Source of the DNA: an uncultured Pelagibacteraceae bacterium
GTDB lineage: Bacteria; Pseudomonadota; Alphaproteobacteria; Pelagibacterales; Pelagibacteraceae
Assembly: GCA_902633965.1 (NCBI GenBank)
Contig: CACPID010000003.1
Location: 1 to 64,000, forward strand
Reading direction: 5' to 3'
Length of the DNA stretch: 64,000 nt
This document shows, in pieces, positions 1 to 64,000 of this stretch; position 1 is the stretch's first letter; each line of letters begins with the position of its first letter. The notes beneath the pieces are model-generated. The model worked only from the letters and a program-made list of their open reading frames with translations, searched no databases and was not told the origin of the DNA. A program made the translations under genes and the position numbers.

Positions 1-1166
1 CTATAAGTGTGATGGATATATTTACAGGTGAAATAATTGCCATGCACTCATCACCATCTTTCGATCCGAATTTATTTATGTATGGCATAAGTTATAAAGA
101 TTGGGACTTGATCAGAAAAAATCCTTTAAAGCCTTTGATTAATAAAACTATTTCTGGTTTGTATTCACCTGGCTCAACTATAAAACCTATTGTTGCTTTA
201 TCAGCCCTAGAGAATGATGTCATCTCTACAAAATTTAAAGTTAATTGCACTGGCAAAATGGAAATGTATGGTCAAACATATCACTGCTGGAAAAAAAAGG
301 GTCATGGCATAGTAGATCTAAGAGATGCACTAAAACAATCTTGTGATACTTATTTCTACGAGATGAGCAGGAGACTTGGTGTTGATAGACTTAATATAAC
401 TGCAAAAAGATTTGGACTAGGGAATACAGTATTTAAAAATTTATATTCAGAGGAAAAAAAGGGTTTGGTGCCGTCAACAAAATGGAAAAAAAATGCGTTA
501 GGTAAAGGATGGGTTCTAGGTGAAACCTTAATAACTGGAATAGGCCAAGGATATATTCAAACTACACCATTACAGCTATGTCTAATGACAGCACAGTTGG
601 CAAATGGAGGATTTAAAATATTTCCAAGAATAACAGTAGACAAAAATCAAGAATCACTTGAGAAGATAAAATATAAAATGAGAGAGAGCCTTAAAATAAC
701 AAATGAAAACTCGTCATCTTTAATTCGATCTGCTGAGGAAATTTTTTCTACAGGTGAAAAGGAATATAATAAACTTTTCCGAAACCAAGAGAATATTAAG
801 TTTGTCTTGGAAGCAATGTCTGCCTCTACCAACGAAGTTAGAGGTACATCTTATCGGTCAAGAATTGATGATCCAAAATATAGATTTGCTGGCAAAACTG
901 GTACAGCTCAAGTTAAAAAAATCACAAAATTGCAAAGAGAGCTGGATTTAGATACAGCACAAATTCCATACGAGGAAAGAGATCATGCTTGGTATGTTGC
1001 TTTTGGACCTTATAAAGATCCAAGATACTCATTATGTGTTTTAGTTGAACATGGAGGGTCTGGAAGTGCTACCGCAGCACCTTTAGCAAAAAAACTTATG
1101 AAAAAAATTATTGATCGTCATGAAGAAAGAGAAAAAATTAGAAAAAATAATTTAGTGGATATTTAA
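1..1166 (+). CDS. mrdA: Penicillin-binding protein 2 (transpeptidase), 5' truncated by window edge
   Basis: Frame stays open upstream of the first GTG/ATG (AISVMDIFTGEIIAM..SFDPNLF); SPGSTIKP (SxxK), SCDTYF and KTGTAQ motifs; followed by rodA. Confidence 0.9.
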   Translation, partial: ISVMDIFTGEIIAMHSSPSFDPNLFMYGISYKDWDLIRKNPLKPLINKTISGLYSPGSTIKPIVALSALENDVISTKFKVNCTGKMEMYGQTYHCWKKKGHGIVDLRDALKQSCDTYFYEMSRRLGVDRLNITAKRFGLGNTVFKNLYSEEKKGLVPSTKWKKNALGKGWVLGETLITGIGQGYIQTTPLQLCLMTAQLANGGFKIFPRITVDKNQESLEKIKYKMRESLKITNENSSSLIRSAEEIFSTGEKEYNKLFRNQENIKFVLEAMSASTNEVRGTSYRSRIDDPKYRFAGKTGTAQVKKITKLQRELDLDTAQIPYEERDHAWYVAFGPYKDPRYSLCVLVEHGGSGSATAAPLAKKLMKKIIDRHEEREKIRKNNLVDI

Positions 1167-1169
1167 AAA

Positions 1170-2294
1170 ATGTTTGAGCAATCCTCATATTCAGAACAAT
1201 ATACATTTTTTCAAAAACTAAGATCTTTTGATTTTGTATTAATTTTTTGTGTTCTTTGTTTAGGTATAATTAGTAATTTTTCTATGTACTCAACTGATGG
1301 TGGCGAATTTTTATACCATTCTAAAAGTCATTTTATAAGATTTGTAACTTTTTTTTCCATGATGATATTTCTATCTTTTTTTAATTTGAGATTTTGGCAT
1401 TCAACAGCTTATTTATTTTATACAATTACTTTAGGGTTTTTAATTTGGGCTTCAATGTATGGTGTCACTGCGTCTGGCTCTCAAAGATGGATAAATTTAT
1501 ATTTTATAAATCTTCAACCCTCAGAGCTTATGAAAATTGCGATAATAGTTTGCTTTGCAAGATATTTTCACAGAGAACAAATGCCTAATATTAATAGTTT
1601 TAAAAATATTATTATATCAATGGCTATTTTGCTTTTACCAATTCTTCTCGTAGTAAGCCAACCTGATCTCGGTACTTCTATTTTAATTGCTATAAGTGGT
1701 GTAATTGTTTTATGGCTAGCTGGATTTAATATAAAATATTTTATTTATTCTGGATTAACTTTAATTATCTCATTACCTTTTGTAATTTCAATGTTAAAGC
1801 CTTATCAAAAACAAAGAGTATTAACTTTTTTTAATCCAGATAGAGATCCATTAGGTGCAGGTTATCAAATTATCCAATCAAAGATTGCAGTTGGTTCTGG
1901 CGGTCTTACAGGAAAGGGATTTCTTAAAGGAACCCAAAGTTACCTTGAATTTTTACCTGAAAAACATACAGACTTTATATTCACATTATTTTCGGAAGAA
2001 CATGGATTTATTGGTTCAGTTATATTATTAATTCTGTACGGAATTTTAATATTTAGAATATTAAATATTGGTTCCCATTCTAGAAGTTTTTTTGGAAAAC
2101 TTTTCTGTTATGGTTTTGGATCTGCAATTTTTGTTTATGTTGCAGTCAACATGTCTATGGTTTTAGGCTTACTACCTATAGTTGGTTCTCCACTTCCAAT
2201 TATGTCTTATGGTGGCTCATCAATGTTAGCAACGATGATTGGTTTAAGTATAGTAATGAGTACAAAAATCCACAGCAAACAAATAATACACTAA
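1170..2294 (+). CDS. rodA: Rod shape-determining protein RodA (SEDS glycosyltransferase)
   Basis: Multi-TM; LQPSELMKIA, QPDLGTS, LPEKHTDFIF and PIMSYGGSS motifs; next to mrdA. Confidence 0.93.
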   Translation: MFEQSSYSEQYTFFQKLRSFDFVLIFCVLCLGIISNFSMYSTDGGEFLYHSKSHFIRFVTFFSMMIFLSFFNLRFWHSTAYLFYTITLGFLIWASMYGVTASGSQRWINLYFINLQPSELMKIAIIVCFARYFHREQMPNINSFKNIIISMAILLLPILLVVSQPDLGTSILIAISGVIVLWLAGFNIKYFIYSGLTLIISLPFVISMLKPYQKQRVLTFFNPDRDPLGAGYQIIQSKIAVGSGGLTGKGFLKGTQSYLEFLPEKHTDFIFTLFSEEHGFIGSVILLILYGILIFRILNIGSHSRSFFGKLFCYGFGSAIFVYVAVNMSMVLGLLPIVGSPLPIMSYGGSSMLATMIGLSIVMSTKIHSKQIIH

Positions 2295-2348
2295 TTTTTG
2301 TTTAATTTGTCGCTAGAATTTAAACATTAATTTGATGTATTATTTATC

Positions 2349-3584
2349 ATGAGCAAATTAAGTATAGGCATAATCGGAGCAGGTATTCAAGGTGTTTGCA
2401 ATGCACTTTTTCTTCAAAAAAAAGGTCACGATGTCATAATTTTTGATAAAAACGAACCTGGTAGTGGTGCATCGTATGGTAATGCTGGTCATTTTTCACC
2501 TTATGCATCTGTACCATTAAATAGACCAGACGTTCTCACCGATGTTCCTGCTATGCTATTAAGTTCTACTGGACCTCTTGCTCTAAAATGGAACTACGTC
2601 CCAAGAATGATACCTTGGTTTTTTAAATTTTTAAGAAATTGTTCCAAAAAAAATATGATGCACACAGCAAAATATATGCATCAAATTTTAGACCTAGCCT
2701 TACCAGCATATGATGAATTGTTTGAAGAGTTAGATTTAGAAAATTTAGTGATTAAAAATGGAATTATGTATATTTGGAATAATCAAAACATAGAAAGCAG
2801 AAATTTAGAAATTAAAATTAGAGATGAACTTGGTGTTGATCAACAACTTCTTAATCCAAAAGAAATTCATGATTTAGAGCCTAATATCAAGCCAATATAT
2901 GACGGTGGGGTATTTTATTCGTATGCAAGACACACCAACAACCCAAAAAGAGTTTTTCAAAAACTTTTTGATTTATTTATTCAAAAGGGTGGAAAATTTC
3001 TAAAGCAGGAAATAAACGAACTTAATTTTGATGATCAAAAACCAATTATAAGATCACAAACCCAAAGATTTATTTTTGATAAAGTTGTTATTGCCTGTGG
3101 AGCATTTTCAAAAAGAATTTCTGATAACTTATATGAGGATATACCACTTGAAACTGAGAGAGGTTATCACATACACTTTAAGGGTTGTGAAAATTTGATA
3201 TCAAGACCTGTTGTATTTTCAAATAGAGGTTTTGGTATGACCCCAATGGAACAAGGTTTAAGAGTAGTTGGAACAGTTGAATTTGGAGGTTTGAAAAATC
3301 CGCCATCTGCAGAAAGAGTAAGAAATTTAATAAACAATGCAAAGTATATGCTAGATGGTTTACCAGAACATGATGACGAATGGTTAGGATTTAGACCAAC
3401 ACTACCTGATTTTTTACCAGTTATTGGACCATCAAAGAATTATAAAAATGTATTTTATTCATTTGGCCATCACCATTTAGGATGGACATTAGGAGCCATT
3501 TCTGGAAAGATTGTTTCTAAAATGATTTTAGACGAAAAAACAAATTTAAGCTTAGAACCTTATAGCTCTTTAAGATTTTCATAA
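2349..3584 (+). CDS. FAD-dependent oxidoreductase, D-amino-acid dehydrogenase (DadA-like)
   Basis: N-terminal GAGIQGVCNALFLQKKGHDVIIFDKN Rossmann motif; C-terminal GFRPTLPDFLPVIGPS..HHHLGWTLG typical of DadA family. Confidence 0.85.
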   Translation: MSKLSIGIIGAGIQGVCNALFLQKKGHDVIIFDKNEPGSGASYGNAGHFSPYASVPLNRPDVLTDVPAMLLSSTGPLALKWNYVPRMIPWFFKFLRNCSKKNMMHTAKYMHQILDLALPAYDELFEELDLENLVIKNGIMYIWNNQNIESRNLEIKIRDELGVDQQLLNPKEIHDLEPNIKPIYDGGVFYSYARHTNNPKRVFQKLFDLFIQKGGKFLKQEINELNFDDQKPIIRSQTQRFIFDKVVIACGAFSKRISDNLYEDIPLETERGYHIHFKGCENLISRPVVFSNRGFGMTPMEQGLRVVGTVEFGGLKNPPSAERVRNLINNAKYMLDGLPEHDDEWLGFRPTLPDFLPVIGPSKNYKNVFYSFGHHHLGWTLGAISGKIVSKMILDEKTNLSLEPYSSLRFS

Positions 3585-3587
3585 TTT

Positions 3588-4487
3588 GTGCGTAATAAAA
3601 ATGGACTTGCATATTTATTATTAATTTTTGCAACGTTATTTTGGTCAGGAAATTTTATAGTCGGTAAAGCTGCAAGCATTTATCAAATACCACCATTCTC
3701 ACTAAATTTTTATCGATGGCTATTTGCTGGATTAATACTTTTACCTTTTACTTATAAAGAAATAATTAACAATTTTAATTATATTAAATCAAAAATTAGT
3801 CATTTCATATTATTAGGCTTCACTAGCATCACTATATTTAATTCAATTGTTTATTATTCACTTTATCATACTCAGGTAATTAGCGGAGTCTTAATGATTT
3901 CAACAATACCAGTATGGATAATTTTAATTTCATCTATGTTAAAAATTGAAAAAACTAATATTTTTCAATTGTCAGGAGTTGCACTTTCTCTAATTGGTGT
4001 AATTTTTATTATTACTAAAGCAGATATTAATTTAATTCGTAATCTTGATTTTAATAGAGGAGATTTGACCATGGTAGTTGCTATGCTTGCCTGGGCAATC
4101 TATTCGTCTTTTTTGAAAAAAGATAAAATTAAAATATCTCAAATTGCTTTACTTGAGGTCGTAATTATATCCGGTTTGCTTTTTTTAATACCTATATTTA
4201 TTATTGAAATGTCTTTAGGAAATAATATTCAATTCAATAAACCCTTTTTCCTAACTTTAGCATACGTTGTATTATTTCCAGGACTAGCTTCATTTTTCTT
4301 TTGGATTAAAGGAATTGGAATAATTGGAGCAAATAGAGCTGGAATATTTTTACACTTAATGCCAATATTTGGTGCGATAATGGCTATGTTAATATTTGAT
4401 GAAAAATTTATGTTTTATCATATTTTAGGTGCGATATTTATTATAATAGGAATTTCATTATCAAATAAAAAAACTAAACTAAATTAA
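3588..4487 (+). CDS. EamA/DMT-family transporter (GTG start)
   Basis: About 10 TM, FWSGNFIVGKAAS and duplicated EamA topology. Confidence 0.85.
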   Translation: MRNKNGLAYLLLIFATLFWSGNFIVGKAASIYQIPPFSLNFYRWLFAGLILLPFTYKEIINNFNYIKSKISHFILLGFTSITIFNSIVYYSLYHTQVISGVLMISTIPVWIILISSMLKIEKTNIFQLSGVALSLIGVIFIITKADINLIRNLDFNRGDLTMVVAMLAWAIYSSFLKKDKIKISQIALLEVVIISGLLFLIPIFIIEMSLGNNIQFNKPFFLTLAYVVLFPGLASFFFWIKGIGIIGANRAGIFLHLMPIFGAIMAMLIFDEKFMFYHILGAIFIIIGISLSNKKTKLN

Positions 4488-4488
4488 G

Positions 4489-4863
4489 ATGGTAAAAAAA
4501 ATTAATTCTAAATTATCTTCAGATCAAAAACTTGTTTTGTTTGAGGAGGGCACTGAACCTCCTGGATCAAGTGAATTAAATTTTGAAAAAAGAGATGGAT
4601 CATATCATTGTGCAAATTGTGATATAAAACTTTTTGAGTCTTCAAAAAAATATGAGAGTGGTTCTGGTTGGCCGTCATTTTTTGAGTCTTTACCCGATGT
4701 ATTTGAAACTAAAACTGATCATCTAATTGGTTATGCAAGGACTGAGTATCATTGTAAAAATTGTGGAGGTCATCATGGACATATATTTGATGATGGGCCA
4801 AAGCCAACCGGAAAAAGATACTGTAATAACGGGGTTTGTTTAGTTTTTAAGGAAAAAAAATAA
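4489..4863 (+). CDS. msrB: Peptide-methionine (R)-S-oxide reductase
   Basis: YHCANCD..SGSGWPSF..EYHCKNCGGHHGHIFDDGPKPTGKRYCNNGVCL. Confidence 0.96.
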   Translation: MVKKINSKLSSDQKLVLFEEGTEPPGSSELNFEKRDGSYHCANCDIKLFESSKKYESGSGWPSFFESLPDVFETKTDHLIGYARTEYHCKNCGGHHGHIFDDGPKPTGKRYCNNGVCLVFKEKK

Positions 4864-4864
4864 A

Positions 4865-5206
4865 ATGATTTTAAAATATTTGAGTTTTTTAATTGGTTTA
4901 ACTTGGTCTTACTCTTTAATAAAAACACAGTCTGTATTTAGTAAAAAAGCTGGTCTTATTTTTAAATTATTTATAACAAAAGTGTCATGGTTTACTTTTA
5001 TAGCTGCTGTTTACTTTGGATATAAAAACTTCTCTTTTCAGTTTACTCTTATAGGAATTATTTTTTCAATCATTTTAGTACATTTGGGTTTTATATTTTT
5101 GAGTAAATTCTTAAAATCAAAATTTACAGAAAAGCAATTGAATCTTACAAAAAGTTTTTTTGAATACTCTTTAATTATTTGGATTTTATATTATTTTATT
5201 TATTAA
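4865..5206 (+). CDS. Small multi-TM hypothetical membrane protein
   Basis: 113 aa hydrophobic ORF directly after msrB. Confidence 0.65.
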   Translation: MILKYLSFLIGLTWSYSLIKTQSVFSKKAGLIFKLFITKVSWFTFIAAVYFGYKNFSFQFTLIGIIFSIILVHLGFIFLSKFLKSKFTEKQLNLTKSFFEYSLIIWILYYFIY

Positions 5207-5279
5207 ATAATTGCTTATTTTGGTCGCTTAGGCCGAAGTAAATATTGTTTTTTTTCACATTTATATATACAAATTTAAT

Positions 5280-6293
5280 ATGTTTGAAAAATTAGAAGAA
5301 CTTGCAAAAAATAACAAAAAAATATCTGATTTTCATATTAGATCAGGCTCTCCTTTAGCATACAGGCAAACTGGAGAAATTATCATGGTTAAAGATGTTA
5401 TGGTAAAACCACAAGATCTTATAGATTTAATGACCACGAATTGTAATGAGCATGAGACAAAAAAATTTCAAGATACACACGAGCTAGACTCTGCAGTTAA
5501 TATTAGTGGACTAAGATTTAGAGCTAATTTTTATAAAACATTAAATGGACCAGCTGCAGTTCTTAGAAGAGTAGAAAGCAAAATACCAGAGATGGGACAG
5601 TTTGATTTACCAGATGCCCTTTATGACATAATCGATATGCATAAGGGTTTAGTTTTAGTCACTGGACCAACAGGTTCTGGAAAATCAACTACACTTGCAG
5701 CTATAGTTAATGAAATAAATAAAACAAGAACTGCAAATATTATAACTGTAGAAGACCCAGTAGAATTTATTCATACAGACTCAAAAAGTATCGTTTCACA
5801 TCGAGAAGTTGGAAAGCAAACACAAACTTTTGCAAGTGCACTAAAAGCAGCCCTACGAGAAGACCCTGATGTGATTTTAGTTGGAGAGATGAGGGATTTG
5901 GAAACAGTAAGTCTTGCACTTACAGCTGCTGAAACTGGACACTTGGTTTTTGGAACACTACACACGAGTGGAGCACCAAATACAATAAATAGAATCATAG
6001 ACGTTTTCCCACCAGAACAACAAGCTCAGATACGAGCGCAGCTTTCAACTTCTTTAAAGATGGTTGTAACACAAAGACTTTTAAAAACAAAAGATGGCCA
6101 AGGTCGTGTAGGTGCTTTTGAAATTATGAAATGTACTGCTCCGATTCAAAACTTAATTAGAGAAGCAAAAATTCATCAAATACCTAGCATCATGCAGACC
6201 GCAGTAAAAGATGGAATGATCACAATGTCAAAATCATTAGAAAATCTTGTTACAGCTGGAAAGATTGATGCAAATGCAGGAAAAGAAAGTTAA
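5280..6293 (+). CDS. pilT: Type IV pilus retraction ATPase PilT
   Basis: Walker A GPTGSGKSTT, AIRC-like region, GTLHTSGAPNTINRIIDVFP, VVTQRLL. Confidence 0.92.
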   Translation: MFEKLEELAKNNKKISDFHIRSGSPLAYRQTGEIIMVKDVMVKPQDLIDLMTTNCNEHETKKFQDTHELDSAVNISGLRFRANFYKTLNGPAAVLRRVESKIPEMGQFDLPDALYDIIDMHKGLVLVTGPTGSGKSTTLAAIVNEINKTRTANIITVEDPVEFIHTDSKSIVSHREVGKQTQTFASALKAALREDPDVILVGEMRDLETVSLALTAAETGHLVFGTLHTSGAPNTINRIIDVFPPEQQAQIRAQLSTSLKMVVTQRLLKTKDGQGRVGAFEIMKCTAPIQNLIREAKIHQIPSIMQTAVKDGMITMSKSLENLVTAGKIDANAGKES

Positions 6294-6996
6294 AGGCTTT
6301 TCTTTATTAGAACTTATAATTGTTATTGCAATTATTGGTGCAATTTCAGCTACATCTTTTAAACCGTTCACGAAGTGGAGAGCAGAAAGAATGGTAAGAG
6401 CTAAAGCTACAGAAACAGCCTCACTAATGAGAAACATTTTTTCACAAGTTCAAAGAGGACAATATAGCTTTGTGCAATTTTCAGTTTACACAGATTCAGA
6501 CACAAATGAAATCGTGATAGAGACAAATGGTTTAGGACAAGAAAAGTTTGCTGCTCTTGTAAGAGATAAGTGGGATGGTACGACACCAAAACCTTTTCAC
6601 AGATTTGACGAAAGATGCTCTATGGACATCGACTGGGATGACGAGGGTGCAATAAGTGATGAATTAACTGTTAACCAAATCAAAATCGATAAAACCAAAG
6701 TTTTAATAGGCATGTTAAATAATGCTGATCAACCTATGGACATACCTGATAGTGGTGGCAATATATGTTTTTCAAAAGATGGTACTTTTTATGGTGCTAG
6801 CGACATGTTTTTAATTACAGAAGGAGGAGAGTCCATGGCTAATGAAAATTTGTTCATTTGTCAAAGAGATACAGCAGATGATGACTGTAAATTAACTTCT
6901 GAAGGTCCTACCCAGAGTAATTTTTTTCGTATAGAATGGAGCAGGTTTGGAAGTATTAATCTGTATAAATGGGCAGGTGATTGGGTAACGCAATGA
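6268..6996 (+). CDS. Type IV minor pilin (FimT/GspH-like); start overlaps pilT end
   Basis: KGFSLLELIIVIAIIG prepilin motif; start uncertain (6268 or 6274). Confidence 0.85.
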   Translation: MQMQEKKVKGFSLLELIIVIAIIGAISATSFKPFTKWRAERMVRAKATETASLMRNIFSQVQRGQYSFVQFSVYTDSDTNEIVIETNGLGQEKFAALVRDKWDGTTPKPFHRFDERCSMDIDWDDEGAISDELTVNQIKIDKTKVLIGMLNNADQPMDIPDSGGNICFSKDGTFYGASDMFLITEGGESMANENLFICQRDTADDDCKLTSEGPTQSNFFRIEWSRFGSINLYKWAGDWVTQ

Positions 6997-7673
6997 AAAA
7001 TAAATTTTCAAAAGGTATTAGTCTAGTAGAGGCTTTAGTATCTACTGCAATAGTAGCTATCGGTTTTCTTGCTGTATTTCAACTAGTTAATTATTCAGTG
7101 AACTCAATTGGTGTATCAGCTGAGAGGACAAAAATAAATTATCTCTCGAGCATGATTGCTGAAGATATGATTGGATCAAGAGATGAGACAGCAAATACTA
7201 ATCCATCTTCCAAACAATGTTTGATTAATGACTATGGTATCCCAACAGCTCTAGATGGCACTCCATGTCCTGAAACGATTAAAAAATTTGCTGAATATGT
7301 AAGAACCAACCCAAGCGCATTTGAATTTAATACATGTAGTGGAAAAGGTGGTCCTATTTTTTCAAAGGAAAATATGACTAGTCTTTACAAAAATGCATTG
7401 GCAGAGGGCGCTCCAGAAAATAAAGCAAATAGATGGCAAGTTATTTTAGGAGAAGACCGTTATTTAAAATGTAGAGGTGATCCAACTGGCGAAACTGATG
7501 GAGATTCAAAAAAAATTAGAATTTATAAACTTTGTTCAGATACTGATTGTCTCGATGGTAGTTGGGACATGATTTATGATGAAATTTATATGGGAAGGGT
7601 GGAAATAAACGCCAATGGTGGCAATAAGAGAAGAACACTATACTTTCAGGCAGATTATATTTTTAATGAATGA
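6981..7673 (+). CDS. pilV: Type IV pilus minor pilin PilV-like
   Basis: KGISLVEALVSTAIVAIGFLAVFQL prepilin motif and operon position. Confidence 0.8.
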   Translation: MGNAMKNKFSKGISLVEALVSTAIVAIGFLAVFQLVNYSVNSIGVSAERTKINYLSSMIAEDMIGSRDETANTNPSSKQCLINDYGIPTALDGTPCPETIKKFAEYVRTNPSAFEFNTCSGKGGPIFSKENMTSLYKNALAEGAPENKANRWQVILGEDRYLKCRGDPTGETDGDSKKIRIYKLCSDTDCLDGSWDMIYDEIYMGRVEINANGGNKRRTLYFQADYIFNE

Positions 7674-8617
7674 TGAAAAAAAAATTGAATAAAATATCTG
7701 GTGTAACATTAATTGAATTGTTAGTAGGAGTTGCAGTAACAGCTATTATGATGGGAGCAATGTTTGCATCATACACCGCTGTGAATAGTAGTTACAAACA
7801 AGTAACTGATAAAGCAAGAATAAGCAGTTCAAGTAGAGATATAGTTGGAATGATGATGAGAGATATAAGATTAGCAGGTTACAAGCATTATTATGGGGTA
7901 AACGATGAGGGAATTCCGCCATCAGATAATTTAACACATATTTCAGGATTAGAGGAAGGCAGAGGTATAATTGACTCTCATGACCCAATAATAGTTCTTA
8001 GAGATACCCTTGGATATTTTCCCGCAGACTTTGCAGCAGCTGGTACCGATCTTCCAATCCCACAAAAAAATCGACCCACAGACTCTTGCTGTGACAGCAT
8101 ATCAATTGTCTATGGTGATTTTGATAAGAACGATCCGCTCCAACCTTATAAAAGATATAAAATTACATATTTTGGGCTACAAATAAATAATGAGGACGGT
8201 AATCCTGATAATGATTTTTATGGAGTTTATAAAACAAAAGAAAGCTGGATCGAGAATGATGATAACCCATTTGGTAATTGGACAAGCAGATGTACAGAGT
8301 GTTACACAAATCAGCTCGTGCGGTCACATTTGGTTGATATGGAATTTTTATTGTTTGATGAGAATGGACATCACTTATGGAAAGATGGAGATTATCCCTT
8401 ACCAAATAACGATCAACGAATAAATCTTTATAAAATTAAACAAGTAGACATGTCATTAATATTTAGATCGAATAAAGAATTTTTTAAAATTCCGCCAAAA
8501 CAAAAAAAGTTTTTAAAAACGTTAAGGAAAGAAAGATACGGTGGTGATGGCTTTGGCGATAGATATTTAAGAGATAATGTTGTTGTAAGTATTCACACAA
8601 GAAATATAGGAAGATGA
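7670..8617 (+). CDS. pilW: Type IV pilus minor pilin PilW-like
   Basis: SGVTLIELLVGVAVTAIMMG motif; RDIRLAGY typical of PilW. Confidence 0.82.
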   Translation: MMKKKLNKISGVTLIELLVGVAVTAIMMGAMFASYTAVNSSYKQVTDKARISSSSRDIVGMMMRDIRLAGYKHYYGVNDEGIPPSDNLTHISGLEEGRGIIDSHDPIIVLRDTLGYFPADFAAAGTDLPIPQKNRPTDSCCDSISIVYGDFDKNDPLQPYKRYKITYFGLQINNEDGNPDNDFYGVYKTKESWIENDDNPFGNWTSRCTECYTNQLVRSHLVDMEFLLFDENGHHLWKDGDYPLPNNDQRINLYKIKQVDMSLIFRSNKEFFKIPPKQKKFLKTLRKERYGGDGFGDRYLRDNVVVSIHTRNIGR

Positions 8618-9291
8618 AAAACAAAAATAAAAATATAAAAGGATTTACATTAATTCTTTCATTGGTTCTTCTAGTAGCCATGTCACTAATGGGTGGAACT
8701 TTAGTTGTATTATCATCTAGCGACCATAGAGATAATAATACTGATGATTTATATCAGCAAGCTTTTTATGTTGGTGAAACAGGGTTGCTGGAGGCTGAAA
8801 AATATTTAGTGAATAAGTATTTAGGAAAACCAAGGAGAATTAAAACAGGATTAAATGCAACCCGAGAAGATGATGATTCATCAAAAAATATTGCTCCAAG
8901 AAATAATTATACAATAACTGCAGATAATAGAACTCCTTGCTATAGAAGTTTTAAAAATATTATAGATTTAGAAAATGTTGTTGCACATTATGTAGAAGGA
9001 TCCTTCTTCAATATCGTTCAACCAATAGTCAACGCTTCATATCCTTCTCCACTAAGTTCAAAAGAGGAAAAATTTAGGGATGGAGAAATTAGTTTTTTAC
9101 AGAGATTTACTTATGAATATTTTTTAGTTAACATTGGTCCTGCAGATTCTTTTGAAAGAGGAAACAGTGTTCAACAAGGATCTATAGATGTACAGAACGC
9201 AGGAACTGCATTTAGAATTTATGCATGCGGTATTTATGACGAAGATAAAATTATAATACCATTAGAAAGTATGGTAGTTTTACCGGATTAA
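8614..9291 (+). CDS. Type IV pilus assembly protein PilX-like
   Basis: KGFTLILSLVLLVAMSLMGG N-terminus; QQAFYVGETGLLEAEKYL as in PilX family; position between pilW and pilY1. Confidence 0.75.
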   Translation: MKNKNKNIKGFTLILSLVLLVAMSLMGGTLVVLSSSDHRDNNTDDLYQQAFYVGETGLLEAEKYLVNKYLGKPRRIKTGLNATREDDDSSKNIAPRNNYTITADNRTPCYRSFKNIIDLENVVAHYVEGSFFNIVQPIVNASYPSPLSSKEEKFRDGEISFLQRFTYEYFLVNIGPADSFERGNSVQQGSIDVQNAGTAFRIYACGIYDEDKIIIPLESMVVLPD

Positions 9292-9294
9292 AAA

Positions 9295-9849
9295 ATGAAA
9301 AAAAATATTTTTACTTTATTTTTTATAACCACACTGTTTAGCTCACAAATTTCATGGGCATGTGATTTATTAAGCATAGATATTGGTTCAAATAAATCAT
9401 CAATTGAAAATATTTTTGGAACTTTTGAAGAAGAACAGTCACAAATAGAAGAAGTCATTGGCACAACTAGAGGAACTGGATCTGTTGGATTGGCCGGTGA
9501 GGTTTTTATTTATTTCACTGAAAAGAGAGCCTTTTGTGAAGATATAGATTTTGGAGATGTTTTAATCAAAGGGTACGTAGTAAACAACAAAGTTGGTGCT
9601 GTGGAAATTGAAGTGCAAAATGGTAAAGATAATGATCAGAGCAAAAAAGGTTTACTGAAACAATATGTACAAGCAAACTTCGGAACGGTTGATACTGAGA
9701 GTCGATCATGGCCAGGATATAAGTTTTGGAACATTGGAGGAAAACAAATTTTTTATTATAAAATTATAGATAAAAATAATGAAATTTCAGAGGGGGTTGC
9801 TGTGACCTCTCCAAAATACTATGATGTATTACTTGAGGATGAAGACTAA
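9295..9849 (+). CDS. Secreted hypothetical protein in pilus operon
   Basis: Signal peptide MKKNIFTLFFITTLFSSQISWA; coupled to pilY1. Confidence 0.7.
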   Translation: MKKNIFTLFFITTLFSSQISWACDLLSIDIGSNKSSIENIFGTFEEEQSQIEEVIGTTRGTGSVGLAGEVFIYFTEKRAFCEDIDFGDVLIKGYVVNNKVGAVEIEVQNGKDNDQSKKGLLKQYVQANFGTVDTESRSWPGYKFWNIGGKQIFYYKIIDKNNEISEGVAVTSPKYYDVLLEDED

Positions 9850-12800
9850 TGAAATTAAAAACTTTATTTAAAATAATTATAATTAATTTAATTATATTTT
9901 CTTTAATAGGTTCAAAATCTTATTCAAAACCAATACCTCCTGGGTCAGGTAAAGGAGATGTGCCAGCCAATATATTAATATTGTTAGATAGTTCAGTCAG
10001 TATGAGAAATTTAGTATCGGGCAATATGGGTACTTATGGTGTGGACTGGTCAGTAGAATTAAGTGATGGCAATATCATATTTGCTGAGAATGGACGAGGT
10101 TTTTCAAAAATTATTACTTCAACGGGAGAGAGAGATTTAACATTTGCTGGTGGTGCTATCAATTTTAGAGGAACAAATAGGGATTCAAATTGTGGAAATA
10201 AAAATTCTCAAGTCAATAAAAGTTGGGCTGGAGCTGTTACTTCAAGCGATATAGTTTATGGAGTTTCAACCCAAAATGGTGGACAGATAGTTGCAATCGA
10301 TAGTGATGGGAAATGTGTTGGTGTGATTGGTTTTAATAAAACAAAAATTGCAATGCCTTCATTACTAGAGATAAGAGAGATAGATAATGATGAAATTCTT
10401 TTTGTAGCAGGCAGAACCCATGATGGTGGAAAAAAAGGCAGAATGTACGTAAAGAACTTGACTAGTGGTAAAGAAAAAAGATGTTCGATAAATAATAATC
10501 AACATTTTGGAAAACTATTAAATAGAAATGCAGCTATGTCGATGACCATTAGTAACAATGGTGATTATATTTATCTTGCAGCAGGTCAGCACCTTGTAGG
10601 CTATACTTTAACAAAAGATGGTAACGACCTTTATTGTCCTACAGATGGAAACTGGGATTATTTTATTAATACAGGAAGAGATGAAGCAATATCTGCTGGT
10701 CAAACAAATGCTCTTTCAGATGATATAAAAGATATTTACGCGATCAAATATTCTGTAGCAGAAGATAACAAGATCTATGCAACAAGTAAAAACTCTCATC
10801 TTCTTCAAAAAATTTCAATAGATCATACCTCTACTTCAGCTAGCTTAGATTTTACCATAGGTAAATATGGACCCGCTAAGACTTTAAATGATAAAGACCC
10901 AGGAGATGTCGATGCTGCTGATGTTGAATTTAATCTGCCAGGAAAGGCTTCGAGTTCTACTTTCGCAAATAATATATTTACTAGCGCTACAAGAGTTTTA
11001 GTGGGTGATAGAAACTCGTTCATACATAAATTCGATGAAAATAAAATGACTGATGCTTTAAAAGATACAGCATGGCGAGCAAGATATGGTGGTGCAAAAA
11101 AATCAAAATTTGATGGTGCAAAAGATGCAATAGAGGAAATTGTAACTGATAGTTCTTTAACATCAGGTGCAAACTATGGTTTTGGTCATTGGAATTCAGG
11201 CACTAATGATTCAAGAGGTGGTGCAGCTTGGTATCAAGACGGGCCAAGAGGCGGTGGTGAAAAATGGTGTCACTTTGTAAATGCGTGTTACTATATGGAC
11301 AATGGTTGGATGGGCGGAACTCACCCAGTAGGTACGTCTGATCGATGCCTTAATGATTACTGTCTAGAGGACGGGGTAAGTGCTACTGGGGCTTCTGAAA
11401 TTGTTGCCACACTTCCAACTATCGGTATGGCATGGGGAACAGATGGAAACGCTTTTGCAGACATTGCATATCAATATTTTGGAAATAGAACGGGAGAGAC
11501 GCCAGTTATAGATAAAGTGGGCAAACCATGTCAGCAAAATTATGTTATCGTTATAAGTGATGGACATATTAGAAATAGTACAGAAGCTTTCAGAACTTTA
11601 GCAAAACTAAGAGATGAATATGAGGTCACAACTCTTATGGTTGGCTATGGTGGATCTTATCAAAATGCAAATGCTAAAGTAATATTTGACAGACTAGCAA
11701 GAGCTGGATCTTGCGAAAGTCCGGGTGATTATTATGACAATGTAAATCCGATTTCCTATGAAGGACTAGACAATAAAACAGGTTGTGAAAGTCCGATTGA
11801 CGCTGAAACCCCAGCTGATTTAAAGACAGAGATCTCATCAAAAATCAGACAAATTATTGCAGAACGATTATCTTTTACAGCACCATCAATCACTGCAACT
11901 CTTGAGGAAGGCGGATCTATTTATCAAGCACAATTTAATTATAAGGCAAATAAAGAATGGAGAGGGCATCTTTATAGATATCAAATTGATGGCGATGTAA
12001 TTCAAGATAGCATGGAAGAAAATAATGCTTTTGGAAACTGGGACGCTGGAGAAAGACTTCTTGTAAAAGGTTCCACTGGCAGAAAAATTTGGACTGCAAT
12101 TGACACTAATCAGTATGGAGATGCTGGTTATACTGGTGGTGGTGGATGGAATAATTGGAACACAAGTAATGCAGCCGCAATTCAAAACTTATTTGAAGCA
12201 ACTGGTAACGCGGTAAGAGATTATCACAATTCAGGATCAACATGTGGTCTAGCAGGAACAGATGGTGTCGAAGATGGTATCGATGATGATGTAAAAGGAT
12301 TAATTAATTTTGTAAGAGGTGTTGACTACTTTAACTATAAAGGAACTCCAGGTGGTGGAGCATGCCCTATTGATGAAGATAGAGACTGGATTTTAGGAGA
12401 TATATATCATTCTCAATTAATCGAAGTTGGCCCTCCAGGTGCTAGTACAAACTTTTTTGGTAACAACCAAGAAAAATATTGGAGATCAACAAAAGGTTAT
12501 GGGGCATTTAAAACAGCCAACCAAAATAGAACAAGAGTTGTTTATGCTGGTTCAAACGGAGGAACGTTGCATGCATTTAATGCTAAGACTGGAGATGAGG
12601 AGTGGGCATTTGTACCTCCCATGATTGCAGCTCAACTACCACTCTTAGTAAACAAATCTCTGGATGGACAATTTGGAGGTGCAGCTGAAGCAGGTGGTAC
12701 TAATCCAATATTTGCTGTAGATGGATCACCAGTTGTTCACGATGCTTTTATCTATGGACTAAACGATGGTGGAACAGAATATCAAAATTTTCAATCGTGG

Positions 12801-14777
12801 CGTACATTATTAATGATTCCTTATGGTCGTGGTGGTGCAGGATTTTCTGTATTAGATGTAACTAAACCAACAGTAACAGTTGGTGCACAAGATGCAAAGG
12901 GTAATTATGAACCAGGTTCAGGACCACTCCATATGTTTTCTATATACAATGACGCTTATAATAAAGAAGTTGTAAGAGTAGACCATAATGGTGTGACACA
13001 TAGAATACCTTATCAAAGATCTACAATTTCTATTGAGGAGTCATTTGAGGCTGTACATGCAGCTAATATCTATCAGGAAGCAGAAACAAAAGATATAGCT
13101 TTAGGCACCTATACAGATGATGCTGGTACGCCAGACGATACTACGGATGACTTTCAAGCAGATTTTTTTACTAACAGGGAAGCTAAAGCAGCATGTCAAG
13201 GTAATAGCGATTACGCAGGAGGTGATTTTGTAAATACAACATATGACGGAGGAGCAACAACCTGTTTTAAAGATAATGTCTTTACATTTGATATAGAATT
13301 ACCAGACAGCGCTGTTAGTAGCGGAACGGTGAAGGACGGAATACTATCAATTTCAAAATTAGTGAGTGATGATTGGGTTGAAATGACAGGAGTAACAGCA
13401 ACTTATGATGGATCAATATTAACAGTAAACTTTGGTACTAGTAATCCAATAACAGTCGACCAAGGTATAAGTGGATTATCAGATGTGATTAAAATAGATA
13501 CTACATGTGAAGGGCAAGCAATTGATAATAAAGAATTTGATTATTCTGGATTAGGCGAGACGTGGTCAACACCAAGAATTGTTAGGATACCATCTTCAAG
13601 TGGAGCTTCAGATCATGCTGATGATAGATATGTTGCAGTCATGGGTGGAGGAATGGGGTCTGGTACTAAATGTGTAGGCTCTGGTATCATCATGGTGGAC
13701 TTGGAGGCTGGACATTTAGGGGATAATACAGAACTTGAGCATAAAGCTGGAAGATTATTCGGATCGGTAGAAAATGCAGGTTTTATGAGAATATTAGATA
13801 GTGAAGAAAAGGGATATAAAATCGGAATTACAGGAGAGTATCAACATGCAAGTCCAATAGTAAACTCTATTCCAGCCACTCCGATAGTAATTACCGCAGA
13901 TAATGTTCCACAAGCTGATTGGCGTGGAGCAATGGTCTATATTAATGATTTAGAGGGTAAAGTTATGAAAATTAATTTAACATCAGAAGGAACTTTATTC
14001 GAGCAGCAATTTCTTATGAATTTACAAGCAGACAATGTAAATAAAAGATTTAGTTTTTTTGAAATGGATGCAGCCATAGGAGGAGACTCTGGAAATCTAT
14101 GGTTGTTTGGGGGAACAGGAAACTTTAATAGAATATCCGAAAAGGCAGGAGAAGACGGGAAAAGCTTAATGGATAATATAGTTTATGGAATAAGAGATCG
14201 CGACTTTCCAAACTTTGTTTCAAAAAATTCACCTAAACTTGTAAGCGGAAGTGAAAACTTTATTCTTGATAGTGCTGTTGCGTTCGCTAGCGATAATACC
14301 CCTAGGATTGAGAGAAGCTCTGATTGTGTTAATACAACAGACGAGGTTGGTCCAGTATGTAAGGTAACAACTAGTGATGAAGCATGGAGATATCATTTAG
14401 GCGAACCCGATGCAAACCCAGAGTCAACAACAGGAAATAAGTTTAGAAAAACTTCAGCAGCGCCAACTGTTTATAGAGGAAAAGTTTATTTTCCAATCTA
14501 TGAACCAGCAGAATTAGTTTGCGAGTTAGGAACAGCGTATGTTTGTGCTTATGATGATGAATGCGGTTATTTAGATTCACTTCACATTGATTCTTCTGTA
14601 GCCGAGGGTAGCTGCTATAAAGTTGGAAGTGGTATTTTATCTAAATTAGTTGTCCACGGTGGAAGCATGTTTGCAAACCTTGCTGGACCAGAGGAGTCGG
14701 AAGATACACTTGTCCAAATACTTGCAAGTGAAAAACAATTTAGAACTTTTAGAAATTCTTGGCGTGAGAATTTTTAG
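9849..14777 (+). CDS. pilY1: PilY1-like pilus tip/adhesin protein
   Basis: Signal peptide; LLDSSVSM (vWA MIDAS-like); C-terminal PilY1 beta-propeller sequences (RVVYAGSNGGTLHAFNAKTGDEEWAFVP). Confidence 0.88.
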   Translation: MKLKTLFKIIIINLIIFSLIGSKSYSKPIPPGSGKGDVPANILILLDSSVSMRNLVSGNMGTYGVDWSVELSDGNIIFAENGRGFSKIITSTGERDLTFAGGAINFRGTNRDSNCGNKNSQVNKSWAGAVTSSDIVYGVSTQNGGQIVAIDSDGKCVGVIGFNKTKIAMPSLLEIREIDNDEILFVAGRTHDGGKKGRMYVKNLTSGKEKRCSINNNQHFGKLLNRNAAMSMTISNNGDYIYLAAGQHLVGYTLTKDGNDLYCPTDGNWDYFINTGRDEAISAGQTNALSDDIKDIYAIKYSVAEDNKIYATSKNSHLLQKISIDHTSTSASLDFTIGKYGPAKTLNDKDPGDVDAADVEFNLPGKASSSTFANNIFTSATRVLVGDRNSFIHKFDENKMTDALKDTAWRARYGGAKKSKFDGAKDAIEEIVTDSSLTSGANYGFGHWNSGTNDSRGGAAWYQDGPRGGGEKWCHFVNACYYMDNGWMGGTHPVGTSDRCLNDYCLEDGVSATGASEIVATLPTIGMAWGTDGNAFADIAYQYFGNRTGETPVIDKVGKPCQQNYVIVISDGHIRNSTEAFRTLAKLRDEYEVTTLMVGYGGSYQNANAKVIFDRLARAGSCESPGDYYDNVNPISYEGLDNKTGCESPIDAETPADLKTEISSKIRQIIAERLSFTAPSITATLEEGGSIYQAQFNYKANKEWRGHLYRYQIDGDVIQDSMEENNAFGNWDAGERLLVKGSTGRKIWTAIDTNQYGDAGYTGGGGWNNWNTSNAAAIQNLFEATGNAVRDYHNSGSTCGLAGTDGVEDGIDDDVKGLINFVRGVDYFNYKGTPGGGACPIDEDRDWILGDIYHSQLIEVGPPGASTNFFGNNQEKYWRSTKGYGAFKTANQNRTRVVYAGSNGGTLHAFNAKTGDEEWAFVPPMIAAQLPLLVNKSLDGQFGGAAEAGGTNPIFAVDGSPVVHDAFIYGLNDGGTEYQNFQSWRTLLMIPYGRGGAGFSVLDVTKPTVTVGAQDAKGNYEPGSGPLHMFSIYNDAYNKEVVRVDHNGVTHRIPYQRSTISIEESFEAVHAANIYQEAETKDIALGTYTDDAGTPDDTTDDFQADFFTNREAKAACQGNSDYAGGDFVNTTYDGGATTCFKDNVFTFDIELPDSAVSSGTVKDGILSISKLVSDDWVEMTGVTATYDGSILTVNFGTSNPITVDQGISGLSDVIKIDTTCEGQAIDNKEFDYSGLGETWSTPRIVRIPSSSGASDHADDRYVAVMGGGMGSGTKCVGSGIIMVDLEAGHLGDNTELEHKAGRLFGSVENAGFMRILDSEEKGYKIGITGEYQHASPIVNSIPATPIVITADNVPQADWRGAMVYINDLEGKVMKINLTSEGTLFEQQFLMNLQADNVNKRFSFFEMDAAIGGDSGNLWLFGGTGNFNRISEKAGEDGKSLMDNIVYGIRDRDFPNFVSKNSPKLVSGSENFILDSAVAFASDNTPRIERSSDCVNTTDEVGPVCKVTTSDEAWRYHLGEPDANPESTTGNKFRKTSAAPTVYRGKVYFPIYEPAELVCELGTAYVCAYDDECGYLDSLHIDSSVAEGSCYKVGSGILSKLVVHGGSMFANLAGPEESEDTLVQILASEKQFRTFRNSWRENF

Positions 14778-15544
14778 ATATTAAATAATATTAATTTTAT
14801 TTGGTTCCCAAAGATAATATAAACTAATGTGCCAATTATAAGATATGGACCAAAGGGAATCTCAGTAGTTAAGCTTTTAGTTTTATTTATTAAAGTTGGA
14901 GCAACATATAACAAAGCTATTACTGAGGAAAAAAAAATTATAAGTGGAACGCTTACCCATCCAAACCAAAATCCTATTGCAGATAAAAGTTTAGCATCTC
15001 CCAAACCCATTCCCTCTTTATTTTTAATCTTTTTATACAAAAAAATAATAACCCAAATGATTACGTAACCAAGTATTCCACCAATTAATGAATTAATTAA
15101 ATTTGGAAATAATTCTTGATCTAAATTAGGATAAAATGATTTCAATAGACCAATAAACATTAAAGGAAAGGATAGTTCATCTGGAATAATAAAGTGCTTT
15201 AGATCAATAAAAAATATAATAATAAAAAATATACTTAGAATTATAAATAATAATGTTGTTACACTTAATCCATATACAAAATAGACGACACAAAAAGTCA
15301 ATGCGCTCAATAATTCAACAAAAAAATATTGAAAATCAATTTTACAATCACAATTTCTACATTTTCTTTTTAAATATAAAAAAGATATTAAAGGAATATT
15401 GTCATACCATTTAATAATACATTTACATTTTGGACAAAATGAACGATCTAACACAACTCCTTTGTCTTGCGGTAGTCTAAATATACAAACATTTGAAAAA
15501 CTACCCCAGATGGCTCCTAAAATAAAAAAAAAAGCAAAAATCAC
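14774..15544 (-). CDS. pilD: Prepilin peptidase PilD
   Basis: FRLPQDKGVV..CPKCKCIIKWYDNIPL..CRNC zinc motif; FFIDLKHFIIPDELSF and GLGDAKLLSAIGFW aspartates. Confidence 0.92.
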   Translation of the reverse strand: MIFAFFFILGAIWGSFSNVCIFRLPQDKGVVLDRSFCPKCKCIIKWYDNIPLISFLYLKRKCRNCDCKIDFQYFFVELLSALTFCVVYFVYGLSVTTLLFIILSIFFIIIFFIDLKHFIIPDELSFPLMFIGLLKSFYPNLDQELFPNLINSLIGGILGYVIIWVIIFLYKKIKNKEGMGLGDAKLLSAIGFWFGWVSVPLIIFFSSVIALLYVAPTLINKTKSLTTEIPFGPYLIIGTLVYIIFGNQIKLILFNI

Positions 15545-15728
15545 TAACTAGATTTTAAATTGCGATGCAATATTTATGATCCCATCAATGCAATATTGAA
15601 TAAAAACCACTGCATCTTGAATATGTAAATAGAAACTTGGCGAATTAATTATAATTTCCATAGCTATTAAAATTACCAAAAAAGCATTAGAATGCCAATT
15701 ATAAAAGAATATAGGATTTGTATAAAAA

Positions 15729-17015
15729 ATGTTTTTTAACACAAAGAAAATAGAACCAATTGAGAAAGATAGCTCCTTAAATAAGGATTTAGCTATTATT
15801 ACTCAAATGAACCAAGAGTTTGCAACATCTTTGGACTTAAGTGAAACTTTACAAACTGCTTTAGAGGTAATTATAAAAAGAATAAATGCCCAGGCAGCAA
15901 ATATATTTTTAATTGACGACAAAAAACAAGTATTTCAATGTATTGCATCTAAATATCAATCATACCTTGATGAATATGAAATTCCACTGACACAAGGTGT
16001 AATGGGTAAAGCAGTTCTTCAAAAAAAATGTATTAGAGTAGGTGATGTAAGAAAAGATGTAAGAGAAATTGCAGAATTTTATTTTGATTTAGATAACAAA
16101 ACTAATTTCACAACCTATTCAGTTCTATGTTCACCATTAATTGCTGCTAATGAATGTATTGGTGTTATTCATTGTTTAAATAAAAAAACTACTACAAAAT
16201 TATTTGAGGAGAATGACAGAAAATTATTAGAAACTTTATCAGCTCCAGCAGCTTTAGCAATTCGTAATGCAAAAATGGCAAAAGAACTTGTAGAAAAAAA
16301 TAGAATGCAAAAAGAAATTGAAATAGTTGGAGAAATACAAAAAACATTATTATCTAAAAATAAAGACGAGAATTTTCCGATTGCCGGAATAAATATCCCA
16401 GCAAAGGTTGTATCAGGTGACTTCTATAATTTTTCTGAGATAGGAAAAGGAATGTATGGGTTTGGTGTAGCTGATGTATCGGGCAAAGGAATTAAATCAT
16501 CTTTGTTAATGTCAAAAGCATCAAGTTTATATCGTTGCTTAAGTAAAACTATTTTTTCAACATCAGATCTTTTAAATTTACTTAACAAAGAAATTTGTGA
16601 AACAGCTGCCAGAGGAATGTTTGTAACAATGTTAGTTGGAATTTATGATAGCAATAAAAAAGAATTACTTTTATCAAACGCTGGACACGAACCACCTCTT
16701 GTAATTGATAAAGATCAAAAGTTTTCAAATTTTTCTGAAGCTGGTCCTCCACTAGGCATAACTCCTAAAATTAAATATAAAGAAACAACAACAAACTTTT
16801 CAGATAGCTCAATGTATATTTTTACCGATGGTATAACTGAAATAAAAAATTCATCAGGTGACATGCTTGAAGCGGAAGGTTTTCAAAAATATATAAAAAA
16901 ATATCAATACACACCAAATAATAAAAGATTAAAATTAATGATAGAAGATATTGTAAAGGCAGGCATGATTCAAAAAGATGATTTAACAATTGTCACTGTT
17001 GATAGTGTACAATGA
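15729..17015 (+). CDS. GAF-domain SpoIIE/RsbU-type PP2C serine phosphatase
   Basis: N-terminal GAF (AANIFLIDDKKQVFQCIASKYQSYLDEYEIPLTQGVMGKAV), C-terminal PP2C (VSGDFYNF..FGVADVSGKGIKSSLLMS..LLSNAGHEPP..IFTDGITE..KDDLTIV). Confidence 0.92.
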   Translation: MFFNTKKIEPIEKDSSLNKDLAIITQMNQEFATSLDLSETLQTALEVIIKRINAQAANIFLIDDKKQVFQCIASKYQSYLDEYEIPLTQGVMGKAVLQKKCIRVGDVRKDVREIAEFYFDLDNKTNFTTYSVLCSPLIAANECIGVIHCLNKKTTTKLFEENDRKLLETLSAPAALAIRNAKMAKELVEKNRMQKEIEIVGEIQKTLLSKNKDENFPIAGINIPAKVVSGDFYNFSEIGKGMYGFGVADVSGKGIKSSLLMSKASSLYRCLSKTIFSTSDLLNLLNKEICETAARGMFVTMLVGIYDSNKKELLLSNAGHEPPLVIDKDQKFSNFSEAGPPLGITPKIKYKETTTNFSDSSMYIFTDGITEIKNSSGDMLEAEGFQKYIKKYQYTPNNKRLKLMIEDIVKAGMIQKDDLTIVTVDSVQ

Positions 17016-17311
17016 CAAAACTTATGAGCTTCATTGCAATATTAGTTTCAGTTGTTCTTTATTGGACAACAGCAAATGTATGTAGATATAATTTTGCAAT
17101 TGATAAGAAAACAAATATTTTAAATATTCTTTCAGATGAAATTGGTCCATCAATCGGAAGAGCGCAAGTTTATTATTATAAAGAATTAGATTGCACCAAA
17201 GTTGATTGGTCTTTTGATTATAATAGAGTAGTAAAAAATGTTGAGACTTTAAGTGTAATGGTGTACCAGTCCTTTACAACTGATATAAGAGGAAAATCTT
17301 TAATAGAATAA
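17012..17311 (+). CDS. Hypothetical secreted/membrane-anchored protein coupled to the phosphatase
   Basis: 99 aa, ATGA overlap with upstream phosphatase, N-terminal hydrophobic segment. Confidence 0.65.
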   Translation: MTKLMSFIAILVSVVLYWTTANVCRYNFAIDKKTNILNILSDEIGPSIGRAQVYYYKELDCTKVDWSFDYNRVVKNVETLSVMVYQSFTTDIRGKSLIE

Positions 17312-17661
17312 TTTTATCTTAACTAAATTATTATTTATAAATAAAATTATGTTTTTAACTTTGTTTAAAATGTTTTTCTTTAAAAGATATTTTATTACAA
17401 CTAAATAATTTTCTTAATTAACAAAAAATATTCTTAAAATCGAAAATTTTTTAAAATTCTTGTAAAAAAAAATATTTTTTTCAATTTTTGATAAAATTTA
17501 TTAAAAAATCCTTTCTAGAGATAAAATTAATACAATTTTTAATTGTATTTTCATAAAATTTGCTATTTTTAGAAATTTTGAATGGGTTAATGTTTTAATA
17601 ATCCAGATTATGAATTCTCTAATTTGATCATTATAAAATTAATTTTTCATAAATTGTGCTG

Positions 17662-17976
17662 CTCTAACACAAAAAATTATTTCTCTAACACAAAAATATG
17701 CTATTAACTTAAAATATAAATAATGTTGATTTTATTAGCTTTTTATTATTTTATAGATTTTAAATATACTCTAACACAAAAAATTTAAGTCATTTGTGTT
17801 AGAGTTTGAGAAAATTTTTCATTTATTTATTTTTTTTATTTTTTTTTCTGAAAATGAAAAAAGCAAGTAAAATCAACACTTATAGACCAATTGACCTAAA
17901 ATGGTCACCATAGGTTGTATTTTGTGTTAGACATTTTTATAAATTGTGTTAGAGATTCACTATGTTTGTGTTAGAG
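17662..17976. repeat. Seven copies of a 12-bp motif: 3x CTCTAACACAAA then 4x TTTGTGTTAGAG (two with one mismatch)
   Basis: Copies at 17662-17673, 17683-17694, 17769-17780 (direct) and 17793-17804, 17921-17932, 17943-17954, 17965-17976 (inverted); all in noncoding DNA upstream of pilMN. Confidence 0.9.
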
Positions 17977-17994
17977 AAATTTTAAATTTTAAAT

Positions 17995-20457
17995 ATGGAC
18001 GATAAAGAAAAAGAAAAATTTGGAGTCATTATAGATAAAAATGACCAAGATACTGAAAATCAACCAAAAGTTGATGAAAGTACTGAAGATAAAAATATAT
18101 ATAAAGAGAGTGTCACCACTTCCTCTGAAACTTCAACTAATCCAGAAGAAAAACAACCTGAAAGCGATAAAACTTCAGATGTTTTAGATAAAAATGAGGA
18201 AAAAACTAATTTAGAGGAAAGTGTTAACGATAATCAGCAAAACCTACAAAATGAAAGCGAAATTAAAACTGAAAATGTAGAGGAAAAGAAGGAACATCAG
18301 GTAATTCACAAAAAAGATGGGAGATTACACATTTATATAAGACAAGATAAATATAAAGGTGAGTTAAAATCAAAAAATTGGGTTGGAAGACTTTATATAG
18401 ACGGAAAACAAAAGATTTCATCATCTGGTACTCCAAATTTAGAGGAGGCTATTCCAATCTTGGAGAAATGGTTTGATGATGTACACAAACAAAAAGAAAA
18501 AGAGCAAAAACAACTAGAGCAACAAGCAACAGATAACGTTGATGCACAACCAAAATTAGAAAGTCAAGAAACTTCTCAGGTAAAACCAACCATTCCTGAC
18601 GAAACAACAGCAACAAAATCTCCTGAGTTGTCGACACAAGAACTTATTAATAAAAAAATAAGCGAAATTAAACAACAAGAACAAAATAACATTTCAACAA
18701 TCCAAAATGAAAATGCTGACACCGGTGGTTCAAAAGTTCAAAATATTTTTAATAAATTAAAAAATATAAAATTAAAATCGCCATCTTTTGGAAAAAAAGA
18801 TTCAAGTTCTCCGAAATTAAGTTTTGATAAAAATAAAGTAAAAGATAAATTTAATAATTTTTTAAAATCAAAGCTTGGTAAAAAGACAGCACAAGGGGAA
18901 GAAATTGTAGGTGTTGAGATTACAAATAAAGAAATCAGACTTGCGCAAATTTCTTCTAACAAGGCAAATCAATGGGTACTCGATAGATTTTATACTCATG
19001 AAATTGATTTACCAGAAGATGCTGCAATTGTTGACCATGAGCAAAAAGTAAGTGAACAATTAAATATTGCATTACAAAAATCAAAAATATCAACACCTAA
19101 TGCTGCTATAGCAATTCCAGTTACAAACGCAATTATAAGAGTTGTTACAGCACCATTAATGAATGATGAAGAATTAAAAAAAGCTATTGATACAAATTCA
19201 TTATGGGAAAACTTAGTTCAGTTAACTGATAACTTAGATGATTATTCAATTTTTCACCAAGTAATAAATAGAAGCTCAAAAGAAAACACTATGGATATTT
19301 TATTTGTAGCTTCAAAATTAGCAGATATTAATAATTATACTTCTATAATTAAAAACAGTGGACTTAATCCTGTAATAATAGACGTTAAATGTTTTGCATT
19401 AAAATCTGCAGTTGATCAAATAAATCAAATCTCAAATAAAACTGAAGATGCTAATTTTACTGCAATGTTAGAATTTGGGTTAGATGAGAACTATGTAATG
19501 ATATTGTATAATAATAACCCAATAATTACTGACATTTTTCTACGTGGCCAAGATAGAAAAATTCTAAAAGAGTCTCAGGATCAAGAGGAAAAAGATGCGC
19601 TAGTCAGACGATTTATGACACAAGTTAAACAAGCAGTGCAGGATTTTGAAACAAAATATGAAAAAAGAGTTAGAAATATAAAAGTAGTTTCTAATTTACC
19701 AAATGTAGATGATTATCTGTCAAGCTTTAGAAAAAGTTTGGTAAATACTGGTTTTAATTTATTTGATCCTTTTGATGGTTTAAAAATTCCACAACAATTA
19801 GAAAGTAAAATTACTTTTGATAACAGATCTTATTTTTCTACCGTCGTTGGTCTGGCATTTAGAAAACTTGACGTATTTGGATATTATAAATTCGTTACAG
19901 CCGTAAAAAACATCAACCTTCTTCCAAATAGAGAAGGGATGATTAAGCAAAAGAAAATGAAAGCATTTTCTGACTTTGCATACAAAGGAGTTGTGGGGGC
20001 TGTTGCAGGTATATATTTAATTTTGTTCGCCTTATCATTTTGGAATATTTACAGCTACAACAATAAACTGAAAGTTTATGACACTGTTGTAGCAGAACAT
20101 ACAACCAAGAAAGGTGAGCTTGCGAAATTTTCAAAAGAATTGAAAAAAATGACAACAACTCTTAAATTGAGTAATAGTTTAAAATCTAATAAAGATTTGA
20201 GTTATAGAGTTTTAGCTCAGATTGCAAGCAGCGTACCAAATAGAGTTAAATTTGACTCAGTAGAATATGATGGGAAAAAACAGGTTGTAATAACTGGAAT
20301 TGCAGCAGGTGATAATGATATATTACAATTGATAAGAAATTTGCAGTCTAAGACATATATCACACAAGCATCACTTTCATCAATGAAAATGCCAAGAGTA
20401 AAAGCAGGTGACCAAGTAATGAAAGGATTTAAAGTATTTGTAAAGGTTAAGGGATAA
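17995..20457 (+). CDS. Fused PilM-PilN type IV pilus inner-membrane assembly protein with long charged N-terminal extension
   Basis: PilM actin-like domain (GEEIVGVEITNKEIRLAQIS..AAIAIPVTNAIIR) followed by PilN (NINLLPNREG..TM..QIASSVPNRVKFDSVEYDGKKQVVITGIA) in one ORF; N-terminal ~300 aa charged region. Confidence 0.88.
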   Translation: MDDKEKEKFGVIIDKNDQDTENQPKVDESTEDKNIYKESVTTSSETSTNPEEKQPESDKTSDVLDKNEEKTNLEESVNDNQQNLQNESEIKTENVEEKKEHQVIHKKDGRLHIYIRQDKYKGELKSKNWVGRLYIDGKQKISSSGTPNLEEAIPILEKWFDDVHKQKEKEQKQLEQQATDNVDAQPKLESQETSQVKPTIPDETTATKSPELSTQELINKKISEIKQQEQNNISTIQNENADTGGSKVQNIFNKLKNIKLKSPSFGKKDSSSPKLSFDKNKVKDKFNNFLKSKLGKKTAQGEEIVGVEITNKEIRLAQISSNKANQWVLDRFYTHEIDLPEDAAIVDHEQKVSEQLNIALQKSKISTPNAAIAIPVTNAIIRVVTAPLMNDEELKKAIDTNSLWENLVQLTDNLDDYSIFHQVINRSSKENTMDILFVASKLADINNYTSIIKNSGLNPVIIDVKCFALKSAVDQINQISNKTEDANFTAMLEFGLDENYVMILYNNNPIITDIFLRGQDRKILKESQDQEEKDALVRRFMTQVKQAVQDFETKYEKRVRNIKVVSNLPNVDDYLSSFRKSLVNTGFNLFDPFDGLKIPQQLESKITFDNRSYFSTVVGLAFRKLDVFGYYKFVTAVKNINLLPNREGMIKQKKMKAFSDFAYKGVVGAVAGIYLILFALSFWNIYSYNNKLKVYDTVVAEHTTKKGELAKFSKELKKMTTTLKLSNSLKSNKDLSYRVLAQIASSVPNRVKFDSVEYDGKKQVVITGIAAGDNDILQLIRNLQSKTYITQASLSSMKMPRVKAGDQVMKGFKVFVKVKG

Positions 20458-20459
20458 CT

Positions 20460-21170
20460 ATGAATTTTGATGATTTAAAAAATTTAGATTTAAAAAACTT
20501 AAATGTTGAAGATTTAAAACAAAAAGTTTTAGCTTTTGCTGATAAAAAAACTTTAATTAAAGTAGGCATAAGCTTAGGCTCTATAATAGTTTTTTTGATA
20601 ATCTATTATGCAATTTTAAACCCAATTGTTGAAAAGAAGAGAAATCAAATAAATGATATGAACACTAAGCAAGAGGAGATAACCAAATTTAACAAGGAGA
20701 TTGTATCTGTAAAAAGAAAAATAAAAAAAATTAAACCTAAATATGAAAATTATTCAACATTATTTCACTCCAAAGCTGAAGTTGAAGGTTTATATCAAAA
20801 CCTAAGTGAATTTGCGACTTTAAATGGTTTGGTCATTTCAGTAATAGAAAAAGGTAAACCACAACAAGTATCAAGGTCTGAGATACTTAATAAAGGTAAG
20901 AAAAAAAAGAAAAAGAAAAAAAAGAAAAGCAAAAAAGCGAAATCTAAAAAAGATGCAATTAAAAATATTGCATATTACACAATTCCAGTAAAATTTGAGA
21001 TCAATGGTAACTTTATAGGCTATATTAAATTTAAAAGGGCTTTGTCTTTATCCAATAAGATGTTGAATTTTGAGTCAGAAAGGATACAAGTAGAAAAAGG
21101 AGATTCAACTGGAGCGATAAAAGTAAGTGGAACCTTAACAATAGTGGGGCTAGCTGATGAGTTCTTTTAA
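20460..21170 (+). CDS. pilO: Type IV pilus assembly protein PilO
   Basis: Single N-terminal TM, coiled coil, C-terminal ferredoxin-like region (VKFEINGNFIGYIKFKRALS); position between pilMN and pilP. Confidence 0.85.
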   Translation: MNFDDLKNLDLKNLNVEDLKQKVLAFADKKTLIKVGISLGSIIVFLIIYYAILNPIVEKKRNQINDMNTKQEEITKFNKEIVSVKRKIKKIKPKYENYSTLFHSKAEVEGLYQNLSEFATLNGLVISVIEKGKPQQVSRSEILNKGKKKKKKKKKKSKKAKSKKDAIKNIAYYTIPVKFEINGNFIGYIKFKRALSLSNKMLNFESERIQVEKGDSTGAIKVSGTLTIVGLADEFF

Positions 21171-21606
21171 AGAAATATTAAAGAAACTAATTTTTACAAT
21201 CCTTGTAGTAATATTATCTACTAATGTGTTTGCTGATAATCATGACAAAGATAATTCCCCTAAAGAAAGTAAAGAAGAGCCATTACCTTTAAATGACCCA
21301 TTTGTTGGAGACTCATCTTTCTCTGGTGGAGTTAAGGTAATAACAGATGGTGAAAATAGCATTGCTGAAAAAAAGATGATTGATTTATATAAATTTAAAT
21401 TAGTCGGCATTATTAAGTCAGATGAGAGTAGTTTCGTTTCTATGATTAACCAAGATGGAGAAGTAATTACAGTTGGCATGTTTGAGGAGTTGAATGATGG
21501 AGTAAAGCTAGTTGATATGACTACAGAAGAAGCAATTTTTCAAACTGAAGAAAAATATTTAATAATGAATTTCAAAAACCAAATTAAGGAGACAAGTGAA
21601 TATTAA
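21157..21606 (+). CDS. pilP: Type IV pilus lipoprotein-like PilP
   Basis: LPLNDPFVG..LYKFKLVGIIKSDESSFVSMINQDGEVITVGMFEEL; position between pilO and pilQ. Confidence 0.8.
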   Translation: MSSFKEILKKLIFTILVVILSTNVFADNHDKDNSPKESKEEPLPLNDPFVGDSSFSGGVKVITDGENSIAEKKMIDLYKFKLVGIIKSDESSFVSMINQDGEVITVGMFEELNDGVKLVDMTTEEAIFQTEEKYLIMNFKNQIKETSEY

Positions 21607-23140
21607 ATCATTAAAAATAATCTCTTTAATTTCTATATTACTGCTTATATTAAATGCTTGCGCTAAACCTAATATAAAAACTAATAAGAAGTTTAAACAT
21701 AATACACCTCTTATCAAAGATGATATTAGAAAATCAGGAAAAATGGAAATTGAAAAAACTGTAAATATGGGCCCACAACCAGTTATTGGCGATACTAGAG
21801 CTTTACAAAAAAGAAAAAAAATATCCTCTCAGCAAAAAAGAAATTATCTAATGATACCAGATGAATTCGAAGCTTTAAAACAAACTGTTTCATTTAAATT
21901 TAAAGCGCTTGATTATGCAGAAGCTATGCAATTGATGGGCAAAGTAGGAAACATAAATGTTTTAGTGGGAGATGAGGTTGCTGGCTCAATCACAGCTGAG
22001 TTAATTAATGTGCCATGGGATAAAGCTTTTAATGCTTTGTTAGATATGAAAAATTTTGCAGCTGATATTGATGTCAATAGTAATTTAATAAGAGTTCATT
22101 CTCCATCAACTTTAACTGCTCAAGAAACATATAAATCAACAAGAGCAGCCGCCGTGAAAAAAAAGGTTGAATTAGAGGACTCTGTTGAACCAATTGTTTC
22201 AGAAATATTTAGACTTTATTATATTTCGCCAGCACAAGCCAAGACTACAATAAACGAATTATTTACTTCAACAGGCGAAGCTGGTTTTTCACCAATTCAA
22301 ATTACAGAGGAAGTTACAACTAGATCAATTATAGTTCGAGGAAAGAGTGAAGATTTAGATGTTGTTGATAAAATAATTGGCGAAATTGATGTCAGGACAA
22401 AGCAAGTTTTAATAGAAGCATTTATAGTTGAAGCAGACTCAACTTTTGAAAAAGCTTTAGGAACAAGATTAGGAGGTGCTTATCAGAAAAACCAAGAGTC
22501 AGTTGGTGGTATTATAGGTGGATCAATGACAGATGGAGCTATTGCTGGAGACACAGGAAGTCTAGCTTCAGGAGATGGATCAATTACAGATTTTACAGCA
22601 GCAGCAGCAGGAGCAACAAGTGGTATTGGTATTTTAAAAAGGACGGGTACAGCAGTTTTAAAAGCAGAAATACAAGCTTTAGAAACACTTGGTTTAGGAA
22701 AAACTATATCTAATCCAAAAGTTTTTACTTTGGATAATCAAATAGCAACAATTAAACAAGGTGAGGAAATTCAATTCCAAGCAACAGGATCTGAAGGTGC
22801 GGACGTACAATTTAAACCTGCCGTTTTAGAATTATCAGTTACCCCAAGCATTATTGGTGATGGAAATGTACTATTAGATGTCACTGTTAACAACGACTCT
22901 GTAAACAGAACCACTGGTGGTGAACCTGGTATAAATACAATGCAAATTCAAACTAAGCTATTAATAGCAGATGGAGACATTGTCGTGATTGGTGGAATTA
23001 AGAAAAATAAAGTATTTGATACAAAAGCTCAATTACCAGGCATTGGAAATGTCCCAATTTTAGGAAATTTATTTAAAGGTACAACAAAAAGTGATAACTT
23101 AGATGAGTTATTAATATTTATAGCACCAAGAGTTTTATAA
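21596..23140 (+). CDS. pilQ: Type IV pilus secretin PilQ
   Basis: Secretin domain (VLIEAFIVEADSTFEKALGTRLG..LKAEIQALETLGLGKTISNPKVFTLDNQIATIKQGEEI..GDIVVIGGIKKNK..LPGIGNVPILGNLFKG). Confidence 0.93.
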   Translation: MNIKSLKIISLISILLLILNACAKPNIKTNKKFKHNTPLIKDDIRKSGKMEIEKTVNMGPQPVIGDTRALQKRKKISSQQKRNYLMIPDEFEALKQTVSFKFKALDYAEAMQLMGKVGNINVLVGDEVAGSITAELINVPWDKAFNALLDMKNFAADIDVNSNLIRVHSPSTLTAQETYKSTRAAAVKKKVELEDSVEPIVSEIFRLYYISPAQAKTTINELFTSTGEAGFSPIQITEEVTTRSIIVRGKSEDLDVVDKIIGEIDVRTKQVLIEAFIVEADSTFEKALGTRLGGAYQKNQESVGGIIGGSMTDGAIAGDTGSLASGDGSITDFTAAAAGATSGIGILKRTGTAVLKAEIQALETLGLGKTISNPKVFTLDNQIATIKQGEEIQFQATGSEGADVQFKPAVLELSVTPSIIGDGNVLLDVTVNNDSVNRTTGGEPGINTMQIQTKLLIADGDIVVIGGIKKNKVFDTKAQLPGIGNVPILGNLFKGTTKSDNLDELLIFIAPRVL

Positions 23141-23141
23141 A

Positions 23142-24893
23142 ATGTTGAAAATAAGTAGAGAAAGCGAAATAAACTTAATCAATGTATTGATTGATAACGA
23201 TATTATTTCTGGAAAAGATTTACCAAATATTAAAAAAGTAAGCACAGAAAAAAATAAATCACAAATTGATGCTGTATTTGAGTTAAAGCTTTGTGATGAA
23301 GATAAAATTTTAGATGTTTTAGTTAAAGAGCAAAGTCTAGATGTTGTGGATCTGTCCAAGATTGAAATTACAGATGATATAAAATCTGTATTACCATCAA
23401 ACTACATAAATATGAATTTTGTTGCACCTTTTAAAGTCGAGGGAAAAAATTTACATATAGCAATATCTGATAGCTCAAAACTTGGGTTAATGAGAAATTT
23501 AAAAGCGATCACAAAAAAAAATATTGAACTTCATGCAGCCAAGGTATCACAGATTTCTGAGTTTATTCAAAAACTACAAAGTGAAAGTGGTGATGTAAAA
23601 ATTGAAACTATAAGAAAAGAAAATAAGGAAAAAGTAAAAACTTTTGACTCTGAGCTTGGAGATGCAGGAGAAGTTTTAGAAAATAAACCTGAAGAGGAAA
23701 TTGAAGCAATAGAAAATGAGTCTGAAGTTATTAAGTTTAGTACTGCTGTTGTAGCAGATGCAATTAAACTTGGAGTTAGTGATATTCATATTGAGCCATA
23801 CAGATTTTCATCAAGGGTTAGATATAGACTTGATGGTATGCTTCAGGAACAAGAGGAATACAAAAAATTTTTACATGATAACTATGGAGCGGTCGTAACA
23901 CGTTTTAAAATCATGGGTAAATTAGATATTGCTGAAAGAAGATTACCACAAGATGGTGCAATAAATTTTAAAATTGATGGTAAAGTTGTTGATTTAAGAT
24001 TGTCCATATTGCCAACAGCAAACAACGAAAGAATTGTAATGCGTATTCTTAATAAAGATGCAGGTGATATTACTTTAGAACAACTAAATTTTGAGGATCA
24101 AGATCTTAAAAATTTAAGAAAAGCTATTCATAGTACGCAAGGTCTTGTATTAGTAACTGGACCGACTGGATCAGGTAAATCAACCACTCTTTATAGTATT
24201 TTAAAAGAAGTAAGCAAACCTCATCTTAATATTTTGACTGCAGAAGATCCTGTTGAATATGAATTAGATGGTGTTGGCCAAGTACAAATTAAAGACGATA
24301 TTGGTTTATCCTTCGCCTCCGCTTTGAGATCTTTTTTACGTCAAGACCCGGAGATAATTCTGGTTGGGGAGATGAGGGATAAGGAAACAGTTGATATAGG
24401 TTTGAAGGCTGCATTAACAGGTCACTTAGTATTTAGCACACTTCACACTAATGATGCTCCAAGTACTATCACTCGATTACAAAATATGGGAACTCCAGAT
24501 TATTTAATTAGTGCAGCAACTCAGATGGTTCTTGCGCAAAGATTAGCGAGAAGAAATTGTAAAGATTGTAGAGCTCCAGATGAAGATGTAACACCAAAAG
24601 TTCTAACTGATTTAGGTTTTACACCAGAACAAGCATCTAGAGTAAAAGCCATAAAAGGCAAAGGTTGTGCAAAATGTAAAAATACTGGTTATAAAGGTAG
24701 ACAAGGAATTTACGAAATATTAGTAGTGTCAAAACCAATTAAAGAAGCAATTTTAAAACAAGCCACAACACCTGAACTAAGAGCAATTGCAATCAAAGAA
24801 GGTTTTCAAACCATGCAAGATATGGGTAGAAGAATGATCGCAAATGGAGATTTGAATTTTAGAGAATTCGAACGGGTTTTATCAGCTAGTTAG
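23142..24893 (+). CDS. pilB: Type IV pilus extension ATPase PilB
   Basis: GPTGSGKSTTLYSIL, SDIHIEPYRFSSRVRYRLDGML, CKDCRAP..CAKCKNTGYKGRQGIYEIL zinc motif. Confidence 0.95.
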   Translation: MLKISRESEINLINVLIDNDIISGKDLPNIKKVSTEKNKSQIDAVFELKLCDEDKILDVLVKEQSLDVVDLSKIEITDDIKSVLPSNYINMNFVAPFKVEGKNLHIAISDSSKLGLMRNLKAITKKNIELHAAKVSQISEFIQKLQSESGDVKIETIRKENKEKVKTFDSELGDAGEVLENKPEEEIEAIENESEVIKFSTAVVADAIKLGVSDIHIEPYRFSSRVRYRLDGMLQEQEEYKKFLHDNYGAVVTRFKIMGKLDIAERRLPQDGAINFKIDGKVVDLRLSILPTANNERIVMRILNKDAGDITLEQLNFEDQDLKNLRKAIHSTQGLVLVTGPTGSGKSTTLYSILKEVSKPHLNILTAEDPVEYELDGVGQVQIKDDIGLSFASALRSFLRQDPEIILVGEMRDKETVDIGLKAALTGHLVFSTLHTNDAPSTITRLQNMGTPDYLISAATQMVLAQRLARRNCKDCRAPDEDVTPKVLTDLGFTPEQASRVKAIKGKGCAKCKNTGYKGRQGIYEILVVSKPIKEAILKQATTPELRAIAIKEGFQTMQDMGRRMIANGDLNFREFERVLSAS

Positions 24894-24895
24894 TC

Positions 24896-26137
24896 ATGGA
24901 AGTATTTACTTATAAGGGTATTTCAGCGGGTAAATACGTAGAGGGTGAAATAGAGGCTCTAAATCAAGATGAGGCATCTTTTAAACTTAAAGAACAAAAA
25001 GTAATCATCACTAATTTAATTAAAACTAAGAAAAAAAAAGGCGAAACAAAAGAAAAGGCAAAAGGTAAAGGCTTTTCCTTATTTGGAAAAAAAAAGATAA
25101 AAGTTGAAGATATTTTAATTTTCTCAAAGCAGTTTGCTACCATGGTGAAGGCAGGACTGCCCATTTTGCAAACACTTGCAATGTTAAGAGACCAATTGGA
25201 GTCGCCGGCGCTTAAAGAAGTCCTTGAAGATATAAGAAAGAGTTTAGAGGGTGGTGTTACGTTATCTAAGTGTTTTGAAAAATATCCTCAGCATTTTGAT
25301 AACGTTTATGTGAACCTAATTAAAGCAGGAGAGGCCAGTGGTAAATTAGATATTTTTTTACTCAAAATCGTTGACGATTTAGAAAAAAAAGAAAAAATTA
25401 AAAAGAAAATCAAAGGTGCACTTATGTATCCTGGTATTATGTTTACTACAGCAATGGTTGTAAGCGCATTCATGTTAATTAAAGTTGTTCCAGTTTTTGC
25501 CGAAATGTATTCAGGTATGGGTTTAGATTTACCAAAACCTACAGCAATAATTATGGGGATGAGTGATTTTCTAAGAGGAACAGGTGGAAAAATTCTCTTT
25601 TTATTTTTAGTTGGGGGTTACTTTTTATTTAAATATCTCACAACTAAAAACGCTACAATACAATATAAGTGGCATAAGCAAGTATTAAAACTACCGGTAT
25701 TTGGTGATTTAATTTTAAAATCATTAATTGCCCAAATCTCATTAATTATGGGTAATTTGAGTGCCGCTGGAGTAAATTTATTAGAAAGTATAGAGATTGC
25801 AAAATCTGTAAGTAAAAATGTAGTAGTCACAGAAGCCTTAGAGAATGTCAAAAAAGGTGTATTTTCTGGTGAGACTTTGACTAAATTATTTTTAAAAGAG
25901 CCATTGTTTCCTCCAACATTCAGTCAGTTAGTATCAGTTGGCGAGCAAACAGGACAACTTGATGAAATGTTCAATTCAGTTGCAAGATACTATGAAAGTG
26001 AATTTGATACTGCCGTCAACAACATGTCTAGTTTAATTGAACCAATAATGATTGTTTTCATGGGTGTTATGATTGGCGGGCTCATGATTGCGATGTATTC
26101 ACCAATATTTAATGTTGGTGCAATAATGGGTGGTTAA
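24896..26137 (+). CDS. pilC: Type IV pilus inner-membrane platform protein PilC
   Basis: T2SF/PilC duplicated domain; FSKQFATMVKAGLPILQTL; FPPTFSQLVSVGEQTGQLDEM; MIGGLMIAMYSPIFNVGAIMGG. Confidence 0.95.
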   Translation: MEVFTYKGISAGKYVEGEIEALNQDEASFKLKEQKVIITNLIKTKKKKGETKEKAKGKGFSLFGKKKIKVEDILIFSKQFATMVKAGLPILQTLAMLRDQLESPALKEVLEDIRKSLEGGVTLSKCFEKYPQHFDNVYVNLIKAGEASGKLDIFLLKIVDDLEKKEKIKKKIKGALMYPGIMFTTAMVVSAFMLIKVVPVFAEMYSGMGLDLPKPTAIIMGMSDFLRGTGGKILFLFLVGGYFLFKYLTTKNATIQYKWHKQVLKLPVFGDLILKSLIAQISLIMGNLSAAGVNLLESIEIAKSVSKNVVVTEALENVKKGVFSGETLTKLFLKEPLFPPTFSQLVSVGEQTGQLDEMFNSVARYYESEFDTAVNNMSSLIEPIMIVFMGVMIGGLMIAMYSPIFNVGAIMGG

Positions 26138-26547
26138 ATTTTTTTCGATAAAACTAAATGGTTTACCCATTGCTGTTCGTCTTTTTTAAAAACCGCATCA
26201 TCCATAATTTGTTTGATAAAAAAAGTTCCTAAACCACCAGGCTTAATATCATCTAGTTTTCTATGTTGAATATTTTCTGCAACAACAGGTTTTCCTTTAT
26301 CAAAAAATCCAATCTCTAAATTATTTTCCTTAAGGGAAATTTTAATTTGCATGTGATCTGTTGTATTTTCAACACCTTTGTATGCATGCTTAACTATATT
26401 TTGTGCGGCTTCAGCAATTGCTAAAACTAATTCCTCTTTTAAATCATTATTTAATTTTAGTTTATCAAAAACCTCTCTAGAAAAAACTCTGACTTCTTTT
26501 AAGCTCGCAGTGTGTACCAGAAAATCTTTAGATTCTGACAAATCCAT
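26134..26547 (-). CDS. RsbW/SpoIIAB-like serine kinase (HATPase_c_2)
   Basis: ELVLAIAEAAQNIVKHAY N-box, FFDKGKP G1 box, GGLGTFFIKQIMD G2 box. Confidence 0.88.
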   Translation of the reverse strand: MDLSESKDFLVHTASLKEVRVFSREVFDKLKLNNDLKEELVLAIAEAAQNIVKHAYKGVENTTDHMQIKISLKENNLEIGFFDKGKPVVAENIQHRKLDDIKPGGLGTFFIKQIMDDAVFKKDEQQWVNHLVLSKKI

Positions 26548-26846
26548 TATTCTAAGTTTAGTATTTGCTCCAACTTCGCCATCATTATAACTTTTAAAAC
26601 AGATTTACTAACTTCCTTAACAACAACTTTAGTATTATTCTCTAAAGCTTTTTGATGACTTTCAATAAGAACTGATATTCCAGAAGAGTCCATGTAGGAC
26701 ACATCTTTAAGATTAAGGTGTACTTCTTTACCAGACTCAACGATAGGTAAAATTACCTCTTTTGCTTTTTCAGTTACATCCATATCGATTTCTCCATTAA
26801 GAAATACTGTGGATATATTTCCTTCTTCTGTAATTTTATAACTCAT
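26547..26846 (-). CDS. RsbV/SpoIIAA-like anti-sigma factor antagonist (STAS domain)
   Basis: GEIDMDVTEKAKEVI..VHLNLKDVSYMDSSGISVLIESHQKA; DSSG phosphosite; 1-nt overlap with kinase gene. Confidence 0.9.
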   Translation of the reverse strand: MSYKITEEGNISTVFLNGEIDMDVTEKAKEVILPIVESGKEVHLNLKDVSYMDSSGISVLIESHQKALENNTKVVVKEVSKSVLKVIMMAKLEQILNLE

Positions 26847-27024
26847 GAAGGTGTACTGATAACATTATTAATTAATTATTAAAATCTCAAATTTAAGCCA
26901 AAATGAGCACATTTTTTAAAAAAATAAGGTTTTTAAGGGAAATTTATTAAAACTTCATTCTTTACATAATGATTATAAATAATAAGAATATAGGAATTAA
27001 AAAATTAAGACTATAGGGAGGTCT

Positions 27025-27501
27025 ATGACTAATAAAAATAAAAACAAAAAAGGTTTTACTTTAATTGAATTATTAGTTGTAGTTGCAATTATTGGTGCAT
27101 TAGCAGCTGTAGGAGTAGTTGCTTATAACGGATATATTGGAGCTGCAAGAGAGAATTCTACAAAATCAATTCACAACAGTGTTACTAAATACATTGCTAA
27201 TGAAAGAGGCAAGTGTGCGCTAGATGAAAATTCCTCGATTATGGGAGGCCTTACATGCTCAAGTGATGGTACTGCAATTATCACAAAATTAATTGATGGT
27301 ACTGTGCTACAAGATAAAGATCCTTACGATGGTGGTCTGGCAGTAGTGAACGCCGCGCCTTCGGCGGATGATGGTGGCGCAAGAGGTAATGTAATTTTAA
27401 CTACTAACACTGATGCAGATGAGATTACATTAACAACTTGTTATGATAAAGATTGTTCGACAGATAAAACTTTAACATCAACAGTTGCGGTATCAGAGTA
27501 A
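27025..27501 (+). CDS. Type IV pilin (PilA-like)
   Basis: KKGFTLIELLVVVAIIGALAAVGVVAYNGYIGAAR; preceded by strong SD GGGAGG. Confidence 0.9.
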   Translation: MTNKNKNKKGFTLIELLVVVAIIGALAAVGVVAYNGYIGAARENSTKSIHNSVTKYIANERGKCALDENSSIMGGLTCSSDGTAIITKLIDGTVLQDKDPYDGGLAVVNAAPSADDGGARGNVILTTNTDADEITLTTCYDKDCSTDKTLTSTVAVSE

Positions 27502-27549
27502 AGACTGTAGCAATTTTATCTAGAGCATTAAACATTGCAGATTAAATTT

Positions 27550-27963
27550 ATGAGAGGCTTCACTTTGATTGAGCTATTAGTTGTAGTTGCAATCATTGGA
27601 GCCCTCGCTGCAATAGGAACAGTAGCTTATAACGGATACGTAGGCGGAGCTAAACAATCTGCTGCAACAAACGCAATGCAGCAAATAGCGTTGCAAGAGC
27701 AGGAGTACGACTCTATAAACGGTAGTTATTTTATTCAAGCTTCATGCACTCCTGACGATGATACAGTTGATGAGATTAACTCAGACTTATTTGATGCAGA
27801 TGAGGATGAGCCAGTCGTTCTGCTTGATGGTTATAGAGTATGCGTGGACTCACATGTTACTGGTTTTGAAGTAAAAGCTTGTAAGTGGGATGCATCAGAG
27901 GACTCATGCAAAGATGGAGAAGAGATACTTACATTGAATACTAAGGGTGGCAAAAATTTTTAA
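27550..27963 (+). CDS. Second tandem type IV pilin (PilA-like), very short leader if the ATG at 27550 is used
   Basis: MRGFTLIELLVVVAIIGALAAIGTVAYNGYVGGAKQS; TTG at 27535 is an alternative start. Confidence 0.85.
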   Translation: MRGFTLIELLVVVAIIGALAAIGTVAYNGYVGGAKQSAATNAMQQIALQEQEYDSINGSYFIQASCTPDDDTVDEINSDLFDADEDEPVVLLDGYRVCVDSHVTGFEVKACKWDASEDSCKDGEEILTLNTKGGKNF

Positions 27964-28039
27964 TTAGAGCTTTGGAAATTCACCTCAAAATGGATACTTT
28001 ATTCCTTTTATAAAAATTGATAGAAAATAAACTTTAATT

Positions 28040-28330
28040 ATGAAAAAAATATTTACTGTATTATTGTTATTACCAATTCTTAGTAGTTGTTCACAGTATA
28101 CTGCAATGATAGGTCCAAGCTATACTTTAGCCGAGACAGGAAATTTTCTTCAGGCCACAACTTCTCTATCTAGATCTATTGCGGCAAACAATGTTAAGTC
28201 TAATTTAATCCAAGAAGTGAAAAGTGATAATTATTGTGAAACATTTCACACATCAGAATTAAACCAAATATTTTTTGAAACGTTAGAAGAAATGGATTGT
28301 GTTTACGATCCAATGAGTAAATATAGATAA
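28040..28330 (+). CDS. Small lipoprotein-like hypothetical protein
   Basis: Signal sequence with LSSC lipobox-like motif (MKKIFTVLLLLPILSSCSQYTAMIGPSYTLAETGN). Confidence 0.7.
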   Translation: MKKIFTVLLLLPILSSCSQYTAMIGPSYTLAETGNFLQATTSLSRSIAANNVKSNLIQEVKSDNYCETFHTSELNQIFFETLEEMDCVYDPMSKYR

Positions 28331-28452
28331 TTCATAATTTAAAATCTAATACAGCCTATTTTGATCATAAATACGTTTTAATCTTAAATTTTATTGAAAT
28401 TAATCCTTATTTTTCAAATTTAAAAAAAATTGAATTTTCATTTATTTGATCT

Positions 28453-29802
28453 ATGTTCTTTGTTTTTATGAGTTCTATTAGACTGAATAATTTTGTTAAA
28501 AAGACCAAATTATTAAAAATAATTTTTGGCTTATTAGTTTTTTTTGGTTTTGTAATTAAACCTGCATTTTCATCTGAGAAAAATGTTACTTACATGCAAA
28601 TTTTGCAAAACCCAAATGATCTAGATTTAAATTTAAAGTACGCTCAACAACAAGGGAAAATGGGAAACTTTAAACAAACCATTTCAACTCTTGAAAGATT
28701 AAATATGCTTTATCCAGATAATGTTGAGATAAAATTATATTTACTATCAGTGTTAGTTCAGGTCGACTCTCCTGAAAAAGCAAACACAATAATTGAAGAG
28801 ATGAAATTAAGAAGAGATCTAGATCCTGAAGATTTAGAAACTCTAATAGAAATAGAAGAAGAGTTAAGAGATAGAGAGCCAAGTCTCTGGAATTTAACAG
28901 CAGATATTTCAACCGGTGTAGTTTATACAGATAACGTTAATAGTGTTTCCAAAAAAAGATTACAAAGTTCGTCTGATGAAATAACTGGTTTTAATTCTGC
29001 AAAATATGACAGAACATTAAGTGGCGGTCTTGGTATATCTGCCTCAAGACCAATTGGCGAAGAGTCATCTTTTTTAATAAATTTAAATCATAGTTCTTCA
29101 GAACAATATGCAGAAACTGACGATGACTATCAAAGTTATGGTTTAACATTTGCTTTTGATACAGTGTACGGTAATCAAAGCTTAAGTCCTTACATGATGT
29201 TTAGTAAATCGGATTATCAAACAGATGCAGATAGCTTTTCAACAATGTATGGTATAGGAGGTTTTTTTTCAGTAGGTGAAAGAAATTCTTTTAGTTATGG
29301 ATATTCATTTGCTGACTCAAAAGGAAATCATAATTCAACTGATGATACAGCAATGGATACAAACTCCATTGTACACGGCTACACTTTAGGTCATGATTAT
29401 ATTTTAACTGAAATAATATCTACAAGTTTAAGTTTTGGATATAGTGACACTGATGCAAGAGTGGATGCAGGAAATGATTATGAAACTTATGATATAGGTT
29501 TTGGATTAAATTTTGCTTTCCCATGGGCGTATATTGCAGTTAGTAACGCTATGAGTTTTAATGATTATAAAAAAGAGGATACTTCAGTTAATTCAAATAA
29601 ATTAAGATCAGATTATACAAATACTTTTGATATAATGTTAACAAAGGCAATAGGAGATATTTTTCCAGCAATTGATCCAAATAGAAGTTTATTTATAAAC
29701 TTATCTTATGAAAAAGTTATTTCTGAAGCTAATATTATAAACTACGATTACATATCCGATTCCTTTTCATTAAGTTTCTCGAGATCATTCAGGCTAAATT
29801 AA
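28453..29802 (+). CDS. TPR-containing outer-membrane beta-barrel protein
   Basis: Signal peptide, TPR-like helices, then alternating beta-barrel pattern ending in SFSLSFSRSFRLN. Confidence 0.7.
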   Translation: MFFVFMSSIRLNNFVKKTKLLKIIFGLLVFFGFVIKPAFSSEKNVTYMQILQNPNDLDLNLKYAQQQGKMGNFKQTISTLERLNMLYPDNVEIKLYLLSVLVQVDSPEKANTIIEEMKLRRDLDPEDLETLIEIEEELRDREPSLWNLTADISTGVVYTDNVNSVSKKRLQSSSDEITGFNSAKYDRTLSGGLGISASRPIGEESSFLINLNHSSSEQYAETDDDYQSYGLTFAFDTVYGNQSLSPYMMFSKSDYQTDADSFSTMYGIGGFFSVGERNSFSYGYSFADSKGNHNSTDDTAMDTNSIVHGYTLGHDYILTEIISTSLSFGYSDTDARVDAGNDYETYDIGFGLNFAFPWAYIAVSNAMSFNDYKKEDTSVNSNKLRSDYTNTFDIMLTKAIGDIFPAIDPNRSLFINLSYEKVISEANIINYDYISDSFSLSFSRSFRLN

Positions 29803-29902
29803 TAAATTTTTCAATTTATTGTTGAAATTTGGTGCATTTTCTAGCGCTCAATATGAGTTTTTTTTCATTTAATTTTTCGAGAATTTTGCTAGGTTCTAGG
29901 AA

Positions 29903-31171
29903 ATGAAAAAACTAATATCGTCAATTATAGCGATTGTATTTGCACTAAACTTAAGTGCTTACGCTGAGGAAAAATTAACTATTGAAAAACAATTAGTTGG
30001 AATTGTTGGAGCTATTTCAGGAACAGTTAAAACCGAAACTAGAGAGTTAAAAGCAGGCGATAAAATTTATTTAAATGAAACAATATATGCGGGAGTTGGC
30101 GCTGGTACTCAAATATTACTTTTAGATCAATCTACTTTTACGATTGGTGAAGATTCAGAAGTAGTAATGGATACGTTTGTGTTTGATCCAGAGACAAATG
30201 ATGGAAAAATAGTAGCAAGCGTTAAACAAGGAAGTTTAAAAGTTATTTCTGGACTAATAAGTAAAAAAAATCCAGACAGTTTAACCGTTGAAGTTCCAGA
30301 GGGAACATTAGGCTCAAGAGGAACTGAGTTCCAAACAATAGTTTCAAGAGGAAAAACAGATACTTTATTAATAGGTCCAGGAAAAAATAATACTTTAGGA
30401 ATGAGACCTGGAGCAGTTCTGGTTGGTAATAAGTTTGGTCAAACTTTATTGAATAATCCATATAGCATTACTTCAATGACAAAAAATAAAGCACCAGGAC
30501 AAGCTAAAAAAATTACAAAAAATCAATTAAAGAAATTTAATAAAAAAATGAAAGCTTTGAGAGTTGCGAAGCTTTCTAAAGATGACAAAAAAGTTCAAAG
30601 AAAAGCAATCAAAAAAGAATTAAGAAAAGAGCTTAAGTCATTAGGTTTTGAAAAAGAAGAAATCAAAACTATCATTAAGCAAAATATTCAAAAAGATAAA
30701 GAGAAGAAAGTAAAAATTAAAGCTGAAAGAGCAGAGAAGAAAAAAGCTAAGAAAAAAGCCAAAGCAGAAAATAAAAAAGGTAAAAAGAAAAAGGCTAAAA
30801 AAGGAGATAAGAAAAAAGGTAAAAAGAAAAAAGCTAAAAAAGGAGATAAGAAAAAAACTAAAAAAGCTAAAAAAGCAGATAAGAAAAAAGCAAAACCTAA
30901 AGCTAAGAAAAAAGAAAAAGCTAAAGCAAAACCTAAGAAAAAAGCAAAAGCAAAATCTAAACCAAAAGCTAAGAAAAAAGCAAAACCAAAAGCTAAGAAA
31001 AAAGCAAAACCAAAAGCTAAGAAAAAAGCAAAAGCAAAACCAAAGAAAAAGAAAAAAGCTAAACCAAAGCCTAAAAAGAAAAAGAAAATAGCTAAAAAGA
31101 AAAGAGTAGTTAAAAAGAAAAAAGCAGCTAAGAAGAAAAAAGCTAAGAAGAAAAGAAGAAAAAAGAAGTAA
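29903..31171 (+). CDS. FecR-domain secreted protein with long Lys/Ala/Pro-rich C-terminal tail
   Basis: FecR-like (VGAISGTVKTETRELKAGDKIYLNETIYAGVGAGTQILLLDQSTFTIGEDSEV..VEVPEGTLGSRGTEF); C-terminal KKAKPKAKKK repeats. Confidence 0.85.
   Translation: MKKLISSIIAIVFALNLSAYAEEKLTIEKQLVGIVGAISGTVKTETRELKAGDKIYLNETIYAGVGAGTQILLLDQSTFTIGEDSEVVMDTFVFDPETNDGKIVASVKQGSLKVISGLISKKNPDSLTVEVPEGTLGSRGTEFQTIVSRGKTDTLLIGPGKNNTLGMRPGAVLVGNKFGQTLLNNPYSITSMTKNKAPGQAKKITKNQLKKFNKKMKALRVAKLSKDDKKVQRKAIKKELRKELKSLGFEKEEIKTIIKQNIQKDKEKKVKIKAERAEKKKAKKKAKAENKKGKKKKAKKGDKKKGKKKKAKKGDKKKTKKAKKADKKKAKPKAKKKEKAKAKPKKKAKAKSKPKAKKKAKPKAKKKAKPKAKKKAKAKPKKKKKAKPKPKKKKKIAKKKRVVKKKKAAKKKKAKKKRRKKK
30700..31168 (+). repeat. 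Purine-rich low-complexity tract encoding K/A/P repeats (AAKKKAKPKAKKK-like)
   Basis: Repeated units such as aaaccaaaagctaagaaaaaagc; nearly all A/G on + strand. Confidence 0.85.
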
Positions 31172-31231
31172 TTAGATCTCTTCTTAACTAAGTTTTATTT
31201 ACTTTATATAAATTCAATATAAGCTCAAGTT

Positions 31232-33310
31232 GTGAAAGCGTTTCTTCAAAAAAATACAAACTATTTTATTTTTTTTGCAATACTTTTACTACTAATTTCA
31301 CTTAAGATTATTAATCCACCATTTATAAAATCAGTTTCATACTTAAGTTTTGATTTGTACCAGAAAGTATTTGTAAAAAAAAAAGATAGCAATGTAGTAA
31401 TAATTGATATTGACGAAAAAAGTCTTGGAAAATTTGGACAGTTTCCTTGGAACAGGACAGTTTTTGCAAAAATACTAGATCAATTAAATACATCAGATCC
31501 AAAGGCAATTGGTTTCGATATATTTTTTACAGAGAAAGATAAACAATCACCTGAGGAAATAATAAAATCTTATGGTCTAATACCATCTGATGTTGCTGAA
31601 CTTCAAAATTTGAAAAGTCCAGATGATCTTTTTGCTGAAAAATTAAAAGAGTCTAAATCTATTATTGCAGTGTTAGGAAGCAATGTGCCATCACATACAA
31701 ATTATGACAGAAAAGCTAAAGCTAGATTTTTATCAAAAGGTGGAGATCCATTTGAATTCACATACTCCTATCCTTTCTCAATTGGATCACTAGAAGTATT
31801 GGAAAATAATGTAAAAGGTTTAGGCTCAATATCTTTTTTAGATCAATTAGATGGTATCATTAGATCTTTGCCACTTATTGTTCAATTGAATAAAAAATTA
31901 TACCCAACAATCGGACTAGAAATGGTCCGGGTGGGCGAAAAACAAAAAAATATTTATGTTGAATTAAATGAGGTTGGAATAAATAGAATTAGTGCAAGAC
32001 CTCACAAAATTGACTCTGATCCAAATGGAATAATTTGGATTAAATATAAAAAATCTCAAAAGAAGCAATATATTTCTGCGAGTGATGTTTATGAGGGAAA
32101 CTTTGATAAATCATTTTTTCAGAACAAATATGTGCTGATAGGTGCATCTGCACAAGGACTTTTTGATTTAGTAAAAACACCTTTGGGAATAACTATTCCA
32201 GGAGTAGAAGTTCACGCTAATGTTATTGAAAATATTTTAGATAAATCTTATTTAGTTAGAAACCCAAACACCTATATTTTTGAATTATTGTTTTCTATAA
32301 TTGTTGCTCTCGTTACTTTTATATTATCTCAAAAAATAAAACCAAGATACAGTTTATCAATTTTTTTTGGAAATATTTTAGCTATTATAATTATCGGATT
32401 TTCAGTTTATAAATTTAAATCCCAACTAGTTGATATAAGTTACCCACTATTCATTGTCACTGTAACATTTTTAACTGGATTATATTTTAGATTTATTGAA
32501 GAAAATAAACTTGCTTTAGAAAACTTACAAAAAGAAGCTAAACTTTTAAAAGAAAGAGAATTAGCTGCAGGTGTTCAAAAAAGTTTATTTCCAGATATAT
32601 CTAAATTTGAAAATTTTATTTTTGCTAGAAATGTACCTGCAAGAGATGTTTCGGGGGATTATTTTGATGTTGTAAGATCTACACCTGAAGAATATTTTTT
32701 TACATTAGCGGATGTATCTGGAAAAGGAATTAAAGCTGGTATGTACATGGCAAAAGCATCGTCAATTTTTAGAACCCTTACTAATCTCAAATATCCAATC
32801 GAAAAAGTTGTTTTTGGAGTAAACAATGAATTAGTTGAAGCTAAATTCAAAGGAATGTTTGTTACTGCTGTTTTTGGAAAATTAAATATTAAAACTGGTG
32901 AAATGGTTTTTATTAACGCTGGTCATGAAAGTATCTTAACTTTTGATCAAAATAAAAATTATGAGTACATAAAATCTGAAATGCCACCAATCGGAATTGT
33001 AAAATATTTTTCAGAGTCTATGGTCAAATCAAACACAATAAATATGAAAGATAAGACTTTTGTAGTTTACACAGATGGAGTTACAGAAGGATATCTTCAA
33101 AATGGAGAGGAATTAGGAAGTGAAGGAGTACAGAATATTATAAATAATATTTCAGAAGTAACTCCAAAAGCTATAGTTGAATCTATTGAAAAAAAATTAA
33201 ATTGGGGTGCGGAAAAATTAAGAGACGATATTACATGTATGGCAATAAATATAAAAAATACAGAATTAATCAAAAAAACTCCCCATAAAGAGACAGAAAA
33301 AAATAAATGA
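31232..33310 (+). CDS. CHASE2-domain SpoIIE/RsbU-type PP2C phosphatase (GTG start)
   Basis: CHASE2 (VVIIDIDEKSLGKFGQFPWNRTVFAKIL..AIGFDIFFTEKD..FFQNKYVLIGASAQGLFDLVKTPLG..PGVEVHANVIENIL), TM segments, PP2C (ADVSGKGIKAGMYMAKASSIFRTL..VVYTDGVTEG..RDDITCMAI). Confidence 0.93.
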   Translation: MKAFLQKNTNYFIFFAILLLLISLKIINPPFIKSVSYLSFDLYQKVFVKKKDSNVVIIDIDEKSLGKFGQFPWNRTVFAKILDQLNTSDPKAIGFDIFFTEKDKQSPEEIIKSYGLIPSDVAELQNLKSPDDLFAEKLKESKSIIAVLGSNVPSHTNYDRKAKARFLSKGGDPFEFTYSYPFSIGSLEVLENNVKGLGSISFLDQLDGIIRSLPLIVQLNKKLYPTIGLEMVRVGEKQKNIYVELNEVGINRISARPHKIDSDPNGIIWIKYKKSQKKQYISASDVYEGNFDKSFFQNKYVLIGASAQGLFDLVKTPLGITIPGVEVHANVIENILDKSYLVRNPNTYIFELLFSIIVALVTFILSQKIKPRYSLSIFFGNILAIIIIGFSVYKFKSQLVDISYPLFIVTVTFLTGLYFRFIEENKLALENLQKEAKLLKERELAAGVQKSLFPDISKFENFIFARNVPARDVSGDYFDVVRSTPEEYFFTLADVSGKGIKAGMYMAKASSIFRTLTNLKYPIEKVVFGVNNELVEAKFKGMFVTAVFGKLNIKTGEMVFINAGHESILTFDQNKNYEYIKSEMPPIGIVKYFSESMVKSNTINMKDKTFVVYTDGVTEGYLQNGEELGSEGVQNIINNISEVTPKAIVESIEKKLNWGAEKLRDDITCMAINIKNTELIKKTPHKETEKNK

Positions 33311-33348
33311 TTATTTACTAGAATTAATATAATACAATATTTTATATT

Positions 33349-34236
33349 ATGAAAAAAACCTTAATAATTTTAATTTCTCTAATTTTATTTTCACCATTAA
33401 ATGCAGAGAGCGGCACACAAAAAGTTTTAGATAACGTTTATAGCAAAGGTTCAGAGACTGTAGAAAAATTCATATTTAATTTATTACCAGATGGCCCTGG
33501 TGATACAGAAGTATCAATACAAGTTAAGCAAGATAATAAACCAACTGGATCAATTATGTTTGTCAGACCCTTTTCAATTGAAGATGATAGTGTTTTATTT
33601 TACCAAGCTCAGTTTAATAATTCCTATATATCTGGCAAAAATAGAAAATCTATTAATTATGGATTGGGAAAAAGGATCTTATCCGATGATAAAAGTTATT
33701 TTATGGGTCTGAACAGTTTCTTTGACTTAGATCATAAATACAATAAAAGATTAAGTCTTGGTGCAGAGTTATATGCATCAAATTTTGAGTTGAATGGAAA
33801 TTATTATTTTGGTTTTGGTGGTGGTAATCATGTAAGAGACAATACCGAAAGAGTGTTAGATGGTAGAGAGCTAAATATTAAAGGCCAAGTGCCCTATACA
33901 CCTTGGGCTAATATAGCCTATAATAATTATAAATGGCTCTCAGAAAAAAATTCTGATGACTCATCAGGAGATAAATTTAAAGGGGAATTTTATGTAACAA
34001 ATAATTTCACTTTTGAATTTGGGCTTGATGATAATAATATCAATAAAGATCAGTATTTTGTAAAATTAATTTATTTACCTTATAGCAAAGAAAGGCCAAC
34101 TATGGCTGATGGACACTCAAGTAAAGCTTTTTTAAACTCAGATGTAAGAGAAAAAATGTTACAGAGAGTTGAGAGAAGTAATTTATTAGTTCTTGAATTA
34201 GAGTCATCCGGTGTAGTTGTTGTCAATGGAAACTAA
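33349..34236 (+). CDS. Inverse-autotransporter-like outer-membrane beta-barrel protein
   Basis: Signal peptide; NYGLGKRILSDDKSYFMGLNSFFDLDHKYNKRLSLGAELYASNFELNGNYYFGF..LDGRELNIKGQVPYTPWANIAYNNYKW resembles intimin/invasin-type beta domain. Confidence 0.65.
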   Translation: MKKTLIILISLILFSPLNAESGTQKVLDNVYSKGSETVEKFIFNLLPDGPGDTEVSIQVKQDNKPTGSIMFVRPFSIEDDSVLFYQAQFNNSYISGKNRKSINYGLGKRILSDDKSYFMGLNSFFDLDHKYNKRLSLGAELYASNFELNGNYYFGFGGGNHVRDNTERVLDGRELNIKGQVPYTPWANIAYNNYKWLSEKNSDDSSGDKFKGEFYVTNNFTFEFGLDDNNINKDQYFVKLIYLPYSKERPTMADGHSSKAFLNSDVREKMLQRVERSNLLVLELESSGVVVVNGN

Positions 34237-34237
34237 T

Positions 34238-34942
34238 ATGAAAAAAATATTTTTATTTTTATTTATTATTTTTTTTACAACAAAAGTTTATTCAGCAAAT
34301 CCTGCAACTGGTGATGCTACTGAGTATATTGTTGAACTTCAAAAAGTTGAATTATGTGAAGACAGCGCATGTTCAACGAGCACAACAGTCGGTGATACAT
34401 CAGCATCTTTTAATATAGCTTCAAGCGCTGCAGGAACCGAAGTAGGAAAATTTGCTAAAACAACTGGTTTGCCTTTGGGCACAACTTTTACACATTTAAG
34501 GGCTACGGTTAGCAGAACTTTTACTATTACAGGATCGGTTACTACAGATAATGGTGATTGCATGACTGATGGTGGTACTGACGCTAGCGCAACTCAGCTT
34601 TTAGTTGGTAAACTCACCGGATCAGCAGTTTCAACATCAATGTTTTTGCCGAATACAGGTAGTTATGGTGCTACAGATGGTACAAGAGATGGTGATGTTG
34701 GTTCATCAAATATTGACATGGATTACTCATCACCACAATATGCAATATCAATGACAGTTTCAGGATCTACAGCAGTTATGATTTACAAATTGGCAAATCC
34801 TTATACAGTAAAATTTAAGTCACCTTTAATAAAGGTTAAATTCAAAACAAAAGATGCAATTGGCGCCTTTAGACTTGATGCGGCAACTGATGTTTGTTCT
34901 ATGTACCCAGAGGAACCTTTAGTCAGTATCGATATCCAGTAA
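34238..34942 (+). CDS. Secreted hypothetical protein
   Basis: Signal peptide MKKIFLFLFIIFFTTKVYSA; Ser/Thr/Gly-rich. Confidence 0.7.
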   Translation: MKKIFLFLFIIFFTTKVYSANPATGDATEYIVELQKVELCEDSACSTSTTVGDTSASFNIASSAAGTEVGKFAKTTGLPLGTTFTHLRATVSRTFTITGSVTTDNGDCMTDGGTDASATQLLVGKLTGSAVSTSMFLPNTGSYGATDGTRDGDVGSSNIDMDYSSPQYAISMTVSGSTAVMIYKLANPYTVKFKSPLIKVKFKTKDAIGAFRLDAATDVCSMYPEEPLVSIDIQ

Positions 34943-34946
34943 AAAT

Positions 34947-35201
34947 CTAATTTATTAATTCTTGTAATTTGTTTTGTTTTTCAAGCTCTCTAAGCTCTTG
35001 ATATCCTCCCACATGATATTCATCTACAAATATTTGTGGCACGGTTCTTTTGCCGTTGGCTTTTTTAATCATTTCCTCCATCAAACCTTCTTTTGATGAA
35101 ATATCAATTTCTGTAAAAGTGGCATTGTTCCTTGCAAGTAATCTTTTTGCTGCATCACAGAAATTACACATAGGACCTGTGTACATAATTATTTTTTTCA
35201 T
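34947..35201 (-). CDS. grxC: Glutaredoxin 3
   Basis: YTGPMCNFCDAAKRLL..TVPQIFVDEYHVGGYQEL. Confidence 0.93.
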   Translation of the reverse strand: MKKIIMYTGPMCNFCDAAKRLLARNNATFTEIDISSKEGLMEEMIKKANGKRTVPQIFVDEYHVGGYQELRELEKQNKLQELIN

Positions 35202-35204
35202 TAA

Positions 35205-35498
35205 TTATATATAATCATTTTTTTTTATTTTTCTTCTTATTTCTTTTCTTGAAATCTCAAACTTTTTTCTATGTTTAATACTTTGATTTTTTGCTCTTTT
35301 TCTCCAAAGGCGAAATGAGGATGGCTTTAAGGTTTTCCTCATTATCTTAATAACTTCATTTTCTGTTTTCCCTGTCTTTTTTTTAATATCCTCAAAAGTG
35401 ATACGATCGGCCCAAGCTGCCCATATAACCCAATCTGGACTGGTGCGATTTGGCTCTGGATTTTTAACCTTTGTTTGGGGTCTGTGACTTTTTTTCAT
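35205..35498 (-). CDS. DUF2805/TIGR03643-type conserved protein
   Basis: PDWVIWAAWADRITFEDIKKKTGKTENEVIKIMRKTLKPSSFRLWRKR. Confidence 0.82.
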   Translation of the reverse strand: MKKSHRPQTKVKNPEPNRTSPDWVIWAAWADRITFEDIKKKTGKTENEVIKIMRKTLKPSSFRLWRKRAKNQSIKHRKKFEISRKEIRRKIKKNDYI

Positions 35499-35564
35499 AT
35501 AAAAATTACATAATTCAAATAAATCATTGATGCTTTTTTTTCAACATATGTTATATTGATAAAA

Positions 35565-35611
35565 GATAGTCCTATCTAGCCATCTTTAGCTCCCGGTTTT
35601 TTAGGACTATC
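35565..35611 (+). promoter_or_regulatory. Perfect 10-bp stem-loop in leader of LysE-type gene; would sequester AGGA Shine-Dalgarno
   Basis: GATAGTCCTA (35565-35574), 27-nt loop, TAGGACTATC (35602-35611), ATG at 35618. Confidence 0.6.
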
Positions 35612-35617
35612 ACCCAA

Positions 35618-36232
35618 ATGCTACCTCTCGAATTTTTCCTTTTTTTACAAATTATTTTATTTTTATTTATAACACCAGGCACTCCTAGAATAGTAATAAT
35701 ATCTAATTCAATAAATTATGGGGTAAAAAATTGCATATGGACTGCTTTGGGAGATATTACTGCTAATATAATTCAAGCAACTTTAGTAATTTTTTTTATT
35801 GGTTCGTTTTTTTCTGATTATCCAATATTTTTGATAATCTTAAAATGGGCTGGGATTATGTACTTATGTTACTTAGCTTATGATTTATATAATTCGAGTT
35901 TAAATAAATTGAATTCAAAATCTATTATAAAAAGAAGTATATTGTCGTTTTTTAATGACGGTTTTATAATTGCTGGCACAAGTCCAAAAGCTTGGATGTT
36001 TTTTCCATTTATTTTTCCACAATTTATTGATTTCGATAGCAATTATCTAATTCAATTTATTATATTAATGTCAACTTACGTTTTTTTAGATTTCTTGTCA
36101 TTGATGGCATATGCTATACTTGCTGATAGACTGGTAGGTTGGATTAAAGCGAATCCACAAAAAATAAATAGAATATCGGCATGTGCTTTACTTTTAATTG
36201 CAATATTCATAGTTTTTTTAGAAAAAAACTAA
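35618..36232 (+). CDS. LysE/RhtB-family transporter
   Basis: FITPGTPRIVIISNSINYGVKNCIWTALGDITANIIQA; multi-TM. Confidence 0.78.
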   Translation: MLPLEFFLFLQIILFLFITPGTPRIVIISNSINYGVKNCIWTALGDITANIIQATLVIFFIGSFFSDYPIFLIILKWAGIMYLCYLAYDLYNSSLNKLNSKSIIKRSILSFFNDGFIIAGTSPKAWMFFPFIFPQFIDFDSNYLIQFIILMSTYVFLDFLSLMAYAILADRLVGWIKANPQKINRISACALLLIAIFIVFLEKN

Positions 36233-36380
36233 ATAAGTGATATAAATGCAACATAAAAAACTATAATTAACGCGGTTTTTCCAAATTCAACTAATTGTTT
36301 AAAAATGAATATATGTACTAATCATGGAAAATTTGTTATTAGGACCATGTTATATAACAACAATTACTTATAAGGTTAAT

Positions 36381-37037
36381 ATGAAAAAATTAATTATTGC
36401 AATACTAGGTTTTACTCTAGTCTGTTTTTCATCTAATGCATTCGAAAGAAAATTCGGTTTTTCTGCTTCGATGGCAATGTTAGACACTACAGTAACAGAT
36501 GATATTGATAGTAATGGATCAATTGATACGACTAAAGATATATCTAATGACGTTATTATTCCCTCGTTGTTTGTAGAATTTGCTACAGATTTGCCAAACG
36601 GCGGTAAAGCTTCATTTGGAGTTGACTATATTCCAATGAGTGCTGAGCTTGAAAGCCGATCAGTAACTCAAAATGAGGATGGAGGAACAAATGGCACTAA
36701 CAGTGGTACTCTTGATGCGAGCAACCATGTTACAGCTTACGTAACTCTTGGTGGCGATGTTGCTGGTAATCATGTTTTCGCACTAGCTGGTATGATGTAT
36801 GCAGAAGGTGAATACGATCTTAAATCTGTTTCATCAACAAATAGAACAGGCGATGTAATTATCCAAGGTACTAAATTAGGTATTGGAATTGAAAGAGATA
36901 TGGCAGAAGGTTTTATGAGAGTAGTTCTATCTGATAACGACTATGACCCAGTTTCTGCAACAACTTCTAATGCTACACAAGTAACAGCTGATATTGACAG
37001 TACTAACTTGACAGTATCATTTGGAAGATCATTCTAA
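36381..37037 (+). CDS. Outer-membrane opacity/porin-like beta-barrel protein
   Basis: Signal peptide MKKLIIAILGFTLVCFSSNAF; C-terminal LTVSFGRSF; the 36324 ATG is probably not the start. Confidence 0.7.
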   Translation: MKKLIIAILGFTLVCFSSNAFERKFGFSASMAMLDTTVTDDIDSNGSIDTTKDISNDVIIPSLFVEFATDLPNGGKASFGVDYIPMSAELESRSVTQNEDGGTNGTNSGTLDASNHVTAYVTLGGDVAGNHVFALAGMMYAEGEYDLKSVSSTNRTGDVIIQGTKLGIGIERDMAEGFMRVVLSDNDYDPVSATTSNATQVTADIDSTNLTVSFGRSF

Positions 37038-37060
37038 ATTATCTTTAAAAAAGAATTAAA

Positions 37061-37089
37061 AAAAGCCCTCCTGCGAGGGCTTTTTTTTT
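37061..37089 (+). terminator. Rho-independent terminator
   Basis: GCCCTC-CTGC-GAGGGC followed by T9. Confidence 0.93.
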
Positions 37090-37127
37090 GAGTGATTTAT
37101 TTTGTTAACTCTTATAAACATATTCTG

Positions 37128-37895
37128 ATGAAGCTTGGATTTATAGGAACTGGTCAAATTTCCAAAGCAGTTATTTTGGGTATATTAAAATCAAAAATAA
37201 AGTATTCTAAAATTTACATTTCCAAAAGAAGCCTTAAAATTTCAAAGTTATTAAGCAAAAAGAGTAAAAAAATTGTAATTTATGACGATAATCAAAAAAT
37301 TTTAAACGCAAGTGATTGGATTTTTTTGGCTTTAACACCAACAGTTGGAAATAAGATCATAAAAGATTTAGATTTTAAAAAAACACATTTGATTATTAGT
37401 TTTATTTCAACAACTAAAATGAGAGATTTAAAAAGATTAGTTAAAGTAAAAGCCAAAATAGTCAGAGCTATACCCTTACCACCCATATCACTCAAAAAAG
37501 GTCCAGTACCAATTTTTCCACCAAATAAAAAGGTTAAAGATTTTTTTAATAAAATAGGAAATACAATTGAAATAAGTAACGAAAATTTATCATTAAATTT
37601 TTGGACTACATCTTCTATGATGGCGCCTTTTTATGAAATTTTAAAACAACTATCATCGTGGTTGGTTCAAAAAGGAATTAAAAAAAAAGATGCTCAAAAT
37701 TATATAACTTCCTTATTTTTAGCACTTGCAGAAGACGCTTATAAAAAATCTAATGATTTAAAAAAATTAGTAAATGATTCACAAACACCAAAAGGATTAA
37801 ATGAACAATCTCTCAAAGAATTAAAAAAGATGGGTTTTTATAACTCACTACATAAAACTTCAGAGGTTATTTTAAAAAGATTAAATAAAAAATAG
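37128..37895 (+). CDS. proC: Pyrroline-5-carboxylate reductase family protein
   Basis: MKLGFIGTGQISKAVILGIL..IVRAIPLPPISLKKGPVPIF. Confidence 0.82.
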   Translation: MKLGFIGTGQISKAVILGILKSKIKYSKIYISKRSLKISKLLSKKSKKIVIYDDNQKILNASDWIFLALTPTVGNKIIKDLDFKKTHLIISFISTTKMRDLKRLVKVKAKIVRAIPLPPISLKKGPVPIFPPNKKVKDFFNKIGNTIEISNENLSLNFWTTSSMMAPFYEILKQLSSWLVQKGIKKKDAQNYITSLFLALAEDAYKKSNDLKKLVNDSQTPKGLNEQSLKELKKMGFYNSLHKTSEVILKRLNKK

Positions 37896-37898
37896 AGA

Positions 37899-38693
37899 AT
37901 GAGTGAAACAGAAATATTACATGTTGAAAATGTTTCAAAATACTTTGGTGGTTTAGCTGCTGTAAATAACTGCTCTCTAAGAATTAAAAAGGGATCTATA
38001 ACAGGAATAATTGGACCAAATGGATCAGGAAAGACTACTTTATTTAACCTAATAGCTGGAAATATTAAATCTACAAAAGGAAGTGTTATATTCAATAATG
38101 AAAATATAACAAATATTCCATCTTATCAGCTTTTTTCAAAAGGACTTTTAAGAACATTTCAGATTGCTCACGAGTTTACAAATTTAACAGTCTTAGAAAA
38201 TTTAATGATGGTACCAAGCAATCAATCAGGAGAAAATCTTATTACAGCATTAATTAATCCTAAGTTAGTTGAAAAAGAGGAGGTAGAATTAAAAGCAAAA
38301 GCTCTAGATGTTATTGAGTTTTTAAACTTAAAACATCTGTCAAACGAACTTGCTGGGAATTTGTCAGGAGGACAGAAAAAACTTCTTGAACTTGGTAGAA
38401 CTATGATGGTTGATGCAAAACTAGTTTTACTGGATGAGGTTGGAGCCGGAGTAAATAGAACATTGTTAAAAGATTTAGGAACTGCAATTCTTAGGCTAAA
38501 TAAAGAGAAAGGGTATACGTTTTGCATGATAGAGCACGATATAGAATTTATAAGCAGAATGTGTGATCCAGTTATTGTAATGTCAGAAGGATCAGTTTTG
38601 TTTGAGGGTACTTGTGAAGAAGTTAAAAAAAATGAAAAAGTAATTGATAGTTATTTAGGGCGGGCAAATCTGAAAAATAAGGACTCGAATTAA
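37899..38693 (+). CDS. livG: Branched-chain amino-acid ABC transporter ATP-binding protein LivG
   Basis: GPNGSGKTTLFNLIAG, LSGGQKKLLELGR, FCMIEHDIEFI. Confidence 0.92.
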   Translation: MSETEILHVENVSKYFGGLAAVNNCSLRIKKGSITGIIGPNGSGKTTLFNLIAGNIKSTKGSVIFNNENITNIPSYQLFSKGLLRTFQIAHEFTNLTVLENLMMVPSNQSGENLITALINPKLVEKEEVELKAKALDVIEFLNLKHLSNELAGNLSGGQKKLLELGRTMMVDAKLVLLDEVGAGVNRTLLKDLGTAILRLNKEKGYTFCMIEHDIEFISRMCDPVIVMSEGSVLFEGTCEEVKKNEKVIDSYLGRANLKNKDSN

Positions 38694-39400
38694 TGGCTTT
38701 TTTTGAGGGTAATCAAATGACAGCTGGTTATGGTAATGGACCAGATATTATATCCACCTGCACTATCAAAGTTAACAAAGGTGAAATTGTTGCAATATTA
38801 GGACCAAATGGTGCAGGTAAATCTACCGCAATGAAAGCAATGCTTGGCTTACTTAATTTAAAATCTGGAAACATTAAGATAAATGGAAAAGATATTTCAA
38901 AACTTTCACCACAAGAAAGAGTTAAATCTGGTATTTCTTTTGTGCCTCAAACAAAAAATGTTTTTTCTGAACTGACAGTAAGAGAAAATTTAGAAGTTGG
39001 AGCATTTTTAAGAGAAGATAATATTAACGATGTTATTGAGGAAATATATGATCTTTTTCCAATACTAAGAGAAAAAAGTTCTCAAGTGGTTGGACAATTG
39101 TCTGGTGGGCAAAGACAACAGGTTGCTTTGGGTAGAGCTTTAATGATAAGGCCATCAGTATTAATGTTAGATGAGCCAACTGCAGGAGTCTCACCAATAG
39201 TAATGGATGAATTATTTCAACATATATTGAGAGTAAAAGAGACAAATGTGGGAATAATTATGGTCGAACAAAATGCCAAACAAGCACTAAGCATATCTGA
39301 TCGAGGCTATGTTCTAGTTACTGGACAAAATAAATTTGAAGGTTCTGGAAGTGAACTATTGGAAGATCCAGAAGTAAGAAGATCTTTTCTTGGAGGATAA
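38693..39400 (+). CDS. livF: Branched-chain amino-acid ABC transporter ATP-binding protein LivF
   Basis: GPNGAGKSTAMKAMLGLL, LSGGQRQQVALGRALM, MVEQNAKQAL. Confidence 0.93.
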   Translation: MAFFEGNQMTAGYGNGPDIISTCTIKVNKGEIVAILGPNGAGKSTAMKAMLGLLNLKSGNIKINGKDISKLSPQERVKSGISFVPQTKNVFSELTVRENLEVGAFLREDNINDVIEEIYDLFPILREKSSQVVGQLSGGQRQQVALGRALMIRPSVLMLDEPTAGVSPIVMDELFQHILRVKETNVGIIMVEQNAKQALSISDRGYVLVTGQNKFEGSGSELLEDPEVRRSFLGG

Positions 39401-40412
39401 TTTGGAATTATTAAATGCAGTAATTTTATTATTAAATTACACTGTAATACCAGCAATTACTTATGGATCTCAATTAGCACTAGGTGCAATTTTTGTGACA
39501 TTAATTTATGGAGTACTTCGATTTGCTAATTTTGCAACTGGAGACATGATGTCTTTTGGGACAATGTTCGCTGTTTTACTTACATATTATTTTCAATCAG
39601 TTGGAGTTAGACTAGGATTTTTACCTACAGCATTATTGACACTGCCTTTAGCCATACTTGCTATGATTTTATATATGCTATTTATTGATAAATTTGTTTT
39701 TAAATATTACAGAATAAATAAAAGTGCACCTGTTCAGTTAGCTATGGTTAGTGTTGGTGTAATGTTTGTTACTCAGGCGATCATAAGAATAATTATAGGA
39801 CCGTTTGACAGAAGATTTATGGATGGTGAAAAATTTATACTTAAAGCCTCTGAATTTAAAGAAATGACAGGACTAAGCGAGGGACTTACTATTAAATCTA
39901 CACAGGCGATAACACTTGTGGTTACAATTATTTTAGTTTCAACATTATTTTGGTTTTTAAATAAAACTAAAACTGGCACAAGCATGAGAGCTTACTCTGA
40001 TAATGAAGATTTAGCTTTACTATCTGGTATAGACCCTAAAAAAGTTGTTATGATTACTTGGATCATAGCTGGATTTTTGGCGACTGTTGGAGGAGTTTTA
40101 TACGGCTTAGATAAAAGTTATAAACCATTTGTTTATTTTAATAATATGCTTCCAATTTTTGCTGCAGCAATTGTAGGAGGGATCGGTAACCCCTATGGGG
40201 CATTTTTAGGTGGTTATGTAATAGCATTTGCTGAGATTTTGGTTACTTATGCTTATAAAAAGTTTTTTATTTATTTGTTACCAGAGTTTTTAGAGCCAGA
40301 TTCTTTGGTACAATTATTATCTACAGATTACAAATTTGCAGTTTCTTTTTCAATATTAGTAATAGTCTTGTTATTTAGACCTTCTGGTATTTTCGAGGGA
40401 AAAAAAATATGA
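39390..40412 (+). CDS. livH: Branched-chain amino-acid ABC transporter permease LivH
   Basis: YGVLRFANFATGDMMSFG, AIVGGIGNPYGAFLGGYVIAFAE. Confidence 0.9.
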   Translation: MEDNLELLNAVILLLNYTVIPAITYGSQLALGAIFVTLIYGVLRFANFATGDMMSFGTMFAVLLTYYFQSVGVRLGFLPTALLTLPLAILAMILYMLFIDKFVFKYYRINKSAPVQLAMVSVGVMFVTQAIIRIIIGPFDRRFMDGEKFILKASEFKEMTGLSEGLTIKSTQAITLVVTIILVSTLFWFLNKTKTGTSMRAYSDNEDLALLSGIDPKKVVMITWIIAGFLATVGGVLYGLDKSYKPFVYFNNMLPIFAAAIVGGIGNPYGAFLGGYVIAFAEILVTYAYKKFFIYLLPEFLEPDSLVQLLSTDYKFAVSFSILVIVLLFRPSGIFEGKKI

Positions 40413-41785
40413 GAAAATATTTTAATATTATAGCTGCTTATTCAATCATGTTATTTTTAATAATCATGGTTGGAATATTTCAATCATGGTCAATTGCATT
40501 ATCAATTCTTAATTACTGTTTAATTTCTGCAGTGATGACTATGGGAGCGAATATTCAATGGGGTTACGCAGGTTTAATAAACTTTGGCATCATGGGTTAT
40601 ACAGCTCTTGGTGGGTTAGCTGTAGTTTTAGTTTCAGTTGCACCTGTTCCTGAAGCTTGGAGTGCGGGAGGATTAAATATTGTAGGTAGTTTAATTTTGA
40701 TAATTAGTCTGGTTTTAATTGTAAGATTTTTTTTAAAAAAATATAAAAATCACAAATATAAAAACTATTTTATTACATTTTCGATTATATTTGGGGTAAT
40801 TTTAATTAGGTTTGTTGCATTCCCAGGTATTGAAGCAATTGAAGCAGTTAATCCTGCAAAAACTGGTTTTCTTGGTGGACTTGGAATGCCAGTACTATTT
40901 TCTTGGATTATTGGAGCATTCTTTGCAGCTGGCTTGGCATTTATTGTTGGTAAAATAGCCTTAGGGTTAAGAGCTGACTATCTTGCTATAGCAACATTAC
41001 TAATTGCTGAGATAGTTGTATCAATTATTAAACATGAAGATTGGTTAGCAAGGGGAGTTAAAAATGTAATTGGATTGAAAAGACCAGTTCCCTACGAGAT
41101 AGATCTACAAACCTCTCCCTGGTTTATAAATTTAGTTGAAAGAATTCATGAAGGAAAATTAAATTTATTAAGTTCGGTTTCTGATAAAAAAGATATGTTA
41201 AACCAATTAGTCATAGATGCATCATCTGTGTATGTAAAACTCTGTATGACTGGTTTATTTTTATCAGTGGTTATAATTTTATTAATCCTTACTCAAAAAG
41301 CTCTTTATTCACCCTGGGGAAGAAAAATGAGAGCAATTAGAGATAATGAAGAAGCTGCAGGAGCAATGGGCAAAAATGTAGTTAAGGAGCATTTGCTGAT
41401 TTTTATTCTAGGATCGGCAATTGTTGGTTTGGCGGGCGCAATGATGGTGACTAATGATGGCTTGTTTACCCCTGGAAGCTATAGGCCAATGAGATATACT
41501 TTTGTTATTTGGGTAATGGTAATTGTTGGCGGTACTGGTAATAATTTTGGAGCAATATTAGGTGGATTTGTAGTATGGTTTTTATGGGTAGAAGCAGGAC
41601 CAATAGCTTTATATTTAATTAATTTTTTTACTACACATTTAGATGAAACTAATGCATTAAAGGTTCATCTTATTGAGAGTGCACCCTATTTTAGATTTTT
41701 AATGATTGGAGTTGGACTATTAGTAATAATGAGGTATCGTCCAAAGGGATTAATTCCAGAAAAAATAAACGTCAAAAAAATATGA
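40409..41785 (+). CDS. livM: Branched-chain amino-acid ABC transporter permease LivM
   Basis: GYAGLINFGIMGYTALG, GRKMRAIRDNEEAAGAMGKN, GTGNNFGAILGGFVVWF. Confidence 0.9.
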   Translation: MRKYFNIIAAYSIMLFLIIMVGIFQSWSIALSILNYCLISAVMTMGANIQWGYAGLINFGIMGYTALGGLAVVLVSVAPVPEAWSAGGLNIVGSLILIISLVLIVRFFLKKYKNHKYKNYFITFSIIFGVILIRFVAFPGIEAIEAVNPAKTGFLGGLGMPVLFSWIIGAFFAAGLAFIVGKIALGLRADYLAIATLLIAEIVVSIIKHEDWLARGVKNVIGLKRPVPYEIDLQTSPWFINLVERIHEGKLNLLSSVSDKKDMLNQLVIDASSVYVKLCMTGLFLSVVIILLILTQKALYSPWGRKMRAIRDNEEAAGAMGKNVVKEHLLIFILGSAIVGLAGAMMVTNDGLFTPGSYRPMRYTFVIWVMVIVGGTGNNFGAILGGFVVWFLWVEAGPIALYLINFFTTHLDETNALKVHLIESAPYFRFLMIGVGLLVIMRYRPKGLIPEKINVKKI

Positions 41786-41850
41786 AATATATATTACTTG
41801 GAATGGCTTTAGCATTTGCGATGTATTTAAGTGATAAATACATCTTTTAA
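41782..41850 (+). CDS. Putative 22-aa membrane microprotein MKYILLGMALAFAMYLSDKYIF
   Basis: ATGA overlap with livM stop and TAATG overlap with MFS start; hydrophobic; below ORF-track cutoff. Confidence 0.5.
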   Translation: MKYILLGMALAFAMYLSDKYIF

Positions 41851-43022
41851 TGAACAAAAACCTTTTATTATTAACTCTTAGTCAAATTTTTAGTTTTACG
41901 GCAGCACCAGTTACCGTTTTCTTAAGTGGAATAATTGGTTCTCAAATAAGTCCAATTAAATCACTAGCAACTTTACCAATGTCAATTTCTGTAGTGGGTA
42001 TAGCCGTAGGAGCAATTATTGCTACCAGGGTAATGAGTTTGATTGGTAGAAAATATGGATTTATATTAGCATCAATTGGTAATACATTATTTTCTATTTT
42101 AGCAGCTTACTCTATATACAGCCAAAACTTTATTTTATTTTGTTTTGCAAATGTATTTATAGGTATTGGAATGGCATTTACACATCAGTATCGTTTCGCA
42201 GCTGCTGAAAGTGTTAATAAAGAGATGGCACCAAAAGCAATATCAATAATATTATTTGGTGGGATCATTTCCGCATTTTTAGGACCAAGTCTAGCAAATT
42301 TTTCAAAAGATTTGATTAGTGAAAACTTATATGTTGGATCATATCTTGCTCTCGCTCTATTAACTTTTATTCCATCAATTCTTTTTTTATTTTATGAAGA
42401 TAAATCAAAATTTGAAATTAATTTACAATATAAAGGAAGAAGCTATATTGAATTAATTTCACAACCAAGATTTTTTCAAGCTGTATGCGCATCAGCATTT
42501 GGATATGCAATTATGACATTTCTTATGACCGCAACTCCAATCAGCATGCATGTAATGGAAAATATGAGTTTAAGCAAAACCAGTATTGTTATTCAGTTTC
42601 ATGTTGCTTCAATGTTTTTACCATCTCTTATGACAGGTTTTTTAATTAAAAAATTTGGTAATAGTAATATTATTTATGCAGGTATATTTCTTTACAGCAT
42701 TACATTGATTGTAAGTTCTTTTGATCAAACTTTTTTAAATTATATGATTGCTTTAATATTTTTAGGATTAGGTTGGAACTTTTTGTTTATCTCAGGAACA
42801 AGTTTACTTGTTTTGACTTATAAAGAAGAGGAAAAATTCAAAGCACAAGGTCTAAATGATTTTGTAGTTTATTCTATACATGCAATAGGTAGTTTATCGG
42901 CAGGGATTTTTATTACACTTACAAGCTGGAAAATAATGAATTTAATTTGTATTCCTTTTATGCTTTTAATAGTATTGGCAACAGTAAGAGCTGAAATTCA
43001 CGCAAAAAAAACCCTAGCGTAA
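41850..43022 (+). CDS. MFS transporter
   Basis: 12-TM-like; RVMSLIGRKYGFILASIGNTLFS and GLGWNFLFISGTSLL. Confidence 0.85.
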   Translation: MNKNLLLLTLSQIFSFTAAPVTVFLSGIIGSQISPIKSLATLPMSISVVGIAVGAIIATRVMSLIGRKYGFILASIGNTLFSILAAYSIYSQNFILFCFANVFIGIGMAFTHQYRFAAAESVNKEMAPKAISIILFGGIISAFLGPSLANFSKDLISENLYVGSYLALALLTFIPSILFLFYEDKSKFEINLQYKGRSYIELISQPRFFQAVCASAFGYAIMTFLMTATPISMHVMENMSLSKTSIVIQFHVASMFLPSLMTGFLIKKFGNSNIIYAGIFLYSITLIVSSFDQTFLNYMIALIFLGLGWNFLFISGTSLLVLTYKEEEKFKAQGLNDFVVYSIHAIGSLSAGIFITLTSWKIMNLICIPFMLLIVLATVRAEIHAKKTLA

Positions 43023-43040
43023 CTTAACACTAGGGTTTTT
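43010..43040. terminator. Bidirectional terminator between convergent MFS and livK-like genes
   Basis: A-tract, AACCCTAG..CTAGGGTT stem, T-tract; overlaps MFS stop codon. Confidence 0.8.
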
Positions 43041-43050
43041 AAATATAAAA

Positions 43051-44244
43051 CTATCTTTGTTTTTTAGTTTTGAATTTTCCACCTTTTATTTCTTTTTCGA
43101 GGAAAGATCCAAAAGCTTCTCCAACATCAGTAAATTCTACCCCAGTTGCTCCTTCGTAGTTTACAGCTTTACCTTTAGATAGAAGATCTAAAGCTTTTTT
43201 AAGTTGACCTGGATAAATTTTAGTCCCAGGCGCGTTAGCTACTGACATTACATTTTTTTGAATAGTTGCTCTATCTGCTTTACCACCCGCTTGCATAGCT
43301 AATGTTATTAAAGCAGCAGCATCATAAGATTCTCCTGTGTAAGGTCCAGAAGAGTCAATTCCACCAGCTTTAGCAACTTTTGCAAATACTCCTGCTCCTT
43401 TTCCAGTAGATCCTGGTATTGAACCAAATGATTTATTTAAAGCTTTACCAAAATTATCTGTTAAAGAGTCACCAATCATACCATCAGATAAAATAAAAGT
43501 ATCAAAAGCTCCAGAGTCAAGAGATCCTTGAATAATACCTTTACCACCTTGGTCTAAGTAACCAATTACAGCAACAGCATCACCGCCAGCAGAAGCTAAA
43601 GTTGCTACTTCAGCTGCATAATCTGCTTTTCCATCTTCGTGAGCTGCAGTTGTTGTAACTTTAATACCGTGAGCCTCTACAGCAGCTTTATAAACATCTG
43701 CTAAACCTTTTCCGTAGTCATTATTTGTATAAGTTATAGCAACACTTTTCACACCTCTATCTTTAGTAATATCTGCTAAAATCTGTCCACCTCTTGCGTC
43801 AGATGGGGCAGTTCTAAAAAAATATCCTTTATCTTCTAAAGTTGTAAGTCCAGGTGATGTTGCTGATGGAGAAATCATAACCACTCCATTTGGAACTGCA
43901 ACGTTAGATGCAATTGCTCCTGTAACACCTGAACAGTCCGCACCCATAATTGCTACTACGCCATTAGAAATTAATCCTTCCGCAGCAGAGGTTGCGGCAG
44001 CAGAATCTACACAAGTAGAGTCAGCTCTTTCAACTTTAATTTTTTTTCCACCTAACAATGAACCAGAGTCAGATGCCTCATTGAATGCTAATTCAGCAGA
44101 TGCAGCCATTGCAGGAGTAAGAGATTCGATAGGTCCTGTAAAACCTAAAATTATACCCATCTTAATATTTCCGTGCCCATCTGCATATACGTTTGATACT
44201 ATGCCAGTAAAAAACATACATACAGCTATCATTAATTTTTTCAT
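43051..44244 (-). CDS. livK: Branched-chain amino-acid ABC transporter substrate-binding protein
   Basis: Signal peptide; IKMGIILGFTGPIESLTPAMAASAELAFNEA periplasmic-binding family; near livGFHM. Confidence 0.9.
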   Translation of the reverse strand: MKKLMIAVCMFFTGIVSNVYADGHGNIKMGIILGFTGPIESLTPAMAASAELAFNEASDSGSLLGGKKIKVERADSTCVDSAAATSAAEGLISNGVVAIMGADCSGVTGAIASNVAVPNGVVMISPSATSPGLTTLEDKGYFFRTAPSDARGGQILADITKDRGVKSVAITYTNNDYGKGLADVYKAAVEAHGIKVTTTAAHEDGKADYAAEVATLASAGGDAVAVIGYLDQGGKGIIQGSLDSGAFDTFILSDGMIGDSLTDNFGKALNKSFGSIPGSTGKGAGVFAKVAKAGGIDSSGPYTGESYDAAALITLAMQAGGKADRATIQKNVMSVANAPGTKIYPGQLKKALDLLSKGKAVNYEGATGVEFTDVGEAFGSFLEKEIKGGKFKTKKQR

Positions 44245-44449
44245 AGTTTTCCTTTATTTGTTAACGTTTTATAAAAATATAATTTAATTATGAATATGCG
44301 GGTTTTTCAATAAAAATTTATTTAATTTTCATATAATAAACATAGATCTAACCACAATTATTGTACGCAAATAGACAAAAATGTAGGTTTTTGACTTTGA
44401 GGTTTTAGGTTGATTTTAGGTTATTAAGATCTAATTTGACTTCATAACT

Positions 44450-44506
44450 ATGAAAATTTCGATTTTAATTCCTATATTTAATGGAAAGACAGTTTTAGTG
44501 CCATAA
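44450..44506 (+). pseudogene. Possible remnant of a family 2 glycosyltransferase N-terminus (MKISILIPIFNGKTVLVP*)
   Basis: Matches GT2 N-terminal beta-strand pattern; +1 frame continues AIRCILKYNLLR, consistent with a frameshifted remnant. Confidence 0.4.
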
Positions 44507-44540
44507 GATGTATTTTAAAATATAATTTACTTAGATAAAA

Positions 44541-47093
44541 ATGAGAAAAAAAATAATCATAACAGGTGGCCTTGGTTACATTGGTACAGAATTATGTAAA
44601 ATTTATTCAGGGTACAGTTGGAATGATCAAATTACTGTTATTGATAATAGATTTATTTCAGAAAGAGTAAATCAATTGAGAAATTGGAATATGAATTTTA
44701 TTCATGGTGATATCTTAGACAAAGATCTAATAAAAAAATACTGCAAAGATGCAGATATTGTTCATCACCTTGCAGGCATAACAGCAGTGCCCAGAGTTAA
44801 AAGTGAGGCATCTGAAGAAAAAGAAAAAGAGATTGAGAGAGTAGCAAAAGAAGGAACACAAAATATTTTAGATGTAATAAGTGATAATTGTAAAATAATT
44901 ATGCCGTCAACACATGTTGTTTATGAGGGAATGAAAGATGTTCAAGAGGATATACAAGAAAACAAACAAACCTGTCCTGAATTAGCTTACGGAAAATCAA
45001 AAGATTTTAACGAAAAACAACTTAAGTCATCTGGAAAAAATTACATTATATTAAGATTAGGCTCTGTTTATGGTTACTCAACAGATACCGCAAGAATTGA
45101 TATTATGACTAATCTTTTCTCAAAAATTTCTTCTCAGAACGGAACATTAAAACTTTTTGCTGGTGGAAGACAAATTAAGAGCCTCGTGCCTTTGATTGAT
45201 GTTGCTAGATGTTTTAAATTTATGGAGGAAAGAAATGATATCAATAAAGAACTTTTTAATCTTACAAAAGATAAAGTCACAGTAAAAGATGTTGCACAAA
45301 TATGTAAAAAATATAATCCAAAAATATCAATAAAAGAAACAAATGATGAAATTCCTAATCTTGGTTTTTCTTTATCAAATAAAAAATTAACTAGTACAGG
45401 ATTTAAATTTTTGTATGCCTTGGATGAAAGTGTCAAAGAGATGATTGAAAAATGGTCAAAACAAGATCTTGTTAAAGACTTAGAATTTGTAAGAAATGGT
45501 GAAAATGAATATGTAGATACTCGAGGTAAGATTAGTAATTTTGAATTAACAGAACCAATAAATATGATTGGTTTAATAGACTCAAAAAAAGGAACAATAA
45601 GAGCTAACCATTATCATCCACAACAAGAACAAAAATGTTTATTCACCAAGGGACAAATAATTGAAATTTTTCAAGATTTGTTAAATCCAAACTCTCCAAA
45701 AATTACACAAGTCGTCAATGAAGGTCAAATATCAACAATAAAACCTAATGTTGCTCACACAATGGTTTTTACTAAAGATACAACTTTTTTAAACCTAGTA
45801 AGAGGTGAAAGGGAACATGAAAATTATGGAGTAACTCATACCATAAAACATGTTTTTGTTGATGAGAAAGAAAAAGATCTATTAATGAGTTGTTATAAAT
45901 TTAATTGTAGATCTTGTGGTAGTACAAAACTTAAGAGAGTTGTTTCTTTAGGTTATCAACCTTTAGCAAATAATTTATTAAAGAACCAAAATCAAAAAAC
46001 TGAATTATATCCTTTAGAAATGAACTATTGTGAAAGTTGTCATAATTGCCAACTGTCTGTCGCAGTTGATGCAAAAAAAATGTTTTCAAATTATTTATAT
46101 ACTTCATCAACTTCAAAGGTATTTAGAGATCATTTTGTAAACGCTGCAAAAAAATATGTTAAAGAATTTAAACTTAATTCAAAAAAATCATATATTATAG
46201 ATGTTGGAAGTAACGATGGAGTTGCACTCAAACCTTTTAAAGACTTAAGCTTTAAAAATGTTTTAGGAATAGAACCTGCAAAAAATTTAGCCAAACTTGC
46301 AAATAAAAATAAAATAAAAACTTTTCACGGTTTTTTAACTAAAAAAAACATGAAAAAAATTAAAAAAAATGCGGATTTAATTTTAGCATCAAATGTTTTT
46401 GCACATTCTGACAATTTAAAAGAAATGGCAGAATGTATGCTTAGTTTATTAAGTTCAAAAGGAACAATTATCATTGAGGTGCAATATCTAATGAATACGC
46501 TCAAAGATTTGACTTTTGATAATATTTATCACGAGCATTACAATTACTGGTCATTAATATCGTTAAAAAATTTCTTTAATCAATTTAATGCAACAATTTA
46601 CAAAGCTGAAAAAGTAAATACACATGGCGGATCCATAAGAATTTACGTAAAAAAAAATCAAAAGATAAAAATTGATAATAGTGTACATCAATTGATCAAA
46701 GAGGAATTAAATTATGGCATGGATGATTTCAAAACTTATCAAAAGTTCGCAGATAAAGTTTATAAAATTAGAGAAAACGTAATAACAAATATTTCCAATT
46801 TAAGAAATAAAGGCGAAAAAATAATAGGATTTGGTGCGCCTGCTAAAGCGACTACTGCTCTTAATTTTTTTGGAATATCAAATCAAATTGATTTTATTGT
46901 AGAGGATAACAAGTTGAAGCATAAAAAATTTATTCCAGGTGTAAAAATACCAATACACTCAAAAGAAAAAATAAAAGATATTAATAATACTATGCTCGTT
47001 CTAGCATGGAATTTCTTTGATGATATAAAAAAAAATAATAAAGGATTATCAAAAAATTTTATTAATATTAAGTCTTTAGAAAAAGATAATTAG
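44541..47093 (+). CDS. Three-domain fusion: NAD-dependent sugar epimerase / cupin (WxcM-like) / zinc-binding SAM methyltransferase
   Basis: GGLGYIGTELCKIY Rossmann and YGKSK; cupin RANHYHPQQEQKCLFTKGQIIEIFQD; CRSCGSTKLKRVVSLGYQPLANNLL..CESCHNCQLS then DVGSNDGVALKPFKDL methyltransferase. Confidence 0.85.
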   Translation: MRKKIIITGGLGYIGTELCKIYSGYSWNDQITVIDNRFISERVNQLRNWNMNFIHGDILDKDLIKKYCKDADIVHHLAGITAVPRVKSEASEEKEKEIERVAKEGTQNILDVISDNCKIIMPSTHVVYEGMKDVQEDIQENKQTCPELAYGKSKDFNEKQLKSSGKNYIILRLGSVYGYSTDTARIDIMTNLFSKISSQNGTLKLFAGGRQIKSLVPLIDVARCFKFMEERNDINKELFNLTKDKVTVKDVAQICKKYNPKISIKETNDEIPNLGFSLSNKKLTSTGFKFLYALDESVKEMIEKWSKQDLVKDLEFVRNGENEYVDTRGKISNFELTEPINMIGLIDSKKGTIRANHYHPQQEQKCLFTKGQIIEIFQDLLNPNSPKITQVVNEGQISTIKPNVAHTMVFTKDTTFLNLVRGEREHENYGVTHTIKHVFVDEKEKDLLMSCYKFNCRSCGSTKLKRVVSLGYQPLANNLLKNQNQKTELYPLEMNYCESCHNCQLSVAVDAKKMFSNYLYTSSTSKVFRDHFVNAAKKYVKEFKLNSKKSYIIDVGSNDGVALKPFKDLSFKNVLGIEPAKNLAKLANKNKIKTFHGFLTKKNMKKIKKNADLILASNVFAHSDNLKEMAECMLSLLSSKGTIIIEVQYLMNTLKDLTFDNIYHEHYNYWSLISLKNFFNQFNATIYKAEKVNTHGGSIRIYVKKNQKIKIDNSVHQLIKEELNYGMDDFKTYQKFADKVYKIRENVITNISNLRNKGEKIIGFGAPAKATTALNFFGISNQIDFIVEDNKLKHKKFIPGVKIPIHSKEKIKDINNTMLVLAWNFFDDIKKNNKGLSKNFINIKSLEKDN

Positions 47094-47097
47094 AAAA

Positions 47098-47844
47098 ATG
47101 AATTTAAGGAAAATAAAACCACAATATTTAAAAAAAACAAATCCCAGAATTGGTTTAATTGCACTAGCTAGTGACTTTATGATCGAAAAAGATTTTGTAA
47201 ATGTTATTAATGGAAAAAAAATTGATTTTTTTGTTAATAGAATTAAGTGTTACAATCCATTAACTAGTAAAAATCTTATAAAAATGTCCAAAGAAGTAAC
47301 AAATGTTACAAAAGAAATTTTACCAAATCAGAAAATTGATTGTATTGCGTATGGCTGTACATCGGGAACAATAGCCGCAGGTTTCAAATCAATTGAAAAA
47401 AAAATTAAAAAAGCAAAACCAAACACAAAAGTTGTTACACCAAGTACAGCAGCAATTAAGGCTTTAAAAAAAATGAATATTAAAAAAATATCTTTGTTTA
47501 CTCCTTACCCAAAAAAATTAAATGATGAAGTATTTAATTTTTTTGTAAATGAAAAATTTATAATTACGTCTAATTCTTATTTTAATATTAAATCTGATAT
47601 AGATATTGGAAAAGTTGATCCAAACTACTTATTCAAAGTTTTAACAAAAATGGATCATAAAAATTCCGATGCATTATTTGTTTCTTGTACAGCATTGCCA
47701 ATTTTATCGATATTAGATAAGCTTGAAAAAAAAATTAAAAAAATTGTGCTGTCTAGCAACCAAACTCTCATCTGGGACGCACTTGAAAAAATTGGTGAGA
47801 ATAATTCAATAAAAGGTTTTGGAAAATTATTTTACTCAAATTGA
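47098..47844 (+). CDS. Asp/Glu racemase / maleate isomerase family protein (EutA-like)
   Basis: RIGLIALASDFMIEKDF, YGCTSGTIAAG, VSCTALPIL..VLSSNQTLIWDAL. Confidence 0.78.
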   Translation: MNLRKIKPQYLKKTNPRIGLIALASDFMIEKDFVNVINGKKIDFFVNRIKCYNPLTSKNLIKMSKEVTNVTKEILPNQKIDCIAYGCTSGTIAAGFKSIEKKIKKAKPNTKVVTPSTAAIKALKKMNIKKISLFTPYPKKLNDEVFNFFVNEKFIITSNSYFNIKSDIDIGKVDPNYLFKVLTKMDHKNSDALFVSCTALPILSILDKLEKKIKKIVLSSNQTLIWDALEKIGENNSIKGFGKLFYSN

Positions 47845-47845
47845 T

Positions 47846-49012
47846 ATGCTGTTTTCAAAACAAGAATATAAAAACCGTCTAATTAAAACCAAAAAATTAA
47901 TGCAAAAAAAAGGCATTGATCTTTTAATATCTCAGGACACAAATAATATTAATTATTTGACTGGTTATGATGCATGGTCTTTTTATTATTCTCAATGTGT
48001 TATTGTTCACATTGATTGTGATGAACCGCTATGTTTCATTAGAGCACAAGATGCTGGCGGAGCATACATCAAAACATATTTAAAAAATGAAAACATTATT
48101 GTATATGATGAAAAATATATTCATACATGGCCAGTGCATCCATATGACGCCTTAATAGAACTCATTCAAAAAAGAAATTGGGAAAAGTTAAATATCGGAG
48201 TTGAGATGGATAGCCATTATTTTACAGCTTACTGTTATGAAAAGTTAAAGCAGGGACTTCCTGATGCAAAAATTAAAGACTCAGAAAGACTAGTTAACTG
48301 GGCAAGATTTGTTAAATCTGATACTGAAATAGGATATATGAAAAAAGCAGCAAAAATATCAGAGGGAGCCATGAAAGTTGCAATGGAAACTATAGAGCCA
48401 GGTTTAAGACAATGCGATGCAGTGGCTGAAATACAAAAAGCTCTTTTCAAAGGAACACCAGAAGTTGGAGGTGAATATGCAAGTATTACAACTTTACTAC
48501 CAACAGGCAAAGGAACTTCAGCTTCTCACTTAACTGCAACAGATGAAAAATTTGTTAATGGTGAGGCAACAATAGTAGAACTTTCTGGTGTTGTTAAAAG
48601 ATATCATTGTCCTATGGCAAGAACGGTTCAATTAGGTAAACCAGAGCAAAAAAAAATTGATGCTATGAAAGCAACTAATGAAGCATTACAGGCAGGCATT
48701 GAAGCAACAAAACCTGGAAATACTGCAAATGATGTTGCTCAAAAGTTTTGGGGGGTTCTAGATAAATATAATATTAAAAAAGAGTCTAGGACTGGATATT
48801 CGATTGGAATAGGATATCCACCTGACTGGGGTGAACATACCTTAAATATCTATAAAGGTGACATGACAGTTCTTCAGCCTAATGTTTGTTTTCACATGAT
48901 TGCAGTAATGCAATTTGGAGAATGGGGAGTAGAGGCGTCTGAATCTGTTAGAGTAACTGATAAAGGAAGTGAATTATTTTGCAATTTTTCAAGAGATTTA
49001 TACATAAAATAA
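47846..49012 (+). CDS. doeA: M24-family metallopeptidase-fold hydrolase, ectoine hydrolase (DoeA/EutD)-like
   Basis: LTGYDAWSFYYSQCVIV, EMDSHYFTAYCYEKLKQGLPDAKIKDSERLVNWARFVKSDTEI, RYHCPMARTVQLGKPEQ. Confidence 0.72.
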   Translation: MLFSKQEYKNRLIKTKKLMQKKGIDLLISQDTNNINYLTGYDAWSFYYSQCVIVHIDCDEPLCFIRAQDAGGAYIKTYLKNENIIVYDEKYIHTWPVHPYDALIELIQKRNWEKLNIGVEMDSHYFTAYCYEKLKQGLPDAKIKDSERLVNWARFVKSDTEIGYMKKAAKISEGAMKVAMETIEPGLRQCDAVAEIQKALFKGTPEVGGEYASITTLLPTGKGTSASHLTATDEKFVNGEATIVELSGVVKRYHCPMARTVQLGKPEQKKIDAMKATNEALQAGIEATKPGNTANDVAQKFWGVLDKYNIKKESRTGYSIGIGYPPDWGEHTLNIYKGDMTVLQPNVCFHMIAVMQFGEWGVEASESVRVTDKGSELFCNFSRDLYIK

Positions 49013-49050
49013 GAACTTGAAAAAAATATCAACAAATGTTTTAAATCATC

Positions 49051-50139
49051 ATGCTAAATAACCAACAATTCGTAAGATTTGATAAAGTTGATAAAAGTTA
49101 CGACGGCAAAGTTTTAGTTGTTAAAGATCTAAATTTAGATATTGCCGAAGGTGAATTCATAACAATGCTTGGTCCATCTGGATCAGGCAAAACCACTTGC
49201 CTGATGATGCTAGCAGGATTTGAGACACCAACAAATGGCGAAATATATTTAGATTCGAATCCAATCTCAAATATTCCACCTCACAAAAGAGGAATTGGAA
49301 TGGTATTTCAAAATTATGCACTTTTCCCACATATGACTGTTTATGAAAACTTAGCATTCCCTTTGCGTGTAAGAAAAGTTTCAAAAGATGAGATCGATAA
49401 AAAAGTTGATAAAGCTTTATCAATGGTATCTCTAACCGGTTTTGAAAATAGAATGCCCGGTCAACTTTCAGGTGGTCAACAACAAAGAGTAGCAGTTGCA
49501 AGAGCACTGGTTTTTGATCCCGCAGTAGTATTAATGGATGAACCTTTAGGTGCATTAGATAAAAATTTAAGAGAAAGTATGCAATATGAAATAAAACATA
49601 TTCATGAAAGTATTGGTGTAACAGTTGTATATGTCACCCATGATCAAGGCGAAGCGTTAACAATGTCAAATAGAATTGCTGTATTTAATGACGGAAAAGT
49701 TCAACAACTTTCATCTCCAGATAAATTATACGAAGAACCTGTAAATTCTTTTGTTGCAGAGTTTATTGGAGAAAATAATACTTTTGGTGGTCAAGTAACA
49801 AATTTTTCTAAAGAAAAGTGTAAAGTTAAGTTGGATGATGGTTCAGAAATATTTGCAAATCCAATAACAGTTAAATCTAATGGTGATAAAACAACAGTTT
49901 CATTAAGACCCGAAAGAGCTTTGATTAATACAAAAGAAAAGATGGATAATAACTTTAAAGGAAAGATCGAGGAAGTAATATATCATGGAGACCATACACG
50001 TGTAAGATTAAATCTTTTAGGAAATAAAGAGTTTATTTTAAAAGTTCCTAATAGCTCCGCTAATATGGATATTAAACTAGGTAACCAAATAAATGTTAGC
50101 TGGAACAGCCATGACGCAAGGGCCCTAGACCCAAAATAA
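49051..50139 (+). CDS. potA: Spermidine/putrescine-type ABC transporter ATP-binding protein
   Basis: GPSGSGKTTCLMMLAGFE, LSGGQQQRVAVARAL, TOBE-like C-terminus with VSLRPERA. Confidence 0.9.
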   Translation: MLNNQQFVRFDKVDKSYDGKVLVVKDLNLDIAEGEFITMLGPSGSGKTTCLMMLAGFETPTNGEIYLDSNPISNIPPHKRGIGMVFQNYALFPHMTVYENLAFPLRVRKVSKDEIDKKVDKALSMVSLTGFENRMPGQLSGGQQQRVAVARALVFDPAVVLMDEPLGALDKNLRESMQYEIKHIHESIGVTVVYVTHDQGEALTMSNRIAVFNDGKVQQLSSPDKLYEEPVNSFVAEFIGENNTFGGQVTNFSKEKCKVKLDDGSEIFANPITVKSNGDKTTVSLRPERALINTKEKMDNNFKGKIEEVIYHGDHTRVRLNLLGNKEFILKVPNSSANMDIKLGNQINVSWNSHDARALDPK

Positions 50140-50265
50140 TCATCAAGTTTAAAATCATTCTAGATTAACAAAATTAGACCCTTTTTTACAAAATGGGCTG
50201 TTGACTCACTCTTTATATCTTGCTGTAATTGGTTTTTTATAAAAAAACGTTTAAACGGAGGATAA

Positions 50266-51381
50266 ATGAGAAAATTAAGTAAACTATTACTAGTTCTATC
50301 TTTTGCTCTTTCAATAACTTCATCAGCATTTGCAGTAACTGTTGCATCATGGGGTGGAGCTTATACTGAGTCTCAAAAGTTAGGATATGGTGATCCTACT
50401 GCTAAGAAACTTGGAATATCTATCAATTGGGTAGACTATTCTGGTGGACTATCAGAAATTAAAGCACAAAAAGAGGCTGGCAAAATTACTTGGGATATAA
50501 TCGACGTATTTGCAATGGATACTATTACTGGATGCGACGAAGGTTTATTTGTTGAATTTGATTTTGACAAAGACTTCCCAGCAGCACCAGATGGAACTCC
50601 TGCGAGTAAAGACTTCTTTGCTCCAATGCCTAGCAAATGTGCTGTAGGAAATATTTTATACTCTTGGAACTATGCTTATAACGTAAATAACGTTAAAGGT
50701 ACTCCAAAGACTATCAAAGATTTCTTTAACACAAAAAAATTCCCTGGAAAAAGAGCTATCTATAAAAGCGCTCTAACAAATTTAGAGATCGCTTTAGCAG
50801 CAGATGGTATTAAGCCAGGAAAAGGTGGAGCAAAAATCTACAAAGCTTTAGAAACTGAAGCAGGTGTAGAAAGAGCAATGAATAAGATCAAAGAACTTTG
50901 CACTGATCCAAATGGAGGATGTGTATTCTGGTCTGCAGGTGCTCAACCACCAGAACTATTAGTTTCAGGTGAAGTTGTAATGGCAACTGGTTGGAACGGA
51001 AGATTCTTCAATGCTGAAATCGGAGAAGGAGCTCCAATCAAACAAGTTTGGGATGGTCAAGGTCTTGATTATGAATATTTTGTTCTAGTTAAAGGTGGAC
51101 CAAACGAAGCTGACGCAAAGAAAGCTTTAGCAGAAATGACAAGTACAGAAGGTTTAGCAGGAAGTGCTAAGTATATTGCTTACGCTCCTTGGAGAAAATC
51201 TTCACTAAAAGTTATGGCTAAAGGCGAGCCTTGGTATAAAGATGGTAAGACGAACATGGTACCACAAATGCCAACAGCAAAAGCGAATACTAAAAACTAC
51301 TTCTTAGTAGACCCTATTTTCTGGGCTGATAACGGTACAGAGCTTGGAGAAAAATGGGAAGCTATGAAAGCAGGACTATAA
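50266..51381 (+). CDS. potD: Polyamine-type ABC transporter substrate-binding protein
   Basis: Signal peptide; VASWGGAYTESQKLGYGDP..WNYAYNVNNVKGTPKTIKDFFNTKKFPGKRAIY. Confidence 0.88.
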   Translation: MRKLSKLLLVLSFALSITSSAFAVTVASWGGAYTESQKLGYGDPTAKKLGISINWVDYSGGLSEIKAQKEAGKITWDIIDVFAMDTITGCDEGLFVEFDFDKDFPAAPDGTPASKDFFAPMPSKCAVGNILYSWNYAYNVNNVKGTPKTIKDFFNTKKFPGKRAIYKSALTNLEIALAADGIKPGKGGAKIYKALETEAGVERAMNKIKELCTDPNGGCVFWSAGAQPPELLVSGEVVMATGWNGRFFNAEIGEGAPIKQVWDGQGLDYEYFVLVKGGPNEADAKKALAEMTSTEGLAGSAKYIAYAPWRKSSLKVMAKGEPWYKDGKTNMVPQMPTAKANTKNYFLVDPIFWADNGTELGEKWEAMKAGL

Positions 51382-51419
51382 TTTTAAGTTTTAAAGACTA
51401 AAATTATATACTATATTTA

Positions 51420-51448
51420 GGGCGGTTATTTTATAACCGCCCTTTTTT
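51420..51448 (+). terminator. Rho-independent terminator between potD and potB
   Basis: GGGCGGTTAT-TTT-ATAACCGCCC followed by T6. Confidence 0.9.
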
Positions 51449-51452
51449 ATTT

Positions 51453-52706
51453 ATGAGCAGTGAAACAAGACAAATTTTAACTACAGACGGTATACCTTTA
51501 GAGGTAAGTTTAAAAAAAGCTGAAAGAAAAAATAAAATTAAAGCATTTCTTTTAGTTGCACCTTTATTATTGTTTCTACTTATTACTTATATTTTTCCAA
51601 TTGGAGACATGTTGTTGAGAAGTGTGGATGACAAAATGGTTACTGAAATGTTACCAAAAACATTTAAATCAATGGAAGATTGGGATGGAAATGAAATGCC
51701 TCCAGAAGAGGTGTTTGAAGCTTTTTATTTAGATTTTCAAAAACTAGTAGAGGAAAAACGTGATGGAAAATTATCCACTCAATTAAATTACACCAAGAAC
51801 GGATTCAAAAGTATTTTAAAAAAATTACGAAGAAAAGCAAAAAATTTTGAAGAGGGAAACTATAAAGAACAAATAATGGCAGTACATAAAAGATGGGCAG
51901 ACGTTGAGTACTGGCGAGCGATAAAAAGACGTGCACCAGCATTTACAAGTTCTAAATATTTAAAAGGAATGGATATGTACAAGAATGAAGAAGGTAAAAT
52001 TGTAAGTGTAGAAGAAGATCGTAGAATTCATAGAGTTTTATGGCTTAGAACTTTAGAGATAGCTTTTTTTGTAACTTTATTATGTTTTCTTATGGCCTAT
52101 CCAATTGCACACTTGCTTGCAACATTGCCAATGAAATATAGCAACCTATTGATGATCTGTGTACTTCTTCCTTTCTGGACTTCCTTATTGGTAAGAACAG
52201 CCAGTTGGATGATACTTTTACAACAACAAGGCGTTGTTAACGATTTCTTTGTTATGATTGGTTTAGTGGCTGACGATAATAGGCCAGAGATGATGTACAA
52301 TAAAACCGGGACTTATGTTGCAATGACACAAATTTTATTACCTTTTATGGTTTTACCTTTATATAGTGTGATGAAAACAATATCTCCAAGCTTGATGAGA
52401 GCAGGAAAATCGTTGGGAGGAACACCATTCGTAACATTTTGGAAGGTTTACTTTCCATTAACTATTCCTGGAATTGGAGCAGGCTGTTTATTAGTTTTTA
52501 TACTTGCTATTGGTTATTATATTACCCCGGCTCTAGTAGGCGGAGCGTCAGGAACTCTTATTAGTAACCAAATCGCATTCCATATGAAGAGCACTCTTGA
52601 TTGGAGCTTTGCATCAGCGATGGGATTAATGTTACTTGCTGGTGTATTAGCAATATATTGGATTTATAACAAATTGGTTGGAATTGATAATATTAAGTTA
52701 GGATAA
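51453..52706 (+). CDS. potB: Polyamine-type ABC transporter permease (PotB-like) with long insertion after TM1
   Basis: Permease core GGTPFVTFWKVYFPLTIPGIGAG; 417 aa with ~130 aa charged segment between TM1 and TM2. Confidence 0.85.
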   Translation: MSSETRQILTTDGIPLEVSLKKAERKNKIKAFLLVAPLLLFLLITYIFPIGDMLLRSVDDKMVTEMLPKTFKSMEDWDGNEMPPEEVFEAFYLDFQKLVEEKRDGKLSTQLNYTKNGFKSILKKLRRKAKNFEEGNYKEQIMAVHKRWADVEYWRAIKRRAPAFTSSKYLKGMDMYKNEEGKIVSVEEDRRIHRVLWLRTLEIAFFVTLLCFLMAYPIAHLLATLPMKYSNLLMICVLLPFWTSLLVRTASWMILLQQQGVVNDFFVMIGLVADDNRPEMMYNKTGTYVAMTQILLPFMVLPLYSVMKTISPSLMRAGKSLGGTPFVTFWKVYFPLTIPGIGAGCLLVFILAIGYYITPALVGGASGTLISNQIAFHMKSTLDWSFASAMGLMLLAGVLAIYWIYNKLVGIDNIKLG

Positions 52707-52708
52707 TT

Positions 52709-53563
52709 ATGGCATTACCAAAATATACTGAACCACATTATAGAATTTGGCATTATATGTACATTTTCATTTGTACATGTGTTTTTTTCTTTTTGATCGC
52801 ACCATTATTTGTAATTTTCCCTTTATCGTTTAATGCCGAAGAATTTTTAAGTTTCTCTGAAGGAATGAAAAATCTTGATCCAGATGCATTTTCTTTAAGA
52901 TGGTATAAGGATATGATTTATGGAACCAAAAATCCATGGGGGCTTGCAGCTAAAAATAGTTTTATAATTGCTATATTTGCCACATTGGGCTCTGTGATTT
53001 TAGGAACAGTAGCTGCATTAGGATTAAGCAGCAGACATATGCCTTACAAAGGATTAATTATGGCAACTCTAATTTCACCAATGATTGTTCCTTTGATTAT
53101 TTCAGGAGTTGCAATTTTCTTTTTTATGGCCAAGGCAGGACTTGCAGCAACTCATACAGGAATAATTTTAGCGCATATTATTTTAGGTACTCCATTCGTG
53201 GTGATTACTGTAACAGCAACATTGTCTGGCTTCGATCACAGTGTTACAAGAGCAGCCTCAAGTTTAGGTAGTGATCCTGTTAATACTTTTATGAAAATTA
53301 CATTGCCACTAATTCTTCCAGGAGTAATATCGGGCGGATTATTTGCTTTTGTGACTTCTTTTGATGAAGTTGTTGTTGTATTATTTTTAGCTGGACTAGA
53401 AAATACTACAATACCAATTCAAATGTGGACCGGATTGAGAGAGCAATTAAGTCCAACAATATTAGCTGTTGCGACATGTTTAATAATTTTATCTACTTTA
53501 ATTCTTGTTACAGCTGAACTATTAAGACGAAGATCTGAAAGGCTCAGAGGAATAAATAGATAA
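52709..53563 (+). CDS. potC: Polyamine-type ABC transporter permease (PotC-like)
   Basis: AASSLGSDPVNTFMKITLPLILPGVISGGLFAFVTSFDEVVVVLFL. Confidence 0.9.
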   Translation: MALPKYTEPHYRIWHYMYIFICTCVFFFLIAPLFVIFPLSFNAEEFLSFSEGMKNLDPDAFSLRWYKDMIYGTKNPWGLAAKNSFIIAIFATLGSVILGTVAALGLSSRHMPYKGLIMATLISPMIVPLIISGVAIFFFMAKAGLAATHTGIILAHIILGTPFVVITVTATLSGFDHSVTRAASSLGSDPVNTFMKITLPLILPGVISGGLFAFVTSFDEVVVVLFLAGLENTTIPIQMWTGLREQLSPTILAVATCLIILSTLILVTAELLRRRSERLRGINR

Positions 53564-53566
53564 GAA

Positions 53567-55663
53567 ATGGATATCAAAAAAGTTGTAGTAATAGGCTCTG
53601 GAACTATGGGGAGTGGTATAGCAGCTCATTTATGTAATGCAAATATACCAGTAACACTTCTAGATTTGACAACCGAGATAAGTGAAAAAGCAAGAGATAG
53701 AATTTTTAAATCAAGACCTCCTTTATTAATAGATAAAAAAAAAATTAACAATATTAATGTAGGCAATATCAATGATGATTTTGATACTGTGAAACAAGCT
53801 GATTGGATAGTAGAGGCTGTTGTTGAAAGAATTGATATCAAACATAATATTTATGAAAAAATTTTTAAAAATAGAAAATCAGGAGCGATAGTATCATCAA
53901 ATACTTCCTCAATACCAATTAAAGTTTTGTCAGAAAAGCTTAACACTGAGGAAAAAAAAGATTTTTGTATCACACATTTTTTTAACCCTGTTAGATATAT
54001 GGGATTACTTGAGATAGTTAAAAATGAAAATAACGATATTAACAAAATAAACTCACTAAAAGCATTTTGTGAAAAAGAGCTAGGTAAGGGAGCAATAGTT
54101 TGTAACGATACACCAGGCTTTCTTGGAAATAGAATTGGTGTTTATGCAATGCAGGTGGCAATGACTGAAGCGTTTAAAATGAAATTAACTATTGAAGAAG
54201 CCGATGCAGTATTTGGAAGACCAATGGGTATACCAAAAACTGGTGTATTTGGTTTGTATGATTTAATCGGAATAGACTTAATGGCTGATGTATTAAAAAG
54301 TTTTGTTAAAGAATTATCAAAAAATGACGAATTTCAAATTGTAGCACAAGAGATCCCATTAATTACCAAACTTATAAAACAAGGTTATACAGGTAGAAAA
54401 GGAAAGGGTGGATTTTATAGAATTAATAAAGATAATAATCAAAAAATCTTAGAAGCTATTAATTTAGAAACAGAAAAATATTCTCCATCAAAAAAAATAG
54501 ATCTAAGAATCGAAACTGTTAACTTAAATAGTTTAATAAATAGGGATGATAAATATGGTAAGTACGCATGGTCCGTAATTTCAAAAATAATTAAGTATGC
54601 ATCCTCATTAGTTCCAGGAATTACTGATAAGTTTAATGATATAGATGAAGCAATGCGTTTAGGTTTTAATTGGGCAATGGGACCTTTTGAAATGCTTAGA
54701 TCTATTGGTGTGAAAAACTTTTTTGAGCGAATAGACGATTTTAAGGGTAATAAATTCCTTGAAAATTTAGCAAAAAATATGGACGAAAATTTTTATGGTC
54801 AAAGGCAAATTTATACTGATATACAAACCTTAGCAAAAGTACGTCCTACAGCACTCAAGCTTGATAAGAATAATTCTGCTGAGATACATAGATTTAAAGA
54901 TTTCAACATTGTTGAATTTACCACTAAAGCTTGTGCGTTAGATTACGATTCTATGGACGCACTAAAAAATGCAACAGATAAACCTTTGATAATCATAAAT
55001 GAAAGTATGCAGTTTTCGGCTGGTGTAAACTTAAGCTATACTATGAATTTTGCTGAAAAAAACGATTATAAATCTATAGATAAATTCATTAAATATTTCC
55101 AAGAAACTTGTAAAACTTTAAAATATTCGAAGCACCCTGTCGTTTCAGCGCCGTCAGGATTAACTCTTGGTATTAAAGTATCTGGTATGGGTATCACTGC
55201 TGGTGCATACGCAAACGAGAGAACTAAAGACTCTTCAGACTCACAAACAGATGGTGATGCGATGAACGCAACATGGCATGTAAGTTACACAGCTGGCCCT
55301 GTATCATTCGGTTATCAAACTGGTGCTGCAGAAAACGGTCTTGCTGGTGCTGCTAACGCTAATAACACTACTGCCAAGGTGTACACAACTGCAAATGGTA
55401 TGTTTGAATATGACAAAATGTCAATCGCTGCAAACGTGAATGACAACTTCTCTATTTCATGGGGTGAGTTAAAAGAAACATACGATGAACAGGATGATGG
55501 TACAGTAGCTGATGTTGAAATGAAGTCTACTTCAATTCAATTTGCATACTCAATGGGATCTATGTCAGTAAAAGGTTACATGACTGATACTGATAATCCA
55601 GGTTGGGATTCAAATGCACTATCTGACGAAGTAACAGAATTAGCAGTAGGATTCTCATTCTAA
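53567..55663 (+). CDS. In-frame chimera: 3-hydroxyacyl-CoA dehydrogenase with truncated enoyl-CoA hydratase domain, joined to the C-terminal part of a porin
   Basis: N-terminal VVVIGSGTMGSGIAAHL, THFFNPVRYMGLLEIV; switches near 55160-55172 to porin-like ITAGAYANERTKD..VSFGYQTGAAENG..ELAVGFSF. Confidence 0.8.
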   Translation: MDIKKVVVIGSGTMGSGIAAHLCNANIPVTLLDLTTEISEKARDRIFKSRPPLLIDKKKINNINVGNINDDFDTVKQADWIVEAVVERIDIKHNIYEKIFKNRKSGAIVSSNTSSIPIKVLSEKLNTEEKKDFCITHFFNPVRYMGLLEIVKNENNDINKINSLKAFCEKELGKGAIVCNDTPGFLGNRIGVYAMQVAMTEAFKMKLTIEEADAVFGRPMGIPKTGVFGLYDLIGIDLMADVLKSFVKELSKNDEFQIVAQEIPLITKLIKQGYTGRKGKGGFYRINKDNNQKILEAINLETEKYSPSKKIDLRIETVNLNSLINRDDKYGKYAWSVISKIIKYASSLVPGITDKFNDIDEAMRLGFNWAMGPFEMLRSIGVKNFFERIDDFKGNKFLENLAKNMDENFYGQRQIYTDIQTLAKVRPTALKLDKNNSAEIHRFKDFNIVEFTTKACALDYDSMDALKNATDKPLIIINESMQFSAGVNLSYTMNFAEKNDYKSIDKFIKYFQETCKTLKYSKHPVVSAPSGLTLGIKVSGMGITAGAYANERTKDSSDSQTDGDAMNATWHVSYTAGPVSFGYQTGAAENGLAGAANANNTTAKVYTTANGMFEYDKMSIAANVNDNFSISWGELKETYDEQDDGTVADVEMKSTSIQFAYSMGSMSVKGYMTDTDNPGWDSNALSDEVTELAVGFSF

Positions 55664-55689
55664 TTGCGTCGAAAGACAATAATTCTTAA

Positions 55690-55724
55690 AAACGGCCTAA
55701 ATTTTATTTAGGCCGTTTTTTTTT
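55690..55724. terminator. Bidirectional terminator
   Basis: AAAACGGCCTAAA-TTTTA-TTTAGGCCGTTTT stem flanked by A/T tracts. Confidence 0.92.
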
Positions 55725-56248
55725 ATCCATGATATTGAGGCAACTCCACAAGATTTAGTTAAATTAATCTTCTTCAAATTTTTTGAATTAATACCTCCAA
55801 GACCAACTACTTGCTTTTTTGTTTTATTTGCAATCAAATTAAACTTAATTGTGTCTAGATATTTTTTACTTTTTTCCGTCTTAAATATGGGACTTATAAA
55901 GATTTTCTCACATTTTTGCTTTTCTTTAATTCGAACTTCTTTAAAATTATGAGCGGATCCAATAATTTTAAAATTTTTAGCACAGCTAATATTTTTAAAA
56001 TTAAGGTTTTTATTAAAAGCAGGAAGATATACTCCATTTAAATTTAGTTTTATTGCTAGTTTTAGATTATTTGCTAAATATAAACCAAAACCCTTTTTCT
56101 TACATATTTGTTTTATTGTCAAAATTTCATTCTTATCTATCTGCCTATTATAATCCCTGAAAATGATATTAATTTTCTTATTAATTTCTGATAACTCTTT
56201 AAAATCTAACTTGTCTATGAAATAATAAATGTCTAAATATTTATGCAT
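55697..56248 (-). CDS. Thiamine-phosphate synthase family (ThiE/TenI-like)
   Basis: GFGLYLANNLKLAIKLNLNGVYLPAFN..KIIGSAHNFKEV..KIFISPIFKTEKSK..VVGLGGINSKN. Confidence 0.75.
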   Translation of the reverse strand: MHKYLDIYYFIDKLDFKELSEINKKINIIFRDYNRQIDKNEILTIKQICKKKGFGLYLANNLKLAIKLNLNGVYLPAFNKNLNFKNISCAKNFKIIGSAHNFKEVRIKEKQKCEKIFISPIFKTEKSKKYLDTIKFNLIANKTKKQVVGLGGINSKNLKKINLTKSCGVASISWIKKNGLNKI

Positions 56249-56887
56249 AATCCAACAGATAGTTTAATATCAATAAAAAAAGAAATTCAAGAAATCAATC
56301 CTAATAGTCAGCTTATAGTTGTCACAAAAACTTTTGGGATGAGCAAAATTGAACCATTAATAGAATTTGGGCACAGGCATTTTGGTGAAAATAAAGTACA
56401 AGAGGCACTTGAAAAATGGGAGCCAATCAAAGCAACGAGAAAAGATATAAGCCTTCATTTAATTGGCAAATTACAATCAAACAAAGTTAAATTTTGCTTA
56501 CCGCTTTTTGATTATATTCATGGGTTAGATAGTATTAAACTAGCAGAAAAAATAGCAAACGAGCAAGTCAAAAAAAATTTTAGACCAAAAGTTTTTATTC
56601 AAATAAACATTGGTGATGAGGAACAAAAAAACGGTGTTAATCAAAATGAGGTTTTAGAATTTTATTCAAATATTAAAAAAAACTTTGATTTAGATGTAAT
56701 TGGACTGATGTGCATACCACCATTTATTAAGGACACAACGCCATTCTTTATTAAAATGAAATCTTTTGCCAAATTATTGAATGTTAAACATTTGAGCATG
56801 GGTATGTCTGGCGACTATATAGAGGCATTAAAAAACTCTGCCACATTCATTAGGGTTGGATCAAAAATCATGGGAAATAGAAATTAG
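56243..56887 (+). CDS. YggS-family pyridoxal phosphate homeostasis protein
   Basis: LIVVTKTFG..HFGENKVQEALEKWE..LHLIGKLQSNKVK..LSMGMSGDYIEALKNSATFIRVGSKIMG. Confidence 0.93.
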   Translation: MHNPTDSLISIKKEIQEINPNSQLIVVTKTFGMSKIEPLIEFGHRHFGENKVQEALEKWEPIKATRKDISLHLIGKLQSNKVKFCLPLFDYIHGLDSIKLAEKIANEQVKKNFRPKVFIQINIGDEEQKNGVNQNEVLEFYSNIKKNFDLDVIGLMCIPPFIKDTTPFFIKMKSFAKLLNVKHLSMGMSGDYIEALKNSATFIRVGSKIMGNRN

Positions 56888-57375
56888 TAAATACTTATTT
56901 TTGTTTTTTTTTTTATTATTTTAAGAAGAACTAACATATCATTTTTACTTAATGCAATACATCCTGCTGTAGATTTATAGTTTTTTGTTAAGTGGATGAA
57001 TATTGCACTACCCTTGAACGGAACAGGTTTATTTAAATTATAATCAAGAACAATTATTAAATCATACTTTCTATCCCTCCTAAACATTTTTTCATGCTTA
57101 ATTTTCTTATTTATTTTTACAAGTGAATTATATTGCTTGTGTTTTGGGTCATTGCACCAGCCCATATTTTTTTTTATTTTTATCTTTGGGAGTACAGTAT
57201 TAATTTTTCTAAATTTATCTGATCTATAATAAAGTTTTTTTAACAAAAAGGATCCTTTTGGCGTACTTAAATCTCCCTCAACTTTTTTTGATTTTAAGCC
57301 ATTTTTACCAATAGAACACTTAAAAGAAAATTCATCAATGTTTAATGTATCTTTATTTTTTAAACGTATTAGCAT
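56884..57375 (-). CDS. L,D-transpeptidase (YkuD) family protein
   Basis: GDLSTPKGSFLLKKLYYR..SAIFIHLTKNYKSTAGCIAL (HXnSxxGC). Confidence 0.85.
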   Translation of the reverse strand: MLIRLKNKDTLNIDEFSFKCSIGKNGLKSKKVEGDLSTPKGSFLLKKLYYRSDKFRKINTVLPKIKIKKNMGWCNDPKHKQYNSLVKINKKIKHEKMFRRDRKYDLIIVLDYNLNKPVPFKGSAIFIHLTKNYKSTAGCIALSKNDMLVLLKIIKKKTKISIY

Positions 57376-57386
57376 AAATTATTTGA

Positions 57387-57953
57387 ATGTCTCAGCCTAA
57401 AGTTATTATATTAAATTTAAAAGGTTTGTATAATATTCTTTTAGAGTTAAGAGAATTTTTAAAATTTGAATTGCAATATCAAGAAAGAGAAAAGGATTTA
57501 GCTAAAGAAAATAAGGGAAATATATATTTAGTCATCTCAAAAAATAAATTATCAAACAATATTGATAACAAAAATTTAATTATTTTAACTGAGCTACCTA
57601 TAAAAATTTTAGGTTTAATTGAAAAAATAAATATAAATTTTTTAAAACAAAAATATAGTTCTCAATCTAACTTTGCAATTAAACAATATAAATTGGATTT
57701 AAACTCAAGAATTATGTCTTATCAAAAAAAAGATTTAAAATTAACAGAAAGAGAAATTGAAATTATTTTATTTTTAAATAAAAATAAAACTCCCCAAAGT
57801 ATTGATATTTTGCAAAAAGAAGTTTGGGGGTATTCAGAAAATTTAGAAACTCACACAGTAGAAACTCATGTTTATAGATTAAGAAAAAAAATTAAAGATA
57901 CATTTAAAGATGATAATTTTTTAGTCAGCTTAAAAGATGGTTACAAAATTTAA
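57387..57953 (+). CDS. Winged-helix (OmpR-type) DNA-binding protein with degenerate receiver-like N-terminus
   Basis: C-terminal LKLTEREIEIILFLNKNKTPQSIDILQKEVWGYSENLETHTVETHVYRLRKKI; N-terminus lacks recognizable phospho-Asp. Confidence 0.8.
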   Translation: MSQPKVIILNLKGLYNILLELREFLKFELQYQEREKDLAKENKGNIYLVISKNKLSNNIDNKNLIILTELPIKILGLIEKININFLKQKYSSQSNFAIKQYKLDLNSRIMSYQKKDLKLTEREIEIILFLNKNKTPQSIDILQKEVWGYSENLETHTVETHVYRLRKKIKDTFKDDNFLVSLKDGYKI

Positions 57954-58061
57954 ATGAAAAAAAAGAATTTAGTAGCTAAAAATTTAATGTCAAAGCGTTA
58001 TAAGCCTAGGGTGGTAAAACCTAAAAAAGGCAAAGGTAGTTTTAAAAGACAAAAAAAATAA
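57954..58061 (+). CDS. arfA: ArfA-like alternative ribosome-rescue factor (35 aa)
   Basis: MKKKNLVAKNLMSKRYKPRVVKPKKGKGSFKRQKK; matches ArfA core RVxKxKKGKGSYxRK; missed by ORF track because of size. Confidence 0.68.
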   Translation: MKKKNLVAKNLMSKRYKPRVVKPKKGKGSFKRQKK

Positions 58062-58064
58062 TTT

Positions 58065-58994
58065 TTAAAGTCGAGCTCCAATTTGTTGAATAACTTTAGA
58101 GGACATTTCAGTACCTTTGTTAAGGCTGTCCTTTAGAGACATTTTATTCACGTATCCATGCAAAAAGCCTGCTGCGAAAAGATCTCCCGCACCTGTCAAA
58201 TCAACAATTTTGAGACCTTGCTTAATTCCACATTCAACAACTTCATTACCATTAATTGCAACCGCACCCTTTTCGCCTCTAGTTAATACAATTATTTTAC
58301 CAAGGGATTTTGAAAAACTTATTACCTCATCAAAAGATTTTGCATCTATTAATGACATAATTTCTTGTTCATTAGCGAATGTTATATCTAATTTGTTTTT
58401 AACTAATTCTAAAAAATGAGGTTTGTGTCGATCAACACAAAACTGATCTGATAACGACATTGCCACTTTGTTTGCACTAAGAATTGCTTTTTCAAAAGCT
58501 TTTTTTGGTTCCCCTTCATCCCAAAGGTATCCCTCTAAAAGAATTATTTCACTTTGTTTAATTGCATCTGAATTAACATCGTTTTCATTTATTCTACCCG
58601 CAGTTCCTAAAAAAGTGCACATTGTTCTTTCAGAGTCTGGGGTTACTAAAATTAAGCAAGTTCCAGTGGGCAAATCCTCTTTTTTCTTTGAGTAAAAATA
58701 TTTAACATTCTCTTGCTTTAAACCATCTTCATATTTACTTCCAAGTTCATCGTCATTAACTTTACCTATAAATCCAACCTCATTTCCAAGTTGTGATAAC
58801 CCAACAATAGAATTTGCAACTGAGCCACCTGAAACTGTTTTTTCTATTTTAAGATTTGAGAGCAATTTTTTGAATTCACCTTCATCAAATATTAGTTTCA
58901 TAGTACTTTTTGTTAATTTATTCTTAGTTATAAAGTCATCTTCAACTTTACAAATTACATCTACTATTGCGTTCCCTATACCTAAAATTTTCAT
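58065..58994 (-). CDS. PfkB-family sugar/adenosine kinase
   Basis: MKILGIGNAIVDVICKVEDDF; GGSVANSIVGLSQLG; DLTGAGDLFAAGFLHG; start set at MKILG rather than 59102. Confidence 0.88.
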   Translation of the reverse strand: MKILGIGNAIVDVICKVEDDFITKNKLTKSTMKLIFDEGEFKKLLSNLKIEKTVSGGSVANSIVGLSQLGNEVGFIGKVNDDELGSKYEDGLKQENVKYFYSKKKEDLPTGTCLILVTPDSERTMCTFLGTAGRINENDVNSDAIKQSEIILLEGYLWDEGEPKKAFEKAILSANKVAMSLSDQFCVDRHKPHFLELVKNKLDITFANEQEIMSLIDAKSFDEVISFSKSLGKIIVLTRGEKGAVAINGNEVVECGIKQGLKIVDLTGAGDLFAAGFLHGYVNKMSLKDSLNKGTEMSSKVIQQIGARL

Positions 58995-58995
58995 A

Positions 58996-59649
58996 TCAAG
59001 CTTTCTTAGTTTTGATTGGCTTTTTTCTATTAGGATAACAACTAGTACAAATTTTACAAGTGATTCCGTAGCATTCCCTAGCTTTGCAATACTCTCTTCC
59101 ATAGAAAATTATTTGAAGATGTAATTTATTCCAATATTTCATTGGAAATACTCTTTTAAGATCTTTTTCAGTTTGAATAACATTTTTACCATTAGTAAGT
59201 CCCCATCTTTGTGCTAGTCGATGAATATGAGTATCAACAGGAAAAGCTGGGTGACCAAAACCTTGTGCCATCACAACGCTAGCAGTTTTGTGCCCAACAC
59301 CTGGTAGTTCCTCCAATTCCTCAAAAGTTTTAGGTACTTTGCCTTTATACTTTTCAACTAAGGTTTTTGAGAGATTATATATACTCTTCGCTTTAATTCT
59401 AAATATTCCTATACTTCTGATTAATCTTTCAATTTTTTTTCTCCCCAATTTTACAAAATGTTCAGGTTTATTATATTTTGGATAAATACTTTTAGTTACA
59501 TTATTAACATTTACATCAGTACATTGAGCTGAGAGTAAAACCGATACCAACAGAGTAAAATTATTTCTATGTTTTAGAGGTACGGGTGTTTTTGGATAAA
59601 TCTTATTTAATGTTTTAAGTATTATTTTAACTTTACTTGCTTCATTCAT
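58996..59649 (-). CDS. nth: Endonuclease III
   Basis: LLSAQCTDVNVN, LEELPGVGHKTASVVMA, C-terminal CKARECYGITCKICTSC Fe-S motif. Confidence 0.95.
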   Translation of the reverse strand: MNEASKVKIILKTLNKIYPKTPVPLKHRNNFTLLVSVLLSAQCTDVNVNNVTKSIYPKYNKPEHFVKLGRKKIERLIRSIGIFRIKAKSIYNLSKTLVEKYKGKVPKTFEELEELPGVGHKTASVVMAQGFGHPAFPVDTHIHRLAQRWGLTNGKNVIQTEKDLKRVFPMKYWNKLHLQIIFYGREYCKARECYGITCKICTSCYPNRKKPIKTKKA

Positions 59650-59652
59650 TAA

Positions 59653-60429
59653 CTATTTAAAATTTAAAACATCTCTCATTGAATAAAGACCCGGTTTTTT
59701 ATTTATAAGCCATTTCGCAGCAGTTAACGCTCCCTCAGAGTATAAAGCTCTGTCAAATGCTTCATGATTTAGAGTTATTATTTCTTTTCCACTTGAAAAT
59801 TTTACCTCATGTTCACCTACAACTTCGCCTCTTCTAAGTGAATTAAAATTGATTTTTTTAGAGTAAGGAAAAGTTTTTTTGTTAAAATATTTCTTACCCA
59901 TCAGTTTATATAAATTTTTCCCTTTTCCATCAGCAATACCTTTGCCAAGCATTAAAGCTGTTCCAGACGGATGGTCTTTTTTATGTTTATGATGGACTTC
60001 AAAAACTTTACTAAGAAAGTTGTTTCCCAGTGATTTTGATGTAATTTCAGTTAAATACATTAAAAGGTTTATACCTAAACTCATGTTACCAGCCTTTAAA
60101 ATTGGTATTTTTTTTGAGTATTTTTTAATCAATTCCTCCTCTTTTTTACTAAATCCAGTAGTCCCTATTACTACTCTCTTATTAAGCTTTTGGGCTATTT
60201 TAAGAACTTCAAAAGTGCAATTCGGAATTGTGAAATCAATTATTAAACTTACGTTTTTAAATGAATCTAAATTATTCAAGCTTGGTTTAATGCCTGAAAT
60301 TTTTTTTTTTATTAATTGGTTTTCAGTAAGAGTGACTAGCTTAAATGTTTTATCTGATTTAGCAGATTTAATGAGCTGCTGACCCATTCTACCTAAACAA
60401 CCTGTTATAGCTAAATTAATCTTTTTCAT
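59653..60429 (-). CDS. dapB: 4-hydroxy-tetrahydrodipicolinate reductase
   Basis: MKKINLAITGCLGRMGQQLI; EVHHKHKKDHPSGTALML; start at 60429. Confidence 0.95.
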   Translation of the reverse strand: MKKINLAITGCLGRMGQQLIKSAKSDKTFKLVTLTENQLIKKKISGIKPSLNNLDSFKNVSLIIDFTIPNCTFEVLKIAQKLNKRVVIGTTGFSKKEEELIKKYSKKIPILKAGNMSLGINLLMYLTEITSKSLGNNFLSKVFEVHHKHKKDHPSGTALMLGKGIADGKGKNLYKLMGKKYFNKKTFPYSKKINFNSLRRGEVVGEHEVKFSSGKEIITLNHEAFDRALYSEGALTAAKWLINKKPGLYSMRDVLNFK

Positions 60430-60596
60430 TTGAAGATAAGATACGAAAGTATCACAACTGATAATACAATTATAGTCCAAATACTTAAGTTTTTAAAAAA
60501 TAATTTTTTTTTTGAATTTGAGCTAATGAAGCCTGGTAGAACTAGGAATAAAACTGCAATTAAAGCTATTGCTGGAACTATTTCTTCTAAACCCAT
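60426..60596 (-). CDS. Small membrane protein (56 aa) coupled to dapB
   Basis: MGLEEIVPAIALIAVLFLVLPGFISSNSKKKLFFKNLSIWTIIVLSVVILSYLIFK; two TM segments; ATGA overlap with dapB start. Confidence 0.6.
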   Translation of the reverse strand: MGLEEIVPAIALIAVLFLVLPGFISSNSKKKLFFKNLSIWTIIVLSVVILSYLIFK

Positions 60597-60599
60597 AAT

Positions 60600-61724
60600 T
60601 TAATTTTTCCAAAAACTTTTAGCTTTTTGAAAGAATTTTTTAATACTTGGGTTTGATTTTTCATTTTCAATTTCTCTAAATTTTTCAAGTAGCTCTTTCT
60701 GTTCTCTGTTTAAAGATATTGGCACTTCTGTATTAACTTGGATATAAAGATCTCCATTTCCACTTCCTCTCATATAAGGCATACCTTTGCCCTTTAATCT
60801 AAACTGCTTACCACTTTGTGTCCCTGCTGGTATTTTGATTTTTGCTTTACCGCCATCTATTGTAGGAATTTCTATTGAGGTACCTAGAGCAGCATCCGCA
60901 ATGGATATTGGGCACTCAAAAAATAAATTTTCATCTGATCTTTTGAATAAATCGTGAGAGTAAACATTTATAAACAGATACAAATCTCCACTACCAGCTC
61001 CCTTAGTTCCAGCTTCTCCTTTTCCTGAAAGTCTTATTCTCGTTCCATCATCAACTCCTTTAGGAATTGTAACTGATAATCTTTTAGAAGCTTGTCTTTT
61101 ACCTTGTCCACTACACTCTGAACACGGATTTGTTATTTGTTCACCAGAACCTGAGCATTGAGGACATGTTTGCTGGACAGTAAAAAATCCCTGACTTGAC
61201 CTCACTTGACCATGACCTCCACACATTGAACATGAGCTTGCATTTGTTCCAGGCTTAGATCCTGATCCCTTACAAGTATTACATTTTTCAGATGTTGAAA
61301 ATTTTATATCCTGTTTTTTACCAGAATATGCTTCTTCCAAAGTTATAGATAAATCATACCTAAGATCTGAGCCTCTATTGTTTGATCTTCTAGATCTTCT
61401 ACCGCCACCGAAACCTTCTCCAAAAAAGTCCTCAAAAATATCTGAGAAGCTACCAGAGAAATCAAAATTTCCAAATCCTCCTCTGCCTCCACCACCATTT
61501 TCAAACGCTGCGTGACCAAAATTATCATAATTTTGCTTTCTCTCAGCATTTGATAAAACATGATAAGCCTCCGATGCTTCTTTAAATTTCTCCTCAGAAG
61601 CTTTATCACCTTTATTTTTATCAGGATGGTATTTAACAGCTAGTTTTCGATAAGCTGACTTAATTTGGTCTGCTGATGCACTTTTATTGATGCCTAAGAC
61701 TTCGTAGTAATCTCTTTTTGCCAT
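60600..61724 (-). CDS. dnaJ: Chaperone DnaJ
   Basis: J domain with HPD; G/F region; four CxxCxGxG-type zinc motifs. Confidence 0.97.
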   Translation of the reverse strand: MAKRDYYEVLGINKSASADQIKSAYRKLAVKYHPDKNKGDKASEEKFKEASEAYHVLSNAERKQNYDNFGHAAFENGGGGRGGFGNFDFSGSFSDIFEDFFGEGFGGGRRSRRSNNRGSDLRYDLSITLEEAYSGKKQDIKFSTSEKCNTCKGSGSKPGTNASSCSMCGGHGQVRSSQGFFTVQQTCPQCSGSGEQITNPCSECSGQGKRQASKRLSVTIPKGVDDGTRIRLSGKGEAGTKGAGSGDLYLFINVYSHDLFKRSDENLFFECPISIADAALGTSIEIPTIDGGKAKIKIPAGTQSGKQFRLKGKGMPYMRGSGNGDLYIQVNTEVPISLNREQKELLEKFREIENEKSNPSIKKFFQKAKSFWKN

Positions 61725-61754
61725 AAATAATTATAGACAAATAGTTGTGAAAAC

Positions 61755-63680
61755 TTACGCGCTTTTTTCTTTGTTCTCGTCTTTTACTTCTTCAAAGTCT
61801 GCATCAACAACGTTATCGTCTTTTTTTCCTTCTTGTTTATTATCTTTTGGTGCATCTCCAGGCTTAGCACTTTGTTGAGATTTATAAATTGCTTCACCTA
61901 ATTTCATTGAAGATTGAACTAATTCTTGCGTTTTCTTTTTAATTTCCTCAACATCTGTTCCTTTTAATGCATTTCTTAAATTAGAAGCAGCAGTTTCAAT
62001 TGCTTTCTTATCCGCCTCAGAAACTTTTGCTCCATGCTCTTTTAAATTTTTCTCAGTAGAGTGAATTAAAGTATCTGCCTGGTTTCTAGCATCTACAGCT
62101 TCTCTTTTTTTCTTATCTGCATCCTTATTTGCTTCAGCTTCTTTTACCATTTTATTGATCTCTTCATCACTCAAACCACCAGATGCTTGGATTTGTATTT
62201 TTTGTTCTTTACCTGTACCTTTGTCCTTAGCCGAAACATTTACAATTCCATTTGCGTCTATATCAAAAGTTACCTCAATTTGAGGGACGCCTCTAGGTGC
62301 TGGCGCTATACCGACTAACTCAAAGTTACCTAAAATCTTATTGTCTGCAGCCATTTCTCTTTCTCCTTGCAATACTCTGATAGATACCGCTGGTTGGTTG
62401 TCTTCTGCAGTAGAAAATACCTGGCTTTTCTTTGTTGGAATAGTCGTGTTTTTATCAATCAACTTAGTAGATACGCCACCTAATGTTTCAATACCTAATG
62501 ATAAAGGAGTAACGTCCAATAAAAGCACATCTTTCACATCGCCTTGAAGAACACCCGCCTGTATTGCTGCTCCCATAGCGACTACTTCGTCAGGATTAAC
62601 TGATTTATTTGGCTCTTTACCAAAAAAGTTTTTTACCTCTTCAACAACTTTCGGCATTCTTGTCATTCCTCCGACTAATACTACCTCATCAATTTCGCCA
62701 GCTGATAATCCAGCATCTTTAAGAGCGGTCTTACAAGGAGGAATAGTTCTCGTAATAAGTTCTTCAACTAAAGCCTCAAGTTTTGCTCTAGTCATTTTTA
62801 AATTTATATGTTTTGGACCAGTTTTGTCAGCAGTTATGAATGGTAAATTTATTTCAGTTTGCGTTGCTGAGGATAATTCTATTTTAGCTTTTTCAGCTGC
62901 CTCTTTTAATCTTTGCAGTGCTAGTTTATCTGATTTTAAATCTATACCATTTTCTTTTTTGAATTCATTTAATAAGTAATCAACAATAGTATTGTCAAAA
63001 TCCTCGCCACCTAAAAAAGTATCTCCATTTGTAGATTTTACCTCAAATACTCCATCACCTAATTCTAGAATTGATACATCGAATGTACCTCCACCCAAGT
63101 CGTAAACAGCAATTTTTTTATTTTGTTTTTTTTTATCTAAACCATAAGCTAGTGAGGCAGCGGTTGGTTCATTTATAATTCTTAAAACTTCTAAACCAGC
63201 TATTTTTCCGGCATCTTTTGTTGCCTGTCTTTGAGCATCATTAAAATATGCAGGAACTGTTATGACAGCTTTGGAGACCTCTTGTCCCAAATATTTTTCT
63301 GCTGTCTCTTTCATTTTCTGTAGTACAAATGCTGAAATTTGAGAAGGTGAATATTTTTTTCCCTTAGACTCAATCCATGCATCACCTTTATCAGAATTAA
63401 TAATTTTAAAAGGTGCAGTTTCTAAATCTTTTTTCACAGTGGGATCTTCAAAGTTTCTTCCAATCAATCTTTTAACTGCAAAAATTGTATTTTCAGGGTT
63501 TGTGACTGCCTGTCTTTTAGCTGGTTGTCCTATTAACTTTTCTTCAGTGTCGGTAAAAGCGACTACCGAAGGAGTAGTTCTAGCTCCCTCAGCATTTTCT
63601 AATACTTTAGCTTGGGTACCATCCATTATGGCCACACAAGAGTTAGTTGTTCCTAAGTCTATTCCTATTACTTTGCTCAT
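61755..63680 (-). CDS. dnaK: Chaperone DnaK (Hsp70)
   Basis: [43 protein letters not shown]. Confidence 0.98.
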
Positions 63681-63700
63681 AATTTTTATATAATGAAACT

Positions 63701-63730
63701 CATATAGGAGTTATTTTTTAATCTACAAGC
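63701..63730 (-). promoter_or_regulatory. Possible heat-shock (RpoH-type) promoter upstream of dnaK
   Basis: Minus strand GCTTGTAG - spacer - CTATATG, 21 bp upstream of dnaK ATG. Confidence 0.4.
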
Positions 63731-63761
63731 TTTGAACTCCCTAATTTTTGTCATTATTTAC

Positions 63762-64000
63762 CTATTTTTGATCATTTTTTTCTGAATTATCAGCACTTTT
63801 TTGTGTTTTTTTAGATACACAAACTAAAGCTGGTCTTAAAAGTCTATCCTTCATCATAAAACCTTTTTGAATTTCTTGAACTATTGTGCCTGGTTCTTTT
63901 GTGTCATCTTCAACCTCCATCATTGCTTGATGAAAATTCGGATCAAGTTTTTCGTTGATTGACTTAATGACTTCAATATTATTTTTTTTAAGAATGGATA
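63762..64000 (-). CDS. grpE: Nucleotide exchange factor GrpE, truncated by window end (C-terminal part)
   Basis: Minus-strand translation ..EPGTIVQEIQKGFMMKDRLLRPALVCVSKKTQKSADNSEKNDQK*; upstream of dnaK. Confidence 0.92.
   Translation of the reverse strand, partial: SILKKNNIEVIKSINEKLDPNFHQAMMEVEDDTKEPGTIVQEIQKGFMMKDRLLRPALVCVSKKTQKSADNSEKNDQK

Follow-up and report, generated by a model that had tools for sequence, protein, structure and literature searches.

The window analyzed here, a stretch of 64,000 nucleotides from the genome of an uncultured Pelagibacteraceae bacterium, harbors a type IV pilus operon that starts with the gene pilMN (17995..20457, +). The encoded protein of 820 amino acids is composed of an N-terminal extension, an integrase-type domain, a linker, PilM (PF11104) and PilN (PF05137), with the putative DNA-binding domain of integrase type encoded at 18295..18507 (+; approximately amino acids 101-171, profile match 2.8e-45). 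Open reading frames for pilO-like, pilP-like, pilQ, pilB and pilC genes follow at 20460..26137 (+); PilQ and PilB were identified by NCBIfam, and pilO, pilP and pilC are putative assignments by position and sequence. Core domains and operon order are the same as in type IV PilM/PilN systems in general, but here the two proteins are fused and carry an extra N-terminal putative DNA-binding domain, which is absent from a sister clade of SAR11 PilM proteins. In many relatives, genes for a GAF-SpoIIE phosphatase (PF07228) and a 99-amino-acid protein (15729-17311 in the window) are found ahead of the pilus operon and its upstream region, and these proteins might be signalling partners of the pilus operon. 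Elsewhere in the window, a match to the rhtB sRNA family (RF01814, 73.7 bits) is located at 35547-35629 (+).

The gap of 683 nt between a small open reading frame ending at 17311 and the start of pilMN houses an array of seven 12-bp sites, which extends over 18-333 bp ahead of the ATG. Sites 1 to 3 (17662..17673, 17683..17694 and 17769..17780, all -) match TTTGTGTTAGAG without mismatch, as do site 4 (17793..17804, +), which is inverted relative to site 3, and site 7 (17965..17976, +), while site 5 (17921..17932, +; TTTGTGTTAGAC) and site 6 (17943..17954, +; ATTGTGTTAGAG) show one mismatch each; all seven are conserved in relatives. The successive site-to-site spacings are 21, 86, 24, 128, 22 and 22. 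A sequence-only reading of this region had described seven copies, of which the last four, two of them imperfect (17921 and 17943), are inverted relative to the first three, start spacings of 21 bp for copies 1-2 and 22/22 bp for copies 5-7, a last copy ending 18 nt ahead of the ATG at 17995, and an unusually large noncoding gap of about 680 bp, all of which were found again. Its central inverted repeat is indeed perfect and has a 12-nt spacer, but the arms measure 13 bp (17768-17780 / 17793-17805) and not 12 bp. In the 0.9 Mb assembly, exact motif copies occur five times, all within the array, and outside of it five scattered single copies exist, each with one mismatch, hence, the array is not due to chance. 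A DNA uptake sequence was considered and rejected, because only 12 copies with at most one mismatch are present, 7 of them in the array, instead of hundreds of dispersed copies.

Lack of conservation in close relatives or a chance-like frequency had been named by the sequence-only reading as arguments against a functional array; the exact copies are confined to the array, and the search of related genomes that it had proposed revealed motif clusters kept upstream of pilM across the Pelagibacteraceae. A pattern scan with one genome per species and two motif copies 8-14 bp apart returned at least 119 stretches, and among the matches listed nearly all belong to Pelagibacteraceae and lie directly upstream of a pilMN orthologue. 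More than 100 Pelagibacteraceae contigs have clusters of TTTGTGTTAGAG directly ahead of pilM(N), and among the matches listed 109 loci contain 644 sites with at most one mismatch, in which the motif positions 2-11 are almost invariant. When the locus was compared among 15 close relatives, 79% of the columns within sites were invariant versus 8% outside. As a cis-element, the array is strongly conserved. In the window and in relatives, site 5 shows a systematic deviation, ending with GAC where the other sites end with GAG; wherever it is degenerate, it tends towards TTGACA/TGGACA, as if it doubled as a -35 element.

The sites are not only conserved in sequence but also in their helical phase. 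Neighboring copies are most commonly 21 bp apart, otherwise 22 or 23 bp, and over about 300 bp the site distances are phased at 10.7 bp with R values of 0.75 (same orientation) and 0.74 (opposite orientation), values that are inflated by shared ancestry, whereas indels of whole turns must be separate events. The phasing holds even across the 86- and 128-bp gaps and between orientations, and the gap variants among species (86/97/117/128/139/149) differ by whole turns. The mirror layout is commonest, while in other lineages the near-gene copies are reversed. These observations also bear on the possibility that the inverted copies form a structured RNA leader, a structured leader being an alternative offered by the sequence-only reading. 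The copies in opposite orientation are perfect complements, as such a leader would need, but the near-gene copies occur in either orientation depending on the lineage, Rfam returned no family match at the array, and a phasing of 10.7 bp is a feature of DNA. The lineage-dependent orientation and the spacing changes by whole turns fit bound DNA and thus an operator rather than a folded RNA, making the leader extremely improbable. The multi-site operator, also named by the sequence-only reading, is supported by the phylogenetic footprint, the helical phasing and the conserved position.

The N-terminal part of PilMN provides a candidate for the protein reading these sites. Among orthologues, the region of approximately 300 residues ahead of PilM is mostly unalignable with the exception of the domain at amino acids ~101-166, which in deep lineages begins at residue 1. 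The mean identity to the protein of the window amounts to 89% for this domain, 76% for PilM, 59% for PilN and 20-27% for the linkers, i.e. no other part of PilMN is conserved as strongly as this domain. It is conceivable that a mirrored site cluster next to a gene with an integrase-type domain represents the relic of an attachment region (attP/attB) of a mobile element without present function, since the mirror arm layout together with such a domain resembles an att region. However, relics decay, whereas here the sites stayed near-invariant while the intervening DNA diverged, the phase was kept through indels and conservation of the domain exceeds that of PilM, so that a functionless relic is highly improbable.

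The relationship of the domain to integrases became visible in searches with a profile built from the PilMN domain (A1); across the order, 43 of 248 genomes encode the domain according to this profile. In two of them, G119 and G253, the domain also or instead heads a different open reading frame of about 425 amino acids, a tyrosine recombinase. In the recombinases of the loci L234 and L235, it occupies amino acids 1-80 with the catalytic domain PF00589 downstream, and 54-60% identity (E about 1e-20, alignment A2) was found between the PilMN domain and the recombinase N-terminus, while the two SAR11 integrases are 69% identical to each other. The SAR11 recombinase aligns along its length, including the domain, with one from another alphaproteobacterium (5e-28), which indicates that the domain is native to integrases. 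Among 378 genomes of the class, both non-SAR11 matches located in a long open frame are recombinases, and a third non-SAR11 match (E 0.009) is interrupted by stops. Given the homology to the recombinases and the fact that the non-SAR11 matches in long open frames are recombinases as well, PilMN carries, as judged by sequence, an integrase N-terminal domain. The tyrosine recombinases lambda Int and KplE1 IntS likewise have a small N-terminal domain, which binds arm sites. Integrases with the domain of PilMN are rare: a survey of about 600 SAR11 genomes yielded two, 50,697 phage records contained none, and the only plasmid match was a distant recombinase.

No structure comparison reached significance. 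The AF2 model of the domain (pLDDT 87) shows strands followed by one helix, but the best PDB match in a structure search had an E value of 0.5 and is not significant; the arm-type domain of the HPI integrase (3jtz) reached the highest TM score among the 50 matches listed (0.52/0.50), but with an E value of 1.9. Of all matches, 3jtz is the closest one that makes sense for the PilMN domain. Other weak structural matches include a phage integrase as well as endonucleases of the intron and homing types. The model of the integrase N-terminus itself obtained no match in the structure search, and Pfam arm-domain families matched none of 33 domain members or the integrases, although a curated Pfam arm model is a convenience and not a defining property of the fold. 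AP2-type domains are common to integrases, homing endonucleases and plant transcription factors, and the order of strands and one helix is similar, but no significant profile or structure score links the PilMN domain to AP2. The domain also weakly matches two PHROG families of phage proteins of unknown function with 77 and 92 residues (phrog_17986 and phrog_36698, E 0.001 and 0.035), which may be stand-alone relatives.

The integrase genes are accompanied by repeats that resemble the sites upstream of pilMN. The commonest de novo repeat around both integrase genes is GTGTAAGA within TTTGTGTAAGAG, the latter sharing 11 of 12 letters with TTTGTGTTAGAG and differing in one; elsewhere GTGTAAGA is rare (12 in 876 kb). 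In the form GTGTWAGA, three copies flank the integrases in about 280 nt per element compared to 0.03-0.05 expected, they are mirrored with the left copies inverted relative to the right ones, and copies are situated just upstream of the integrase start. With these properties the repeats are arm-like and are predicted to be the arm sites of the integrases. In alignment A2, the residue at A1 column 17 is an invariant Gln in PilM and Thr in both integrases, and it is a candidate for a specificity residue, as a single base distinguishes the arm sites of the integrases from the pilM sites.

The distribution of domain and array points in the same direction. Tandem motifs were detected in 40 of the 248 genomes, and all 40 encode the domain (co-occurrence table 40/3/0/205, Fisher p 5e-43, uncorrected for phylogeny). 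The three genomes with the domain and no tandem match contain a looser array (G212), the integrase only (G253) or a contig edge (G264). In about 30 genomes, PilM occurs without the domain and the array is missing as well; the apparent exceptions regarding PilM in G108 and G264 are contig ends, and L076 and L166, which were initially scored as lacking the domain, are probably frameshift errors, because the domain was found in another frame. On the PilM tree two changes suffice, with domain and array gained once and jointly lost once, hence, the co-occurrence alone has small phylogenetic weight and the link to the integrases carries more.

Alternatively, the array might be the target of a separate, unlinked transcription factor, with the PilMN domain having another role and both being co-inherited. 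Since the changes of domain and array coincide just twice on the tree, a linkage by descent only is possible. Moreover, LytTR regulators typically use direct repeats of 9-12 bp placed 21 bp apart, a layout found in the array. However, a LytTR protein (PF04397) is encoded in 0 of 41 relatives, and a LytTR operator was rejected on this ground; furthermore, an integrase with the same domain is associated with the motif, which represents an independent link between domain and site, and in the genomes scanned motif pairs only adjoin pilM, which suits a self-encoded reader. A separate factor is therefore regarded as unlikely, and the likely reader of the array, as suggested by the sequence comparisons, is PilMN itself, the gene's own product.

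The gaps of the array contain a second conserved motif. AATCAACA, which resembles an IHF half site, was found in 64 of 90 arrays compared to 1.2 expected when the sites were masked. In the window, one copy (17724..17731, -) marks the center of the 86-bp gap that separates site 2 from site 3, where it has a fixed distance of 32/36 nt from the flanking sites, and an inverted copy (17871..17878, +) lies near the center of the 128-bp gap that follows site 4. Compared with the E. coli IHF consensus WATCAANNNNTTR, only the WATCAA half fits, while the TTR half is merely A/T-rich. Genes for HU and an IhfB-like protein are present in the genome. The bends that IHF introduces into lambda att sites are located between arm and core sites (PMC4880445). 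A further word was noticed in the spacers, AAGTCAATAA, which is enriched in some clades (about 37 of 90 arrays), with AGTCAATA present in 36 of 90 arrays versus 0.6 expected.

Collectively, our data are best explained, with a probability of about 0.7, by a domesticated integrase arm-binding domain together with an attP-like region, in which the PilMN domain would read the array and autoregulate the pil operon. The pilus base would thus probably control its own operon with parts of a mobile element. The array shares with the attP regions of lambda and KplE1 the short asymmetric sites in two mirrored clusters with candidate bend sites between them (PMC4880445), and with KplE1 intS the position of sites adjoining the integrase start codon of a negatively autoregulated gene (PMC2951348). 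It deviates from both by a domain without attached recombinase domain and by at least seven sites about 21 bp apart, and no core site is expected. In an ancestor of the Pelagibacteraceae, the 5' end of an integrase gene, comprising the arm-binding domain and upstream arm sites, might have been joined to pilM, from which the present layout at pilM would follow. Sites and domain would then have persisted as a pair over a long period, and one clade would have lost both jointly. In the cell, PilMN would be held in the inner membrane by PilN with the DNA-binding domain in the cytoplasm, and would bind the seven phased sites cooperatively, while IHF or HU at the central AATCAACA motifs may bend the DNA so that both array halves are brought together. 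This complex, which would cover 18-333 bp ahead of the ATG, would control the pilMNOPQ-BC operon, most likely by repression, and a protein of the pilus base would thereby adjust its own amount. Since no promoter was located, the choice of repression over activation is a guess; tRNA-associated integrase genes with a promoter overlapping the arm sites are negatively autoregulated (PMC2951348). Binding, bending and sign of regulation are inferred, and autoregulation by a membrane-anchored pilus protein appears to be the most economical reading.

The binding of PilMN to the array could also serve to anchor the locus at the pilus base, for example for segregation, co-assembly or the guiding of incoming DNA, instead of transcription. 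PilMN is predicted to be membrane-anchored via PilN, and the large, multi-site array with its sites in phase is centromere-like. Such an anchor is nevertheless rather improbable, because the array is placed immediately upstream of pilM itself like an operator, the motif lacks the scattered distribution of an uptake sequence, and the position on the replication axis is inconsistent in two single-contig genomes as judged by sampled GC skew, for which reason a terminus- or origin-linked partition site was rejected, too. Returning to autoregulation, it might tentatively be proposed that a complete attP-like complex of arm domain, arm sites and bending protein forms a physical link between the pilus base and the chromosome at the pil operon, and that the assembly state of the pilus is read directly as DNA occupancy, a somewhat doubtful extension.

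ToxR and CadC are membrane-integrated one-component regulators, in which a transmembrane anchor is combined with a DNA-binding domain at the cytoplasmic N-terminus. PilMN resembles them by combining a putative cytoplasmic DNA-binding domain and a membrane anchor in one protein, but its domain is of integrase type and not a winged helix, the pilus platform would be the sensor, and its own upstream region would be the sole target. In the literature searched, we found neither this array nor an integrase domain in a PilM protein described, and a recent SAR11 paper mentions pili just in passing. SAR11 bacteria are the most abundant heterotrophs of the surface ocean and possess few regulators; their pili could act in adhesion or DNA uptake. 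Our study supplies a specific candidate regulator and a specific operator for SAR11 pili. If true, a DNA-binding domain and cis-sites of a mobile element were taken over jointly by a structural cell machine, and a pilus assembly protein doubles as DNA-binding protein.

Finally, the genomic surroundings of the two SAR11 integrases deserve mention. The tyrosine recombinase genes are bordered on one side by tRNA-Leu(caa) and on the opposite side by a 3'-tRNA-like remnant, and at L234 the recombinase gene (2600-3877, -) is located next to a serine resolvase gene (1611-2321, -), with an equivalent arrangement at L235. This arrangement represents an uncharacterized SAR11 integrative element, present in 2 of roughly 600 genomes. 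As G119 contains both the integrative element and the pilM array, cross-talk between them is possible.
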